From Acidobacteriaceae bacterium (lineage in GTDB: Bacteria; Acidobacteriota; Terriglobia; Terriglobales; Acidobacteriaceae), in the NCBI GenBank assembly GCA_025352065.1, contig JANXUC010000092.1, positions 1 to 64,000 of the forward strand: a stretch of DNA of 64,000 bases, in the 5' to 3' direction. The notes under the pieces were generated by a model. That model ran no database searches, was not told the origin of the DNA, and saw only the letters and a program-made list of their open reading frames with translations. The position numbers were made by a program, and so were the translations under genes. Shown in pieces: positions 1-64,000 of this stretch. Positions within the stretch are counted from its first letter, which is position 1; the number at the start of each line of letters is the position of its first letter.

Positions 1-3000
1 AAGTCCTCCGGTTTTGCTACCACCAGCCAACAGGCTTTCTTGGCGCTGAACCAGACTGGAACCCTGAACTTCACGCTCGCACCAGGTGGGCAGAGCGTGG
101 CGGTGGAAGTATCAGGCACGCCGCCATTGATTGACACTACGACCGCCCAGATTCAGTCAAACTATGAAGAGAGGGCATTACACGATCTGCCCACGGCTTC
201 CATTGGACTTGGCGTGTTGAATCTGTCACTACTAGGTGCTGGTGTGGCCAGCACGGGTGGATTGGGTGCTGGTTCTGGACCCTCCATCAGCGGCCAACGG
301 CCCCGTAATAACAACTTCACCATTGAGGGCGTTGATAACAATAACAAGGGTGTAACTGGGCCTCTCAACTATATTCCGAACGATGCGGTGCAGAGCTTTG
401 CGTTGTTGCAAAACCAGTTCAGCCCTGAGTTCGGGCACTCGAACGGGGGCCAGTTCAACACCGTTGTTGTGAGTGGCACGAACCAATTTCATGGGCGCGC
501 TTATGAGTATTTCCAGAATAGGAACCTCAATGCCTTGGATACGTCATTGAGGAATCAGGGAACACTTAAGGTTCCACGTTTCGACAATAACCGATTCGGC
601 GGACAGTTCGGCGGACCGATCTTCAAGAACAAAGTCTTCTTCTTCGCAAATTACGAGTACAACCCGATCGGTCAGGCGGCTTCACCCGGTTCGCCGCTCT
701 TTGCGCCAACAGCAAATGGATACACCCAGCTTGCCGGGATTCCAGGCGTAAGCGCGAGTAATATTGCAGGACTGCAGAAGTACGCTACCGGCGGTACGCC
801 AGACCCAGCCCAGGCACTCAATGTTTGTGACTATGTAACAGCTACAAGCACAACACCTAATCCTTTGTGTCCTAATGCACCCGACACTACGCATCAGGGT
901 ATCGCGACCTCGGTTGAATTTGGCCTGTTTACGCTTGTGGCTCCTAATTACAACAACACGACTGCTTTGGTCACCTCCATGGACTTCAACCTAAGCGAGA
1001 AAGATCAGATCCGTGGGCGGTACATATATAACAAGAACATTTTGCTTGATACCGGTCTCACGGGTACAACACTGCCGGCGTTCTTTACCACGCAACCCAA
1101 CAAGTTCCACACTCTCGCGCTGAGCGAGTATCATACGTTTTCACCCACGGTTACCAATGAGTTCCGGTTAGGTTTCAATCGGTTCGCGCAAACTTTTTCC
1201 GTACCGGGGGTGAAGTTTCAGAATCTGGATGCATTTCCAAATTTCACATTTGACGACTTGGGTGGTTTCAACCTCGGCCCGGACCCCAATGCTCCTCAGT
1301 TCACAATCCAGAATCTTTATCAGGGTGCGGATAACCTGACTTGGACTAAGGGAAACAATACCTTAAAATTCGGGACGGAATACCGGAAATACATTTCTCC
1401 ACAGCAGTTCATTCAACGTTCCCGCGCAGACTACGACTACGCCAACTTTGACACATTTGCTAACGACCGGATTCCAGACGGAGGCTTGGCGGAGCGTTCT
1501 TTCGGCAATGTGGGCTATTCCGGAGACCAGTATGGAACCTACTGGTTTGTGAACGACATTTGGAAAGTTCGCCCGAATCTCAGTCTAAACTTGGGTTTGC
1601 GGTATGAATACACAAGCACTCCTGCGGGCTGGAAGCAGCAATCGCTAAACAGTATCGCAAGCGTCCCGGGTCTGATTTCCTTTAACTCACCGCGTGCACC
1701 CAAGAAAGACTTCATGCCGCGTCTCGGGTTTGCGTACTCGCCTGGCACCAGCGGCGCTACGTCCATCCGTGGCGGCTTTGGAATGGGTTACGACGTGCTT
1801 TATGACAACATCGGAGTCTTGTCCCGTCCGCCCCAAATCGGCTCGACCATCGATTGTCCTCATGCCGTGTGCAACGCGACTGCATTTCTGGCTAACGGCG
1901 GTATTCCCCCCCAGCCCCAGATCAGCGGAATCACAGTTCTGGATCAAGCGACGGCCCGCGCGACTACTTCTTCCTACCTGCCAGCGAACGTGAAATATCC
2001 ATACGCCTTGTCTTGGAACTTGGGAGTGCAGCACGTGTTCCTGAAAGACTACACGGCGGAAGTCCGCTATGTTGGTACGCATGGCGTGCATTTGAACGTG
2101 CAGAATCGCATTGACATCGTCCCTGTTGTTAACGCGCAGAATGGCCTCCCAACATATACGGTAGCTCCTACGCAGGCTCAGCTCGATGGCCTTACCAATA
2201 CCTTGGCTAATCTGCAGAACCTGTTCAATGCACAAGGGTTCATCAATCCCAGCTACCTCAACGCTGGCTTCGGTGGTCCTATTGTTGGGTTCCTGCCTTT
2301 TGGCGACTCGATCTACCACGGACTCCAAACCCAACTGAATCGCCGATTTAGTAACGGTCTGCAATTCCAAGCCGCCTATACTTACAGCCACAACATCGAC
2401 AACAGTACGGCTGATTTCTTCTCCACCATTGTGGCTCCTCGGCGTCCCCAGGACTTTCAAAACCTTAAGTCGGAGCGCTCGAATTCGGTGCTAGACCATC
2501 GCCATCGTTTCACGATCTCGGCGATTTATGATGTGCCGTGGTTTAAGGATGGCAACTGGTTTAAGAAAAATGTTCTGGGCAACTACGAACTTGCGCCGAT
2601 TTACACCTGGGAATCGGGACAATGGGGCACCGTCCAAAGCGGCCGAGACGTCAACTTAAACGCCGATGGTGCTGGTGACCGGGTGGTCTTCAATCCGAAA
2701 GGCATCAAAGGGACGGGCTCAGATGTGACGCCCCTGTTTAACACTAACTTAGATACCGTCGCCTATTTGGCTAACGTACCCACTGCACAATACATCCGGG
2801 GTGGTATAGGAGCCATCACCAACTCGAGCCGTAGTACGTTGCAATTAGCTCCTATCAACAACTGGGATATTTCAGTGTCTAAACACTTATCGATTACCGA
2901 GAGGATGAAGCTCGACTTTTACTTCCAGTTGCTGAACGCGCTAAACCACCCGCAGTTCATCACGGGCAGTGTCAACCAAGTCAATTCGATCAGCGTCGTG

Positions 3001-3114
3001 AGCGCGGGGCAGAAAAACTTCTTCGTCCCTGGAAAGCCCAATTTCAACAATCTGGAGCAGAGTTGGGCGAGCAATGCTCGAACCACCACGTTAGGCCTGA
3101 AGTTTATTTTCTAG
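1..3114 (+). CDS. TonB-dependent receptor, Oar-like (5' truncated)
   Basis: The reading frame is open from base 1, so the gene begins before the window; about 1037 residues are visible. The first ~40 residues look like the end of a carboxypeptidase-regulatory beta-sandwich. A plug region follows, with GQRPRNNNFTIEGVDNNN and an FSPEFGHSNGGQFN stretch, then a long beta-barrel rich in aromatic residues, ending in LGLKFIF, a typical terminal beta strand with a C-terminal Phe. The family consists of outer-membrane, TonB-energised importers; in Acidobacteriota they are numerous and usually of unknown substrate. A perfect hairpin terminator follows the stop. Family assignment is firm, substrate unknown. 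Confidence 0.9.
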   Translation, partial: KSSGFATTSQQAFLALNQTGTLNFTLAPGGQSVAVEVSGTPPLIDTTTAQIQSNYEERALHDLPTASIGLGVLNLSLLGAGVASTGGLGAGSGPSISGQRPRNNNFTIEGVDNNNKGVTGPLNYIPNDAVQSFALLQNQFSPEFGHSNGGQFNTVVVSGTNQFHGRAYEYFQNRNLNALDTSLRNQGTLKVPRFDNNRFGGQFGGPIFKNKVFFFANYEYNPIGQAASPGSPLFAPTANGYTQLAGIPGVSASNIAGLQKYATGGTPDPAQALNVCDYVTATSTTPNPLCPNAPDTTHQGIATSVEFGLFTLVAPNYNNTTALVTSMDFNLSEKDQIRGRYIYNKNILLDTGLTGTTLPAFFTTQPNKFHTLALSEYHTFSPTVTNEFRLGFNRFAQTFSVPGVKFQNLDAFPNFTFDDLGGFNLGPDPNAPQFTIQNLYQGADNLTWTKGNNTLKFGTEYRKYISPQQFIQRSRADYDYANFDTFANDRIPDGGLAERSFGNVGYSGDQYGTYWFVNDIWKVRPNLSLNLGLRYEYTSTPAGWKQQSLNSIASVPGLISFNSPRAPKKDFMPRLGFAYSPGTSGATSIRGGFGMGYDVLYDNIGVLSRPPQIGSTIDCPHAVCNATAFLANGGIPPQPQISGITVLDQATARATTSSYLPANVKYPYALSWNLGVQHVFLKDYTAEVRYVGTHGVHLNVQNRIDIVPVVNAQNGLPTYTVAPTQAQLDGLTNTLANLQNLFNAQGFINPSYLNAGFGGPIVGFLPFGDSIYHGLQTQLNRRFSNGLQFQAAYTYSHNIDNSTADFFSTIVAPRRPQDFQNLKSERSNSVLDHRHRFTISAIYDVPWFKDGNWFKKNVLGNYELAPIYTWESGQWGTVQSGRDVNLNADGAGDRVVFNPKGIKGTGSDVTPLFNTNLDTVAYLANVPTAQYIRGGIGAITNSSRSTLQLAPINNWDISVSKHLSITERMKLDFYFQLLNALNHPQFITGSVNQVNSISVVSAGQKNFFVPGKPNFNNLEQSWASNARTTTLGLKFIF

Positions 3115-3136
3115 TGCCTGGTGTGGGCGTGATTTA

Positions 3137-3168
3137 GGGAGAACCCATCCGGGTTCTCCCGTTTTTTT
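3137..3168 (+). terminator. Rho-independent terminator
   Basis: A perfect 10-bp stem (3137-3146 with 3151-3160, loop ATCC) is followed by G and seven T. It lies 22 bases after the receptor stop and between two convergent genes, so it should end the receptor transcript. Confidence 0.85.
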
Positions 3169-3209
3169 GCTTGCGCAAGTTGGTGTACAAAAAGCTATAG
3201 TGGCTTTTC

Positions 3210-3983
3210 TCACCGCCCAAACGCCGGCCAGTGACTCGCCGCTCCCATCAAAAACAACAACGGAAACGACAACCAAAAGTTCACTCGCGAAGTCAGAACT
3301 GCCATCCGCCCCAACGCCGCAGCCTCCGCCGGAATTGCCGTTCCATTCGCCGCGAAATCCTGGTGCCAGCGAATCAGCTTTTTGTTGATCCGCCAGATGA
3401 CTCCCCAAACGTTCATGAACATGATCCAGCCCAGCCCTCCGCCAATGCCGATGGCCAGCAGGTTATTGTTCTCCCAGCCGTGGTTGTTCAGGGCTAGGTA
3501 GGCATACGACCCTAGCCCCGTCAGCGCGGCTACCGCGACCGTCAACACCGCTCCGTTGTTGATCTTGGCGACCATGATTAGCGCGTAGATCACCGCGAAA
3601 ACGACTGTCCAGATGACAAAGAAGCTCCCCATCGCCATGCCCGGTGAGGCGGGTGATCCTGTTATGGCTTCGGCGCTGCGAGCGGCAGTGCCGACGGCGT
3701 GCATCCAGTAACCGAGTCCGACCACCACAGTTACCAGCGACGCCCAGCGAAACCACCACAGCGTGCGCAACATCAGGGTGGGGAATATCTTACTCTTGGT
3801 GCCCCCGTCCAATTCTTTCATAAATGGAACATTGACCAGATTGAAGAAATACAGCAGACCCACCCAGGCAATGCCGGCGATGAAGTGCAGCCATCGAAAC
3901 AGCATGAAAATGTTAGTGTCTATGCCCGATGGAAACGTGAAAACGGGACTCAGAGCTGAAGCCAGCGCGAAGTGGAACGTCAT
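3210..3983 (-). CDS. PuuD-type (urate hydroxylase N-terminal) membrane protein
   Basis: A 257-residue polytopic membrane protein with about seven hydrophobic segments. The segment HFIAGIAWVGLLYFFNLVN at residues ~33-51 resembles the urate-oxidase N-terminal/DUF989 membrane domain found in PuuD-type urate hydroxylases. The C-terminal cytochrome c domain of full-length PuuD is absent (no CxxCH), so activity on urate is uncertain. No purine-catabolism genes are next to it. The start is supported by GGAGG eight bases upstream of the ATG. It is convergent with the receptor gene. Family call is moderate, function open. Confidence 0.6.
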   Translation of the reverse strand: MTFHFALASALSPVFTFPSGIDTNIFMLFRWLHFIAGIAWVGLLYFFNLVNVPFMKELDGGTKSKIFPTLMLRTLWWFRWASLVTVVVGLGYWMHAVGTAARSAEAITGSPASPGMAMGSFFVIWTVVFAVIYALIMVAKINNGAVLTVAVAALTGLGSYAYLALNNHGWENNNLLAIGIGGGLGWIMFMNVWGVIWRINKKLIRWHQDFAANGTAIPAEAAALGRMAVLTSRVNFWLSFPLLFLMGAASHWPAFGR

Positions 3984-4182
3984 GTGGAAATCCTCCGTTG
4001 AGGGAACTGAATCAAGTTGTCCTTCTGAGGATAGCTAGGAATTCACTGCGACGCCAATAATGCCCTGGTGGAGCGCGTTCTAAAGCCCGGAGCACCTGAA
4101 TGGCCGACCGGAGCGAAGGCCACGGCTCGGTCGGTCGAGGCCCAGACCGGGGACTTGTAGCAAACAAAAAACTTCGAAACAG

Positions 4183-4211
4183 TTGAAAAGAAGGCCGGAA
4201 CGCCGTATTGT
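4183..4211 (+). promoter_or_regulatory. Candidate sigma-70 promoter for hfq-hflX
   Basis: TTGAAA at 4183-4188 and TATTGT at 4206-4211 are separated by exactly 17 bases, in the 389-base gap (3984-4372) before hfq. The long leader of ~155 bases could carry regulation; apart from this promoter match nothing else recognisable was seen in the gap. Prediction only. Confidence 0.45.
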
Positions 4212-4372
4212 ACGGGTATTCCCCTCTGCCGCCCCGGAATTGGTTCGTACAACGATATTTTGGGTTGCAGAGTTCCCCCGGCGTTGGGCCCCCGTCCAGC
4301 GTAAGAATAACGAACGCTGGCGAAGACCAGCGTCAAGAGCCGCAACAAAAGTGGCGCAAGGAGATCGGCGTT

Positions 4373-4678
4373 ATGGATAAGCCGGCACAAAACATTCAGG
4401 ATTCCTTCCTGAATTCAGCACGCAAAGAAAAGGTCCCCATCACAATTTACCTCTTGAGTGGCGTTAAGCTCACGGGGCGAATCCGGTCGTTCGATAAGTA
4501 TTCCGTGGTGCTGGATGCCAACGGCCAGGAGCAGCTGATTTTCAAACACGCAATTTCCACCTTGGTCATGCCGAAGATGCATGGGGCCGTTCATGCATCG
4601 CACGCTGGATCGGACGCAAGGCATCCTGCGGACCATTCCGCAGCGGAGGCCGCGACAGCTTCCGGCGGAGAGTCGTAA
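4373..4678 (+). CDS. hfq: RNA chaperone Hfq
   Basis: A 101-residue Hfq. The Sm1 and Sm2 motifs are clear: [20 protein letters not shown] at ~22-41 and [11 protein letters not shown] at ~56-66, with KHAIST intact and Phe in place of the usual Tyr before Lys-His. Hfq forms a hexameric ring that matches small RNAs to mRNAs. The C-terminal tail (~68-101) is His/Ala-rich and probably disordered. The ATG at 4373 is chosen over an upstream in-frame ATG at 4208 because AAGGAG lies nine bases before it and the protein then matches family length. hflX follows directly, a neighbourhood also known in Proteobacteria. Confidence 0.95.
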
Positions 4679-4731
4679 ACTGTAGGAGCTTGCGAAAAGA
4701 GAATTCCAGTTTTCCCGCCAAGGCTTCCCGT

Positions 4732-6144
4732 ATGCGTCCTGCTCTGGAAACGGGCCGCGACGTCGAGCGGGCGTTCCTCGTCGGGCTGGACTACCGCGCC
4801 CGCGGGAAGGGGAAGACCGCCTCCGCCAAGGGCGCATTGACCGCGGGCGCCACAGCTGCGCGAGATGCGGCGGTAGCGCGTACCCCAGCATCGCAGCGGC
4901 AAAGCTCCAAGCCACCCACCCTGGAATTCAGCGCTGAAGAATCCATGGCCGAGCTACGCGCACTCACCGAGAGCGCCGAAGCTGAGATTGTTGGCGAGTT
5001 CATGCAGCATCGCGACCGCCCCGATCCGGCTACGCTAATCGGGCGCGGCAAGCTGGAAGAAATCGCGGGTGCGGTCGCCATGTCGCAGGCCGACCTGATT
5101 CTTTTCGACCACGACCTTACACCTTCGCAGCAGCGCAATATCGAAGCCGAAGTGAAGACGCGCGTCATTGATCGTACACAACTGATTCTCGACATTTTTG
5201 CCCGTCACGCACACACGAGAGAAGGCCAGTTGCAGGTCGAGTTGGCGCAACTGGAATACATGCTGCCTCGCCTGGCGGGACGCGGTATTGAGATGTCCCA
5301 ACTCGGCGGCGGTATCGGCACGCGTGGCCCCGGTGAAACGCAACTCGAAACGGATAAACGAAAAATCTATCGCCGTGTTCGCCACGTGAAGCAGCAAATT
5401 GAAGAAGTCCGCCGCATCCGCGCCCAGCAGCGTCAGCGGCGGGAATCCGTCCCCGTGCCGACGATAGCGCTTGTCGGCTATACGAATGCCGGGAAATCCA
5501 CGCTATTCAATGCGCTGACGCAGGCGGGTGTGCTGGAGTCGCCGCGCATGTTCGCCACGCTCGATCCCACGCTGCGCTCCATCACCTTGCCGTCGAAGCG
5601 CAAAGTGCTGCTCTCGGATACAGTCGGTTTCATTCGCAGCCTGCCGCACACGCTGGTTTCGGCGTTCCGCGCCACGTTAGAAGAAGTCCAGCGCGCATCC
5701 TTGATTTTGCAGGTGTCTGATGCCAGCAGTGCCACCTCCGCCGAGCAGGATGCGCAAGTAGAAATCGTATTGCGCGAGCTGGAAGCGGACAAGTCTCCGC
5801 GCCTGCATGTCCGCAACAAGCTGGACCTGGTGCCTGCAGCCGAGCGGGCTGATCTGAAGAACGACGCGGCGAACGTCTACGTTTCTGCCGCGAAGAAAAC
5901 GGGCTTGTCCGCGCTGCTGGATCGAATTGACAAGATGATTGCCCAGGATCCCATCCAACGCGTGAAGCTGCGAGTCCCGCAAAGCGAGGGCAAAGTGCTA
6001 TCCGAGCTGGAAGCGAAAACGCGCATTCACCTGCGGCAATATCACGACGGAGCGGTCGAACTCGAAGTGGATGCGCCGGCCTCGATCGTGCGCAAGGTGG
6101 AGGAGTGGGTGTTGCAGCCAGTCGGACGAAAAAGTCGCCGCTGA
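4732..6144 (+). CDS. hflX: GTPase HflX
   Basis: A ribosome-associated GTPase of about 470 residues. Visible features are the HflX N-terminal domain, the glycine-rich loop [15 protein letters not shown] (~192-206), a helical coiled-coil linker, and the G domain with Walker A GYTNAGKS (~249-256) and DTVGF. Members of the family split stalled ribosomes under stress. An Ala-rich insert of about 35 residues follows ERAFLVGL near the N-terminus. The ATG at 4732 is preferred (AAGG eight bases upstream); a TTG at 4690 would add 14 residues but sits only one base after its possible SD sequence. It lies just downstream of hfq and is probably cotranscribed. Confidence 0.93.
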
Positions 6145-6160
6145 AGATTTCCCGCTGGAG

Positions 6161-6258
6161 CGATCCAATCCAAACTTTGGACCCACATTAAACAGGCCGT
6201 CTGCCAAGAAGCGGACGTGCTTTCTTGGCAAGCGGCCCATTCGATCCGGATTGGATCG
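6161..6258. repeat. Nested inverted repeat after hflX
   Basis: Outer arms CGATCCAATCC (6161-6171) and GGATTGGATCG (6248-6258) are perfectly complementary. Inside them lies a second stem, GCCAAGAA with TTCTTGGC near 6202-6229. The element fills much of the hflX-atp gap and has no strong T-run, so it could be a repeat element or an mRNA-stabilising structure. Confidence 0.5.
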
Positions 6259-6378
6259 GAGGTGATACTCTTATGGTAGTCTCCCCAAAACTGAAGTCAA
6301 GGATTTCTTCACTTTTTTCCACAGGCTGCACGAATCGCAAAAATGCCTGTAAAACAGGGCTTTTTTGACGCTTTTGGT

Positions 6379-6407
6379 TTGACAGAGTGCCTTGCGAATG
6401 GTAGTCT
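6379..6407 (+). promoter_or_regulatory. Candidate sigma-70 promoter of the atp operon
   Basis: A consensus TTGACA at 6379-6384 and TAGTCT at 6402-6407 are separated by 17 bases, about 40 bases before the first ATP synthase gene. This is the best sigma-70 match seen in the window. Confidence 0.6.
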
Positions 6408-6447
6408 GGAGAGTTCTAACTGCCTCTTCCGGCTTGGCTCCACCTAC

Positions 6448-6933
6448 ATGGATCAGACACTCAAACAGCTAGGCGAATTACTGCTCGGGGCCATCCCAAC
6501 AGTCGTTTTTCTGATTCTGCTTTATTTTTTCTATCGAATTTTGGTACACAAGCCGCTGAGTCAGGTGCTCGCCAAGCGCCATGAGCTGACCGACGGCGCC
6601 ATCCAGCGCGCCAAGGCCGATATCGCCGCTGCCGAAGCCAAAACTGCGGAATACGAGCACCGGTTGCGCGAAGCGCGCCTGACGATGTTTAAGGCTCTCG
6701 AAGACCACCGTCAAGTGGTCGTGAATGCCCGCGAGGCGGCACTAGCCGACACGCAAGCGAAAGCTCAGCAGCAAGTGGCTGCGGCTAGGGTAGCGCTCGA
6801 GCAGGATAAGGCTGCCGCGCAGGCGCAATTGCGCACCGAGGCCGAGCGCCTTGCCAGCGACGTGATGCGTACCGTGCTGCGACCCATGAGTTTCGGGCCA
6901 TCTTCCCAGCCTTCCGCAGGCGGTGGCCGATGA
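6448..6933 (+). CDS. atpF: ATP synthase F0 subunit b
   Basis: A 161-residue subunit b: one N-terminal membrane helix (~10-30, IPTVVFLILLYFFYRIL) followed by a long charged, Ala-rich coiled coil that forms the peripheral stalk to F1. The ATG at 6448 (MDQTLKQLGELL) gives the normal b topology; the in-frame ATG at 6343 would overlap the promoter. Its stop overlaps the start of the next gene (ATGA), indicating translational coupling with a second b-type subunit. Confidence 0.85.
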   Translation: MDQTLKQLGELLLGAIPTVVFLILLYFFYRILVHKPLSQVLAKRHELTDGAIQRAKADIAAAEAKTAEYEHRLREARLTMFKALEDHRQVVVNAREAALADTQAKAQQQVAAARVALEQDKAAAQAQLRTEAERLASDVMRTVLRPMSFGPSSQPSAGGGR

Positions 6934-7676
6934 TTTCCTCGGTAACGCGCCATTCGATCAGGCGATTCGGGTTTCTATTTGTCCTCTCGGCGGTTTTCCT
7001 TTCCGCTGTCTCCGTGAAAGCTTCCGCCTGGCAGGCTGCCGCGGCGCCTGCTGTGAGTGAGCCAGCGTTGAGCGCCTCGGAGAGCACTTCGGCGGAGAAA
7101 GCCTCGAAGAAGAAGGAAGAAGCGGACGAGCAGGACGATACTGCGCAATTCAAGCAATCCCCTACCGTGCTCGGTCTGGGCCGGCTGCTTGGGATTAACG
7201 GTACCAAGGCTTACTGGCTGGCCGTGATCGTGAACTTCGCCGTCATCGCCTTCGGTGTGATCTACGTGTCGCGGCTGCATTTGCCTGCGATGTTTCGCAA
7301 CCGCACCGACTCCATTCGCAAAGCGATGGACGACGCCAAAGTGTCCAGTGATGACGCCAAGCGCCGGTTGACCGAAATTGAAACGCGCTTAGGCCGCCTG
7401 GACTCCGAAATTGCCGGGATGCGCGCTTCGGCAGAAAAAGATGGCGCTACGGAAGAAGCGCGAATCCGCGCCAGCGCAGAAGAAGACAAGAAGAAGATTG
7501 TGGAAGCTGCGCAGCAGGAAATTGCGACGGCCACAAAATCCGCGCGTCGCGATTTGGCTTCCTACGCGGCCGATCTGGCTTTAGATTTGGCGCGCCAACG
7601 CATCCGGGTGGATTTGCCAACGGACCAAGCGCTGGTCAGCAGCTTTGCCCAAAGTTTGGGAAAGGACGCCCAGTAG
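6930..7676 (+). CDS. ATP synthase F0 subunit b' (second b-type subunit)
   Basis: A 248-residue b-type stalk protein. It is unusual in having a signal-peptide-like N-terminus (basic start, hydrophobic segment ~12-30 ending near VKASA), then an Ala/Ser/Lys/Glu linker, then a second membrane helix (~97-117) and the coiled-coil dimerisation domain. In families with two b-type subunits these form a heterodimeric peripheral stalk. It overlaps the preceding b gene by four bases and is followed three bases later by atpH, so it sits firmly in the operon. The cleavable signal peptide is inferred from composition. Confidence 0.8.
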   Translation: MISSVTRHSIRRFGFLFVLSAVFLSAVSVKASAWQAAAAPAVSEPALSASESTSAEKASKKKEEADEQDDTAQFKQSPTVLGLGRLLGINGTKAYWLAVIVNFAVIAFGVIYVSRLHLPAMFRNRTDSIRKAMDDAKVSSDDAKRRLTEIETRLGRLDSEIAGMRASAEKDGATEEARIRASAEEDKKKIVEAAQQEIATATKSARRDLASYAADLALDLARQRIRVDLPTDQALVSSFAQSLGKDAQ

Positions 7677-7679
7677 CTT

Positions 7680-8219
7680 ATGGCCGCCATCACCAGCCGC
7701 TACGCTCGCGCCTTTGCCGATGTCGTCTTCGAGCGCAAGCTTGACGCCAACAAAGCTATCGCGGATTTGGAGTCCGTAGTGGCCCTGGTCCAAAGCAGCC
7801 CCGACCTGCGCAAGACGTGGGACAATCCTTCCATTCGCGCAGTCCAGAAGCATGGTGTACTAGATGCGTTGATGCCACGGTTGGGCGTCTCGCGCGAAGT
7901 CCGAAATTTTGTCGCTATCATTATTGATCACCGTCGCGTGAATGAGTTGGTGCGCATCGTGCGGCAAACCGCCCAAGAGTTGAATGACAGGCTGGGTTTT
8001 GCCGACGCCGCAATCACGAGCGCTCGTCCGCTCAGCGACACCGAGAAGCGCACTCTTGAGCAGCAAGTGCAGCGCCGGACGGGCAAGAATGTTCGCGCTC
8101 GCTATGACGAAGATGCCGCGCTGCTGGGCGGAGCCGTAGTACGGGTTGGCAGCACAATTTATGATGGCTCAATTCAAGGGCAATTAAAAAGGCTGCGCGA
8201 GCAACTGGCGGCCAGCTAA
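7680..8219 (+). CDS. atpH: ATP synthase F1 subunit delta
   Basis: A 179-residue delta (OSCP) subunit joining the peripheral stalk to the top of the alpha3-beta3 head. The N-terminus ITSRYARAFADVVFE and the C-terminal segment with LGGAVVRVGSTIYDGSIQGQL are family signatures. The length is usual for the family. It starts three bases after the b' stop, and a 53-base spacer separates it from atpA. Confidence 0.95.
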   Translation: MAAITSRYARAFADVVFERKLDANKAIADLESVVALVQSSPDLRKTWDNPSIRAVQKHGVLDALMPRLGVSREVRNFVAIIIDHRRVNELVRIVRQTAQELNDRLGFADAAITSARPLSDTEKRTLEQQVQRRTGKNVRARYDEDAALLGGAVVRVGSTIYDGSIQGQLKRLREQLAAS

Positions 8220-8260
8220 AAATTTGAGATTTCCACTGGCGGCTGGCAACTGGCCGCTGA

Positions 8261-9787
<1,527 letters not shown>

Positions 9788-9800
9788 CTTTTTAGCCGTT

Positions 9801-9825
9801 AGCTCTTAGCCTTTAGCTAAGAGCT
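9801..9825. repeat. Hairpin repeat between atpA and atpG
   Basis: AGCTCTTAGC (9801-9810) pairs perfectly with GCTAAGAGCT (9816-9825) around a 5-base loop. The same AGCTCTTAGCCTTTAGCTAA sequence recurs between atpG and atpD at 10991, so this is a small repeat family placed inside the operon. Confidence 0.75.
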
Positions 9826-9851
9826 GAAAACTAATAGCTCAGAGCTTTTTT

Positions 9852-10979
9852 ATGGCCAACATTCTCGACATCAAACGACGCATACGCAGCGTGACCAACA
9901 CGCGGCAGATTACCAAGGCCATGAAAATGGTCTCGGCGGCAAAACTGCGTCGTGCGCAGGAGCGTGCATTGTCGGCGCGGCCGTACGCGCTCATGTTGGT
10001 CAATGTGTTGAAGTCCCTCGTTTCGCGAGCGGAACTTTACGACCCACAGACGGGCCAGGCCCGCCATCCTCTCCTGGCTCAACGCGAAGAGAAAAACGCA
10101 CTTCTGATTGTTGTCACCGGCGACAAAGGCTTGGCCGGCGCTTTCAATACCAACATCAACAAAGCAGCTACGAAGTTCCTCGAAACCAAGGCCGGGAAGA
10201 ATATCGACATCGAGTGCATTGGCCGCAAAGGTCGCGATTTTCTCCGCCGTCGCTACCCCGCTGCTGCCGTGCAAACATTGAATCTGGAACAGCTTGCTGC
10301 GAACGGGTTTGGCGGTGGCCACGGGGACAGTGCTCCCGGCGAAGAGCAGCACGTCGTTCGGGCCCAGGCAAAACGCTCTGCACCCGTTGAAATTACTGGA
10401 GAGCACGTCGGCGTTCTGGCCAAAGTGGACTATGCCCAAGTGCAGGCGCTGGCTACCAGCGTGATTGATCGTTACACGCGTGGTGAAATCGATTCCGTGT
10501 ACGTAGTGTTCAACGAATTTAAGTCCGTGATTGCACAGCGTCTGGTTGTCGATCAAGTTCTCCCAGTAGAACAGATTGGCGAAGACGTTGTTCGCATGGC
10601 CGAAGAGGCGAGCGACGAAGAGCGCTTGCGCCGAGCTGAAGCGGCGAAAACCGCTGGAGTGAGCCTTAAAGAACAAGATGCGTCGGAAGCTGCCAAGGCC
10701 GCCGCCAAGTTCGGAACTGCAGGCGTGGACTATATTTACGAGCAGCCGCCTGAAGAGTTATTCCGCGCGCTGCTTCCAAAGTACGTTACAAACCAGGTTT
10801 TCCGTGCCATGCTGGAATCGGTCGCCGCAGAACACGCCGCCCGTATGACCGCGATGGATTCGGCGACCAGCAACGCGTCCGACATGATTGCCAGGCTCAC
10901 GCTGGTGATGAACCGCGCGCGCCAAGCCAAGATTACAAAAGAAATTATCGAGATCGTAAGCGGCGCAGCCGCACAGTAA
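9852..10979 (+). CDS. atpG: ATP synthase F1 subunit gamma (long form)
   Basis: The gamma subunit is the rotating central shaft of F1. The conserved ends are clear: IKRRIRSVTNTRQITKAMKM at the N-terminus and ARLTLVMNRARQAKITKEI at the C-terminus. At 375 residues it is about 80 longer than the usual ~290. The extra length lies in two regions, roughly residues 139-187 (Gly/His/Glu-rich) and 249-291 (charged, Ala/Glu/Lys-rich). The frame is intact across both, and the gene is flanked on both sides by hairpin spacers of one repeat type. Confidence 0.93.
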   Translation: MANILDIKRRIRSVTNTRQITKAMKMVSAAKLRRAQERALSARPYALMLVNVLKSLVSRAELYDPQTGQARHPLLAQREEKNALLIVVTGDKGLAGAFNTNINKAATKFLETKAGKNIDIECIGRKGRDFLRRRYPAAAVQTLNLEQLAANGFGGGHGDSAPGEEQHVVRAQAKRSAPVEITGEHVGVLAKVDYAQVQALATSVIDRYTRGEIDSVYVVFNEFKSVIAQRLVVDQVLPVEQIGEDVVRMAEEASDEERLRRAEAAKTAGVSLKEQDASEAAKAAAKFGTAGVDYIYEQPPEELFRALLPKYVTNQVFRAMLESVAAEHAARMTAMDSATSNASDMIARLTLVMNRARQAKITKEIIEIVSGAAAQ

Positions 10980-10990
10980 CGAAAGCCATT

Positions 10991-12491
<1,501 letters not shown>

Positions 12492-12504
12492 AAGAAGCTC
12501 AGAG

Positions 12505-12596
12505 TTTGTCATTCCGTTCGGTTTTATCGTGAGGAATCTGCTTTTTAGGCCGGAAAATAGCAGATTCCTCACGATAGAACTGTTCGGAATGACAAG
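12505..12596. repeat. Palindromic interspersed repeat (TTGTCATTCCG family)
   Basis: Arms of about 36 bases beginning TTGTCATTCCG and ending CGGAATGACAA form a long imperfect hairpin containing GAGGAATCTGCT and its complement. It sits between atpD and atpC. Related elements occur at 55989, 59465, 61816 and 62037. Confidence 0.8.
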
Positions 12597-12612
12597 TGGT
12601 TAGTGTGTTGAT

Positions 12613-12668
12613 CGGTACTTGCAACTCAGTACTTGCAACTCGGAACTTGCACTCGGTACTTGCAACTG
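12613..12668 (+). repeat. Short tandem repeats before atpC
   Basis: Four imperfect copies of a 13-15 base unit, GGTACTTGCAACTC, stand directly before the atpC start codon, leaving no recognisable ribosome binding site. Confidence 0.7.
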
Positions 12669-12670
12669 AC

Positions 12671-13078
12671 ATGGCAGACACATTCCAATTCGAGATCGTA
12701 ACTCCGGATCGCCTGGTCATGAAAGACGTGGCGGAAGAGATGGAGATTCCCGGCAAGGACGGATATCTCGGTATCCTTCCGGGGCACGCGCCACTGATTA
12801 CGGAACTCGGCGTTGGAGAAATCACTTACCGCAACGCCAACGTCACGCATCGCTTCGCCGTCGCCTGGGGATTTGCCGAAGTCCTGCCCAACAAAGTCAC
12901 AATCATGGCCGAGACGGTGGAACGTCCTGCTGAAATCGACGTAGAACGCGCACAAAAAGCCAAAGCCCGCGCTGAGCAGATTCTTAAGGCAGCAACCGAA
13001 AACACGGATTACCCGCGCACGCTTGATTCCCTCAAGCGAGCTGAAAACCGCATCGATGTGGCCGCGAAGAAAGACTAG
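12671..13078 (+). CDS. atpC: ATP synthase F1 subunit epsilon
   Basis: A 135-residue epsilon subunit with the beta-sandwich start FQFEIVTPDRLVMKDVAEEMEIPG and the PGHAPLITELG loop, followed by the two-helix C-terminal domain that can inhibit ATP hydrolysis. The ATG at 12671 is chosen because the protein then begins as usual for the family; an upstream in-frame ATG lies inside the tandem repeats. It is the last gene of the operon. Confidence 0.93.
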   Translation: MADTFQFEIVTPDRLVMKDVAEEMEIPGKDGYLGILPGHAPLITELGVGEITYRNANVTHRFAVAWGFAEVLPNKVTIMAETVERPAEIDVERAQKAKARAEQILKAATENTDYPRTLDSLKRAENRIDVAAKKD

Positions 13079-13105
13079 TTTTCCAAATATCATTGATTCT
13101 CTAAT

Positions 13106-13125
13106 AGCCTGTTCCTCTACAGGCT
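13106..13125 (+). terminator. Hairpin after atpC, possible terminator
   Basis: AGCCTGT pairs with ACAGGCT around a six-base loop 28 bases after atpC. Only CCCTTT follows, with no clear T-run, so termination here is uncertain. Confidence 0.3.
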
Positions 13126-13315
13126 CCCTTTACCCTGCCGAATCTTGAGCGAAGTCTCGGTCGTTTCCCGAGGGTTGCCGCTCGCCCCGCTGGATCCGGA
13201 CCTTGTGCCGGCTGCGCGGCTGGAACGGATTGCAGTTTTGGGATAAGGAGAAATGCAACAGAAGTTTGCGTGAACGGAACAAATCGGGCTAGACTCTTGC
13301 AGAGCGCGAGGGCGT

Positions 13316-15384
<2,069 letters not shown>

Positions 15385-15388
<4 letters not shown>

Positions 15389-16590
15389 GACCCGCACAGA
15401 CACTCTCTCCCAACACGCAGGCGACGCTGCTGCTGACCGCGCCAATGTTGACGGGAAACGCCAGAGAGGATACCGCTGCCTCCGACCGGCTGACTCCCGG
15501 CGAATACAAGCGTCTGGCGCGCACTCTTCTGCAAATGGAAATGCAGCCGGGAGATTTGCTGGAGCCGGGGAGTGCAGATCGTTTGTCGGCCTCGCCATCG
15601 GTTGACGGGCCGGTTGTCGAAAAAGAGCGGCTGCAACGGCTGCTGGCGCGCGGGTTCTTGTTGAGTCAGACCGTGGAGCGCTGGCATACGCGAGGCCTTT
15701 GGGTTGTGAGCCGCGCCGATGCGCTCTACCCGACAAGATTGGAAACTCTTCTGCATGAGGACGCCCCGGCGCTTCTTTTCGGGTGCGGAGATATCTCGCT
15801 TTGTGAAACAGGAGGTCTGGCGGTGGTGGGCTCGCGCGATGTGGATGAATCGCTGATTGAGTACACGCGGGCCATTGGCGGCTTGGCGGCCAAAGCCGGG
15901 AAAACGCTAGTTTCGGGCGGAGCCCGCGGCATCGATCAGGCAGCCATGCGAGGCGCCATTGAAGAGGGCGGACCGGTTGTGGGCGTGTTGGCGGATAGCC
16001 TGGAAAAGACCGCATTGAACCGCGAACACCGCAACCTGATTCAGGATGGCCAGCTTGTTCTGGTTTCACCCTACGACCCCGGCGCGGGCTTTAATGTTGG
16101 CAACGCTATGCAGCGCAACAAGCTGATCTATGCTTTGGCGGACACGGCGCTGGTCGTCAGTTCCGATTACGAAAAAGGAGGAACCTGGGCCGGCGCGGTG
16201 GAGCAACTGCGGAAATTAAAATTTGGGCCGGTTTATGTCCGTTCTACCGGCGACCGAGGCAGGGGGTTGGAGGCTCTGGAACAGAAGGGCGCGCTGCCAT
16301 GGCCGAACCCGACCGACGGGAAGAGCCTCTTGGCGGTGTTGGCGGAGCGTCCGGTTGTACAGGCTGTGGCGGACTGGGGAATGGCGCGGCAGTGGCTGCT
16401 TGGGCTGGATGTTCCACAAAGGAAAACAAAAGTGACGGCGAGTCTGGCCTCCCATCTGCATGTGTCCTCTGCGCAAGCCAAGAAGTGGGTGCAGCGGGCG
16501 GTTGAGGAAGGGGTGCTGCAAAAGGGCGGCAAACCAGCGGGGTACGCCGCGAGTCGACAGCAGGCCAACTTGTTTCAGGAACTGGTGTAG
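15385..16590 (+). CDS. DprA/Smf-family protein coupled to the RecQ-PRTase gene
   Basis: A 401-residue protein with the DprA (SLOG-type) Rossmann fold: VVGSRDVDE (~148-155), [11 protein letters not shown] (~177-187), [17 protein letters not shown] (~237-253) and [11 protein letters not shown]. DprA proper binds ssDNA and loads RecA during transformation. Here it has an extended N-terminal region (~1-100) and a C-terminal winged-helix-like tail (~350-390, [19 protein letters not shown]). It overlaps the preceding gene by four bases, so the two are made together. This suggests a dedicated partner of the helicase-PRTase rather than the housekeeping DprA. Function is inferred. Confidence 0.8.
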
Positions 16591-16648
16591 CCCGCTCGAG
16601 GCGGCTCTGAGTCCAGCGCTTCCGGCGCAATGCCTCGGCAACCCCTGC

Positions 16649-16676
16649 TTGACAACGGTAACGTATGTGGTACCAT
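16649..16676 (+). promoter_or_regulatory. Candidate promoter of the HigB/HigA-like pair
   Basis: TTGACA at 16649-16654 and TACCAT at 16671-16676 with a TG two bases ahead, 16-base spacer. The toxin ATG follows only four bases after the -10, so the transcript would be nearly leaderless. GGTAACGTATGTGGTACC here is also partly palindromic. Confidence 0.3.
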
Positions 16677-16680
16677 GTAA

Positions 16681-16998
16681 ATGGTTGATGTTCGCGAATA
16701 CGAGGACAGCCAAGCTCGCAGCCCGTATGCAGTTTGGTTTGATCGGCTGAATGCGCAAGCTGCGGCGAAAGTGTCAGTTGTCCTGACAAGGCTGGCCGAG
16801 GGCAATTTCTCGAACGTCAAAGGAGTGGGTTCCGGCGTGTTCGAGTGTCGAATCGATTTTGGTCCGGGATACCGGATTTATTTCGGCAAGGACGGAGAAC
16901 GTCTTGTGATCCTACTGGGTGGCGGCAGCAAGAAACGCCAGCAGCACGACATCAAAGCCACCCTCGTGAACTGGCAGGATTACAAACGAAGAAAGTAG
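16681..16998 (+). CDS. RelE/HigB-like toxin (addiction module killer family)
   Basis: A 105-residue protein of the COG3657 type II toxin family. Typical blocks are ARSPYAVWFDRLNAQAAAKV near the N-terminus and the core FSNVKGVGSGVFECRIDFGPGYRIYF, followed by GGGSKKRQQHDI. Members are RelE-fold toxins thought to cleave mRNA at the ribosome. The partner antitoxin gene starts ten bases after the stop. Toxin-first order is typical of this family. Confidence 0.85.
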   Translation: MVDVREYEDSQARSPYAVWFDRLNAQAAAKVSVVLTRLAEGNFSNVKGVGSGVFECRIDFGPGYRIYFGKDGERLVILLGGGSKKRQQHDIKATLVNWQDYKRRK

Positions 16999-17008
16999 GA
17001 GTTCGGCC

Positions 17009-17329
17009 ATGCCTTTGACTCGCGATTTCAAAGAAACAATCCGTGCACGTGCCGTACGCGATCCCAAATTCCGCAAGGAACTTCTGCGCGAGGGTGTCGA
17101 GTGTATGCTTTCGGGCGATACCTCGACTGGCAAAACCATTCTGCGAGACTACATCAACGCGACCGTTGGTTTCGCCGAGGTTGCCGAGGCGACGCAGATT
17201 CCGTCGAAGAGCCTTATGCGGATGCTGGGACCGACAGGGAATCCCAGGGCCGACAATCTTTTTGAAATCGTAGGGTTTTTACAAAGTCGCGAGGGCGTTC
17301 GCTTTCGCGTGAAGGCCGAACTCGCTTAA
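17009..17329 (+). CDS. HigA-like antitoxin
   Basis: A 106-residue DNA-binding antitoxin, partner of the toxin just upstream. The helix-turn-helix region covers FAEVAEATQIPSKSLMRMLGPTGNPRADNLFEIVGFL (~55-90), typical of COG3636 antidote proteins. AGGAG stands nine bases before the ATG. The pair should autoregulate. A degenerate gene copy begins directly after the stop. Confidence 0.82.
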   Translation: MPLTRDFKETIRARAVRDPKFRKELLREGVECMLSGDTSTGKTILRDYINATVGFAEVAEATQIPSKSLMRMLGPTGNPRADNLFEIVGFLQSREGVRFRVKAELA

Positions 17330-17330
17330 T

Positions 17331-17461
17331 CCAGCGCTTCCGGCTTCTCCGGCGGCTTTCTTTTACCAGTACTTTTTCATCCAGGCTTCAAAGCTTTTGC
17401 CATCGGCGGTGTCGCGTCCGGTAAAGGCGAGGGCGGCGATGCCGAGTGCGGGGCTGGCCAT
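17331..17461 (-). pseudogene. Degenerate duplicate of the 3' end of the 18123-18596 gene
   Basis: On the minus strand this stretch reads IAALAFTGRDTADGKSFEAW and then MKKYW followed by a stop. It closely matches the C-terminus of the intact gene about 800 bases away (IAALAFTGRDTAAGKTFEAW). At DNA level the two segments (17331-17452 and 18127-18264) align over most of their length with a ~14-base deletion. It is a broken duplicate; the intervening DNA holds a TA pair. Confidence 0.75.
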
Positions 17462-17464
17462 TTT

Positions 17465-17761
17465 TCACGGTCTGTGTTGTGCGCCGTGATGAATGGTGCT
17501 GATCATGACGCGATTGCCTTGTACACGGTAGAAGACGATGTAGGGCGTGCCGCCAATAACTAACTCTCGAAAATCCGGGTCGGCGCCGGGTCGGCCTAAG
17601 CGGGGGTGATTTCTCAAGGCTTCGACAACGGCAACGATGCGTAGCGCCAGCCGCTCCGCTGCTTCTGGTTTATCTTGTGCGACAAAAGCGCGGATCCGTT
17701 GGAGGCGAGTGGCTGCCAGGGACGACCAGACAATTTCGATCGGCGCAGGTTCTACCGGCAC
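17465..17761 (-). CDS. ParE/RelE-family toxin
   Basis: A ~98-residue RelE/ParE-fold toxin with LAATRLQRIRAFVAQDKPEA near the N-terminus, HPRLGRPG in the middle and YIVFYRV near the C-terminus. The GTG at 17761 overlaps the end of the antitoxin gene by ten bases, the usual antitoxin-then-toxin coupling. An ATG at 17797 would extend it further into the antitoxin. The target (ribosome-bound mRNA or gyrase) cannot be told from sequence. Confidence 0.82.
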   Translation of the reverse strand: MPVEPAPIEIVWSSLAATRLQRIRAFVAQDKPEAAERLALRIVAVVEALRNHPRLGRPGADPDFRELVIGGTPYIVFYRVQGNRVMISTIHHGAQHRP

Positions 17762-18069
17762 AACGCTTCGCCGTCGTGCGCTTTGCCGCAGGCACACTTT
17801 GGAACAGGCAGTTCACGGTCCGTCCCCCAGGACAAGAGCCAGGCTTTCATATCCTCGTTTTTGACGTAGTGCCCTGACTTGATCTGGCGGTCGGCTTGAC
17901 TCACTTCGGCGAGGAGCATCTCCTGATCGGCGACGTAGGATTCGACGGCGTCGGAGATAAGGAAATTCGAACTGCGGCCGGAAGTCTGCGCCAGTTTCGC
18001 TAGCCGCTTTTTGGTTTCCGGTTTCAAGCGGATGCTAAGTGTGGCGCTGCGTGTGTTTGCCATGAACAC
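17752..18069 (-). CDS. Ribbon-helix-helix antitoxin
   Basis: A 105-residue antitoxin. The N-terminal ribbon-helix-helix is plain (ATLSIRLKPETKKRLAKLAQTSGRSSNFLISDAV), followed by a toxin-binding tail. The C-terminus is unusually long and ends with a CACGK stretch overlapping the toxin gene. It should repress its own operon and neutralise the ParE/RelE toxin encoded just downstream. Confidence 0.82.
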   Translation of the reverse strand: MFMANTRSATLSIRLKPETKKRLAKLAQTSGRSSNFLISDAVESYVADQEMLLAEVSQADRQIKSGHYVKNEDMKAWLLSWGTDRELPVPKCACGKAHDGEALCR

Positions 18070-18122
18070 AGTTTAGCACATTGCGAAAAATCGAATCTTC
18101 ACATGTGCGTTTCCAAATCCAA

Positions 18123-18596
18123 TTACTCCAGCACTTCCGCCTCGATGCCGATGCTTTTCTCGCCGGCGGCTTTCTTTTCCCAGTACTTTTTCATCCAGGC
18201 TTCGAAGGTTTTTCCGGCTGCGGTGTCGCGTCCGGTGAAGGCCAAGGCGGCGATGTCGGAGTAGGGAATTGCAAGTTTCGTGGTGGAATTGATCGGCAAG
18301 ATGCGGACGGCGGAGTCTTGCAGCGTGGTCCCGGCGCGGCGGTCGAAGACGTAGCCTTCTACTTTTGTTCCATCCTTGCGGGTGATGGTTACATCGCCGC
18401 GGTAGTCGAAGGCTTTTTCGAGAGCTGTGCGGATGTCGTCTTCGGAAGCGAGTTCCGGAATCCAGCCTTCGATGGCTTCATGGGTTGTTCCCTCAACAAC
18501 CTCCAGCTTGTCTACGTCGGCGACGCGATCGGCGACTGGCGCACTCGAAGTCGCGTGTCCCGATGTCGCGTGGTTGATGTGCTCGGTGCCGCTCAA
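18123..18596 (-). CDS. Unknown protein coupled to hpnH
   Basis: A 157-residue protein of unknown function. Its start codon overlaps the hpnH stop (ATGA), so it is very likely translated together with hpnH. There is no signal peptide or membrane helix. The middle (WIPELASEDDIRTALEKAFDYRGDVTI followed by a VEGYVFDRR strand) suggests a small alpha/beta fold; the C-terminus is Lys/Glu-rich. A degenerate copy of its last third lies at 17331-17461. A role in hopanoid metabolism is inferred from position only. Confidence 0.75.
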   Translation of the reverse strand: MSGTEHINHATSGHATSSAPVADRVADVDKLEVVEGTTHEAIEGWIPELASEDDIRTALEKAFDYRGDVTITRKDGTKVEGYVFDRRAGTTLQDSAVRILPINSTTKLAIPYSDIAALAFTGRDTAAGKTFEAWMKKYWEKKAAGEKSIGIEAEVLE

Positions 18597-19735
18597 GCTC
18601 GCGTCTCCTCAAGCTGGACGGCGTTCTGCGTTCCAGAATCAACTTTCAGTTGCACCAGCGGATTATGCGAATGCACAGCCTGCGTCGGTTCGTCCAGCAG
18701 GCGATTTGCGCCCGCATCGGGATAACGCGAGAACAGCGTTGCCTTCATGGTGTCCCAGAAACCGCGCAGCGACCCAAACGTGTCGTTCACAGCGCTGGCT
18801 TCATACCCGCTATGTACCATGCAGTTGGCGCACTTCGGATTGCCGGATTCGGTGCCGTAGTTTTCCCAAGCGGTCGAGGCCATCAGCTCTGCGAACGTAT
18901 CCGCGTAGCCGTCTTGCAGCAGATAGCAAGGCTTTTGCCAGCCAAAAATGTTGTACGTTGGCATGCCCCACGGAGTGCAGGCGTAGTCGCGCTTGCCCAT
19001 CAGGAATTCCTGGAACAGCGGCGACAGGTTGAACTTCCACTCGGGTTTCCGGTTCGACAGAATCGCGCGGAACATGCGGCGGATGCGGGCGCGTCCCATG
19101 AAGTGTTTCTGATCGGGGGCCTTGTCGTAGGAATAACCCGGGGAAAGCATCATGCCCTCAACGCCCAGCTCCATCATGTCGTCAAAGAATGCGCGAACGC
19201 TCTTCGGATCGGCGCCGTCGAACAAAGTTGTGTTGGTCGTTACGCGGAAGCCCTTATCCAGCGCGACTTTGATTCCTTCCAGAGCCTTGTCGTAGCCACC
19301 TTCGCGGCACACGGAGAAATCGTGATGCTCGCGCTGCCCGTCCATGTGCACCGAGAACGTCAGGTACTTGCTGGGCTTAAAGAGATGGATCTTTTCTTTG
19401 AGCAATAAAGCATTCGTACACAAGTAGATGTACTTCTTCCGCGCCACCAGGCCTTCGACAATCTTGTCGATTTCGGGATGCATCAACGGCTCTCCGCCCG
19501 GGATGGATACAGTCGGCACGCCGCATTCGTCGACGGCCTTGAAGCACTGCTCCGGCGTGAGGTCGGTTTTCAGAATGTGCGCCGGATACTGAATCTTGCC
19601 GCAGCCCGCGCAGGCCAGATTGCAGCGAAACAGCGGCTCCAGCATGAGCACGAAGGGGTAGCGCTTGCGTCCCTTGATCTTCTGCTTCAGCACGTAGGAC
19701 GCAACCGTCCACATTTGGGAGACAGGAACAGGCAT
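18593..19735 (-). CDS. hpnH: Radical SAM adenosylhopane synthase HpnH
   Basis: A 380-residue radical SAM enzyme. The cluster motif CNLACAGCGKIQ has cysteines at 38, 42 and 45 (CxxxCxxC), and the rest matches HpnH throughout (SIPGGEPLMHPEID, FSVHMDGQREHHD, CxxCMVHSGYE). HpnH joins 5'-deoxyadenosine to diploptene to make adenosylhopane, the first step to C35 hopanoids. No other hpn gene lies in the window. The downstream unknown gene overlaps it by four bases. Confidence 0.95.
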   Translation of the reverse strand: MPVPVSQMWTVASYVLKQKIKGRKRYPFVLMLEPLFRCNLACAGCGKIQYPAHILKTDLTPEQCFKAVDECGVPTVSIPGGEPLMHPEIDKIVEGLVARKKYIYLCTNALLLKEKIHLFKPSKYLTFSVHMDGQREHHDFSVCREGGYDKALEGIKVALDKGFRVTTNTTLFDGADPKSVRAFFDDMMELGVEGMMLSPGYSYDKAPDQKHFMGRARIRRMFRAILSNRKPEWKFNLSPLFQEFLMGKRDYACTPWGMPTYNIFGWQKPCYLLQDGYADTFAELMASTAWENYGTESGNPKCANCMVHSGYEASAVNDTFGSLRGFWDTMKATLFSRYPDAGANRLLDEPTQAVHSHNPLVQLKVDSGTQNAVQLEETRA

Positions 19736-19940
19736 AAATTCCGCTCTTTAATAAGGCTAGATTTTGACGAGAATCAACTCACCTAGTGTAACAAATGCAG
19801 GTTTACCCACCGGATAGCAAGAATCGTCCCCCAGTTCGTGACGTAGAGGCACGGTCTTTCCACGCGCCTCCCAATCTTCGTCATAAAACTAATGAGCCGC
19901 CAGCTTGAACTGACGGCTCTTGCTCCAGTGCATCCGACAG

Positions 19941-20351
19941 TTAGCGACGCCAGCCGCCGCGGTCCCACGCGCGTTCGTAACCCTCATGGTAGGCACGGGC
20001 ATACTGTTCCTGATACCAGCGCTTGTCGCCAAAGCGGCGTTCATAGCCGCGTTCCGAGTGTTTGTAGCGTCCGCGAGGATTCGGATTGAACGACTTGCGC
20101 TCCCTCTGGTCGCCGTAGGCGGCATCGGCGCCATCGCGAGAACCCCAGTCGCGCGCTACATTCCCGCTGCGGAAGCGGTAGTTGTCGCGGTCGCGGTAAC
20201 GATCATCGTGATCGCGATACCGATCATCTCTATCTTGATATCCACCGCGGTCGCGGTAGCGGTCATCGTCACGGTCTTGGGCCACGGCGAGTCCACTCAA
20301 GGCCAGCGTTGCAAACAGCGCGAAAGCTGCCACTCTGCTTTTGCTCAACAT
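19941..20351 (-). CDS. Secreted Arg/Asp-rich repeat protein
   Basis: A 136-residue protein with a clear signal peptide (SRVAAFALFATLALSGLAVAQ) followed by a low-complexity segment of DRYRDRD-type repeats (~25-65), then an Arg/Tyr-rich C-terminus (YERRFGDKRWYQEQYARAYHEGYERAW). The ATG at 20351 is preferred over an upstream one at 20543 because AGGAG lies eight bases before it and the signal peptide then stands at the start. Function unknown; exported to the periplasm by prediction. Confidence 0.7.
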   Translation of the reverse strand: MLSKSRVAAFALFATLALSGLAVAQDRDDDRYRDRGGYQDRDDRYRDHDDRYRDRDNYRFRSGNVARDWGSRDGADAAYGDQRERKSFNPNPRGRYKHSERGYERRFGDKRWYQEQYARAYHEGYERAWDRGGWRR

Positions 20352-20589
20352 GATTGTTCTCCTGCCGGGCTCTTTTGGTGGTGCTATGGTTCCCGGTACC
20401 TTTCTTGAGATGCCCCGCCGCCGCGCCGTGATGCCTGGGAAAAATCGTCCAACCGCCCTTGGAATCAATGGCTTAGAAAGTTTTGAGAAAGCGAAACTTT
20501 TTTTCGGGAGCGGTGTTTTCAGGCCGAAAATTACAAACCGCAAATCACCAAATCACAAATCTCCTAGCCGTATTGTATGATTTCGGGCT

Positions 20590-21057
20590 ATGAAAACGAT
20601 TGCGTTTGTCTTCCTGCTGCAACTAGGCATTTTCCTGGCAGGCCCATTGCTTTTCGCCCAGGTCGCCCCCGCCAGCAAGTCTTCCGAGTTCAACCACATC
20701 GCGATCTATGTGGAGGACCTCGCAAAGAGCGCGGATTTCTACGAAAAGGTGATTGGCTTGGAGAAGATTCCAGAGCCCTTCCACGATGGTCGCCACGTCT
20801 GGTTCCGCATGGGTGAGCACAGCCAACTGCACGTCGTAGGAGGCGCTACGCAGCCTGCTCCGACTACGATTGACGAGCACTTCGCATTCCGCGTCGCGTC
20901 GATTCCCGATTTTATGGCGCGCCTGGACAAAATGCAGGTGAAGTACCGCAGCTTCAAAGGGGACACCAAAGTGACGGCCCGCCCCGATGGAGTCAGTCAG
21001 ATCTACTTCCAGGATCCGGATGGCTACTGGATTGAAGTGAACGACGATAAGTACTGA
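20590..21057 (+). CDS. Secreted VOC-superfamily (glyoxalase-like) protein
   Basis: A 155-residue protein with a signal peptide (~1-23, ending LLFAQ) and a single VOC domain: FNHIAIYVEDLAKSADFYEKVIGL at the N-terminus and IYFQDPDGYWIEVNDD at the C-terminus. Likely metal ligands are His in FNHIAI, His in DEHFAF and Glu in WIEV. A periplasmic location is unusual for glyoxalase I, so another lyase or dioxygenase role is possible. Confidence 0.78.
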   Translation: MKTIAFVFLLQLGIFLAGPLLFAQVAPASKSSEFNHIAIYVEDLAKSADFYEKVIGLEKIPEPFHDGRHVWFRMGEHSQLHVVGGATQPAPTTIDEHFAFRVASIPDFMARLDKMQVKYRSFKGDTKVTARPDGVSQIYFQDPDGYWIEVNDDKY

Positions 21058-21114
21058 GTCGACCAAAATCGCGGGCGCTGGCCGCTTTGCTGTGCTCCGG
21101 GCTTCGTACGGGAT

Positions 21115-21381
21115 TCAGCGATAAATTTCTTTCCTGTCGCCAACTCGTACCACCAACACACGCACGGCGGAATCCTGAATGTCACAAATTACACGGCAGT
21201 CCCCGACGCGGTAACGCCAGAAATCGCCAAGAGGGCCGGGCAAGGCCTTGCCCGCGCCGCGCGGGTATTCCAATACAGAAACGAGCTTGTCCATGAAATC
21301 AAGAATACGGCGCGCGGTGTGTTTGTCGAGTTTCTGCAACTGACGTTTGGCCGTCGCGGTGTAATCAATCGCCCAAGCCAA
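21115..21381 (-). CDS. RelE-family toxin
   Basis: An 88-residue RelE toxin: AIDYTATAKRQLQKLDKHTARRILDFM, then GPLGDFWRYRVGDCRVICDI and VLVVRVGDRKEIYR, the standard family endings. RelE proteins cut mRNA in the ribosomal A site. The antitoxin gene lies ten bases upstream on the same strand. Confidence 0.88.
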   Translation of the reverse strand: MAWAIDYTATAKRQLQKLDKHTARRILDFMDKLVSVLEYPRGAGKALPGPLGDFWRYRVGDCRVICDIQDSAVRVLVVRVGDRKEIYR

Positions 21382-21390
21382 GGTCGTTCC

Positions 21391-21594
21391 TCACGTCCGC
21401 AGCCGGGATAACCTTCTCCTCGCCTTTACGGACACACGTTCCAGCACGTCCGCCGCCAGGTAGTAGTCCTCCATGTCGTCGAGTCCGCGCTCAATCATCT
21501 GACGCAGGTAGTAGGCCTTGCTACGCCCCGTCTGGGAGACGAGGTAGTCGAGGCGCTGTTCGAGTTCTGGAGAGAGGTGGATTGAGGTGGCCAT
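21391..21594 (-). CDS. RelB-like ribbon-helix-helix antitoxin
   Basis: A 67-residue antitoxin. The ribbon-helix-helix is SIHLSPELEQRLDYLVSQTGRSKAYYLRQMI (~4-34), followed by a short toxin-binding helix (DDMEDYYLAADVLERV). It precedes the RelE toxin gene and should repress the pair. Confidence 0.87.
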   Translation of the reverse strand: MATSIHLSPELEQRLDYLVSQTGRSKAYYLRQMIERGLDDMEDYYLAADVLERVSVKARRRLSRLRT

Positions 21595-21717
21595 ATTTAA
21601 GCGATTTCGTATGAATATATGTATTCGATGTATTCAGCATGTCACAAATGGGTCAAAGTTGAAGATCCACACCGATGTAAGATGAAGAATATGTTCACCC
21701 TCAAGGCAGAGGAAGCC

Positions 21718-21909
21718 ATGACCGGAATCCAGTACCTGACCAATGAAGAGGGCCGCAAGGTGGCCGTGCAAATCGACCTCAAGAAGCACGGCGCTATTTG
21801 GGAAGATTTCTGGGATGGCCTTGTTTCTGAATCGCGCCGGAAGGAAAAAGGCGTTCCTTACGAGCAATACCGCGCCGCCCGCCTGAAGCGCACGCGCCCG
21901 CGTGGTTAA
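21718..21909 (+). CDS. Antitoxin-like small protein beside a truncated RelE gene
   Basis: A 63-residue protein, TGIQYLTNEEGRKVAVQIDL at the start and a basic C-terminus. Such proteins are commonly found upstream of RelE-family toxins. AGAGGA lies a few bases before the ATG at 21718; upstream in-frame ATGs exist at 21619, 21682 and 21691. It overlaps the start of a toxin gene that is cut short by a repeat element, so it may now be a widowed antitoxin. Confidence 0.65.
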   Translation: MTGIQYLTNEEGRKVAVQIDLKKHGAIWEDFWDGLVSESRRKEKGVPYEQYRAARLKRTRPRG

Positions 21910-22018
21910 GTACTCTGTCGAAATCAAGTCGTCGGCGCAAAAAGAATTGGACGCGCTGGACGATGCGTTATTCACTCGCATAGGCCGCAAAATCCTGATG
22001 GGCGGGTGGCCCAGCTTT
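21902..22018 (+). pseudogene. Truncated RelE-type toxin remnant
   Basis: From the GTG at 21902 the frame reads VVKYSVEIKSSAQKELDALD, then DALFTRIGRKIL, a clear RelE-family N-terminus. At 22001 it runs into a palindromic element and stops at 22018, after 38 codons instead of the usual ~85-95. The rest of the toxin gene is not recognisable after the element. Confidence 0.72.
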
Positions 22019-22287
22019 TGATTTCTCTGGCGTAACCCAGATAAGGGGTGCCCCGTCCTTTGCGGTTTTTGCAAAGGGCGGGAATTCACGCCGTTTACGC
22101 AATAGAACACGGGTCGTACCGGGTGGTCTCGGAACGAAATCATTTTCCTCGCCCCATCACTGTAGAATCGAGTGTGTTTACACCCGCCCTTGCAAAAAAC
22201 GCAAGGACGGGGCACCCTTTTTCTTAGTTGTGACAATGGAAATCAAGATCAAGATCAAGATCAAGATCAAAGGCTGGGCCACCCGCC
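22001..22287. mobile_element. MITE-like element, full copy (287 bp)
   Basis: Terminal inverted repeats GGCGGGTGGCCCAGC / GCTGGGCCACCCGCC are perfect over 15 bases and extend to ~22 with one mismatch. Inside are a GGTGCCCCGTCCTTTGCGG unit and an inverted GCAAGGACGGGGCACCC unit, and an (ATCAAG)n run near the right end. No ORF. ATG stands on both flanks, a possible 3-bp target duplication. It interrupts a RelE-type toxin gene. Shorter relatives are at 23676 and 24164. Confidence 0.75.
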
Positions 22288-22375
22288 ATGAGACCGAAGA
22301 ATGGGCCAGCTTTGCTGCGTTATTGTTCTGGGTTAATGTAAGACTTCTCACACGGGGACAGGAAAGGGAATATCC

Positions 22376-22780
22376 ATGAATGCAAATCGTGTTGTAGTTG
22401 TTCTGATCGGACTAGCAGCGTTAGTCGCACCATGTTGCTCGGCTCAGGAAATTGGAACCGTTGAGGCGTGCCGTTCATATCGTGAAGCGTGGTACACAAC
22501 AGCGGACGTTGATACAAAGCATTTGCCAGCAAGAGAATTGGTACGCCGAGCCGAACAGATGCTTACTTGTGGCAAGGAGATTGACTCTAAACCTTTGTCC
22601 GAGGGCGATAGCGCTAAAGAAGCGGTGAAGGTGGCGATCGCCCACATGGGGTATTCCATTCTTGCAGCGACCTATCAACAGGAAGCGTTGAATCGCGCTT
22701 TATGGTTCATCGATAATAAACATCTGACGAAGGAGTTCGTGGCTAATGATAGCCAAAGAGTCACCAAGCCCGCCCCCTAG
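22376..22780 (+). CDS. Secreted protein of unknown function
   Basis: A 134-residue protein with a signal peptide (NRVVVVLIGLAALVAPCCSA, ~3-22) and a mature part of ~110 residues with two Cys (in VEACRSY and MLTCGKE) that could form a disulfide. No family recognised. A GGGAATATCC stretch stands before the ATG. It is flanked by the MITE-like element and a convergent zinc-cluster gene. Confidence 0.6.
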   Translation: MNANRVVVVLIGLAALVAPCCSAQEIGTVEACRSYREAWYTTADVDTKHLPARELVRRAEQMLTCGKEIDSKPLSEGDSAKEAVKVAIAHMGYSILAATYQQEALNRALWFIDNKHLTKEFVANDSQRVTKPAP

Positions 22781-22849
22781 CCGGTATGAGTTGGACGCGA
22801 AATAACATGGCCGGCTTACGTGGCACCCGTCACAATCAGCACGTTTCGT

Positions 22850-23581
22850 TCAGGAACGTCTGAGGTTATTTGGGGACTGCGCAATTTTCCGAAACAATGC
22901 CAGCTCTTTGCTCTCCACAAAATTTCTTCCAATAATTTTCAGCGGCCCATCAGGTTTCATTGCGAAGTCCAGATGCGGCTGCGGCGACTCGCGGTGGTCG
23001 GCCTTTATGTAGGCAATGTATCCGCCGAGGTAGAAATGGTAGTAATTCACACCGTCCCATTTAGCTCGACATGGATCAAGAATTGCATGCGCGAGAGGGC
23101 CGTCGAACTTCGCGAGAGTGACGCTGAAGTCATGCTCAGCTCCCGGATCATTCCCTTGGAGAAACTTCTTAGCTTCGGTCTCGTATGGACCGAGCCTCAC
23201 ATTCTTATAGAACAAATGTTTTGAAACAGAGGCCCTCCAGAGCAAAGAGATGAAAAACAATTTCAGTAGGTCGTATCGATAACTTGCTACTTCATACCCA
23301 ATAACTTGTTTGCCCTGTTGGATCTCAACCGCATTGCTCGGCATGCTCTTGAGGAACTCTTGTGCATAGGTATCCCATGGTCCAAAACCAGGCTCGCATT
23401 GATCGCAGAGTATTCCGCTGTCGTAGACCCCGATTGGAGACCGCTTCGGGTATTGCCCTTCAGTATTCGTGAGAAGAAGGGGTACTTCCCCACCAGCCCG
23501 GAAAGGGCGGAAAAAACTTTCGGGGATCACATGGGCCTCGATCATCTTTTTCCCAGGTTCTTCGCAGTACCTACATGTCAT
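22850..23581 (-). CDS. HNH-like zinc-cluster protein, unknown
   Basis: A 243-residue protein starting with TCRYCEEPGKKMIEAHVIPESFF (~2-24) and a second pair, GILCDQCEPGFGPWD (~56-70). The two CxxC pairs around an E-H-V-I-P motif resemble the fold of HNH-type nucleases (zinc knuckle around EHxIP). The rest, including a helical segment LLKLFFISLLWRASVSKHLF, matches nothing I recognise. No methylase or other restriction gene is adjacent. Nuclease activity is a guess from the motif; base use and position between repeats suggest an accessory gene. Confidence 0.6.
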   Translation of the reverse strand: MTCRYCEEPGKKMIEAHVIPESFFRPFRAGGEVPLLLTNTEGQYPKRSPIGVYDSGILCDQCEPGFGPWDTYAQEFLKSMPSNAVEIQQGKQVIGYEVASYRYDLLKLFFISLLWRASVSKHLFYKNVRLGPYETEAKKFLQGNDPGAEHDFSVTLAKFDGPLAHAILDPCRAKWDGVNYYHFYLGGYIAYIKADHRESPQPHLDFAMKPDGPLKIIGRNFVESKELALFRKIAQSPNNLRRS

Positions 23582-23675
23582 AGGCTCAGTGTAGCCGACG
23601 GAGCAAGTGGTCGTGCGGACTGCATCCTCCGGGAGGAAACCATTAGTCTGCGTTGATAAACTGCAAAGTTATCTG

Positions 23676-23765
23676 GGCGGGTGGCCGCCCTTTTCATAGG
23701 TTTGATCTTCCTTCCAAAAACGGAACCCTGGGTTCCCCGTCCTTGCGTTTTTTGCAAGGGCGGGA
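23676..23765. repeat. Partial copy of the GGCGGGTGGCC element
   Basis: The left end GGCGGGTGGCCGCCC and an internal GGTTCCCCGTCCTTGCG...GCAAGGGCGGGAAC hairpin are present, but no right terminus was found. It occupies much of the 302-base gap 23582-23883; nothing else was seen there. Confidence 0.55.
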
Positions 23766-23883
23766 ACGATGCTGCCGATATTATGAGTAGCCATGTTGCA
23801 TCGACCTTCGTTTTTTTGGGTCGGGAGCCCCACGTTGTCTGCCTGTTGACACAGCCCCCGGCAGCTTTTACCTTTGAAGCCAT

Positions 23884-24123
23884 ATGGAACTGAATCTGCG
23901 TCCCGCTTTGCAGGCTAAACTCGCCGTCCTCGCTGCCGAGCAGGGCTGTGGGGCGGAGGCGCTTATCGAAAAAGCTGTCGAGCGTTTGGTGAGTTACGAC
24001 ACATGGTTTCTCGCTGAAGTGGAAAAGGGACTCGCCGAAGCGGAACGCGGCGAACTGATCGACCATGAAGATGTTCTCAAGATGATCGAGCAGCGATATC
24101 CGGATCACCAAAGTTGCAAGTAA
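23884..24123 (+). CDS. Orphan ribbon-helix-helix-type antitoxin
   Basis: A 79-residue protein, ELNLRPALQAKLAVLAAEQGCGAEALIEKAVERL, followed by a helical tail with LIDHEDVLKMIEQR, typical of antitoxins of ParE/RelE-family toxins. No toxin gene follows: a MITE-like element starts 40 bases after the stop. In another frame RITKVAS-like residues overlap its end and could be the first codons of a lost toxin. Widowed antitoxin is the likeliest reading. Confidence 0.65.
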   Translation: MELNLRPALQAKLAVLAAEQGCGAEALIEKAVERLVSYDTWFLAEVEKGLAEAERGELIDHEDVLKMIEQRYPDHQSCK

Positions 24124-24163
24124 CTCCCGACCTTCCATCCCCAGTAGAGACTGTCATTCTGAC

Positions 24164-24272
24164 GGCGGGTGGCCCAGATTTTGATCTCTCTGGCGTAACC
24201 AGGACGGGGCACCCTTTTTCTTGGTTGTGAAAATGGAAATCAAGATCAAGATCAAAGGCTTGGCCACCCGCC
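24164..24272. mobile_element. MITE-like element, short copy (109 bp)
   Basis: It begins GGCGGGTGGCCCAG and ends TGGCCACCCGCC, with the same TTTTGAT(C/T)TCTCTGGCGTAACC left part and (ATCAAG)n right part as the 287-bp copy at 22001, but the middle is deleted down to the GGACGGGGCACCC unit. It sits directly after an orphan antitoxin gene. Confidence 0.72.
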
Positions 24273-24358
24273 AGCGGACAAGAGTGTCCACTCTACATTT
24301 CCGCCAATGTTAAACTTTGAAGTTCACTTCTGCACTTTTTTCCTATCAGGAGTTCTTT

Positions 24359-25207
24359 ATGCAAATCAAAAAAGCAGGCATTCTAGGCGCGGGTACCATG
24401 GGCAACGGGATTGCCCACGTCTTCGCGCGTTCTGGTTTTGACGTTACTCTTTGCGATGTGGAACAGCGGTTCGTGGATCGCGCTCTCGAAACTATCGGCA
24501 AGAATCTTGACCGCGAAGTTTCGAAGAACAAAATCACGGCGGAAGACAAGACCGCCACTCTCGGACGCATTAAAACAACCACTGATCGCTCGCAACTCGC
24601 TGCGTGTGACATCGTCGTCGAAGCGGCGACCGAGAAGTTCGATATCAAAGCGCAGCTCTTCCGCGATCTCGATGCGGCTTACCGTCCGGAGGTGATTCTG
24701 GCTTCGAATACGTCGTCTATCTCCATCACCAAGCTGGGCGCGCTCACCAAGCGTCCCGACAAGGTTATTGGCATGCATTTTTTTAATCCCGTTCCAGTGA
24801 TGAAGCTGGTCGAGGTGATTCGCGGTCTGGCGACGTCGAACGAAACTTACGAAGCTGTCCGCGACTTGTCCGTCAAGCTGGAAAAGACTCCCGTGGAAGT
24901 GAACGACGCGCCAGGGTTTGTCTCCAACCGCGTGCTCATGCCGCTGCTCAACGAAGCCATGTTTACCGTGATGGAAGGCGTGGCCACGGCGGAGGCGGTG
25001 GACGAGGTTTTCAAGCTGGGAATGGCGCATCCCATGGGCCCTCTTACACTTGCAGACTTTATTGGTCTCGATGTCTGTCTCGACATCATGCGCGTGCTGC
25101 AAGATGGTTTGGGCGACCCGAAATATCGTCCGTGTCCACTGCTCATCAAGATGGTGGATGCGGGGTGGTTGGGGCGGAAGTCTGGGCGCGGGTTTTATAA
25201 ATACTAG
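24359..25207 (+). CDS. 3-hydroxybutyryl-CoA dehydrogenase
   Basis: A 282-residue NAD-dependent 3-hydroxyacyl-CoA dehydrogenase. The Rossmann motif [14 protein letters not shown] begins at residue 10, and the catalytic block [15 protein letters not shown] and [19 protein letters not shown] are intact. It interconverts 3-hydroxybutyryl-CoA and acetoacetyl-CoA in butyrate, PHB or beta-oxidation routes. AGGAG stands seven bases before the ATG at 24359, which is preferred over the upstream ATG at 24317. Length is normal for the stand-alone enzyme. No thiolase or crotonase gene is adjacent. Confidence 0.92.
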
Positions 25208-25311
25208 ACCTGCCAGGTTGCATTTTCAGGTACTTAAGGGACGTGTACTTCAGGTTACCGGGGTCAGGTTGAATATTCCCAAAACGGGTCTAGAATTTTA
25301 GACTGAGGCCT

Positions 25312-27186
25312 ATGGTGAAGATTTTGGGGAGTATTGTGATGCGACCAATTACAGGTAAATTCCTGAATCGGGAATCCCGGCGTAGGGGGGCCTACGCGCT
25401 CCTGGGCGCGGTCTTGATCCTTGGGCTAGCGGCGCCCGCATCCGCGCAGCAAAATGCCGCCACGGGGCAGCCAGTGAGCCTGGTGAGGGACTGGAGCTCC
25501 AAGCACATCCTGTTTACCAATGGAGCGTCTCCGGAAGCTGTTGTAGCGACTCAGCGCGATCCCCGGAGTTGGCAGAACTGGTTGTATCGCAATGCGTGGA
25601 TGTTTCGTTCGAACGCGGCCCAACTGCCGGCCGCTGATGCCGCGCAGGCACAGTTGGACCAGGCACAGTTGGACCGTCCTCGGCTGGACCAGGCAGGACT
25701 CTCCGGCCTTTCGTTCCGAGGCTTACCTGGCCTTAAGGCGAAGACCAAGAACAAGCACTCCAAGATTGACTGGGCCATGTCGCTCGGCGGAGGGCCCATG
25801 GCGATTGCGGAAACTCCGGCGAAGTTCAGCTTTGACGTCAACAAGCCGCCAGACTGCACCAATGACTTCGTAGTGTATGTAGTCTCTGCCACGCCCGGCG
25901 CGGGCAAACAAGCCAACATTTTGGCTTTCAATAACTTGTATTCCGGCCCCGCGCCTGCTTTGTGCAATCGGACGACGCCGAAGTTTCTGTGGTCCTACGC
26001 GGTGGGAACTGGCAGCGTGGATCTTTCGCCCGTGCTTTCTTTGGATGGCAAGAAGGTAGGCTTTATCGAGACTGGCACGCGCGCGCTGTTTCATGTGTTG
26101 ACATGGGTAGCGGGGCAGGGAACGGATGCGACCACGGGAGCGGTTGCGCCGGGCAGCGGTTCTTCGGTGACGACGCTGGACTACACGAATCTGACCACGG
26201 CCGGATGCACGGCGAACACCGGCGGCAATCCTAATGGCTCGCCTTATGTGGACTATGGGACCGACACGGCGTATCTGGTGGCGTCGAACGGGATACTTTA
26301 CCGCATCAAGGGCGTATTCAAGGGCACGCCGGCACTGGATATCTGTATTACGGTTTCGGCGGGGGCCGCGTTGACGTCTCCGGTATATGACTCGGTGTCG
26401 AACAAAGTTTTCGTCTCCGATGGCAAGACGGTTTACGCCTATACGCCGGGGGCGACTTCGTTTACGCTGGCGGGCTCGATCCAGGTGGCGGCGAGCACCA
26501 GCGGCATCATTTTGTCGCCGTACGTGGATTCGACGGACGGGTTTGTGTATGCGTTTTCCAGCAGCAACACGGCGGGAACGAACTCGATTGTTTCGCAGAT
26601 GCCGACGTCGCTGGCATCGCACACGGATGCGCCAATTGGTCCGAGCACGGGGGGTAGCTCCGCGAACTACATTCTGGATGGCGATTTCGACAACAAGTAT
26701 TACGCCAACGGAATCAGTGCGGGTACGCTGTATGCTTGCGGAACGCAGGCCGCGTCGGCCAATCGGCCGGCACTCTACGCCATTTCGTTTGGCACGAACG
26801 GTGTGATGAATACCACGCCCGCCATGTCGAACGACGTGAATATCAATTCGTCGACCAATCCGAGAAGCATCTGCTCGCCTCTGCTGGAGTTTTACGACGG
26901 TACAAATGACCGCTTGTTTGGTGGGGTGGGACAGCTGGCTTCGACCGCTGGCGCCAACCTTATGACTATGTGGAATATCAACTCGAGGATTACGTCGAAC
27001 ACGGCAGTTCCGGCAGCGATCGCCATCAACGAGTTAGGTGGATCGAGCGGCATTACGATCGATAATGTAAGCACCAGTCCGCAAGCGTCGAGCATTTACT
27101 TTGGTACCCAGGCGCAAGGTTCGGCGGCACCGTGCGGCGCTGGGCTGTATTGCGCGGTGAAGCTGACGCAGTCGGGCCTGCAATAG
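25312..27186 (+). CDS. Secreted protein of unknown function, beta-rich
   Basis: A 624-residue exported protein with a long basic N-terminus and a signal segment (ALLGAVLILGLAAPASA, ~29-45). After it come four tandem pentapeptide-like units (AQLDQ, AQLDR, PRLDQ, AGLSG, ~112-131), then ~450 residues of Gly/Ser/Thr-rich beta-strand sequence resembling a propeller or surface adhesin (PVYDSVSNKVFVSDGKTVYAY). No catalytic motif recognised. A second ATG at 25339 is possible. A zinc-finger anti-sigma-like gene follows. Confidence 0.7.
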   Translation: MVKILGSIVMRPITGKFLNRESRRRGAYALLGAVLILGLAAPASAQQNAATGQPVSLVRDWSSKHILFTNGASPEAVVATQRDPRSWQNWLYRNAWMFRSNAAQLPAADAAQAQLDQAQLDRPRLDQAGLSGLSFRGLPGLKAKTKNKHSKIDWAMSLGGGPMAIAETPAKFSFDVNKPPDCTNDFVVYVVSATPGAGKQANILAFNNLYSGPAPALCNRTTPKFLWSYAVGTGSVDLSPVLSLDGKKVGFIETGTRALFHVLTWVAGQGTDATTGAVAPGSGSSVTTLDYTNLTTAGCTANTGGNPNGSPYVDYGTDTAYLVASNGILYRIKGVFKGTPALDICITVSAGAALTSPVYDSVSNKVFVSDGKTVYAYTPGATSFTLAGSIQVAASTSGIILSPYVDSTDGFVYAFSSSNTAGTNSIVSQMPTSLASHTDAPIGPSTGGSSANYILDGDFDNKYYANGISAGTLYACGTQAASANRPALYAISFGTNGVMNTTPAMSNDVNINSSTNPRSICSPLLEFYDGTNDRLFGGVGQLASTAGANLMTMWNINSRITSNTAVPAAIAINELGGSSGITIDNVSTSPQASSIYFGTQAQGSAAPCGAGLYCAVKLTQSGLQ

Positions 27187-27205
27187 CCCGGACTGACCGT
27201 CCGGA

Positions 27206-27499
27206 TTGTATGTAACTTCCTTTCCGCGCCTGCATCCTATCGCGATAGGGTGGGGTGACGGCTTGACCTGTCAAGAAGTGGTGCGTCAAATCTCGGCGTA
27301 TCTCGATGCTGACCTCGACGCCGAAACGCGCCGGTGGTTGGAGGAGCATTTCGCCGCCTGCCAGCGCTGCACGGCGATTCTGGATGGCACGCGGAATGTG
27401 ATCCTCTTGGTGGGGGATGACCGGTTGTTCGTTCTTCCAGCGAATTTTGAGGAACGGCTGCGGGAAAGACTCGGGCTGGCGATTTCAAGATCGTACTGA
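27206..27499 (+). CDS. Zinc-finger anti-sigma-like protein
   Basis: A small protein with CQEVVRQISAYLDADLD followed by HFAACQRCTAIL, the C...HxxxCxxC pattern of zinc-binding anti-sigma domains. It is a clear paralogue of the gene at 30494-30760 (shared AILDGT, LPxxFxERLRxRL). It has no sigma factor gene next to it. The true start may be the TTG at 27263 (after GGGGTGA), since the first ~19 residues look like spacer DNA. No membrane helix, so it would be a soluble anti-sigma factor. Confidence 0.7.
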   Translation: MYVTSFPRLHPIAIGWGDGLTCQEVVRQISAYLDADLDAETRRWLEEHFAACQRCTAILDGTRNVILLVGDDRLFVLPANFEERLRERLGLAISRSY

Positions 27500-27766
27500 C
27501 AATTTACGCCGAACCGGGAACTGGCCGTGTCATTCCCCAAAAAATCGACCCGCAGGGGCTAAAGCCGGTTTATCTTGTGATGTGATGGCACGGCTGAAGC
27601 CATGCCCTTCCCGAAACCTTCGTCCACTCAAAAACTGCAATGGCACGATTTAGAGTCAAAGAGTGCATACTACTTTGTTACCTTCCGGCCCGAATCACAT
27701 CTCATGAGACTGAAGCGCGCGGTGCATCCTGCTTGATCCGGAGTGCCTGAGCGCCAGGAGCACTCA

Positions 27767-30490
27767 ATGACCAAAGAAGAAGAACGTCTAGCTGAATCGC
27801 GCGGTCGCGATAAACATTGGAAGCGTTGGGGCCCTTACCTGAGTGAACGCGCGTGGGGTACTGTGCGCGAGGACTACAGCGCGGGCGGTACGGCCTGGGA
27901 ATATCTGCCGCATGATCATGCGAGGTCGCGGGCTTATCGTTGGAATGAAGATGGACTCGCGGGGATCTCGGATCGACGCCAGCAAATCTGCTTTGCGGTT
28001 GCTTTGTGGAATGGGCGCGATCCCATCCTGAAAGAACGCATGTTTGGGCTCACCGGCAACGAGGGCAACCATGGCGAGGATGTGAAGGAATATTACTTTT
28101 ATCTCGACAGCACGCCGACGCACTCCTACATGAAGTATCTCTACAAGTATCCGCAGGCGGAGTTTCCGTATGCGGAACTGGTGGCGGAAAATCGCCGTCG
28201 GGATAAGAACCAGCCGGAATTCGAGTTGATGGATACAGGAGTGTTCAACGAAGACCGCTACTTCGATGTGCAGGTGGAGTATGCGAAGGCGGATGTGGAA
28301 GACATTCTGATCCGGATCACGGTTACGAACCGCGGCCCGGAACCGGCATTGCTGCGCCTGCTGCCAACAATCTGGTTTCGTAACCGATGGTCGTGGGGAG
28401 GGAAAGATCCTCGGCCCGAGTTATTTGAAACGGGGAACGCACCGACGATCGAGCTGGACCACGATGTGATTGGGCGACGCTGGCTGCATTGCGAAGGTTC
28501 GCCGGAATTGCTGTTTACGGAAAACGAAACGAATGCGCAGAAGCTGTTTGGTATCGGGAACAGGACTCCATTTGTTAAAGACGGCATTCATGAATATGTG
28601 GTGAAGGGCGATACGGATGCAGTGAATCCGGCGCGGCGGGGCACGAAGGCTGCGGCGGATTATCAATTGATGTTGGGGGCCGGGGAAAGCAAGAGGGTGC
28701 GGCTGCGGCTGACGAATGTCGATCCCACGCCTTCTCGTGCCGACGAGCGTATGCCCGCAGGCCACACCACGGCGTTTGCAGGATTTGACGAAGTGTTTGC
28801 AACGCGATTGCAGGAAGCCGACGAATTTTATAAGACTGTGATTCCGGAACAGCTTTCCGACGATGCCAAGAATGTGATGCGGCAAAGCTTTGCGGGAATG
28901 CTGTGGTCCAAACAGTATTACCACTACGTGGTGAAGGAGTGGCTGGACGGCGATCCGGGCAATCCGCCGCCTCCGGAGAGTCGCAAACACGGACGCAATC
29001 ATGAATGGGGACACCTGTTTAACGCGGACGTGATTTCCATGCCGGATAAGTGGGAGTATCCGTGGTATGCGGCGTGGGACTTGGCGTTCCATTGTGTTCC
29101 GCTGGCGCTGGTGGATTCCCATTTCGCCAAAGAGCAGCTGATTCTGCTGTTGCGCGAATGGTATATGCATCCGAGCGGGCAGATTCCGGCGTACGAGTGG
29201 GCGTTTGGAGATGTGAATCCTCCGGTGCATGCCTGGGCGGCGTGGCGCGTTTATAAGATTGATCAGAAACGGCATGGCAAAGGGGATCGCAAGTTTTTGA
29301 AACGCGTGTTCCATAAGCTGCTGCTGAACTTTACGTGGTGGGTGAACCGCAAAGATGCGGAGGGGATGAACGTCTTCCAGGGCGGCTTTTTGGGTCTCGA
29401 TAACATTGGTGTGTTTGATCGCAGCGCGCCGCTGCCGACGGGCGGATTTATTGAGCAATCGGACGGCACGAGTTGGATGGCGATGTATACGCTGAATCTG
29501 CTGGCGATTGCGCTGGAGTTGGCCAGCGAAGATTCTTCCTATGAAGATGTGGCGAGCAAATTTTGGGAGCATTTTGTCTATATTGCGCATGCGATGGGGC
29601 ATCGCGGTGAAGATGGTGTGGGCCTGTGGGACGAGAAGGACGGCTTTTTCTACGATGTGCTGCGTTTGCCAGATGGCACGCACTATCCTATGAAAGTGCG
29701 ATCCATGGTGGGGCTGATTCCGTTGTTTGCGGTGGAAACGCTGGAACCGGAATTGCTGGACAAGTTGCCCGGTTTCAAGAGGCGACTGGAATGGTTTATC
29801 AAGAACCGGCCGGATTTAACCGAGCACATGGCCTGCATGGAGACGCCAGGGAGTGGCCAGCGAAGGCTGCTTTCGATTGCGAATCCGGAACAGCTTCGAA
29901 GTATTTTGCAGTTCATGCTGGACGAAGGGGAATTTCTTTCGCCGTATGGGATTCGAGCGTTGTCGAAGTCGCATGACGAACATCCGTATTGCCTGGAAGT
30001 GGACGGCATGCGGCATTGCGTGGACTACGAACCGGCGGAATCTACTAGCGGGCTTTTTGGCGGGAATTCGAACTGGCGCGGGCCGATTTGGTTCCCGGTG
30101 AACTTTCTGCTGATTGAGTCGCTGCAGAAATTCGATTACTACCTGGGCAAAGATTTCAAGGTGGAATTCCCGCGCGGTTCTGGAACAATGATGACGCTGT
30201 GGGAAGTAAGCCAGGAACTTTCAATGCGGCTGTCAAAAATCTTTCTACGCGATGGCAGCGGAAGGCGCCCGGTCTATGGGGGGATTGAGAAATTTCAAAG
30301 CGATCCGCACTGGCGCGATTTGATTCTGTTTTATGAATATTTCCATGGCGACAACGGAGCGGGTTTGGGGGCCAGTCACCAGACGGGCTGGACGGGGCTG
30401 GTGAGCAAGCTGCTGCAACAGAGTGGGGAGCGCGGAGAGCGTGGCCAAGAAAAGAAATCGGAATTGGCGGAAGTGGGCGGGGACGACTGA
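27767..30490 (+). CDS. Glucosidase, GH63/MGH1-like
   Basis: A 907-residue protein, cytoplasmic by prediction (no signal peptide). It begins with [33 protein letters not shown] and continues into an (alpha/alpha)6-barrel-like C-terminal half with [21 protein letters not shown] (likely catalytic-domain Asp), [16 protein letters not shown] and [19 protein letters not shown]. These are features of GH63-type glucosidases/mannosylglycerate hydrolase relatives, acting on alpha-linked glucosides; the substrate is not predictable. The ATG at 27767 follows AGGAG; an upstream ATG at 27743 is less likely. Its neighbours are anti-sigma genes. Confidence 0.82.
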
Positions 30491-30493
30491 GGC

Positions 30494-30760
30494 TTACTTA
30501 TGGTTGATATGCGCGGCGAGGCGTAAGCGCAGGCGTTCGCTGAATCCGGGGGGAAGCTCCAAGGTTTTTCCGTCGGCCAGCAGGCGAAGGGTATTGTTGG
30601 TTCCATCCAGGATGGCAGAGCAGTGCTTGCAGCCACGCACATGGGCTTCCATGCGGGCGCGCAAGTTGGCATCGATTTCTCCGTCAATGTAGTTCGAGAT
30701 CTGCAAGATTACATGTTCGCAGTCAATCTCGAGGATGGAATGGTCGTCGGGCACAATCAA
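30494..30760 (-). CDS. Zinc-finger anti-sigma factor
   Basis: An 88-residue soluble protein with CEHVILQISNYIDGEID and HVRGCKHCSAIL, the zinc-binding anti-sigma pattern (HxxxCxxC). It lies nine bases downstream of an ECF sigma factor gene on the same strand, so it most likely holds that sigma factor inactive until a signal, possibly redox acting on the Cys-His zinc site, releases it. Paralogous to 27206-27499. Confidence 0.85.
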   Translation of the reverse strand: MIVPDDHSILEIDCEHVILQISNYIDGEIDANLRARMEAHVRGCKHCSAILDGTNNTLRLLADGKTLELPPGFSERLRLRLAAHINHK

Positions 30761-30769
30761 GTTCTCCTG

Positions 30770-31414
30770 TTAGAACGGCCTTATTTTTTTATACGTGGGA
30801 GTGCCTACGCTCCAACTGCCGTCAAATCCTGGCGCCAGCGCATCGCGCATCATGAGGCGCGCGCGCAGCAGGCGCGTCTTTACGGCGGCCTCTGTGATAC
30901 CGAGAGCTTCCGCCGTTTCCGCAATATTTAGGTGTTCGATATCGCGCAGGACCAGCACTTCGCGATACTTCGGCTTCAGCGACTGCACAGCCCGCTGCAA
31001 TGCCTCTTTTAGCTCTTTGCGTTGCAACGCTTCGGACGGAATCTCGCGCCAATCTGCGTAGTCGATGGGGAAATATTCGCCCTCATCATCCTGCGCGCCT
31101 TCGTCCATGGAGGAATACAAGCCTTTGCGTTCTTTGCGGATCCGCAAGCGGGCTTCGTTGAGTGCGATCTGCACCAGCCAGGTGCTGAATTTTGCTTCTG
31201 CGCGAAATTGCCCGATGTGCGTCAGGGCCTTGAGAAAAGCTTCCTGCGCGGCATCTTCCGCATCGGTCGGATTACCGAGCACGGAAAACGCGGCTGCGTA
31301 AACGGAGCGTTGATAGGGCTGAATCAACTCGTAAAAGAGAGCGCGATCACCCGCTTTGATGCGAGCGATGAGATCGGTTTCCCGCGAATTCGGAATGGTG
31401 GCGGTAACGCTCAT
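30770..31414 (-). CDS. ECF-type RNA polymerase sigma factor
   Basis: A 214-residue sigma-70 family protein. Region 2 covers ALFYELIQPYQRSVYAAAFSVLG and DAEDAAQEAFLKALTHIGQF with AKFSTWLVQIALNEAR; region 4 is SLKPKYREVLVLRDIEHLNIAETAEALGITEAAVKTRLLRAR, with an HTH for -35 recognition. The linker between them is acidic. The ATG at 31414 gives a normal ECF length; an in-frame ATG at 31732 would overlap the divergent flavoprotein gene. It is cotranscribed with an anti-sigma gene. Confidence 0.92.
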   Translation of the reverse strand: MSVTATIPNSRETDLIARIKAGDRALFYELIQPYQRSVYAAAFSVLGNPTDAEDAAQEAFLKALTHIGQFRAEAKFSTWLVQIALNEARLRIRKERKGLYSSMDEGAQDDEGEYFPIDYADWREIPSEALQRKELKEALQRAVQSLKPKYREVLVLRDIEHLNIAETAEALGITEAAVKTRLLRARLMMRDALAPGFDGSWSVGTPTYKKIRPF

Positions 31415-31525
31415 GCAGTTTGGCCTGACGGCTTGTTCAGTATAGAGTAGGCGGAAGCGTTTGGTCTTCAGGACGGCATGCAATCCCCGAACAGTTCGTA
31501 TGATTCCGGAGTCCTTCGAGGGCCG

Positions 31526-32701
31526 GTGAATCAAACTTTTGATGCAATTGTGATTGGTGGTGGGGCCGCAGGCTTGATGTGCGCCATTGAGGCGGGGCGC
31601 CGGGGACGCCGCGTCCTCCTGCTTGAACACGCCGAGCGCGTGGGGAAAAAGATTCTGATTTCCGGCGGCGGACGCTGCAATTTTACGAATTTGCATTGCC
31701 AGCCGGAAAACTTCCTCTCTGCAAATCCTCATTTTTGTAAATCTGCCCTGGCCCGATATACGCCGGCGGATTTTATTGGGCTAGTGGAAAAGCACGGTAT
31801 TGCGTATCACGAGAAGACCTTGGGGCAGCTTTTCTGCGACGGCTCGGCGCGAGAAATTGTCAGCATGCTGGAGCGGGAGTGCGCGGACGCGGGCGTGAAG
31901 ATCCTGGTGAATGCAAGCGTGGCGAAGGTGCGCCGCGAGGTTGATTTTATTGTCGAGATTGCTGGCGAGGAGTTTCGCGCGCAGTCGGTGGTTGTGGCTA
32001 CGGGCGGGCTCTCCATCCCGAAAATGGGTGCCACGGCATTCGGTTACGATCTTGCGCGGCAGTTCGGGTTGAATATTGTGGAATGCCGTCCTGCGCTGGC
32101 CCCGTTTGTTCTGAAGCCAGAAGATCGCGAACGATACTGCGATCTCGCCGGAGTTTCGATGGAGGTGATCGCCTCGGTGGCATTTGCTGGGGCGCCGACG
32201 TTTCGCGAGAAGATGCTGATCACCCACAAAGGTTTCAGCGGGCCAGCGATTCTGCAGATTTCGTCGTACTGGAGAGCGCCGATGCCGATCGCTCTCGACC
32301 TTGCGCCTGATCGCGAAATTATAGTTCCGCTGATCGAGTTGAATGCGAAGCGAGATCTCGCAGCCGCGAAAAATGCCTTTCGCAGCGCGCTCCCGAACCG
32401 TATCGCGGAGCGCTGGGTCGATCTACATCCGCCGACGGATTGGACCAATCACGGTATTGCTGAAATGGAACGTCTCGCGCACAGATGGGAGATTGTGCCT
32501 GCGGGGACGGAAGGGTATGACAAGGCCGAAGTCACCGTCGGGGGTGTCGATACAAATGAGCTGTCCGCAAAGACAATGGAGAGTCGCAAAGTACCGGGGC
32601 TGTATTTTGTAGGCGAAGTTGTGGACGTGACCGGGCATCTCGGCGGATTCAATTTTCAGTGGGCTTGGGCGTCGGGATATTGTGCGGGGCAGGCGGTGTA
32701 A
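31526..32701 (+). CDS. FAD-dependent oxidoreductase, YhiN/HI0933-like
   Basis: A ~391-residue flavoprotein. The N-terminal dinucleotide motif is DAIVIGGGAAGLMCAIEAG, followed by GKKILISGGGRCNFTN, which marks the HI0933/YhiN family, and a C-terminal GLYFVGEVVDVTGHLGGFNF. The family's reaction is not established. The GTG at 31526 is preferred (GAGG upstream, protein begins just before the FAD motif); an ATG at 31478 would add 16 residues. It is divergent from the sigma factor gene. Confidence 0.85.
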   Translation: MNQTFDAIVIGGGAAGLMCAIEAGRRGRRVLLLEHAERVGKKILISGGGRCNFTNLHCQPENFLSANPHFCKSALARYTPADFIGLVEKHGIAYHEKTLGQLFCDGSAREIVSMLERECADAGVKILVNASVAKVRREVDFIVEIAGEEFRAQSVVVATGGLSIPKMGATAFGYDLARQFGLNIVECRPALAPFVLKPEDRERYCDLAGVSMEVIASVAFAGAPTFREKMLITHKGFSGPAILQISSYWRAPMPIALDLAPDREIIVPLIELNAKRDLAAAKNAFRSALPNRIAERWVDLHPPTDWTNHGIAEMERLAHRWEIVPAGTEGYDKAEVTVGGVDTNELSAKTMESRKVPGLYFVGEVVDVTGHLGGFNFQWAWASGYCAGQAV

Positions 32702-32703
32702 CG

Positions 32704-33432
32704 TTACTTGATCGCGGCCGCCGGTTCCGGCAGCTTGTATGGTTTCAGGAAGTCCCAGGCATCGGCGTTGATCTTGTCGGCTAGGGCGTAGTAGTTGTGA
32801 TCGTGGTCCTTGAACTCGATGTAGTGCAACGGGAATTCTTCCTTTTCGAGAAGGTTTCGAGTTTTCCGGACGCGAGCGAGGGAAAAGAATTGGTCGCCGT
32901 CTCCGATGTAGATGGCAATCGGAGTCTTGCGACGGGCCTTTTTGACGATCCATGCGTACTCGTCCGCAATGACCATGGCGTGAATGGCAGCCGCCGCGAA
33001 ATATTCGGATTCCAGCATGGCGCCGTCGTAGGCGAGATAGCCGCCGGCGGAATTTCCAAATAAATAAATGCGACTCGGATCGATTGCCGTGCGCTGCTTT
33101 GCGTCTTCCACGATGCAGTGAAACACCTTCATCGCGACATCTTCCAGATTCGGATCGCGAGGGAGTTCAGGTGCAATTAGAACGATGCCTTCCTTCTTGG
33201 CCAGACGCTTCCACGGCTCAATCTGATTGTCGGCGTGATCACCCGCGCCGTGTAGAAGCAGAATCGCCGGCAAAGGAGTTTTCTCGGAGGAAGCAAATAG
33301 CAGATAGCGAAATTCGCGATCTGCGCAACGAATAGTTTTGGAACCCACGTCCGAAGCGCCGCAAGGAATTGCCCCAAGGCCAATTGAGATCAGCGCAAGA
33401 ACGCATAAAAAGAGTCTGCAACTTTCAGGCAA
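32704..33432 (-). CDS. Secreted alpha/beta hydrolase
   Basis: A 242-residue protein with a signal peptide (LFLCVLALISIGLGAIPCGAS) and an alpha/beta-hydrolase core: LPAILLLHGAGDHADN (oxyanion region), nucleophile elbow GNSAGGY, IAIYIGDGDQFF with the likely acid Asp, and KDHDHNYY with the likely catalytic His. It resembles dienelactone hydrolase or feruloyl-esterase-type enzymes; substrate unknown. It is convergent with the flavoprotein gene, two bases between their stops. Confidence 0.78.
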   Translation of the reverse strand: MPESCRLFLCVLALISIGLGAIPCGASDVGSKTIRCADREFRYLLFASSEKTPLPAILLLHGAGDHADNQIEPWKRLAKKEGIVLIAPELPRDPNLEDVAMKVFHCIVEDAKQRTAIDPSRIYLFGNSAGGYLAYDGAMLESEYFAAAAIHAMVIADEYAWIVKKARRKTPIAIYIGDGDQFFSLARVRKTRNLLEKEEFPLHYIEFKDHDHNYYALADKINADAWDFLKPYKLPEPAAAIK

Positions 33433-33472
33433 TGAGCACCTCGACTACTAAGTTCGTGAAAGATACCACGCG

Positions 33473-33970
33473 TTACCTGCTTGCTTTCGCCGTGTTGGCT
33501 GGATGATCGGGCCGGAGCGGTCTGTAGGGAACGGGCGAGGAAAGTACAGTAGAAGTTGAAGTCATCCCGAAAGGAGTCAGGCGGTCAATCAGAGATTCCA
33601 AATGTGCAACAGAGAGTAATCCGGCCCGCAGAATGAAGGAGTCCGTCCCGGTAACGCGGTGGCATTCCAGAACTTCAGGTATGCGCTTCAGAGCGAGCGT
33701 TGCGCGGCTGACCATGTTTTCTCCGCCGGAAATGGCGAGCCGCATGTAGACGACGATTGGAAACCCAGCGGCCGCCGGGTTCACCGCTGCGTGATAGCCG
33801 CTGATGATGCCTGCCTCTTCCATTTTACGAACACGCTCGGTGACAGCGGGAGTGGAGAGACCGACGCGCCGTCCAACTTCCGCAAAGGATAGGCGCGCGT
33901 TCTGCTGCAGTTGCTCGAGGATGCTCCAGCCGAGGGAGTCGAGGAGTTTGTGGCCATCGGCGAAGGGCAT
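33473..33970 (-). CDS. Lrp/AsnC-family transcriptional regulator
   Basis: A 165-residue regulator: N-terminal HTH (LDSLGWSILEQLQQNARLSFAEVGRRVGLSTPAVTERVRKMEEAGII) and a C-terminal RAM ligand-binding domain (VLECHRVTGTDSFILRAGL). It is divergently transcribed from phenylalanine 4-hydroxylase, with 232 bases between them, so it probably senses an aromatic amino acid and controls that gene; this is inference from arrangement, known for Lrp-type regulators of phhA or hmgA-like genes. Confidence 0.88.
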   Translation of the reverse strand: MPFADGHKLLDSLGWSILEQLQQNARLSFAEVGRRVGLSTPAVTERVRKMEEAGIISGYHAAVNPAAAGFPIVVYMRLAISGGENMVSRATLALKRIPEVLECHRVTGTDSFILRAGLLSVAHLESLIDRLTPFGMTSTSTVLSSPVPYRPLRPDHPANTAKASR

Positions 33971-34087
33971 GGTGATGTCTCCGAATACTTAACGATCATA
34001 AAGTTGTTGATCTCACTTGTCGAGAAAAACATGGCAAATAGCTTAGTAAACCGCTGCTTGTGGCTGTGCTCCTAGAGCGGTCCACCC

Positions 34088-34101
34088 TAGACTTGAGTCT
34101 A
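34088..34101. promoter_or_regulatory. Palindrome between lrp-type gene and phhA
   Basis: TAGACTTGAGTCTA is a perfect 6+2+6 inverted repeat in the shared divergent region. It is a plausible operator of the Lrp-type regulator; no experimental consensus was compared. Confidence 0.3.
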
Positions 34102-34202
34102 CTAAATTCTTGAGCCGGACTCGCACACTCGTAACCTTTCCGCAGTCGCAGGTAAGTGTGACACTGAGTCGGTGGGCGGATTCGGACGCAGATGAGGATT
34201 CC

Positions 34203-34946
34203 ATGGCCAGCGCAACTTTGAAGATCGCAGACGAGTTCTTGACGACGCAGAACTATGCTGCGTACACCTTGGAGCAGCAGTCCGTTTGGGCTGAGCTGGT
34301 CAATCGCCGGATGCCGCACATTGAACAGTGGGCTTGCGATGAATATCGCGAAGGCTACGAAATTATTGGCTTGAGCGCGCAAAGAATTCCTGATTTGTAT
34401 GTGATCGCAGCGCGACTGGAACCGCGCACGGGGTGGGCTACGACGCCGGTGACGGGTTTTATGCCGGCCGATGCGTTTTTCGAAATGCTGGAGGCACGTC
34501 GATTTCCTACGACGACGTGGTTACGCGAACGCACTTCGATTGACTACACGCCTGAGCCTGATATCTTTCACGATGTTTTCGGACACGTCCCCATGCACGC
34601 GCACAAAGTGTTCGGAGATTTTCTACAACACTACGGAGCGGTTTGTGCCCGGGTGCAGGATAAAGAGATTTTAGAACGGTTGGGGCGACTCTTCTGGTAC
34701 ACGGTGGAGTTTGGTTTGATTCGGCAGAAGGGCAAGATCAAGATTTACGGCAGTGGCGTAATCAGTTCGCACGGAGAAAGCGAGAGCGTGATCAGCGGTC
34801 GCTGCGAGGTGCGCGATTTTAATCTTGACGAAGTGCTGGCCACCCCGGTGAAGGTGGATGAAATTCACAAGCTGCTGTTTGCGATTGAGAGCTTTGAGCA
34901 GATTTACGAAGCGATGCAGCAGGCGGAAGCGCGACTCCTGCCCTAA
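34203..34946 (+). CDS. phhA: Phenylalanine 4-hydroxylase
   Basis: A 247-residue monomeric-type aromatic amino acid hydroxylase that makes tyrosine from phenylalanine with a pterin and O2. The iron ligands are visible: His123 and His128 in HDVFGH and Glu169 in FWYTVEFG. The ATG at 34203 follows GAGGA; a TTG at 34110 would add 31 unconserved residues. No regulatory ACT domain, as in other bacterial enzymes. The neighbouring divergent Lrp-type gene is the likely regulator. Confidence 0.93.
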   Translation: MASATLKIADEFLTTQNYAAYTLEQQSVWAELVNRRMPHIEQWACDEYREGYEIIGLSAQRIPDLYVIAARLEPRTGWATTPVTGFMPADAFFEMLEARRFPTTTWLRERTSIDYTPEPDIFHDVFGHVPMHAHKVFGDFLQHYGAVCARVQDKEILERLGRLFWYTVEFGLIRQKGKIKIYGSGVISSHGESESVISGRCEVRDFNLDEVLATPVKVDEIHKLLFAIESFEQIYEAMQQAEARLLP

Positions 34947-34966
34947 GTTGTTCTGTTTGTTCAAAT

Positions 34967-35806
34967 CTACTTGCTTGAGCCTGCAGCGGCAGTCCGCGCC
35001 GTGGCGTGCTGATTTCCGGCCAGCTCATTCAAAGCCTGTAGCGGAATCGAATCCACCAAAGCGCGTGTGTAGGGATGCTGCGGGTTTCGGAACACCTGCG
35101 CGGTTTCCGCACATTCCACAATCTGGCCTGCCGAAAGAACCGCGACGCGATGGCTGATCGCCGCTACCGATAGCAGGTCGTGCGAAATATACAAAATACT
35201 CATATTGAAACGCTGGCTGAGATTGGCAAACAGCCTTAGTATTTCCGACTGCGTGACGGGGTCGAGGGCGCTGGTCGGCTCATCCGCCAGTAGAAGCGCG
35301 GGGCGATGCAGCACGGCCATTCCGATGAGAACACGTTGTGCTTGCCCTACGCTCATTTGCGAAGGATAGCGGCGTAGGAACTCATCGTCGGACGGCAGGC
35401 TGACTGTGGAAAGCATTTGTCGGATGGCCTCATTACAATCTTCGCGCGAGCTTTTGACGTGAGCTCGCCAAGCTTCCGCGAGTTGAGTTCCAATTCGCAA
35501 GGCAGGGTTCAAAGAGGCCAACGGGCTTTGCAGGACGAGGCCAATTTCCTTGCCGCGCAGCGCCCGCATTTCGCTTTCACGCAGCAGCATCAGGTCGCGA
35601 CCTTGGAACTCGATGGAGCCCGTCGCCGCGCCGCGCTTCAGGTGCAGTAGCCGCAGAATCGCTAAAGATAGCGTGCTTTTACCGCAACCGCTCGGGCCGA
35701 CGAGCCCAAGAATTTCTCCACGGCCAATCTCAAAGGTAACCTCGCGCAGAACGGCTGGCTTGTTTGCGTAGTGTGCCGAGAGCGAGAGTTTGAGTAACGA
35801 TTCCAT
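34967..35806 (-). CDS. Peptide-type ABC transporter ATP-binding protein
   Basis: A 279-residue ATPase of the DppD/OppD group: Walker A GLVGPSGCGKST, Q-loop VLQSPLASLNP, signature SVGQAQRV (LSGGQ variant), Walker B LLLADEPTSALD, and the C-terminal NPQHPYTRALVDSIP typical of oligopeptide/nickel ATPases. The ATG at 35806 is chosen because the upstream extension to 35881 is unlike the family. It is the last gene of a four-gene operon; only one ATPase gene is present whereas Opp/Dpp systems often have two. Confidence 0.87.
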   Translation of the reverse strand: MESLLKLSLSAHYANKPAVLREVTFEIGRGEILGLVGPSGCGKSTLSLAILRLLHLKRGAATGSIEFQGRDLMLLRESEMRALRGKEIGLVLQSPLASLNPALRIGTQLAEAWRAHVKSSREDCNEAIRQMLSTVSLPSDDEFLRRYPSQMSVGQAQRVLIGMAVLHRPALLLADEPTSALDPVTQSEILRLFANLSQRFNMSILYISHDLLSVAAISHRVAVLSAGQIVECAETAQVFRNPQHPYTRALVDSIPLQALNELAGNQHATARTAAAGSSK

Positions 35807-35832
35807 GGTTCCAGGTCTTGCATTCAGAAAAA

Positions 35833-37458
35833 CTATTTGCTTGCAACTTCCGCGCTCTTTGAAATGCGGTCGATGTTCCAATAAACGTAGGGCTGCAAAA
35901 CAGCGGGCTGTGCGTTGTGCAACTTCGGAGAAATTGCCGAGAGTGCATGGCGGTTTACCAGATAGATGAACGGCGCCTGCTCCCAGGCAATCTGCTGAAC
36001 GCGGTCAAACGCTTCTTTGCGCTTCTTGGGGTCGAGGCTGGAAGCCTGCGTCCGCATCAGGCGGTCGATCTCCGCTTCCCACGCCGTTTCGGGTTGCTTT
36101 TGACGCGGGTTCCATTGGTGATTGTCCGCAGAGCTTAGCCAAACATTCATTTGTGCATCCGGTCCGAGGCTCATATTCGTGAGGCCCAGCAGGCACGCCT
36201 CATAGTCATAGGTGCGCGTGATGCGTTCGATTAAAGAAGGGAAGTCGAGCGGCACCACATTGAGTTTGATTCCAATCTGGCTCAAGTCTTGCTGCATCAT
36301 GGTGGCAATGCGTTCGCGGGTTTTGTTGCCCGCGCCCGTCACTAAGGAGAATTCCACCAGGTGGCCGTCGCGGTCGAACAATTGTCCGTTCTGTAAACGG
36401 AAACCATCTTGTGCGAGCAATTTGAGCGCGCCTTGCCGGTCATAGGAATGCGTCGTCAGCCTGGTATTGAACCAAAACTTGTCGGCTGGCGAGAGCATTC
36501 CCACCGCGGATTGTGCCCGCCCCCGGTAAACAATACGTGCGATGTCGTCGCGATTGAGGGCTTGCCAAATGGCGACGCGAAAATTCGTAGACCGAAACCA
36601 TGCGCGTTTATAGGCTGGGATCGGCGACTTTGGCGTTTGATTGAACCACACTTGTTCTGGATCTAGTGTTACTCCAGAATCGTGTCCGCTGCCAGCTTGC
36701 TCGGTTTGAACGCGGCTGTAATATTCTGCGTCGACGTTATCGACCAGATCGATTTCTCCACGCAAGAAGCGCAGCATTTCGGTATCGCGGTTTCCCTGAA
36801 TGTCCAGTCGCACGGAATCCAGATAAGGCAGCTGCCGCCCGTTTTCGTCATGCTTCCAATAGTTCGGATTGCGATTGAGTTGCAGATACGAGCCCGCCTT
36901 GTAATCGGATACATAGAAGGGCCCTAGCACCGCCATCTCTTTCTTAGGCGACTTAGCCGACATGATTGCGACTTGATCGAAATGCTGGTCGAGGCTGGCA
37001 ATCGGCGCGGGAAAGGTTACAGAAATCTTGTTGGGCGCGAGTACCTGCGTCTGTACCTTGCCGTCCCCCGAGCGAAACGCGTCCCCCGTCGGCGAATGCA
37101 GGCTGAGATCCATCAAGCGTTGCATGGTAAAGGCAACGTCGTCCGCGGAAAACGGTGTTCCGTCCGAGAAACGAAGTCCCTCGCGAAGCCGAAATGAAAT
37201 TGTGCGGCCGTCCTTGGAAACTTTCCACGATGTAGCGAGTTCCGGCTCCAATTGCTGCGTGAAGCGGTTGAGCCGCATCAGGAACCCGCCCGTAATGTAA
37301 CGGACGCGTTCAGACGGATCATCATCGACCAGCACTGGGTCAAAAGTCTTCGGATCACTGCGCAAGCAGAAGCGTAGCTGTCCGCCACCTTGGGCGGAAG
37401 CTAGCGTAGTGACAAAGAAAAAAATCAGCGATAATAAAACGCGCGAGCGGGAGTTCAT
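35833..37458 (-). CDS. Peptide-type ABC transporter substrate-binding protein
   Basis: A 541-residue SBP_bac_5 family protein with a signal peptide (SRVLLSLIFFFVTTLASAQ). Family blocks: SDPKTFDPVLVDDDPSERV, LATSWKVSKDGRTISFRLREGLRFSDGTPFSADDV, LQLNRNPNYW. There is no lipobox Cys, so it would be periplasmic and soluble. Its ATG overlaps the stop of the permease gene (ATGA). Probable cargo is peptides or related amphipathic solutes. Confidence 0.88.
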   Translation of the reverse strand: MNSRSRVLLSLIFFFVTTLASAQGGGQLRFCLRSDPKTFDPVLVDDDPSERVRYITGGFLMRLNRFTQQLEPELATSWKVSKDGRTISFRLREGLRFSDGTPFSADDVAFTMQRLMDLSLHSPTGDAFRSGDGKVQTQVLAPNKISVTFPAPIASLDQHFDQVAIMSAKSPKKEMAVLGPFYVSDYKAGSYLQLNRNPNYWKHDENGRQLPYLDSVRLDIQGNRDTEMLRFLRGEIDLVDNVDAEYYSRVQTEQAGSGHDSGVTLDPEQVWFNQTPKSPIPAYKRAWFRSTNFRVAIWQALNRDDIARIVYRGRAQSAVGMLSPADKFWFNTRLTTHSYDRQGALKLLAQDGFRLQNGQLFDRDGHLVEFSLVTGAGNKTRERIATMMQQDLSQIGIKLNVVPLDFPSLIERITRTYDYEACLLGLTNMSLGPDAQMNVWLSSADNHQWNPRQKQPETAWEAEIDRLMRTQASSLDPKKRKEAFDRVQQIAWEQAPFIYLVNRHALSAISPKLHNAQPAVLQPYVYWNIDRISKSAEVASK

Positions 37459-38261
37459 GATGGCAGCTCCTGATCCACAAGCAGAACCTGAAACGATGTG
37501 ACAACCGCGATGAGTAACAGCAGCGGCACAAATACCCAAGGCTGTCCGGAGATCGCCGTGAGTCCGCTCAGTTCCTTGAGCAAGCTTCCCCAGGAAGGCA
37601 GCGGTTCCACAACCCCGAGGCCAAGGATTCCCAAGTTTGCTTCCGCGAGGATGAAGACCGGAATCGAGATCCAGAATTGCGTGAGCAGCATGGGCTGCAG
37701 GTTCGGCGCAACGTGACGGAAGAGAAGCCGCGCTTCCCCGCAGCCCATCGCTCTTGCCTGCAAGGAGAAATCCGAAGCACGCAACGACCGCGCACCGGCA
37801 CAGACAACACGCGCCGCTGCCGCCCAACCAAGCAATCCGAGAATGAGAAATGTAATCGCCACAGAGTTCATCGGCGAAACATTCAGCGGCATGAGCGCGC
37901 GCGCCGTGAGCAGAAGAAAGAGCCATGGCAGCGAGAGCACTAAATCCGCGGCAGCCATCAGCACCCGCTCCGTCCAACCGCCCCAGTAGCCCGCGATGCC
38001 GCCAATCAGTCCCGCGAGTACAGACGTGAGGAACGCCGCCGCCGGAGCCAGCAGCAACGAGATTCGAGTGCCTTGCAGCAGCCTTGAAAAACGATCTCTT
38101 CCTAAATCATCCGTGCCGAGCCAGTGTTGATGTGACGGCGCGGCGTCCGGCTCCTCGCGAAACTGCATGGCATAGGAGGCGGGCGCAATGGTTCCCGCCA
38201 GCAGGCAAGCGGCGAAAGTCATCGCCAAGACTCCAATCGCGATGTTCCGCATCCAGATCAT
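37455..38261 (-). CDS. Peptide-type ABC transporter permease (DppC-like)
   Basis: A ~268-residue inner-membrane permease: HQHWLGTDDLGRDRFSRLLQGTRISLLLA is the standard DppC/OppC start after the first helix, and RAMGCGEARLLFRHVAPNL is the EAA loop that contacts the ATPase. About six membrane segments. The ATG at 38261 avoids overlap with the upstream permease; 38297 is an alternative. It overlaps the binding-protein gene by four bases. Confidence 0.87.
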   Translation of the reverse strand: MIWMRNIAIGVLAMTFAACLLAGTIAPASYAMQFREEPDAAPSHQHWLGTDDLGRDRFSRLLQGTRISLLLAPAAAFLTSVLAGLIGGIAGYWGGWTERVLMAAADLVLSLPWLFLLLTARALMPLNVSPMNSVAITFLILGLLGWAAAARVVCAGARSLRASDFSLQARAMGCGEARLLFRHVAPNLQPMLLTQFWISIPVFILAEANLGILGLGVVEPLPSWGSLLKELSGLTAISGQPWVFVPLLLLIAVVTSFQVLLVDQELPS

Positions 38262-38271
38262 GCTAGCGTTC

Positions 38272-39141
38272 TCATATTCGCACTCTGCAGAATTCACCCA
38301 ACAATTCCACGGCGGACTTTGTCATGACGGTGGCCAGAGTCACGATCCCGGTAAGGCAAACAAGAAGGTACATATCCCGCGCCATGGCGGCCTTCCATGC
38401 CAGTTGGCCAATTCCGGGGAGGTCGCACACAACCTCGACTGGTACGGCGGCACTCAGCGCCAAGCTCAATGAAACCGCCAACAGTGCCAGCCACTGCGGC
38501 GCGGCGGGCGACAAGTAATGCCACAGAAAGATACGGATACCGCTCAGCCCTTTGGCGCGCGCCGTCAACACGTGGGGTAGCATCGCGGTTTGTCGCAGCA
38601 AAGTGCGCGCGTAGCGAAAGACCTTCGGAAAGATTACAAGCCCCACGACTAACGCCGATGGCGACCGCGTCAACAAAAAGAAAAGCGCCAGAACAGCGGC
38701 GGGAATGCACAAGAAGAGGGTTGCGAATGCATTTGCTCCCAACTCGTAGGCGCATCCTCGCACGAAGGCCAGCGGCACGGCCAGGCCGAATCCCATTCCC
38801 CATCCCACCAGCAATCCCCAAGCCAACAGCTTCATGGTTACGGGCAAACGTTCGGCGAGCAGCAGCCGTACTGGTTGATTTAGAGATGGTGAGACGCCTA
38901 ACTCGCCGTGCGCCAGCCCGCTTAGCCATGTGAAATAGAAATGAAAAATGTTGCGTTCTGAATCATGCGATTGTCGAATGGCCGCGCGCGTATCTTCGCT
39001 CAAGCGCGCATCGAATTCCCGTTCATCTACTCCGAATCCCGGTGCCAGGCGCGCCAGTGCGAGCGCTAGAAATCCTCCTACCAAGGTGATCAGCAGAATT
39101 CTGGTGGCGTGGTTCGCGAGTAAGACTAGCGTCGGTCGCAT
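38272..39141 (-). CDS. Peptide-type ABC transporter permease (DppB-like)
   Basis: A 289-residue permease, first gene of the operon. It has an N-terminal membrane helix, a periplasmic segment with DARLSEDTRAAIRQSHDSERN and a membrane domain with ARAKGLSGIRIFLWHYLSPA, the EAA loop. Residues LGVSPSLNQPVRLLLAERLPVTMKL are the usual DppB/OppB signature. About six membrane segments. It partners with the DppC-like gene downstream. Confidence 0.87.
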   Translation of the reverse strand: MRPTLVLLANHATRILLITLVGGFLALALARLAPGFGVDEREFDARLSEDTRAAIRQSHDSERNIFHFYFTWLSGLAHGELGVSPSLNQPVRLLLAERLPVTMKLLAWGLLVGWGMGFGLAVPLAFVRGCAYELGANAFATLFLCIPAAVLALFFLLTRSPSALVVGLVIFPKVFRYARTLLRQTAMLPHVLTARAKGLSGIRIFLWHYLSPAAPQWLALLAVSLSLALSAAVPVEVVCDLPGIGQLAWKAAMARDMYLLVCLTGIVTLATVMTKSAVELLGEFCRVRI

Positions 39142-39169
39142 AGTTGGGTCCCGAGTTCTCTCTAATGAT

Positions 39170-41617
39170 TCAGGAAGAGGGAGCGCCAGCAGCGCGGACT
39201 CGCCCCGTTTGTTCGTGATGTTGTTGTTTCAGAACGTACATGCGGCGGTCAGCCTCCGCCAACAGTTGCTCGGCGTCCAGTCCGTCTTCGGGATAGGACG
39301 TCTGTCCTACGCTTAACGAGAGAAGCTCTTCACCGCAAATCTCCTTACCGACTGCGGTCGCCAGTTCCATCAGTTGGCGAGTCTTGGTCAGAGCCGCATC
39401 TGCGGAGAGTCCCGGCATGACCAGGACAAACTCGTCGCCGCCCATGCGCGCAACATAGTCGTATTCGCGACAGACGCTTTTCAGGCGGTCGGCGAACAGG
39501 CGCAGCAAGCGGTTGCCCTCCAGGTGGCCATAGCGGTCGTTCACCTGCTTGAAGCCATTCAGGTCCGTGACCATCACGGCCAGAGCGCTTTGACTGCGCT
39601 TGCAGCGTGCCAATTCTTGATCCAAATGGAGAAAAAGTGATCGTGCATTTGGCAGCTCGGTCAAATAGTCGGTGGTAGCGGAACTTTCGGCTTGACGATA
39701 CTTCAATGCGTTTTCTAAAGACAATGCAGCCTTTGAACTGATGGCTAACAGGATGCGTAAATTGTCGCTGTCGAACGCATCCAACTCCGTGCGGTAAAGG
39801 GTGAGTGCGCCAATCACGCCCGTACACCCCTCCAACGGAATGGAAAGGGCCGAACGCAAAGTGCTGAATTTACTCTCGTCGTCGAGATAACCGGGTTCCA
39901 CCGATGGGTTTCCATTGATGATGGGCTTCCCATTCTGCGCCACCCAGCCGGAAACTCCTTCGCCCAGCGGAATCCGTAAGGAGGAAAAAAGACGAAAGTT
40001 GTCGCCGCTGACATATTGCGGAAGCAAGCGACCTTCCTCGCGCACGTAAACGGCGATGGAATCGTAAGGCACAATCCGTTTGAGTTTCACTGCAAGAACG
40101 GAAAGCGTTTCGTCCAGACTCAGCGAAGCGCCCAATTCATGGCTCAGTTCAAACAAGGACTGTGCTTCTTGTCGCGCTGCTGCAATGGAAGCCAGGAAGC
40201 CAGCTTCGTTTTTCTGCGGAGCGTTTTCAATCGAGGCGAATTCAAATCCTGCGGCAGGCGTCTGCCCTCGTTCCACCTTTACATTCACGGAGAGGCCGCT
40301 GAAGGGCACGGTGGCGGCTTGCGCTGTGACACGCGCTTCCATCTCGACGCAGTTGTCGCACAATACTTCCACAATTCGCGGATCGAAGGCCACGCCCGAT
40401 TGCTCGCGCAGGCTTTGCAGGACATCCTCCATGGATAGGGCTTTTCGATACTGCCGGTCGGAGGCCAAAGCGTCCAGATAATCTACGGCGGAAAGAATGC
40501 GTGCCCCAATCGGAATTTCCTCGCCCTTCAATCCAAATGGATAGCCGGAGCCATCCCACTTCTCGTGGTGCGCGCGAACAATGGGAACCACGGGATAGGG
40601 AAAATGCACGCGCTCCAGAATTTCAGCTCCGACCAGCGGATGGATCTTGATCTTTTCGAATTCTTCCGGACTCAGCCTTCCCGGTTTGGAAATAATGTGT
40701 TCCGGAACAGCAAGTTTGCCAATGTCGTGCAACAAGGCTGCTGCCTGCACCGCCTCGCATTCGTCCGAGGACAAATTCAATTTCTTCGCCATCTCCACCG
40801 CGTAGACACGAACACGTTGTAGATGTTCATGCGTGGTGTGGTCTTTCGCTTCAATGGCCAACGCCAGCGCTTCAATCGTGCGCATGTGCAGGTTTGCGAC
40901 TTCTTCCACATGCCGCTTTTCGTCGTCCAATTTCGCCAGGTAGAGGCGGTACGACCGATACACCACGTACACAGCAGGCAGCACCAGCAGGGAAGTCTCC
41001 CAGTGAATCCGGCGGTTGAGCCAGCCCACGAGAGATGCGATGCCCGCGTCCACCAGATAGTAGGGAAATGTCCAGAAGTAGAAGTCAGACCAAGTATTTT
41101 TGATCGATTGGTCTTCCGTAAGGGAAATTACGAAGGCTACTGGAAGCGTGTTTGCAAAAAAGAACACGGTAGCGGCCGCCAGCAAGGGTACGGAGATTCC
41201 GGCCTGCAGCATGCCGCCCAAGGCCCAGTGAAAAGTACCAAACGCCAATGCCGTAGCCATGCTGACGCTGGCAACGTTGAAGGCTACCTGGAACCCGCGG
41301 GGGCGGTCCGCAAACAGGCATTGTGCCAGCGTCGCCGCGCATCCAATCAGCAGAGTCTCCCCAAGGCTTAACTCCACTACGCCAAGCAGGATAAACAGAA
41401 AGTTGACTGACATCGTTCCAGCGATGCCGGGCAACTTCACTTTTAAACGCGAAGCAATGACGGCGATCGCCAGATACGAAACGAACTGCGCGGGATCATG
41501 ACTCGACCAGTGTGCCAGGCCGAATCCGAGCAACAGGGTTCCTGCGATCACAATCGTGCGAATAAATGCGCGAGCACGCCCAGACAGAGCGTCCCAATTT
41601 TGCGCCTGTTCCGCCAA
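39170..41617 (-). CDS. Membrane c-di-GMP enzyme: HD-GYP + GAF + GGDEF
   Basis: An ~815-residue signalling protein. Order: N-terminal multi-helix membrane module (~15-225), HD-GYP phosphodiesterase (~240-425, LLHDIGKLAVPEHII and HHEKWDGSGYP intact), GAF sensor (~485-640), and GGDEF diguanylate cyclase (~645-795) with MGGDEF and an inhibitory I-site REYD five residues before it. It could therefore both break and make c-di-GMP. The TTG at 41617 is chosen because GGAGG lies six bases upstream; a TTG at 41692 would add 25 residues. It is divergent from a PilZ-containing activator, and its membrane module is also encoded alone at 45407. Confidence 0.9.
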   Translation of the reverse strand: MAEQAQNWDALSGRARAFIRTIVIAGTLLLGFGLAHWSSHDPAQFVSYLAIAVIASRLKVKLPGIAGTMSVNFLFILLGVVELSLGETLLIGCAATLAQCLFADRPRGFQVAFNVASVSMATALAFGTFHWALGGMLQAGISVPLLAAATVFFFANTLPVAFVISLTEDQSIKNTWSDFYFWTFPYYLVDAGIASLVGWLNRRIHWETSLLVLPAVYVVYRSYRLYLAKLDDEKRHVEEVANLHMRTIEALALAIEAKDHTTHEHLQRVRVYAVEMAKKLNLSSDECEAVQAAALLHDIGKLAVPEHIISKPGRLSPEEFEKIKIHPLVGAEILERVHFPYPVVPIVRAHHEKWDGSGYPFGLKGEEIPIGARILSAVDYLDALASDRQYRKALSMEDVLQSLREQSGVAFDPRIVEVLCDNCVEMEARVTAQAATVPFSGLSVNVKVERGQTPAAGFEFASIENAPQKNEAGFLASIAAARQEAQSLFELSHELGASLSLDETLSVLAVKLKRIVPYDSIAVYVREEGRLLPQYVSGDNFRLFSSLRIPLGEGVSGWVAQNGKPIINGNPSVEPGYLDDESKFSTLRSALSIPLEGCTGVIGALTLYRTELDAFDSDNLRILLAISSKAALSLENALKYRQAESSATTDYLTELPNARSLFLHLDQELARCKRSQSALAVMVTDLNGFKQVNDRYGHLEGNRLLRLFADRLKSVCREYDYVARMGGDEFVLVMPGLSADAALTKTRQLMELATAVGKEICGEELLSLSVGQTSYPEDGLDAEQLLAEADRRMYVLKQQHHEQTGRVRAAGAPSS

Positions 41618-41880
41618 ATCAACCCTCCGATAGGTGACCGCTGTAGCGTCGTCTGAATTGAGCAGATACGCACGCAAAACTGTGCGACACAACGTTATTC
41701 AAAGGTCGGTTTAGCGTAGTTCACCTGCCGTGTAAAGGGCAGAGTACCGAGGTAACAAAAAGGAGATGGTTGCGAGATCGATGAACTCTCAACTCTGCGG
41801 ACGCAACGCTGAAACGATGGTAACTTTCCTGTCGCCCATCGGGGATGATAAGACAACGAAGGGAAAGAAGTGTGGGCTCA

Positions 41881-43335
41881 ATGGCAGGAGAAGGTTTCGG
41901 TGTAAGCCCGCAGCGGGAAACACCGCCGGACCACCGACAAGACCAGCGCGAGGGCCAGCGTGAAGATCAGCGCGCAAGCCAGCGCGAAGATCGCGACCGG
42001 GTTCGTATCGGAGACCTCGTCGCCGTCGTGCGCAGCGACGCCATGCACAAGCTCCTTGGCATGGTGGAGCGCGTCGCGCGCCACAACGCCGCCGTCCTCG
42101 TCACCGGAGAAACCGGGACTGGCAAGGAAATGATTGCCCGCGCCATCCACCAGTATTCTTTGCGCTGCAATCGGCCCTTCGTGGATGTCAATTGCGCGGC
42201 CTTACCCGACAATTTGGCGGAAAGTGAGCTTTTTGGCCACGAAAAAGGCGCTTTTAGCAGCGCCGACAGCCAAAAGCCTGGCCTGTTTGAGATGGCCAAC
42301 CACGGCACGTTGTTTCTCGACGAAATCGGCGAACTGGACGCCAAAGTCCAAGTAAAGTTGCTGCGCGTTTTGGACGGCGTTCCGTACTATCGCCTCGGCG
42401 GCAGCCGCAAAGTAACGGTCGATGTCCGCATCGTGGCTGCCACCAACCTGAATTTAGACGAAGCCGTTCACGATGGCCGTTTCCGAAGTGATCTGTACCA
42501 CCGTCTCAATCAATTCCAGTTACGCGTACCGCCTTTGCGGGAGCGCCATGACGACATTGCTGCGCTGGCGGAGTTTCTGTTAGAGCAGAATTTGCCCGGC
42601 GGCCAGTTTTCTCCCGCAGCGATGGAAGTCCTGATTCGCGCGCCCTGGAAGGGGAATGTCCGCGAACTGCGCAATGTGCTGTTGAAGGCGGTCATGCACC
42701 TCGAGTCTGGACGTGCGGAGGTACGTCCTGCGGATCTGCTGCCCTTTCTTGGCCCGCACAAGCACGCCCCTGCAGCTGCGGGAGCCGGAGTCGCACCACA
42801 GCCTTTCCAAGGTAGCCTCGGCGACCTTGAACGGCAGGCCATCTTCGAGGCTCTGGCGAAAACCGGCGGTGATCGGGATGAAACCGCCCGCCAACTCGGC
42901 ATCTCCCGCCGCACGCTAACCCGCAAACTCCAGCGGTATGAAAGGGAAGACGCTGCTAATCCAGGGTTGGGACGGATTAACACGGATCAGCAGCGCTATT
43001 TCCGTGTTGCCGTGCACATTCCAGCGGATCTCCAGTTGGATACGGGCGTCCGCATCGCCGCCGAGATTAACAACGTCAGTATTGGCGGTGTGGCCCTCTG
43101 CAGCCAGGAGACCCTCAACTATGGGGCCAAGGTTCAGCTCTGCTTTGGCTTGAACAAGACCACGTCCATCACCACTAGCGCCGAAGTGGTCTGGGTTGAA
43201 GGCAAGCGTGTTGGACTGCGCTTTACCGCTCTCAGCGCCACCGCACGACGCGACCTAGGCCGGTGGCTGCTCCAAAAGGCGCAGTCGGAGGGCTGGGACA
43301 TCGGCCTCGCCGCCACCGAAACCGCCACCGTTTAG
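41881..43335 (+). CDS. Sigma-54 activator-like AAA+ protein with Fis HTH and PilZ domain
   Basis: A 484-residue regulator. An N-terminal Gln/Arg/Glu low-complexity stretch (~17-40) replaces any receiver domain. AAA+ domain ~45-290: Walker A GETGTGKE (~76-83), GAFSSA (123-128) in place of the canonical sigma-54-contacting GAFTGA, Walker [11 protein letters not shown], and [22 protein letters not shown] with Arg fingers. Fis-type HTH ~325-353 ([21 protein letters not shown]). PilZ-like domain ~370-465 ([18 protein letters not shown]), a c-di-GMP receptor fold, though the first Arg of RxxxR appears as Gln. An ATG at 41845 is the alternative start. Confidence 0.85.
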
Positions 43336-43358
43336 CAACTTCCGCCCAGCATTTCTTA

Positions 43359-43371
43359 GGACAATTTGTCC
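43359..43371. promoter_or_regulatory. Upstream palindrome GGACAA-n-TTGTCC (site 1)
   Basis: A perfect 6+1+6 inverted repeat 24 bases after the activator gene. It shares its arms with site 2, 81 bases downstream, making both good candidates for binding sites of the Fis-type HTH protein encoded next door. Confidence 0.5.
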
Positions 43372-43437
43372 AAATCCACCCCGGACGGTGCCCTTCCAAT
43401 GTTTTCAAGCAGATACAAGGAACCCCAGCTTTCCTTG

Positions 43438-43454
43438 CCGGACAAGTTGTCCGG
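43438..43454. promoter_or_regulatory. Upstream palindrome CCGGACAA-n-TTGTCCGG (site 2)
   Basis: A perfect 8+1+8 inverted repeat containing the same GGACAA/TTGTCC arms as site 1. Its centre lies about 82 bases before the -12 element of the predicted sigma-54 promoter, a normal distance for an enhancer site. Confidence 0.55.
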
Positions 43455-43462
43455 AAGCGGCT

Positions 43463-43478
43463 TTACGCAATTGCGTAA
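43463..43478. promoter_or_regulatory. Palindrome TTACGCAATTGCGTAA
   Basis: A perfect 16-bp inverted repeat between site 2 and the predicted promoter, different in sequence from the GGACAA sites. It could bind a second regulator. Confidence 0.35.
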
Positions 43479-43514
43479 CTCCAAGTAATTACGGTACTTA
43501 CCGGCCTCGCCTTG

Positions 43515-43530
43515 TGGTGGAAGGCTTGCT
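43515..43530 (+). promoter_or_regulatory. Candidate sigma-54 (-24/-12) promoter of the subtilase gene
   Basis: TGGTGGA-AGGC-TTGCT matches the consensus TGGYRYR-N4-TTGCW except one position; GG at 43516-43517 and GC at 43528-43529 are separated by ten bases. It lies 42 bases before the subtilase start and downstream of two matching palindromes. Confidence 0.55.
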
Positions 43531-43572
43531 TCTCTCTAGGCACGACCCGCATCGAGGTCGAGAGGGAGGACT

Positions 43573-45375
43573 ATGAAACCGACACTGAATCTGAAACCTA
43601 AGGGGCCAGCGGAGAAACGCCATCAACGCGGCCGGACTGCTGCTTGGGCCCTGGCATTCTTGGGAGCCTTCGGCCTTCCATTTACTGCGGTAGCGGCTCA
43701 GCGTGGCTTCTTAGACCGTGAAGATGCCTTTGCTGGCTCGAAGCTGTCTACCGAATTCCGAGCTGCCCGTTCAGCTCGGGGTTCTAATCAGATGGTGAAG
43801 GTCATTATCCAGTACAAGCAGCCTGTTATGAATAGGATGGCGGCTCCTGGCGAGGCAGAAATGCGCGCCAAGGGTGCCACCGTTAACGCTCGCCTCGGCT
43901 CCATTCGCGCCGTGGCTATGCGCGTACCCGCTTGGATGATTCCCCAGATCGCGAAGAATCCGAATGTCGCCTACATCACGCCGGATCGACCGGTGCAGAT
44001 GACGGGCTACGACGAAGATGCAGGCACGGCGGTCTCGCGAGACGTTGCTGCAACACAGTTTAGCGTCGATGGAACCGGTGTCGGCGTGGCCGTGATTGAC
44101 AGCGGGGTAGCCGATCACGCGGATCTTCACGATGCCAGCGGCGCTTCCCGGGTAGTTTACAGCGAGAGCTTCGTCGCGGGCGATATCGCAACCTCCGATA
44201 AGTACGGACATGGTACGCACGTTGCAGGCATCATCGGCGGCAATGGCTTTTCCTCGCAGTCCGGCAGCGGGTATGCGCGTCCTCTCACCGGCATGGCGGC
44301 TGGTGTGAACATCATCAACCTGCGCGTGCTGGACCAGAACGGTTCTGGCACGGACAGCCAGACGATTGCCGCTATTCAGCGCGCTATCGCTCTGAAGGCC
44401 ACCTACAACATCCGTGTGATCAACCTTTCGTTGGGTCGCGGAGTTTACGAAAGCTACACGCTGGATCCTCTTTGCCAAGCAGTTGAGGCAGCTTGGAACG
44501 CAGGTATCGTTGTAGTTGTGGCGGCTGGTAACAGCGGTCGCGACAATTCGATCGGTACCCACGGCTACTCCATGATCGGAGCGCCGGGCAACGATCCTTA
44601 CGTCTTGACTGTGGGCGCAACCCGCACACGCGGCACCGCGACCCGCACCGACGACGTGAAGGCCAGCTACAGCTCGAAGGGGCCGTCGCTGATCGATCAC
44701 ATCGTGAAGCCGGACTTGGTTGCACCCGGCAACCGTATCGCATCGCTGCGTGCGGCTGGTAGCACACTGGATACGAACCATCCTGAATTCCAGGAAGGCT
44801 CCGCGAACGGCGGTACGCCGCAATATTTCCGCCTGAGTGGAACCAGCATGGCGACGCCGGTTGTCGTGGGCGCCGTGGCCTTGATGCTGCAACAAAATCC
44901 GACTCTAACCCCGGATCAAGTGAAAGCACGCCTGATGAAGACTGCCTGGAAGGGTTTTGGTCTTTATTCTTCCGCTCTGGACAGCAACGGCAATACGTAC
45001 TCCGATCAGTACGATGTGTTCAGCTACGGCGCGGGCTACCTGGATGTGCAGGCCGCTCTTGCCAATACCGATGTGGCGCAGGGTGCAGCCCTTTCGCCAA
45101 CGGCCGTCTACAACGTGTTGAACGGTAGCGTGTATCTGGCGAACACCACGATTCGTCTGACCGCCAATTCAGTGGTTTGGGGCAATTCGGTTGTTTGGGG
45201 CACCTCCGTCGTGTGGGGCAACTCCACACTTACTGCGAACTCCGTGGTTTGGGGTAACAGCGTGGTCTGGGGCAACGTCAACGATAGCGCTTTCAGCGTC
45301 GTCTGGGGCAACAGCGTGGTTTGGGGCAACTCGAACACGCAAGCCTTCAGCAGCGGCGACGATGGCGAGAACTAA
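43573..45375 (+). CDS. Secreted S8 serine peptidase with VVWGNS repeats
   Basis: A 600-residue subtilase. A signal peptide (~22-42) is followed by an inhibitor-I9-like propeptide (~73-140) and the catalytic domain with Asp176 (AVIDSGVADH), His213 (YGHGTHVAG), Asn320 (VAAGNSG) and Ser425 (SGTSMATP). The C-terminus (~533-587) carries seven VVWG units in SVVWGNSVVWG pairs, then an acidic end. Such repeats are typical of acidobacterial subtilases and probably form a beta structure of unknown role. GAGGGAGG precedes the ATG. A sigma-54-type promoter and two palindromes stand upstream. Confidence 0.93.
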   Translation: MKPTLNLKPKGPAEKRHQRGRTAAWALAFLGAFGLPFTAVAAQRGFLDREDAFAGSKLSTEFRAARSARGSNQMVKVIIQYKQPVMNRMAAPGEAEMRAKGATVNARLGSIRAVAMRVPAWMIPQIAKNPNVAYITPDRPVQMTGYDEDAGTAVSRDVAATQFSVDGTGVGVAVIDSGVADHADLHDASGASRVVYSESFVAGDIATSDKYGHGTHVAGIIGGNGFSSQSGSGYARPLTGMAAGVNIINLRVLDQNGSGTDSQTIAAIQRAIALKATYNIRVINLSLGRGVYESYTLDPLCQAVEAAWNAGIVVVVAAGNSGRDNSIGTHGYSMIGAPGNDPYVLTVGATRTRGTATRTDDVKASYSSKGPSLIDHIVKPDLVAPGNRIASLRAAGSTLDTNHPEFQEGSANGGTPQYFRLSGTSMATPVVVGAVALMLQQNPTLTPDQVKARLMKTAWKGFGLYSSALDSNGNTYSDQYDVFSYGAGYLDVQAALANTDVAQGAALSPTAVYNVLNGSVYLANTTIRLTANSVVWGNSVVWGTSVVWGNSTLTANSVVWGNSVVWGNVNDSAFSVVWGNSVVWGNSNTQAFSSGDDGEN

Positions 45376-45406
45376 CGAATACCGGGAGACTGTACAGAGA
45401 AACCAT

Positions 45407-46129
45407 ATGACACGCTCATTACCCAAATCGGCGCAACTTTTCGTCGGTGCGGTAGCGGCAGTCAGCTTGGTCCCGGTAATCGCCGGAGGCCTGCAGTGGC
45501 AAGCGCAAAACCCACTGCTTACGCTGAGTCTGCTAGCTGCAGCAGTCCTGACTTCGAAGATGAAAGTGAAGTTGCCAGGACTGACCAGCACCATGTCTGT
45601 GAACTTGCCGTTCCTGTTGTTAGCTATCGCGGAGCTGAACTTGTTGGAAGCTTCGCTGGTAGCCGCAGCCGCAGGATTGGCTCAAACCCTGGGCGGTGAG
45701 AATCGTCCGGAATTCGTAAAAGTACTGTTCAACACCTGCACACTGACCAACGCCGCCGCTGCATCTTATGTGGTGTTTCACCACGCGGGCAGCGAAGGCA
45801 AACTGACGATCGTCGCTCTCTGGACCGCCGCTGCCGCAGCGGTGTACTTCCTGGCGAACACCATACCGGTCGCCACGATCATCGCTCTTTCGTCCGGCCA
45901 GAAAGCATCGAAGGTGTGGTCCGACTTCTTTATGTGGACCTTCCCCTGCTACGTTCTGGGAACTGGAGTAGCCGCCATCGCGATGTCCGCACAATCGCTG
46001 GTCAACTGGCAAGCTCTGCTTCCGATGGTTGCCGTCGCCTACGGCGTGTACCGCTCGTACACGATGTATGCGTCGCGCATGGAAGCCGAAGCTCCAGTAC
46101 GTGCCATGGCAGCAGGTGCAGGCCACTAA
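45407..46129 (+). CDS. Stand-alone membrane module like that of the HD-GYP protein
   Basis: A 240-residue polytopic membrane protein with no output domain. It matches the N-terminal module of the HD-GYP/GGDEF protein at 39170-41617: KMKVKLPGLTSTMSVNLPFL versus RLKVKLPGIAGTMSVNFLFI, FLANTIPVA versus FFANTLPVA, KVWSDFFMWTFPCYVLGTG versus NTWSDFYFWTFPYYLVDAG, and GVYRSYTMYASRME versus VVYRSYRLYLAKLD. The ATG at 45407 lies 31 bases after the subtilase stop; ATG 45365 is an alternative. Probably cotranscribed with the subtilase. Ligand unknown. Confidence 0.8.
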   Translation: MTRSLPKSAQLFVGAVAAVSLVPVIAGGLQWQAQNPLLTLSLLAAAVLTSKMKVKLPGLTSTMSVNLPFLLLAIAELNLLEASLVAAAAGLAQTLGGENRPEFVKVLFNTCTLTNAAAASYVVFHHAGSEGKLTIVALWTAAAAAVYFLANTIPVATIIALSSGQKASKVWSDFFMWTFPCYVLGTGVAAIAMSAQSLVNWQALLPMVAVAYGVYRSYTMYASRMEAEAPVRAMAAGAGH

Positions 46130-46147
46130 ACCACAACGCAGTTCCAA

Positions 46148-46181
46148 CCAAAAGCTCCGGCCCTTGGGCCGGAGCTTTTGG
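46148..46181 (+). terminator. Strong hairpin terminator
   Basis: A perfect 16-bp stem (46148-46163 with 46166-46181, loop TT) ends in AGCTTTTGGTTT, 18 bases after the membrane-module gene. It should close the subtilase/membrane-module transcript. Confidence 0.75.
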
Positions 46182-46205
46182 TTTGCGCAGATATAAAACT
46201 AAATC

Positions 46206-46337
46206 GGGTGCCCCGTCCTTCTTTCGCGTCCTTTGCGAAAGAGGTCGGGGATTTTGACTTTGAACCTGATCATGCCCCGTTATTAGGACAGAAAAACCCC
46301 GCCCTGTCGCACAGAACGCGACAAGGACGGGGCACCC
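46206..46337. repeat. Palindromic repeat (GGGTGCCCCGTCCTT family), two-ended copy
   Basis: Ends GGGTGCCCCGTCCTT and AAGGACGGGGCACCC are perfect inverted repeats; each end also forms its own hairpin (TTTCGCG/CGAAAG and TGTCGC/GCGACA). No ORF. Related units occur at 22030-22220, 23724, 24195 and 53866. Confidence 0.75.
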
Positions 46338-46371
46338 AGCGACCAATTCTCCCTGTGGATTCTGTAGAGGA

Positions 46372-47529
46372 CTACAAAACCGCAGTCTCGTGAATCATGC
46401 GCCCTTCGGCGAAACGATCCAATGACAGGATTCGCGCATCGATTAAATCGGTTGTCCCCTTCAAAACAAGATCCGCCAATATCTTCCCGGTGGCGGGCGC
46501 ATGCATCACGCCATGTCCGCTAAACCCGTTCGCCAGAAAAAATCCTGGTACCTGTGGCACAGCACCCAGCACCGGATGATGATCCGGCGTCATCTCGTAG
46601 AGCCCTGCCCAAGCCCGTTTGGGGTTCACCGCAAGTTGTTCAAATATAGGGACTCGCCGCGCAGCCCGCTCTAAAATCTTCTCAATGAACGAGGTTTCAA
46701 AATTCATTTTGTAGCCCGGCGTCTCTTCCGGATCGTTCCAGGCCAGTAAGAAGCCCAGGCCCTCTGGACGAAAGTGAAAGCCATTGGACATGTCGATAAT
46801 CATGGGCGCCGTGTGTGGAAATTCCGCAAAGGGCTCGGTCGGCACCAGCATCCGGCGCAGAGGCTCGACTGGCAGATCAATTCCAACCATCTTCGCAATC
46901 GCCGATGACCATGCACCCGCCGCGTTGATCACAATTCGTGTCGAGATTGTTTCGGTCGCAGTTGTCACCGAGCAGACGCCCTGCGCGTCTTGACCTATCG
47001 CGGCGACCTCCGCATCGCGGACAAGTTGAGCCCCGTGTTCGACCCCCTTTTGCATGAACCCGGTCATCGCGCTGTAGGGGTCGACGAAACCATCCGTGGT
47101 ACAAAGCGTTCCGCCAACGATGTCGTCGGTATCGAGTTCTGGATAGAGAAACGCAATCTTCGTCGCGTCCAGCAAGCGAACCGTCTTCAACCCCAGCGCT
47201 ACTTGCCGCGCGTAGTTCGTGCGCAGATATTGCATGTGCGCGGCGCTGGTGGCTAGGAACAAATATCCTTGCGGGCGATAACCCGCCGGATATCCTAGCA
47301 CCTCATCGAAAGCCGCATAAAACGGAATCGAATACATCGACATCCGAATATTGATGTCGGTAGAAAACTGCGCGCGCACCCCGCCCATGCTTTTGCCGGT
47401 CGAGCCTTTGCCCGGATGGCTTTCTCGCTCCAGAACAAAAACATCGCGGCAGCCCGCGGCGGTGAGGTGGTAGGCAATGCTCGATCCGACAATTCCGCCG
47501 CCAATGATGACGATATCCGCTGACCGCAT
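46372..47529 (-). CDS. FAD-dependent oxidoreductase (DAO family)
   Basis: A 385-residue flavoenzyme of the D-amino-acid/sarcosine/glycine oxidase group. ADIVIIGGGIVGSSIAYHL is the N-terminal FAD motif, GKGSTGKSMGGVRAQFS follows, and NGFSGHGVMHAPATGKILADL is the C-terminal FAD-contact signature. It probably oxidises a secondary or D-amino acid; the substrate and electron acceptor cannot be told. It starts 20 bases after the TPR gene on the same strand. Confidence 0.87.
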   Translation of the reverse strand: MRSADIVIIGGGIVGSSIAYHLTAAGCRDVFVLERESHPGKGSTGKSMGGVRAQFSTDINIRMSMYSIPFYAAFDEVLGYPAGYRPQGYLFLATSAAHMQYLRTNYARQVALGLKTVRLLDATKIAFLYPELDTDDIVGGTLCTTDGFVDPYSAMTGFMQKGVEHGAQLVRDAEVAAIGQDAQGVCSVTTATETISTRIVINAAGAWSSAIAKMVGIDLPVEPLRRMLVPTEPFAEFPHTAPMIIDMSNGFHFRPEGLGFLLAWNDPEETPGYKMNFETSFIEKILERAARRVPIFEQLAVNPKRAWAGLYEMTPDHHPVLGAVPQVPGFFLANGFSGHGVMHAPATGKILADLVLKGTTDLIDARILSLDRFAEGRMIHETAVL

Positions 47530-47549
47530 CGATTCCTTTCCGGTTCCCC

Positions 47550-48767
47550 CTACTGCAATTCCGGCAGTCCCATCAGCTCGCGATCCGCCGAGTCATTATT
47601 TAACATTCCACTCGACATCTGTTGCTCACGCTGAGAGCGCTGCTTTTCCAACAAGTCGCGATATCGCTTGAACGCCGCCTCGGACGCCGCATGCCGCCCG
47701 AGCTTTGCAAGAATTTGGCCCTTGAGAGACTGCGTCTGACTATTCTCCGGCGCCAGTTTTTCCGCGTTTTCTGTGGCCACGAGCGCGTCTGCATACTTGC
47801 CTTGCCTCTGCTGCACTCGCGCTAGTCCGGTCAGCGCGCTCAGGAAATTCGGATCGCGACGCAGCGCCTCCTGGTAGTAGCGCTCTGCATCCGCATCGCT
47901 ACCAGCTTGAAAAAACAATTGCCCTAACTGTTCATAGCTGTAAGGAAGGTCGGACTCCAGCGCGATGTCTTGCAGAAATTCCTCCTTGGCGCGTTCGTAA
48001 TCCTGCTGTTTGAGATACGCAACGCCAAGATTGAAATGCACAAACGCGAGCTTGGGGTCGATCTCCGCAGCATGAGACAGCTCGCGCACCGCCTCCATAT
48101 TTTCATCCCGATTCAAATGTGCCTTGCCCATAAAGAGGTGAAACTGCGCCGAATCTTTGCCAATCGTAAGGAGCTGATTCAACGCCCGCTTTTCCAACTC
48201 CGAAAGCCTGGCATGTTGCGCCGCCACTCCCAGGACGTACAGATATGCGAGGTTGTTCGATTGCTCCGGCCACAAAAACTCCAGTGCATGCGCGGAGTCG
48301 GCGTAGCGTCCTGTGAAGAAGTAGCAGAGGCCCACCAAATACCGGGCCTGCCCCGACGAAGGCTGATCGCGCAGCACCGACTCAAACGGAGCGATGGCCT
48401 CGTCGTAGCGATTCTGCCGGTAATACGCCAACCCGATATTGAGGCGAATGCCATAGAGTTTCGGGGCCAGTTTTTCCGCGTGTGAAAGTTGCTTGAGCGC
48501 TTCATCCCAATTGCGCCGCCGCATCGCGACCACGCCAAGATTCGCGAAAGCTCCCGCCGACTTTGGATCGGCTGCCGCGACACGGCGAAAGTCCTTCTCT
48601 GCCACGTCCAGATTTCCAGCGCGCAAAGCTTCCTCGCCCTCGCGGAAAATAGCGGCGAGATTTGCGGGTGACGCTGCAGCCGCAGGTTTCTTATGTGCTT
48701 GTGAAACAGCGATTTCGCTTCCCAGAACAATCACCATCGCGGCCAAAATAAGGATTCGCACCTGCAT
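47550..48767 (-). CDS. Exported tetratricopeptide repeat protein
   Basis: A 405-residue protein with a signal peptide (RILILAAMVIVLGSEIAVSQA) and about nine TPR units from ~35 to ~375 (for example AGAFANLGVVAMRRRNWDEALKQL and YEQLGQLFFQAGSDADAERYYQEAL), ending in a Gln/Arg-rich tail. TPR arrays bind other proteins; the partner is unknown. The ATG at 48767 places the signal peptide at the start. The FAD oxidoreductase gene follows 20 bases later. Confidence 0.85.
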   Translation of the reverse strand: MQVRILILAAMVIVLGSEIAVSQAHKKPAAAASPANLAAIFREGEEALRAGNLDVAEKDFRRVAAADPKSAGAFANLGVVAMRRRNWDEALKQLSHAEKLAPKLYGIRLNIGLAYYRQNRYDEAIAPFESVLRDQPSSGQARYLVGLCYFFTGRYADSAHALEFLWPEQSNNLAYLYVLGVAAQHARLSELEKRALNQLLTIGKDSAQFHLFMGKAHLNRDENMEAVRELSHAAEIDPKLAFVHFNLGVAYLKQQDYERAKEEFLQDIALESDLPYSYEQLGQLFFQAGSDADAERYYQEALRRDPNFLSALTGLARVQQRQGKYADALVATENAEKLAPENSQTQSLKGQILAKLGRHAASEAAFKRYRDLLEKQRSQREQQMSSGMLNNDSADRELMGLPELQ

Positions 48768-48889
48768 AGGAGTTTGCAAAATCAGCCCTAAGTCTGAGGG
48801 AGACCAGCCACCCAGCGCAAGGGCGCATTTCAACAAATTACTGGAAATCGCGTTATGATCGGGTGCATTGCTATTGGGGCAGTATTTTC

Positions 48890-49936
48890 ATGGTTACAAT
48901 TCGAGACGTTGCCAAGGCCAGCGGATTTTCCTCCAGCACAGTTTCCATAGTGCTCAACGATGCGCCACTCGCTCGCTATATTCCGCCTTCCACGAAGACG
49001 CGCATCCAACAGGCGGCGAAAAAACTTGGCTACCGGCCCAATCTTTTTGCGCGCTCGCTGCGCGGCAAGAGCAATCGCGAAGTCGGCGTCATGGTGTTTG
49101 ATATCGCCGATCCATTCTGTACGCCGATCCTGCGCGGCATCCAGAATTCTCTCTTTGAAACTTCGTATCTGCCTATCCTGACCGACGCGCACAACGAGCG
49201 CAGTCGCTTCTTGCGCTATCTGGAAATGTTGCTGGACCGTCGTGTTGAAGGCTTAATCATTCTTGCGAATTGGCTCTTTGTCGATATCGATCTTCTCGCC
49301 GACCTCGAACGCAACGGCGTGCCGACAGCCATGATCGGTCGCGAGCTTGAGACCGACAAAATTAGTTCCGTCCTCGTCGACAACGAAGCTGGCGGCCGCT
49401 TTGCCATGGAGCATGTGATCTCGCTCGGACATAAGAAAATAGCGGTGATTCGAGGCCCGAAGACGTTGGGAGACAGCTCGCCGCGCTGGCGCGGCATGCA
49501 GCAGGCGGCAAAGTCCGCAGGCGTTACGCTCGACCCAAAGCTCACCTTGGATGTACCTGAATCGCGCAACCCTCTGTCCGGCTTCGACGCGGGTGTTGTT
49601 TTGACGGAAGAGCTATTGCGCCGCCGCCGCGCGTTTACCGCACTTGTCGCGTTTGACGATCTAACTGCCTTCGGCGCAATCCGCGCGCTGGAAAAGAACG
49701 GTGTGCATGTGCCCACGGATTGTTCCGTAATTGGATTTGACGATATTGCGCAGTCTGCGCTGTGCACTCCGGCACTCACCACCATTCGCCAGCCGATGCA
49801 GGGGATGGGAGCCGCCGCGGTCAGCATCTTGCTGGAAGCCATCAATCTGGCGCAAGACAACCGCCGCAGCGCCGCCGTCCACCAGAAAATGATGCCGGAG
49901 TTGATTGTGCGAGACTCAACAAAATCGTTACGGTGA
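48890..49936 (+). CDS. LacI-family transcriptional regulator
   Basis: A 348-residue regulator: N-terminal HTH VTIRDVAKASGFSSSTVSIVLN (~2-23) with hinge LGYRPNLFARSLR, and a periplasmic-binding-protein-like sugar domain (VGVMVFDIADPFCTPILRGI to LTTIRQPMQGMGAAAVSILLEAI). The ATG at 48890 starts at the canonical LacI N-terminus. It stands directly upstream of a TonB-dependent receptor gene, so it probably controls uptake of a carbohydrate. Confidence 0.93.
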   Translation: MVTIRDVAKASGFSSSTVSIVLNDAPLARYIPPSTKTRIQQAAKKLGYRPNLFARSLRGKSNREVGVMVFDIADPFCTPILRGIQNSLFETSYLPILTDAHNERSRFLRYLEMLLDRRVEGLIILANWLFVDIDLLADLERNGVPTAMIGRELETDKISSVLVDNEAGGRFAMEHVISLGHKKIAVIRGPKTLGDSSPRWRGMQQAAKSAGVTLDPKLTLDVPESRNPLSGFDAGVVLTEELLRRRRAFTALVAFDDLTAFGAIRALEKNGVHVPTDCSVIGFDDIAQSALCTPALTTIRQPMQGMGAAAVSILLEAINLAQDNRRSAAVHQKMMPELIVRDSTKSLR

Positions 49937-50124
49937 CGAACGCTTGGATGCACGGGCGAGGCGCGGCGAAGCTTCCGCCGAGCAGCTACAGAAATCGGTA
50001 TTCCTTGAGTACAAGAACTTCCATATTGTGAAGAAGTGGACTGCCGCGCAGCGCTAACCTGTTGAGGAAACAGCCTTCGGCAAATTCCATCCAGGCTATC
50101 GAAGATATTTGTCACCCCCCCCTT

Positions 50125-50140
50125 ATTAAAAGCTTTCAAT
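50125..50140. promoter_or_regulatory. Candidate operator before the TonB-dependent receptor
   Basis: ATTAAAAGCTTTCAAT is a 16-bp palindrome with one mismatched pair, with an AAAG/CTTT core of the kind LacI-family proteins bind. It lies between the LacI-type gene and the receptor gene. Confidence 0.35.
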
Positions 50141-50219
50141 AAACCCAATGTTACGGTATTATGAAAAAGTTTTGTGGTCCCTGTCCGCGCGCGTTGGCCA
50201 CGGAAATCCCGACGAGGTG

Positions 50220-53200
50220 ATGTTGATGCAATCGCTCTCCAGACTTTCCTGTGTTGCGTTGTTGCTGTTGTGTCTGCCCGTTGCCGTTTTGGCGCAGACG
50301 TCCGGTTCCATTACCGGTACAGTCCGCGATTCCTCCGGGGCAGTTCTCCCCAAGGCACAAGTGACGGTGAGCGATACATCCAGGGGTCTGAGCCGAACGA
50401 TTCCTACCAACTCAGATGGTGAATACCTCGTGGCCGGGTTGGGGGCGGGAAAGTATGACGTCACCGTCACGGCTGGTGGCTTCAAGAAATACGAAGCCAA
50501 GGGCGTGATTCTCGATGTCGCGCAGAAGGCCCGCGTCGACGTTACACTCGAAATCGGCGAAACCTCGATCGCTGTCACGGTGGAAGGCAGTTCCGTCGCG
50601 CAGGTGGAAACCCAGTCGTCCGAATTAGCCGGAACGGTTTCCGGCAAAGAGATCAGCCAGTTGCAACTCAACGGCCGCAATTTCACCCAACTAGTAACCC
50701 TCGTCCCCGGCGTTAGCAACCAAACCGGACAGGATGAAGGCCAGGTCGGCATCGACGCCAACGTCAGTTACAGCATCAACGGCGGCCGCGTCGAGTACAA
50801 CAACTGGGAATTGGACGGTGGCGACAACATGGATAACGGCAGCAACTCCACGCTGAATGTTTATCCCAGCCTGGATGCCATCGCCGAATTTAAGGTGCTC
50901 ACATCCAACTACGGTGCGCAGTACGGCCGCAGCGGGTCGGGGACCGTCGAAGTCGAAACGAAGTCGGGAACCAATGCCTTCCACGGCACGGCCTATGAAT
51001 TTGTTCGCAATGACAAATTCAACGCCTTTAACTATTTTGACGATCCTGCCGCTTCCAAGCCGGGCTACAAAAAGAACGATTTCGGCTACACCCTCGGCGG
51101 CCCGGTGTTTATCCCCGGCCACTACAACACGAACAAGCAGAAAACATTCTTCTTCTGGTCGCAGGAATGGCGCCGCGACCGCGTGGCTGCTCTCTTCAAC
51201 CCGAACGTGCCTTTCAGCGCGGAACGGACGGGGCATTTCGATGATGTGTGCCCAGCCACAAACACTCCGTTTGAACGCTCCGACCCGAATCCCGCAGTGA
51301 CGGTCTATCCGGACTGCCCTGGCACGTCTGCTGGTGGGGGCTTTTTTAACCCGTATGTAACCAACGGTACTCTGAACCTGGTACCGTTCGATCCCGCGGA
51401 TCCCAACGTGCAGGCGCTGCTGACCCTGATTCCGTCGGCGTCGACCGGCCAGGATACGCCGGGCAATGCCCACTTTAACGGTACTATTGGCACACCCGTG
51501 GACTGGCGCGAAGAGCTTATTCGCGTGGACCACAACATCACCAATAACAACCGCGCGACCTTCCGCTACATCCATGATTCGTGGCAGAAGACCACAGCCA
51601 CTCCGCTTTGGACCAACGGCGGCAGCTTCCCCACCAGCCGCACCGATTTCAAGGGACCCGGCCTCTCCTTATTGGCTCGTCTCAGCTCCACGCTGTCTCC
51701 CACGCTGCTCAATGAATTTGTGTTCAGCTATACTACCGATCACATTGTGCTGAACAATGTCGGCACCTGGAAGCGCCCGTCCAATACGACGTTCGGCGAT
51801 CTGTTCGGAGGCAACGGCGGCGGCATTCTGCCGGGAATTAATATCACCGGAGGGAATGCCTATGGCGGCGGTTTTGCGCAAGATGTGGGCTACATTCCAA
51901 ACGGGCCCTACAACTCCAATCCGACCTACACCTATCGCGACAACGTCAGCAAGATCGTGGGCAAGCACAACCTTGCCTTCGGTGCGTATTTCGTAGCCGC
52001 CCAAAAGAACGAATTCGGTGGCGAGCTCGGTGCCGGATCAATTCCAGGTTTCCTGACCTTCGATCCCACCAACTCCCAGTTCACCGGAAATGGATTTGCC
52101 GATTTGCTTCTCGGCAATATCACTAGTTTTGGACAGCAGGATAAGCACGTTAAGTATTACAACCGCTACAAAATTCTCGAACCATTCGTACAGGACGACT
52201 GGCACGTGAGCAACCACTTAACGTTGAATCTGGGGTTGCGCATCAGCCTGTTTGGAACTTACCGCGACCGCTTGCGCCAAGCGTTTAACTTTGATCCCAG
52301 CAAGTACGACTTTACTCGAGGAACGACAGTCGATGCGAGTGGTATCGTTCACTTCCTGACGGCCGACGATAAAACTCCCTCTGTGACTGATCTGCCCAAC
52401 GGCATAGTCCAGTGCGGCGTCACTGCTGGCGTACCCGTGGGCTGCATGCAGGGGCATCTCTTTAATCCTGCTCCACGCATCGGTTTTGCCTATGATCCCT
52501 TTGGAAACGGTAAGTGGGCCATTCGAGGTGGCTACGGTATCTTCTACGAACACACGAATGGCAATGAAGCGAATACGGAATCGCTCGAGAATTCACCGCC
52601 ACTCGCCACCACCGTCCAGCAAAACAACATCGTGGGATACACAAATATCGGAGGTAGTGGTGGCACGACTTCACCGCAGTTTCCTCTGAACGTGACGCAG
52701 GTCCCCACCAAAGCCATCTGGCCTTACATGCAGCAGTGGCACTTGGACGTGCAGCATGAGATCGTCCGTAACACGGTCGCCACTGTCTCCTACGTCGGCA
52801 GCAAGGGAACGCATCTGACCCGGCAGGGAAATGCAAATCAGCTGCACCCAGTGCTCAACCCGAACCAGTACTACACACCCGCAGGATCCGGAGCAGCCGG
52901 GGAGCCCATCAACACGGCGTTGGAGTGTGCGGCGAACCCGGATGCTTTTGGGATACCGACAACTGCGGTTACTCCAATCTCCGGCCATTCCATTCCTTAC
53001 GCTGTCGATCCCAGTACCGGCAAGGCTACCGGCCCCGCCGTAAACCTGGGCATTGCCTGCCTCGCGAACGCGGATCCTTTCCGTCCCTACCAAGGATATG
53101 GCAACATCAATCACCTGGAAGACAAAGCTTCTTCCAGCTACAACGCTTTGCAAATGGCAGTCCGCCGCAGTGTTGGTACGTTGGATCTTAACTTTGCCTA

Positions 53201-53846
53201 TACCTACAGCCACTCTATCGATGATTCGTCGGACCGCGGCGACGGTACCTTCGTGGATGTTTACAATCCACGTTCCAACCGCGCCAGTTCCAATTTTGAT
53301 CAGCGCCACATCCTGAATTTTGGCTATGTTTGGGATCTGCCCTTCTTCAAGGGCAAGGACTTGAAAGACAAGCTGTTGGGCGGATGGCAGTATTCCGGGA
53401 CTATGGGTATCAACACAGGAACCCCGTTCGGCGTAATCTTCGACACCGACAACGCTGGCGTCTCCAATGGTGTCGGTTCCAAATCCCGCGCCGATCGCAC
53501 CGGCGACCCGCGCAAGGGCATTGTGCAGCCACCCGCCGATCCCAGTTATGGTCCGACGTTCTACAACGCAGGCGCGTTTACGGCACCGCAGGGCCTAACC
53601 TTCGGCAACTCTGGCCGCAACTCGCTGCGGAATCCACGCCAGACGAATTTTGACATGGCGTTATTCAAGCATTTTGCCTTTGGAGAAGCCAGAGCGTTCG
53701 AATTCCGGGCGGAGGCTTTCAACGTCTTCAACCACACGGAATGGAACGGAATTGCTTCCAACACCCTCAAGAGCGCGGGCTTCCTCGCTACCAATGGGAC
53801 GCACCTGCCCCGCATCCTGCAACTTGGAGCCAAGTTCATCTTCTAG
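50220..53846 (+). CDS. TonB-dependent receptor, Oar-like, full length
   Basis: A 1208-residue outer-membrane protein. A signal peptide (~7-25) is followed by a carboxypeptidase-regulatory domain (~28-112, SGSITGTVRDSSGAVLPKAQVTVSD), a plug (~115-240, with LNGRNFTQLVTLVPGVSNQ) and a large beta-barrel ending in LGAKFIF. The family imports substrates with TonB energy. The ATG at 50220 follows GAGGTG; an ATG at 50148 is in frame but precedes the signal peptide by 24 residues. The LacI-type regulator upstream suggests a carbohydrate substrate. Confidence 0.93.
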   Translation: MLMQSLSRLSCVALLLLCLPVAVLAQTSGSITGTVRDSSGAVLPKAQVTVSDTSRGLSRTIPTNSDGEYLVAGLGAGKYDVTVTAGGFKKYEAKGVILDVAQKARVDVTLEIGETSIAVTVEGSSVAQVETQSSELAGTVSGKEISQLQLNGRNFTQLVTLVPGVSNQTGQDEGQVGIDANVSYSINGGRVEYNNWELDGGDNMDNGSNSTLNVYPSLDAIAEFKVLTSNYGAQYGRSGSGTVEVETKSGTNAFHGTAYEFVRNDKFNAFNYFDDPAASKPGYKKNDFGYTLGGPVFIPGHYNTNKQKTFFFWSQEWRRDRVAALFNPNVPFSAERTGHFDDVCPATNTPFERSDPNPAVTVYPDCPGTSAGGGFFNPYVTNGTLNLVPFDPADPNVQALLTLIPSASTGQDTPGNAHFNGTIGTPVDWREELIRVDHNITNNNRATFRYIHDSWQKTTATPLWTNGGSFPTSRTDFKGPGLSLLARLSSTLSPTLLNEFVFSYTTDHIVLNNVGTWKRPSNTTFGDLFGGNGGGILPGINITGGNAYGGGFAQDVGYIPNGPYNSNPTYTYRDNVSKIVGKHNLAFGAYFVAAQKNEFGGELGAGSIPGFLTFDPTNSQFTGNGFADLLLGNITSFGQQDKHVKYYNRYKILEPFVQDDWHVSNHLTLNLGLRISLFGTYRDRLRQAFNFDPSKYDFTRGTTVDASGIVHFLTADDKTPSVTDLPNGIVQCGVTAGVPVGCMQGHLFNPAPRIGFAYDPFGNGKWAIRGGYGIFYEHTNGNEANTESLENSPPLATTVQQNNIVGYTNIGGSGGTTSPQFPLNVTQVPTKAIWPYMQQWHLDVQHEIVRNTVATVSYVGSKGTHLTRQGNANQLHPVLNPNQYYTPAGSGAAGEPINTALECAANPDAFGIPTTAVTPISGHSIPYAVDPSTGKATGPAVNLGIACLANADPFRPYQGYGNINHLEDKASSSYNALQMAVRRSVGTLDLNFAYTYSHSIDDSSDRGDGTFVDVYNPRSNRASSNFDQRHILNFGYVWDLPFFKGKDLKDKLLGGWQYSGTMGINTGTPFGVIFDTDNAGVSNGVGSKSRADRTGDPRKGIVQPPADPSYGPTFYNAGAFTAPQGLTFGNSGRNSLRNPRQTNFDMALFKHFAFGEARAFEFRAEAFNVFNHTEWNGIASNTLKSAGFLATNGTHLPRILQLGAKFIF

Positions 53847-53865
53847 ACAACCCGCCCTTACATGA

Positions 53866-53906
53866 GGTGCCCCGTCCTTGTCGCGCACTTTGCGACAGGG
53901 CGGGGC
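53866..53906. repeat. Palindromic repeat (GTGCCCCGTCCTT family), single unit
   Basis: GGTGCCCCGTCCTTGTCGCG pairs with CGACAGGGCGGGGC around a short loop, 20 bases after the receptor stop. It may have taken on a terminator role there. Confidence 0.6.
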
Positions 53907-54112
53907 TTCTCTTTTCTGCCCAATAGTTGGTACTTTGCCCGCCGCATCAACATCATGCCTGTTTCCGGCCTATTCTTTGCCAATCCACTGCAAGAGTCTG
54001 CCCATGCGCCGTTCTTCCTAATGGGCGTCCCCTTGCAAGTTGTTCACAACAAAGGTGGGGTCTTGTGGAAACTGACGTGCCACGAGACAATGTCCACGAC
54101 AGGAGTTCCCTT

Positions 54113-54688
54113 ATGGCTACAACCGATACCGAACTGAGCATTACGCCTACTCAACCCGTAAGAAGCACAAAACAGAGGGGCTTCTCCCTCATCGAACTGC
54201 TGATCGTAGTGGCGATTATCGTGATCATCATCACCATGGCTCTGCCGGGGCTGAAGAACTACAAGATGAACGCCAACGAGGTTTCGGCGGTTGCTTCTCT
54301 GCGAGCCATTGGTCAGGCGGAGGCGCAATATCAGAGCATGTATCCGACGAAGGGTTTCGCGGATAACTTGGGTGCCTTGGGTACCGGCGCTCTGGCCAAT
54401 GGCACGAATTGTGCGCCTTCGCCCGAACATGCCTGCATTCTTGATTCAACTTTGACAACCGGGGTGAAACAGGGATACCGATTCGTTGTGCAGGGCACAA
54501 ACCCTGTGAACGGCATCAATCAGAGCTATGCTGTCGGCGCCGCACCGCTGGTCTACAACAGCTCGGGGGCACGCTTGTTCTGTATTACGTCCGACGATTC
54601 GCAGATTCGTGCCGACGCGAACTTGGGAGCCAGCACGGCGCCTCCCAACGGGACGGTCTGCTCGAGCGGGCAGTTCAATCCTATGTAG
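54113..54688 (+). CDS. Type IV pilin-like protein
   Basis: A 191-residue type IV pilin or pseudopilin. The prepilin site is Gly23 | Phe24 with FSLIELLIVVAIIVIIITMALP, and Glu at position 5 of the mature chain (Glu28) is present. The leader is 23 residues. The C-terminal half is Gly/Ser/Asn-rich with four Cys that may pair. AGGAG stands seven bases before the ATG at 54113. No other pilus gene is adjacent. A strong terminator follows. Confidence 0.88.
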   Translation: MATTDTELSITPTQPVRSTKQRGFSLIELLIVVAIIVIIITMALPGLKNYKMNANEVSAVASLRAIGQAEAQYQSMYPTKGFADNLGALGTGALANGTNCAPSPEHACILDSTLTTGVKQGYRFVVQGTNPVNGINQSYAVGAAPLVYNSSGARLFCITSDDSQIRADANLGASTAPPNGTVCSSGQFNPM

Positions 54689-54714
54689 TTGGGGATTTTG
54701 CAGGAACTTGAACT

Positions 54715-54746
54715 GGGCGGACATTTTTGTCCGCCCATGCTTTTTT
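54715..54746 (+). terminator. Terminator of the pilin gene
   Basis: GGGCGGACA (54715-54723) pairs with TGTCCGCCC (54728-54736) around TTTT, followed by ATGC and six T. A second hairpin with the same GGCGGACA core (54756-54779) follows and may serve the convergent tatA transcript. Confidence 0.75.
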
Positions 54747-54823
54747 GCAGGAGAAAAGGCGGACACGAGTGTCCGCCTTAAAAAACTATATTTGCTTCGA
54801 GGCCTGGACGAAGTTCGAACGAA

Positions 54824-55012
54824 CTAAGCGTCCGGGGTCTTCTTTTCGGTCGGAGTGGAGGCAACAGGGGGCGGCGTATCTTTCAGCCCGTCCTTGAAGC
54901 CCTTAATACCTTCCGCCAAGCCTTTGCCCAACTCGGGCAATTTCTTCGGACCGAACAACAAAAGCGCAAGACCTGCAACCACTACCCAATGCCAAAGCGA
55001 GAACTCACCCAC
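54824..55012 (-). CDS. tatA: Twin-arginine translocase subunit TatA
   Basis: A 62-residue TatA/E protein: short N-terminal membrane helix (LWHWVVVAGLALLLFG), FGPKKLPELGKGLAEGIKGFK amphipathic helix, and a short charged tail. TatA multimers form the path for folded proteins across the inner membrane. The start is GTG at 55012 with AGGAGG five bases upstream. tatB and tatC are not adjacent. Confidence 0.93.
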   Translation of the reverse strand: MGEFSLWHWVVVAGLALLLFGPKKLPELGKGLAEGIKGFKDGLKDTPPPVASTPTEKKTPDA

Positions 55013-55269
55013 GAGAAACCTCCTGCGAAAGAGACTGCGTTTCTAGTTTAGCGCGTTTCCGGGGAAACGGGGCCCTTTTTCCGAAGGGCGGGACGAAGCC
55101 TATAAGGTTTGGCGGATCAGCCCTTAAACCTAATTTTGACCAACTTCGCCGCTGGTGCGGGGTTTGGGCGTCTCAGGTACATGCACTCCAGTGTGAACCT
55201 GAAAATGGCTCCGTGCGGCTAGAATGACCTCAGCAGGCGCTCCCAGACGCCGCTGGAGACATTCCGCTC

Positions 55270-55971
55270 ATGCAGACACATACGCCGCAACCGGGTCCCG
55301 CCGCCGCGCCAGCCGTCCTCGGCAAGGTGAACGGATTGGGTTTACAGAGCCTTCCTGAAGTGAAAGCGGGAAATTCCGCGCCCGCGCCGCGTCGCAGCGC
55401 TTACGGCTTGCCCTGCGCCAAGTGCAATATGTATTACGAAGCCGATCTTCCGGCTTGCCCGATTTGCAAATCTCCACAACGAGTTTCAGCGACATCCGCT
55501 GCGGTTACGGTTGCGCCCGAGCTGCCGTCGAGCGCGATTTCGAAGGCCATGCCGAATGTCTTGCCGGGTCTTGATGAAGCCGCTCCCGCACAGGAAGTTC
55601 TGGAAGAAGAACGCGAGCGATTTTTGAAAGAACTCAAGAATCAGATTTACCAGGCCCATACCCAGATTAATCCCGGTCCGGCGGGAGCGCTCACGGGACG
55701 TTGCATTCGCGAAGCTGGCCATCCGGAAACGCAAGGCCCCGCGGAAGTGTGCCGCGCTTGTTTTGATCAGGCGCAGGAATCCGCCGACCGCTTGGAAGCC
55801 GCGCTGCACATGGATTTGAAAGAAGCCACCAAGATCATCTACGAAGCGGTATGGGCTGATACCTCAGACCCGCAAAAGACATACATCAATGCCGCGCAAG
55901 CGATTATGACTGAGCTGCGGAATCGGGCGGGGATTTCCGCACTGCCGGGTGGGCAGAAGTACAGCCACTAG
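55270..55971 (+). CDS. Zinc-ribbon-like protein of unknown function
   Basis: A 233-residue soluble protein. A CxxC pair set LPCAKCNMYYEADLPACPICKS (~48-69) should form a zinc ribbon; a helical segment with EERERFLKELKNQIYQAH follows, then CIREAGHPETQGPAEVCRACFDQAQE with more Cys/His. No catalytic motif recognised. It has its own upstream region of 257 bases in which no other feature was seen. Confidence 0.65.
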   Translation: MQTHTPQPGPAAAPAVLGKVNGLGLQSLPEVKAGNSAPAPRRSAYGLPCAKCNMYYEADLPACPICKSPQRVSATSAAVTVAPELPSSAISKAMPNVLPGLDEAAPAQEVLEEERERFLKELKNQIYQAHTQINPGPAGALTGRCIREAGHPETQGPAEVCRACFDQAQESADRLEAALHMDLKEATKIIYEAVWADTSDPQKTYINAAQAIMTELRNRAGISALPGGQKYSH

Positions 55972-55988
55972 CTCCATCTCCAAAAGAA

Positions 55989-56077
55989 TTTGTCATTCCG
56001 AGCCCAGCGAAGAATCCCTGTCTTCGCAAGATACTTGTGTTTGAAAGGGATTCCTCGCTGCGTTCGGAATGACAAAC
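55989..56077. repeat. Palindromic interspersed repeat (TTTGTCATTCCGA family)
   Basis: TTTGTCATTCCGAGCC at the left end and TCGGAATGACAAA at the right end form inverted ends, with AGAATCCC / GGGATTCC inside. It follows the zinc-ribbon gene and is of the same family as 12505 and 59465. Confidence 0.75.
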
Positions 56078-56176
56078 TTCGATGGTACTCGGACTTCCTG
56101 AGCAGAAAGTCTTAAGAAAAGGCAAAACCCGCTGAACTGGAATGTTCGTCCTAGGCGAGAGCCGATTGTATGAAGC

Positions 56177-56341
56177 TCAGTCGCCAGCGGCGTGGGCGCG
56201 GGACATCATTACGGGAGCGGGTTGCAAGGCGCGGCGACCGAAGGTGTACAGAACTGCTCTTAGTGCCAGATAACTCGCCAGCACACCCAGCGAAAGGGAT
56301 ACGGCTACGGTCAGAAGAATCAGCGTTGAAGCGATCAGCAT
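56177..56341 (-). CDS. Possible small membrane protein (54 aa)
   Basis: A short frame from ATG 56341 reads LIASTLILLTVAVSLSLGVL and ASYLALRAVLYTFGRRALQP, then ends RAHAAGD. It has one strong membrane helix followed by a basic juxtamembrane segment, the positive-inside pattern of a real small membrane protein. No good SD sequence (TTTTGAAC upstream). The alternative plus-strand frame over the same DNA has an Arg-rich, non-protein-like composition. Tentative. Confidence 0.4.
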   Translation of the reverse strand: MLIASTLILLTVAVSLSLGVLASYLALRAVLYTFGRRALQPAPVMMSRAHAAGD

Positions 56342-56648
56342 GTTCAAAAGAATATCCGTCCTAAAATAACGTCCTAAAACAGTTTGGACCCTGATCCGTA
56401 GCTGCCCAATCCAGTATTCACCTTAGTTAACCCCGGTTCCGCCCATTAGCTCTATCCAGTAAGGACGAACTGTGGTTCCGGACAGTCAAATTTGCTGTTC
56501 AAAATCGACTTCGGCGAAAGCTTACTCTACCCGTCGTTGACGCTGTTTGCCGTTAGCAAATAAGATACAGGGATAGAGTTATCTCCTTACACTCTCCGCC
56601 CCTTCTGGGGCATCCGTCCAGATTACGGAAGGACACTGCGTTCACTCG
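56342..56648. other. Intergenic region before uvrA
   Basis: A 307-base gap with no gene. It holds one sigma-70-like promoter (56537-56566, listed separately). No LexA-type palindrome and no repeat of the families above were seen. Confidence 0.5.
56537..56566 (+). promoter_or_regulatory. Candidate uvrA promoter
   Basis: TTGACG at 56537-56542 and TAAGAT at 56561-56566 are 18 bases apart, about 80 bases before the uvrA start. Confidence 0.4.
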
Positions 56649-59464
<2,816 letters not shown>

Positions 59465-59465
<1 letters not shown>

Positions 59466-59554
59466 ATTTGTCATTCTGAGCGAAGCGAAGAATCCCTTTA
59501 CCGTGAGTAGTCTTGCCACGAAAGGGATGCTTCGCTGCGCTCAGCATGACAATT
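59465..59554. repeat. Palindromic interspersed repeat (TTTGTCATTCTGAGCG family)
   Basis: AATTTGTCATTCTGAGCG at the left and CGCTCAGCATGACAATT at the right are inverted ends; AAGAATCCCTTT and AAAGGGATGCTT lie inside. It fills the space between uvrA and the VOC gene. Confidence 0.78.
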
Positions 59555-59586
59555 ATTTTCATAAGATAAGCTCTAGGGGCAAGACT

Positions 59587-60030
59587 ATGAAACCCACACC
59601 AAAAGGCTGGCCGCGCATCTCCGCCAGCATCTACTATCGCGAAGCATCGAAGATGATCGACTGGTTGTGCGCGGCATTTGGATTTGAAGTCCTGATCAAG
59701 GTCGAAGGCGAAGGTGGGCGCATCGAGCATAGCGAACTCACATTCGGCGAAAGCCTGATCATGGTTTCAAGCGAGAAGACCGGTGAGCGATTCGGAGTGG
59801 AACAGCGCAGTCCATTATCTCTAAATGGAACAACGCAGGGTCTGCTGGTTTTCGTCGATGACGTGGATGCTCACTGCGCCCATGCCCGCGCCGCTGGGGC
59901 TAAGATTACTGACGAACCGAAGGTCAACGATTACGGCGAAGAGTATTGGGCGGATCGCAGCTACGCTGCGGTCGATCCCGAAGGGCATCTGTGGTGGTTC
60001 ACGATGCGCGTGCGGGATCAAAAAAGTTAG
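59587..60030 (+). CDS. VOC-family (glyoxalase/bleomycin-resistance-like) protein
   Basis: A 147-residue cytoplasmic VOC protein related to the PhnB/YP-like group: RISASIYYREASKMIDWLCAAFGFEVL at the start and YAAVDPEGHLWWFTMRV at the end. The ATG at 59587 is chosen because the upstream in-frame extension translates the palindromic repeat. Substrate unknown. It is convergent with the permease gene. Confidence 0.8.
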   Translation: MKPTPKGWPRISASIYYREASKMIDWLCAAFGFEVLIKVEGEGGRIEHSELTFGESLIMVSSEKTGERFGVEQRSPLSLNGTTQGLLVFVDDVDAHCAHARAAGAKITDEPKVNDYGEEYWADRSYAAVDPEGHLWWFTMRVRDQKS

Positions 60031-60097
60031 CGAAGAATTGCAGTAGCAAAAAGCGGCACACTGGCGTGCGCCGCTCAGAATAGCAGCCGACACCAAG

Positions 60098-61531
60098 TCA
60101 GGCGACGGGTTCGGGCGTCTCCCCGGCGGGCAGGTTTAAGCCAGCAGGTTTGAACAACAAGCTCAGAGCATAAGCCACGGCGCCAGAGGCAATCAGAATC
60201 ATGCCAAAGGCGAAGGAACTCATGCCGAAAATATGTTCACTCTCGCTCCGCACAATCGACAGGCCAAGTAGCAGCATCGGAGGCACTCCGATAAGGAGCG
60301 CTCCCAACCAGCCGCCCGGCACGCGGAACGGACGTTCCAATTCCGGTTCGCGGACGCGTAGTACAATCAGCGCCAGGAATTCCAAGCCGAGGCTTACGCC
60401 GTAGATCAGAATATCGATCGTCACCAGACGGTCGAAACCCAAGCCCAGGCAGCAAGCCCATCCAATCGCCAAAACGACAATCGCGACCCAAGGCGCGCGG
60501 CTTTTCGAGTGCAGCTTTCCGAAAACCTTGGGCAACATGCCGTCCTGCGCCATCGCCAATGGCAGGCGTGAATAGCTCATCACCAGCGAATTGAACATGC
60601 CAAACGCGCTCGCCATGGCCGCCAGCACCAGGCCGGTTCGCAGGAACGGTCCGCCGAGAAGTCCGGCAATGTCGGCCCAGGAGCCGGGTTCGAACTGCGC
60701 GGGTGAAAGTCCCGTAAGCCACATTGCGCCCACTGGTAGAACGTAGCTCAGCGAAACAATGAGCACGGCGTAAAGCATCGCTCGCGGATAGGTCCGCTGC
60801 GGGCGTTCCACTTCCGCTGCGATGGTCGACGCGTTATCCCAGCCCATGTAGTTCCACATGCAGACCAGAAGCCCCGTCAGAATTCCGACCGGAGCCGAGC
60901 CTGCATTCGTCGAGGCGTGCGTTAGCGCTCCGAATTTAAACGGAGTCAGCAGCACAATCAGCACAAACGGCGACGACAACAAAAAGAAGAGCCACAGCGA
61001 AGTTGTGGTTACAACGCGCACGCCAGCAATGTTCAGCAACGCGCACACCGCGACAATCCCCGCCGCCACATACCAGTCGCGACGTCCCTCGGCGAACCAG
61101 GGGAACAGGCGGTTGAGGTAGGTAACGAACAGCGTGGGGTAAATCGCCATATCGAAAATGGAAGCAACCAGCGAAAGCCAGGCTTCCTGAAATCCCCAGA
61201 ATTTGCCCATGGCGCGGCGCACCCAGGCGTAGTAGCCGCCTTCGTGGGGCAGCGCGCTGGAGAGTTCGCCAATCATGAACGCCGTTGGCAGGCTCCACAG
61301 CACGGGTGTCAGCAGCAATATAAGGATGCCGCGTCCATAGCCTGCGCCATGCACGATTTCCTCAGTGCCAAAAGTCCCGCCCGAGACCATAAAGAAGGTC
61401 GCGGCGACCAGGGGCCACAAGGTGAGTCGAACAAAATTTTGTTTCTGGGGTTGTGCGGAAGGCGCCGTCGGAGACTTGGGGGATGACGGGATGAGCCGCG
61501 GTTTCAAGGTTGGAACGCTAGCCGTTGCCAA
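60098..61531 (-). CDS. APC-superfamily amino acid permease
   Basis: A ~477-residue inner-membrane transporter with about twelve helices. VSGGTFGTEEIVHGAGYGRG is the helix-1 substrate-binding GSGI-like segment, and ALPHEGGYYAWVRRAMGKFWGFQEAW is the conserved loop after helix 2. The TTG at 61531 is chosen because AGGAGG lies 12 bases upstream; an ATG at 61786 would add 85 unlikely residues. The likely substrate is an amino acid or amine; it cannot be specified. Confidence 0.85.
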   Translation of the reverse strand: MATASVPTLKPRLIPSSPKSPTAPSAQPQKQNFVRLTLWPLVAATFFMVSGGTFGTEEIVHGAGYGRGILILLLTPVLWSLPTAFMIGELSSALPHEGGYYAWVRRAMGKFWGFQEAWLSLVASIFDMAIYPTLFVTYLNRLFPWFAEGRRDWYVAAGIVAVCALLNIAGVRVVTTTSLWLFFLLSSPFVLIVLLTPFKFGALTHASTNAGSAPVGILTGLLVCMWNYMGWDNASTIAAEVERPQRTYPRAMLYAVLIVSLSYVLPVGAMWLTGLSPAQFEPGSWADIAGLLGGPFLRTGLVLAAMASAFGMFNSLVMSYSRLPLAMAQDGMLPKVFGKLHSKSRAPWVAIVVLAIGWACCLGLGFDRLVTIDILIYGVSLGLEFLALIVLRVREPELERPFRVPGGWLGALLIGVPPMLLLGLSIVRSESEHIFGMSSFAFGMILIASGAVAYALSLLFKPAGLNLPAGETPEPVA

Positions 61532-61815
61532 TTTCGATGTGTTCCTCCTCAAGCGACTCACTCTCACCACCTGGGCCGTTGCCGCCCAGGCTCTTGGTAC
61601 CTGCGATTCCAAGGATTGCGGTGGAGTTGGTTCGCTTTTCGAGAATACAGTTAATTGGATGCAGCGCAAAAGAAATTTTGTAAATATTTGTGCGGAGGGA
61701 CAGGGGCCGGAGTGACTGGGGTTTCGGTGCTGCTTACCACGGAGGCACTGAGACACGGAGAAAGAGCAAGGTGGCTTGTTTCGCATGGTTCAACTGCATT
61801 CCAACCTTATTAGCA

Positions 61816-62021
61816 CTGTCATCCTGACCCTGAGCGCTCTGTGCGAAGGGGAAGGATCCCTTGCACTTCGCCACAAGGTACTGCCGAGAGGCATTCTCAC
61901 CGCGCCGCCCGGAACAACTGTTGTGCAGACTGCGCCGTGAGAATGCCTCTCGTCATCACGGCTGGGCTGAGGATTGGGGATTCTTCCACCACGCAAAGAG
62001 CGCTCGGCGTCAGAATGACAG
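61816..62021. repeat. Large nested palindrome (~200 bp)
   Basis: Outer ends CTGTCATCCTGA and TCAGAATGACAG pair imperfectly, with GAGCGCTC next to each. Inner arms GAGAGGCATTCTCAC (61886-61900) and GTGAGAATGCCTCTC (61937-61951) are perfect. No ORF of coding character. It lies in the 548-base gap between the permease and the toxin gene, whose other content is the single-arm repeat at 62037. Confidence 0.7.
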
Positions 62022-62036
62022 CTCGCCCATAAAAAA

Positions 62037-62074
62037 TTGTCATTCCGAACGGCTCTATCGTGAGGAATCTGCTC
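62037..62074. repeat. Single arm of the TTGTCATTCCG repeat
   Basis: TTGTCATTCCGAACGG followed by TCTATCGTGAGGAATCTGCT closely matches one arm of the element between atpD and atpC (12505-12596); no second arm follows. Confidence 0.7.
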
Positions 62075-62079
62075 TTGGG

Positions 62080-62355
62080 TTACCGGTCTTCCCGAGTGTG
62101 CCAGAGCCGCAACACAAAGATCGTCGGGTCCTGAACTTCATAGCGGATTTCGTACCGCCCGGCCAGGATGCGGCGTACCTCGCGGGGATCGAACTCGTCC
62201 AGCCTCTCGCCGAGTCGCGGATGCCGGAGCAGTCTCGCCGGAGCGTTGACCAATGCCTGCACCGCCCGGGCGGCGGCTTGTGGGCTGGCTGACGCCAGAA
62301 ATTCGTAGAGCCGCTCCAGATCGGCGAGGGCCCGGTGCGTCCATTGCAGTTGCAT
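62080..62355 (-). CDS. ParE/RelE-family toxin
   Basis: A 91-residue toxin: QLQWTHRALADLERLYEFLASASPQAAARAV, then HPRLGERLDEFDPREVRRILAG, YEIRYEV and VLRLWHTREDR, the standard RelE/ParE pattern with a terminal WHTRE(D/N)R. The antitoxin gene ends ten bases upstream. Confidence 0.88.
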   Translation of the reverse strand: MQLQWTHRALADLERLYEFLASASPQAAARAVQALVNAPARLLRHPRLGERLDEFDPREVRRILAGRYEIRYEVQDPTIFVLRLWHTREDR

Positions 62356-62365
62356 GGGGTACGCT

Positions 62366-62662
62366 CTATTTCGCGTTCCGTCGCTTCGGACTACGTTTGA
62401 TCCCCGAGGGTGGCGACAAAGGTTTGTCGTTGGATAGACTCTTTGCCCAAGCCAGGACGGCCTCGTGGTCGATGACTTTTGAGGCGTCCACGTCAGCCAA
62501 AGCCTCTAGCGTGAGCCGTCGACGCTCGTCTTCCTGCTCGATCCAGGCAGTCAATGCCTGTTTCACAATCCAGCCGCGGGAACGTTCCAGCCGCGCTGCA
62601 AGTTGGTCGACTCTCTTGGCCAGAGGGAGCGGGACGTGGGCCGTGAAGACTTTGGTTTCCAC
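62366..62662 (-). CDS. CopG-type ribbon-helix-helix antitoxin
   Basis: A 98-residue antitoxin: FTAHVPLPLAKRVDQLAARLERSRGWIVKQAL is the ribbon-helix-helix, then EDERRRLTLEALADVDASKVIDHEAVLAWAKSL binds the toxin. The start is a GTG at 62662 with AGGAG upstream. The C-terminal ~20 residues are Lys/Arg-rich. Operon with the ParE/RelE toxin. Confidence 0.87.
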   Translation of the reverse strand: METKVFTAHVPLPLAKRVDQLAARLERSRGWIVKQALTAWIEQEDERRRLTLEALADVDASKVIDHEAVLAWAKSLSNDKPLSPPSGIKRSPKRRNAK

Positions 62663-62692
62663 GGGAAACTCCTAATATCAGACTTAATCATA

Positions 62693-62842
62693 ATGATTTA
62701 TTCTGATTATTACAACGCGACGGTCCGGCTAGACGCCGATGTCCTCGCTTGGCTGAAAGCCCAAGGCAAGGGCTATCAGCCACGGATCAACAGTCTGTTG
62801 CGTGCGGCAATGTCGAGTCAGGGGCGGAAGCGGCGGACTTAG
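62693..62842 (+). CDS. BrnA-like antitoxin fragment
   Basis: The short frame MIYSDYYNATVRLDADVLAW then LKAQGKGYQPRINSLLRAAM matches the conserved C-terminal ribbon-helix-helix of BrnA antitoxins. At 49 residues it lacks the usual N-terminal part, and no BrnT toxin gene is nearby. It is divergent from the CopG-type gene and its 3' end overlaps the end of rmuC on the opposite strand by 56 bases. Probably a remnant. Confidence 0.6.
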   Translation: MIYSDYYNATVRLDADVLAWLKAQGKGYQPRINSLLRAAMSSQGRKRRT

Positions 62843-64000
62843 GATCCACTTCCAAATCTTGGTCCAGTGACGCTGACGGCGGCGGGATTTTGAATTCGGT
62901 GTCATCTTGTTCAGGCAGCATGTTCGCAGCTCTGAGTTCCTGTGATGAAAAGAGCCTTGGCTGGAGATCGATTGCCTCCGGAAGCTCAGCCTCGTCTCCC
63001 TTTCCCGAGCCAAGTTGCTTCAGCTTTCGCGATTTCGCGACGATGAAGCGATCCAGCGCCGGGATAGCATCGTTGTAGGCGCTAACAGTCGAATTAAGAC
63101 GATTGCCAATTTGGGCCATCTTCACTGCGAACCGCGCCACGTCACCATAGAGTTCCGTACCAACCTTGCTGATCTCCTCGGCGCTCTTGTTTAGCCGTTC
63201 CTGATCAAGTACGTAGCGAATGGCCTTCAGGAGCGGAATGAGTGTCATCGGGTTCGAAATGAATACCCGTCTTTCACAGGCCTCACGGATCAGTTCCGCC
63301 TCGTCTTGAATCGCAGCGTGGTACATGCCCTCGTGCGGGATGAACAGAATCACGCAGTCTAGTCCCTCGTATCGACGCGTATACTCCTTCCCCCAAAGGG
63401 CTTTGATGTGGCCTCTCAATGCTTTGGCATGGATGTTGGCGAGAACTACTTTTTGAGCCTCATCTGTAGCGTTTGCGAAAGCCAAGTACGACTCCATCAA
63501 ATTCTTGCTGTCGATGATCAACTTTCGACCTTTCGGCAAATTGATAATGGCATCAGTTCGCTTTCGACCATCCTCGGTGTCAGTGGTGTGTTGGAGCACA
63601 AAGTCAATCTCAGCTTCTAGTCCAGCATTCTCGAGCGCATTCTCAAGCGTCATCTCGCCCCAACTCCCCCTGACCACGGGCTTGCGCAGGGCATTGGTGA
63701 GTGACTCGCTTGCGTTGGCTAGCCGCCTGACTTGATCATCAAGGAGCGCCTCAGCCGTTGCTCTAGCGAGGTTGCTGTCGTTGACCTGCTTATCGAGTTG
63801 CTTGAGTGTATCCTCGACTGGCTTGAGCATTGTTTCGATGTGTTGTTGGTGTAACTTAACGTCGGAGGTCGTCTTCTCCCCGTGTTTCTCGATGATGCTG
63901 TCTGCTGTTTTGAGGAGTTGTGCAGAAGCTTCCTTCAGGTTGTCCGCCGAAAGGGCTTTGAACTCAGTTGTGAGAACACTTCGCGCTTGTGTAATGAACT
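62787..64000 (-). CDS. rmuC: DNA recombination protein RmuC (5' truncated)
   Basis: About 404 residues are visible; the frame stays open to the window edge (FKALSADNLKEASAQLLKTA upstream), so the start lies outside. The RmuC core is clear: VRGSWGEMTLENALENAGL, RKRTDAIINLPKGRKLIIDSK, CVILFIPHEGMYHAAI, VFISNPMTLIPLLKAIRYV. The N-terminal visible part is coiled coil. RmuC limits certain recombination and inversion events and has a predicted nuclease fold. The C-terminal ~60 residues are acidic and variable. Confidence 0.92.
   Translation of the reverse strand, partial: FITQARSVLTTEFKALSADNLKEASAQLLKTADSIIEKHGEKTTSDVKLHQQHIETMLKPVEDTLKQLDKQVNDSNLARATAEALLDDQVRRLANASESLTNALRKPVVRGSWGEMTLENALENAGLEAEIDFVLQHTTDTEDGRKRTDAIINLPKGRKLIIDSKNLMESYLAFANATDEAQKVVLANIHAKALRGHIKALWGKEYTRRYEGLDCVILFIPHEGMYHAAIQDEAELIREACERRVFISNPMTLIPLLKAIRYVLDQERLNKSAEEISKVGTELYGDVARFAVKMAQIGNRLNSTVSAYNDAIPALDRFIVAKSRKLKQLGSGKGDEAELPEAIDLQPRLFSSQELRAANMLPEQDDTEFKIPPPSASLDQDLEVDPKSAASAPDSTLPHATDC

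Follow-up and report, generated by a model that had tools for sequence, protein, structure and literature searches.

The gene for an S8 (subtilisin-like) peptidase in the window (the whole 64,000-nucleotide stretch of DNA analyzed here) is very probably under a sigma-54-dependent promoter that has two upstream activator sequences (UAS) and is worked by the activator encoded next to it. Paired palindromes and a -24/-12 promoter match, held at a near-constant spacing, recur ahead of S8 relatives from 13 genera; an earlier note on this DNA had held that its reading would fall if the palindromes were not conserved upstream of orthologues, and the reading passes that test.

Paired palindromes and a -24/-12 match ahead of the S8 gene

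Two palindromes and a -24/-12 match occupy the interval between the activator open reading frame (ORF), which ends at 43335, and the peptidase ATG at 43573, itself preceded by a GGGAGGA-type ribosome-binding site (Table 1). The earlier note had described palindromes 81 bases apart from center to center and a promoter element with GG and GC separated by ten bases, and the window sequence agrees in each respect: the centers fall at 43365 and 43446, the GG of TGGTGGAAGGCTTGCT at 43516 to 43517 and its GC at 43528 to 43529, in keeping with the pattern TGG-N9-TGC. From the center of the proximal palindrome to the -12 GC is approximately 82 bp. The same note placed an activator gene directly upstream of the sites, and the ORF at that position does carry Sigma54_activat and HTH_8 domains. 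A scan of positions 43250 to 43650 returned no sigma-70 type match, rpoN was found in the genome (PF04552 match, E of 2.9e-60), and transcription is predicted from the sequence to start at about 43541.

Table 1. Features at the S8 peptidase locus (positions in the window)
Feature	Position	Strand	Basis or remark
Distal palindrome (UAS 1), GGACAATTTGTCC	43359..43371	no strand	Exact motif; center 43365
Proximal palindrome (UAS 2), CCGGACAAGTTGTCCGG	43438..43454	no strand	Center 43446
-24/-12 (sigma-54 type) promoter, TGGTGGAAGGCTTGCT	43515..43530	+	TGG-N9-TGC match
Candidate activator (enhancer-binding protein, bEBP) with Sigma54_activat, Fis-type HTH_8 and C-terminal PilZ; loop GAFSSA	41845..43335	+	Pfam, alignment, relatives
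HTH_8 DNA-binding segment, residues 325-365; presumed binder of the palindromes	42817..42939	+	Pfam
PilZ domain, residues 382-476; NxSxxG retained, Gln at the position of the first RxxxR Arg	42988..43272	+	Pfam, alignment
Predicted target: S8 (subtilisin-like) peptidase, SVVWG repeats at its C terminus	43573..45375	+	Pfam
MASE9-only membrane protein	45407..46129	+	Pfam; S8-MASE9 order recurs in L248 and L254
Divergent MASE9-HD-GYP-GAF-GGDEF protein	39170..41692	-	Pfam; often adjoins activator orthologues

Taken singly, the -24/-12 match is ordinary: TGG-N9-TGC occurs 58 times in the window, counting the two strands together, and a simple weighted scan with a maximum of 25 gives TGGTGGAAGGCTTGCT 19, against 24 for the best site. 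Because such matches are frequent, we set this one aside as evidence in its own right. Palindrome matches with up to two mismatches number 5 in the window against 2.46 expected, which is no clear enrichment, and 176 per strand in the whole genome, compared with 100 for the reversed pattern. The genome-wide search that the earlier note had suggested for the exact motif GGACAA-N-TTGTCC (GGACAANTTGTCC) returns only two copies in 4,247,604 bases, both at this locus, and none for the reversed control; the shorter form GGACA-N3-TGTCC (GGACANNNTGTCC) has three copies, as does its reversed control.

The arrangement recurs in the family

We searched 398 genomes of the family, a sample from a larger group, for the composite GGACANNNTGTCC-N58..76-TGG-N9-TGC, with the reversed composite and a version carrying N10 in place of N9 as controls. 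The activator was called present at an E value of 1e-88 or below and S8 at 1e-90 or below (both cut-offs being our choice), an S8 gene was counted as near if its match began within 700 bases downstream of the promoter, and the genome and genus lists behind the presence counts were compiled by hand. The composite produced 69 matches in 61 of the 398 genomes and the reversed pattern 4, while the N10 version produced 18 matches in 17 genomes, with S8 at 0 of the 18 loci. An S8 gene was near 42 of the 53 composite matches with gaps of 60 to 69 bp but near none of the 16 with gaps of 72 to 76 bp, and we therefore regard the wrong gaps as background and the right gaps as signal.

Several features that lay outside the query are conserved in the 42 S8 promoters. 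In 40 of them, against 2.2 expected, another palindrome with no more than 2 of 10 positions mismatched occurs within 130 bp upstream, at spacings of either 28 to 34 or 78 to 94 bp, the 81 bp of the window belonging to the second class. In 38 of the 42, TGC is followed by A or T. One promoter, L254, also has an extra weak palindrome at a spacing of 13. Coincidence between short palindromes and a chance GG-N10-GC would fit the lack of clear enrichment for two-mismatch matches in the window, but it is contradicted by the conservation with spacing, by the second palindromes and by the confinement of the exact motif to this locus, and we give it next to no weight. The combination of the elements, together with its conservation, is not chance.

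Dimeric repressors commonly use perfect palindromes with odd spacing, and with a -24/-12 match that is ordinary by itself, the sites could be read as operators for a repressor or activator of another kind, such as a dimer of the TetR or LexA type, beside a coincidental promoter match. This we consider very unlikely, given that the gap to the -24/-12 element is tight across genera, with S8 matches only at 60 to 69 bp, that the conserved base after TGC was no part of the query, and that the region is without a sigma-70 type match.

The gap between the palindromes and the promoter holds a further element. Sites resembling WATCAANNNNTTR, which we take to be the Escherichia coli IHF consensus, with 8 to 9 of its 9 positions matched, are present in the gap of 26 of the 42 S8 promoters, compared with 3.8% of shuffled gaps, and they lie 12 to 16 bases before the -24 element on one strand or 24 to 28 bases before it on the other. 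The window promoter is outside these 26, its own copy being degenerate, and among the 27 composite matches without S8 the element is found in 2. Promoters of the kind that combines sigma-54 with UAS are assisted by IHF (PMC3709507, PMC8899819). A bend between UAS and promoter, by IHF or otherwise, is frequent in this class without being required.

Co-occurrence with the activator

The activator was found in 94 of the 398 genomes. The composite is present in 42 of these 94 and in 19 of the 304 others, whereas the N10 pattern is present in 4 and 13, respectively. By genus, composite and S8 occur together in 13 of 25 genera with the activator and in 0 of 54 without it; restricted to S8-bearing genera, the figures are 13 of 21 versus 0 of 8 (Fisher p of 0.003, a guide only, as are all such p values, because the genomes and genera are related). 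The counts are not independent, since a small number of genera (g6, g28) contribute many of the promoters.

These counts bear on the reading in which the palindromes are indeed sites for a sigma-54 activator but are bound by some other enhancer-binding protein of the genome. In its favor, the genome has 13 matches to the activator at E values of 1e-60 or below, and genus g66 has the PilZ-bearing activator without the palindromes. Against it, the genus distribution of the composite follows that of the PilZ activator (13 of 25 against 0 of 54), and the gene for this activator is next to the site in the window and no more than a few kilobases from S8 in many loci; we judge the reading improbable. 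The sigma-54 layout proposed in the earlier note also recurs at S8 genes that lie apart from the activator gene, for example in genome G005, with the activator on contig C13 and the target on contig C23.

Locus-by-locus comparison and exceptions

Near activator loci, the palindromes and -24/-12 element, with 82 to 89 bp from the proximal center to the GC, precede 12 S8 starts (the window, L140, L142 to L147, L150, L161, L182, and L185). The arrangement is absent or only weak at L145 (second copy), L156, L160, L168, L178, L183, L184, and L198, and for L109, L110, and L112 the promoter lies beyond the stretch scored in this listing. We also inspected further S8 genes, of which 26 belong to genomes with the activator and 14 to genomes scored as lacking it, along with two loci of the window's own genome (one locus, L329, has no usable start). 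Many activator-positive S8 genes without an exact match have a one-mismatch site (GGCCA/TGGCC variants) with a promoter at the same gap. Counting against the proposed pairing, 52 of the 94 activator-bearing genomes lack the exact composite, some of them having one-mismatch sites. Eight activator-positive S8 genes had nothing at one mismatch, namely all seven sampled from g66 and L309 (g70).

The g66 loci (L294, L297, L300, L302, L303, L305, and L306) have the activator and an S8 gene with a -24/-12 element but no GGACA palindrome. A de novo search for a palindrome in g66 gave no convincing one, and this lineage may have acquired an altered site.

Among the 14 activator-negative S8 genes, a site with a promoter is present in L318, L320, and L321, and a palindrome or weak match in L313, L319, and L322; the other 8 have nothing. 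These exceptions belong to g6, g27, and g71, genera in which other members have the activator. The activator-negative genomes with sites (G115, G309, G372, G317, G297, and G387) are from g6, g27, and g28, and we assume that their activators were missed or unassembled.

Possible other targets in this and related genomes

The third GGACANNNTGTCC copy of the genome is on contig C105, with a gap of 62 to TGGAATGCCTCGTGCT, a -24/-12 promoter, downstream of which are another S8 gene, 55% identical where the two match, and then a MASE9 gene. Contig C108 holds a third, frameshifted S8 copy that lacks a site of this kind. The layout read by the earlier note stands, and what it had overlooked is the C-terminal PilZ domain of the activator, the IHF-like site in relatives and this second genomic target.

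A few sites in related genomes are not associated with S8. L263 (G005, contig C9) has the composite and the IHF-like element before a gene whose product is, by eye, FHA-like; L260 has a composite site near an activator gene that looks real by its gap and IHF-like site, with no S8; and L251 has a second composite site, before a small ORF. They hint at a slightly wider regulon.

Domains of the activator and its neighbors

The activator combines a Sigma54_activat AAA+ domain (Pfam E of 1.1e-66) with Walker A and B motifs, a Fis-type HTH (HTH_8, E of 1.1e-14) and, placed after the HTH, a PilZ domain (PF07238, E of 1.6e-15). Its loop reads GAFSSA, unlike GAFTGA and the GAFSGA of most relatives: over 81 aligned rows, the fourth loop residue is S in 76 rows against T in 5, and at the fifth 79 rows have G and 2 have S. 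GAFSGA is given as a working loop variant in PMC6615313, and GAFSSA does not appear among the variants in the available text of that source.

The PilZ domain has the (D/N)xSxxG motif, as NVSIGG; at the position of RxxxR, described as a PilZ motif in PMC10333796, the window has QRYFR, and of 70 alignment rows without a gap at the first residue, 59 have Q there and a single one has R. An input of c-di-GMP that sets the state of the activator is plausible because the C-terminal PilZ domain sits in the activator itself and the divergent HD-GYP/GGDEF gene adjoins it; with the first Arg of RxxxR mostly replaced by Q, such sensing is put forward only as a proposal. The divergent MASE9-HD-GYP-GAF-GGDEF protein is the candidate for supplying or removing c-di-GMP, and the MASE9-only gene likely belongs to one operon with the S8 peptidase.

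A phmmer search of the PilZ segment against solved structures gave no match at E values up to 1. NCBIfam returned no family above cut-off for the activator among the 25 matches listed, and likewise none above cut-off for the S8 protein; the MASE9 protein had no NCBIfam match of any score. Searching genome contigs with the whole activator yielded matches of 35 to 57% identity, nearly all of which stop before the PilZ domain and which come mostly from other phyla.

Two observations concern activators without PilZ. In six g70 loci (L148, L152 to L154, L158, and L166), a shorter paralogue, whose alignment shows no clear PilZ domain, stands in tandem behind the PilZ-bearing activator. L113, from a genome of another family in the same class (G054), has an activator relative lacking PilZ beside a 52%-identical HD-GYP/GGDEF gene, which suggests that the HD-GYP pairing is separable from the PilZ fusion.

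Proposed mechanism and relation to known systems

We propose that the HTH of the adjoining enhancer-binding protein most likely binds both GGACA-N3-TGTCC palindromes, with activation as the presumed direction of control. DNA looping would carry the UAS-bound protein to the promoter, probably aided in relatives by a bending protein at the IHF-like site between UAS and promoter, and the AAA+ ring would remodel the sigma-54 polymerase at the -24/-12 element. The S8 peptidase gene, and probably also the MASE9 membrane gene, would then be transcribed from the predicted start.

A more ambitious scheme, which we think has little prospect of holding, closes these parts into a circuit: the PilZ activator would read c-di-GMP through a non-canonical site and turn on a secreted S8 peptidase; the peptidase tail, together with small cotranscribed peptides with a terminal SAVWG(S/G/A) in some relatives, would give rise to xxxWG peptides; and the MASE9 domains of the operon's last gene and of the divergent HD-GYP/GGDEF protein would sense these peptides and feed back on c-di-GMP.

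The promoter type is already known, and the closest counterparts differ from the present locus as follows. The pspA promoter of E. coli, controlled by PspF, likewise has two UAS, assistance from IHF, and a sigma-54 promoter (PMC3709507), but its target is another one, PspF is restrained by PspA, and the available text mentions no PilZ for PspF. BerB of Burkholderia cenocepacia, named as a c-di-GMP effector in the title of PMC5552954, resembles our activator as an enhancer-binding protein without an N-terminal sensor that works with RpoN; it keeps GAFTGA, however, and is described in the available text with AAA+ and DNA-binding domains only, in contrast to the GAFSSA loop and the PilZ domain behind the HTH in the present activator. 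FleQ, FlrA, and VpsR are NtrC-type proteins that bind c-di-GMP (PMC10333796, PMC12564702), although FleQ does so via its AAA+ domain rather than by way of a fused PilZ. MrkH of Klebsiella is a PilZ-containing transcription activator for which an AAA+/sigma-54 activation domain is not named in the available text of PMC12564702. The sigma-54 regulons of Clostridiales, delineated by comparative genomics from UAS and -24/-12 elements, often with one target and multiple UAS (PMC6615313), belong to another phylum and have other targets, and PilZ has 0 occurrences in the text of that source available to us. Finally, a PilZ domain is described in a Bdellovibrio subtilisin-like protein (PMC2605481), an arrangement different from an AAA+-HTH-PilZ protein plus S8.

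Our searches of the open-licence PMC literature brought up no recognizable description either of a PilZ-fused enhancer-binding protein of AAA+-HTH-PilZ order or of the S8/VVWG family and its regulon. The analysis provides a testable site motif and regulon for an Acidobacteriota enhancer-binding protein, ties a sigma-54 activator with PilZ behind its DNA-binding domain to one conserved peptidase family, documents an IHF-like element conserved in place, and makes it testable whether transcription can still be gated by a PilZ domain that lacks RxxxR.

WG repeats and small ORFs

The C terminus of the S8 peptidase, encoded at 45160 to 45340 of the window, carries hexapeptide-like NSVVWG repeats. 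By hand count, the tails of 81 of 82 S8 frames have at least one xxxWG, and those of 80 have three or more; the frame without any is the frameshifted L331. Small ORFs of approximately 33 to 70 codons lie just 5' of S8 in L145, L294, L300, L302, L303, L309, L325, and L327, and an NCBIfam search with two of the small peptides gave no match. Their products have a hydrophobic stretch and a C-terminal SAVWG(S/G/A), and the small ORFs of L109 and L110 contain two ALWG motifs.
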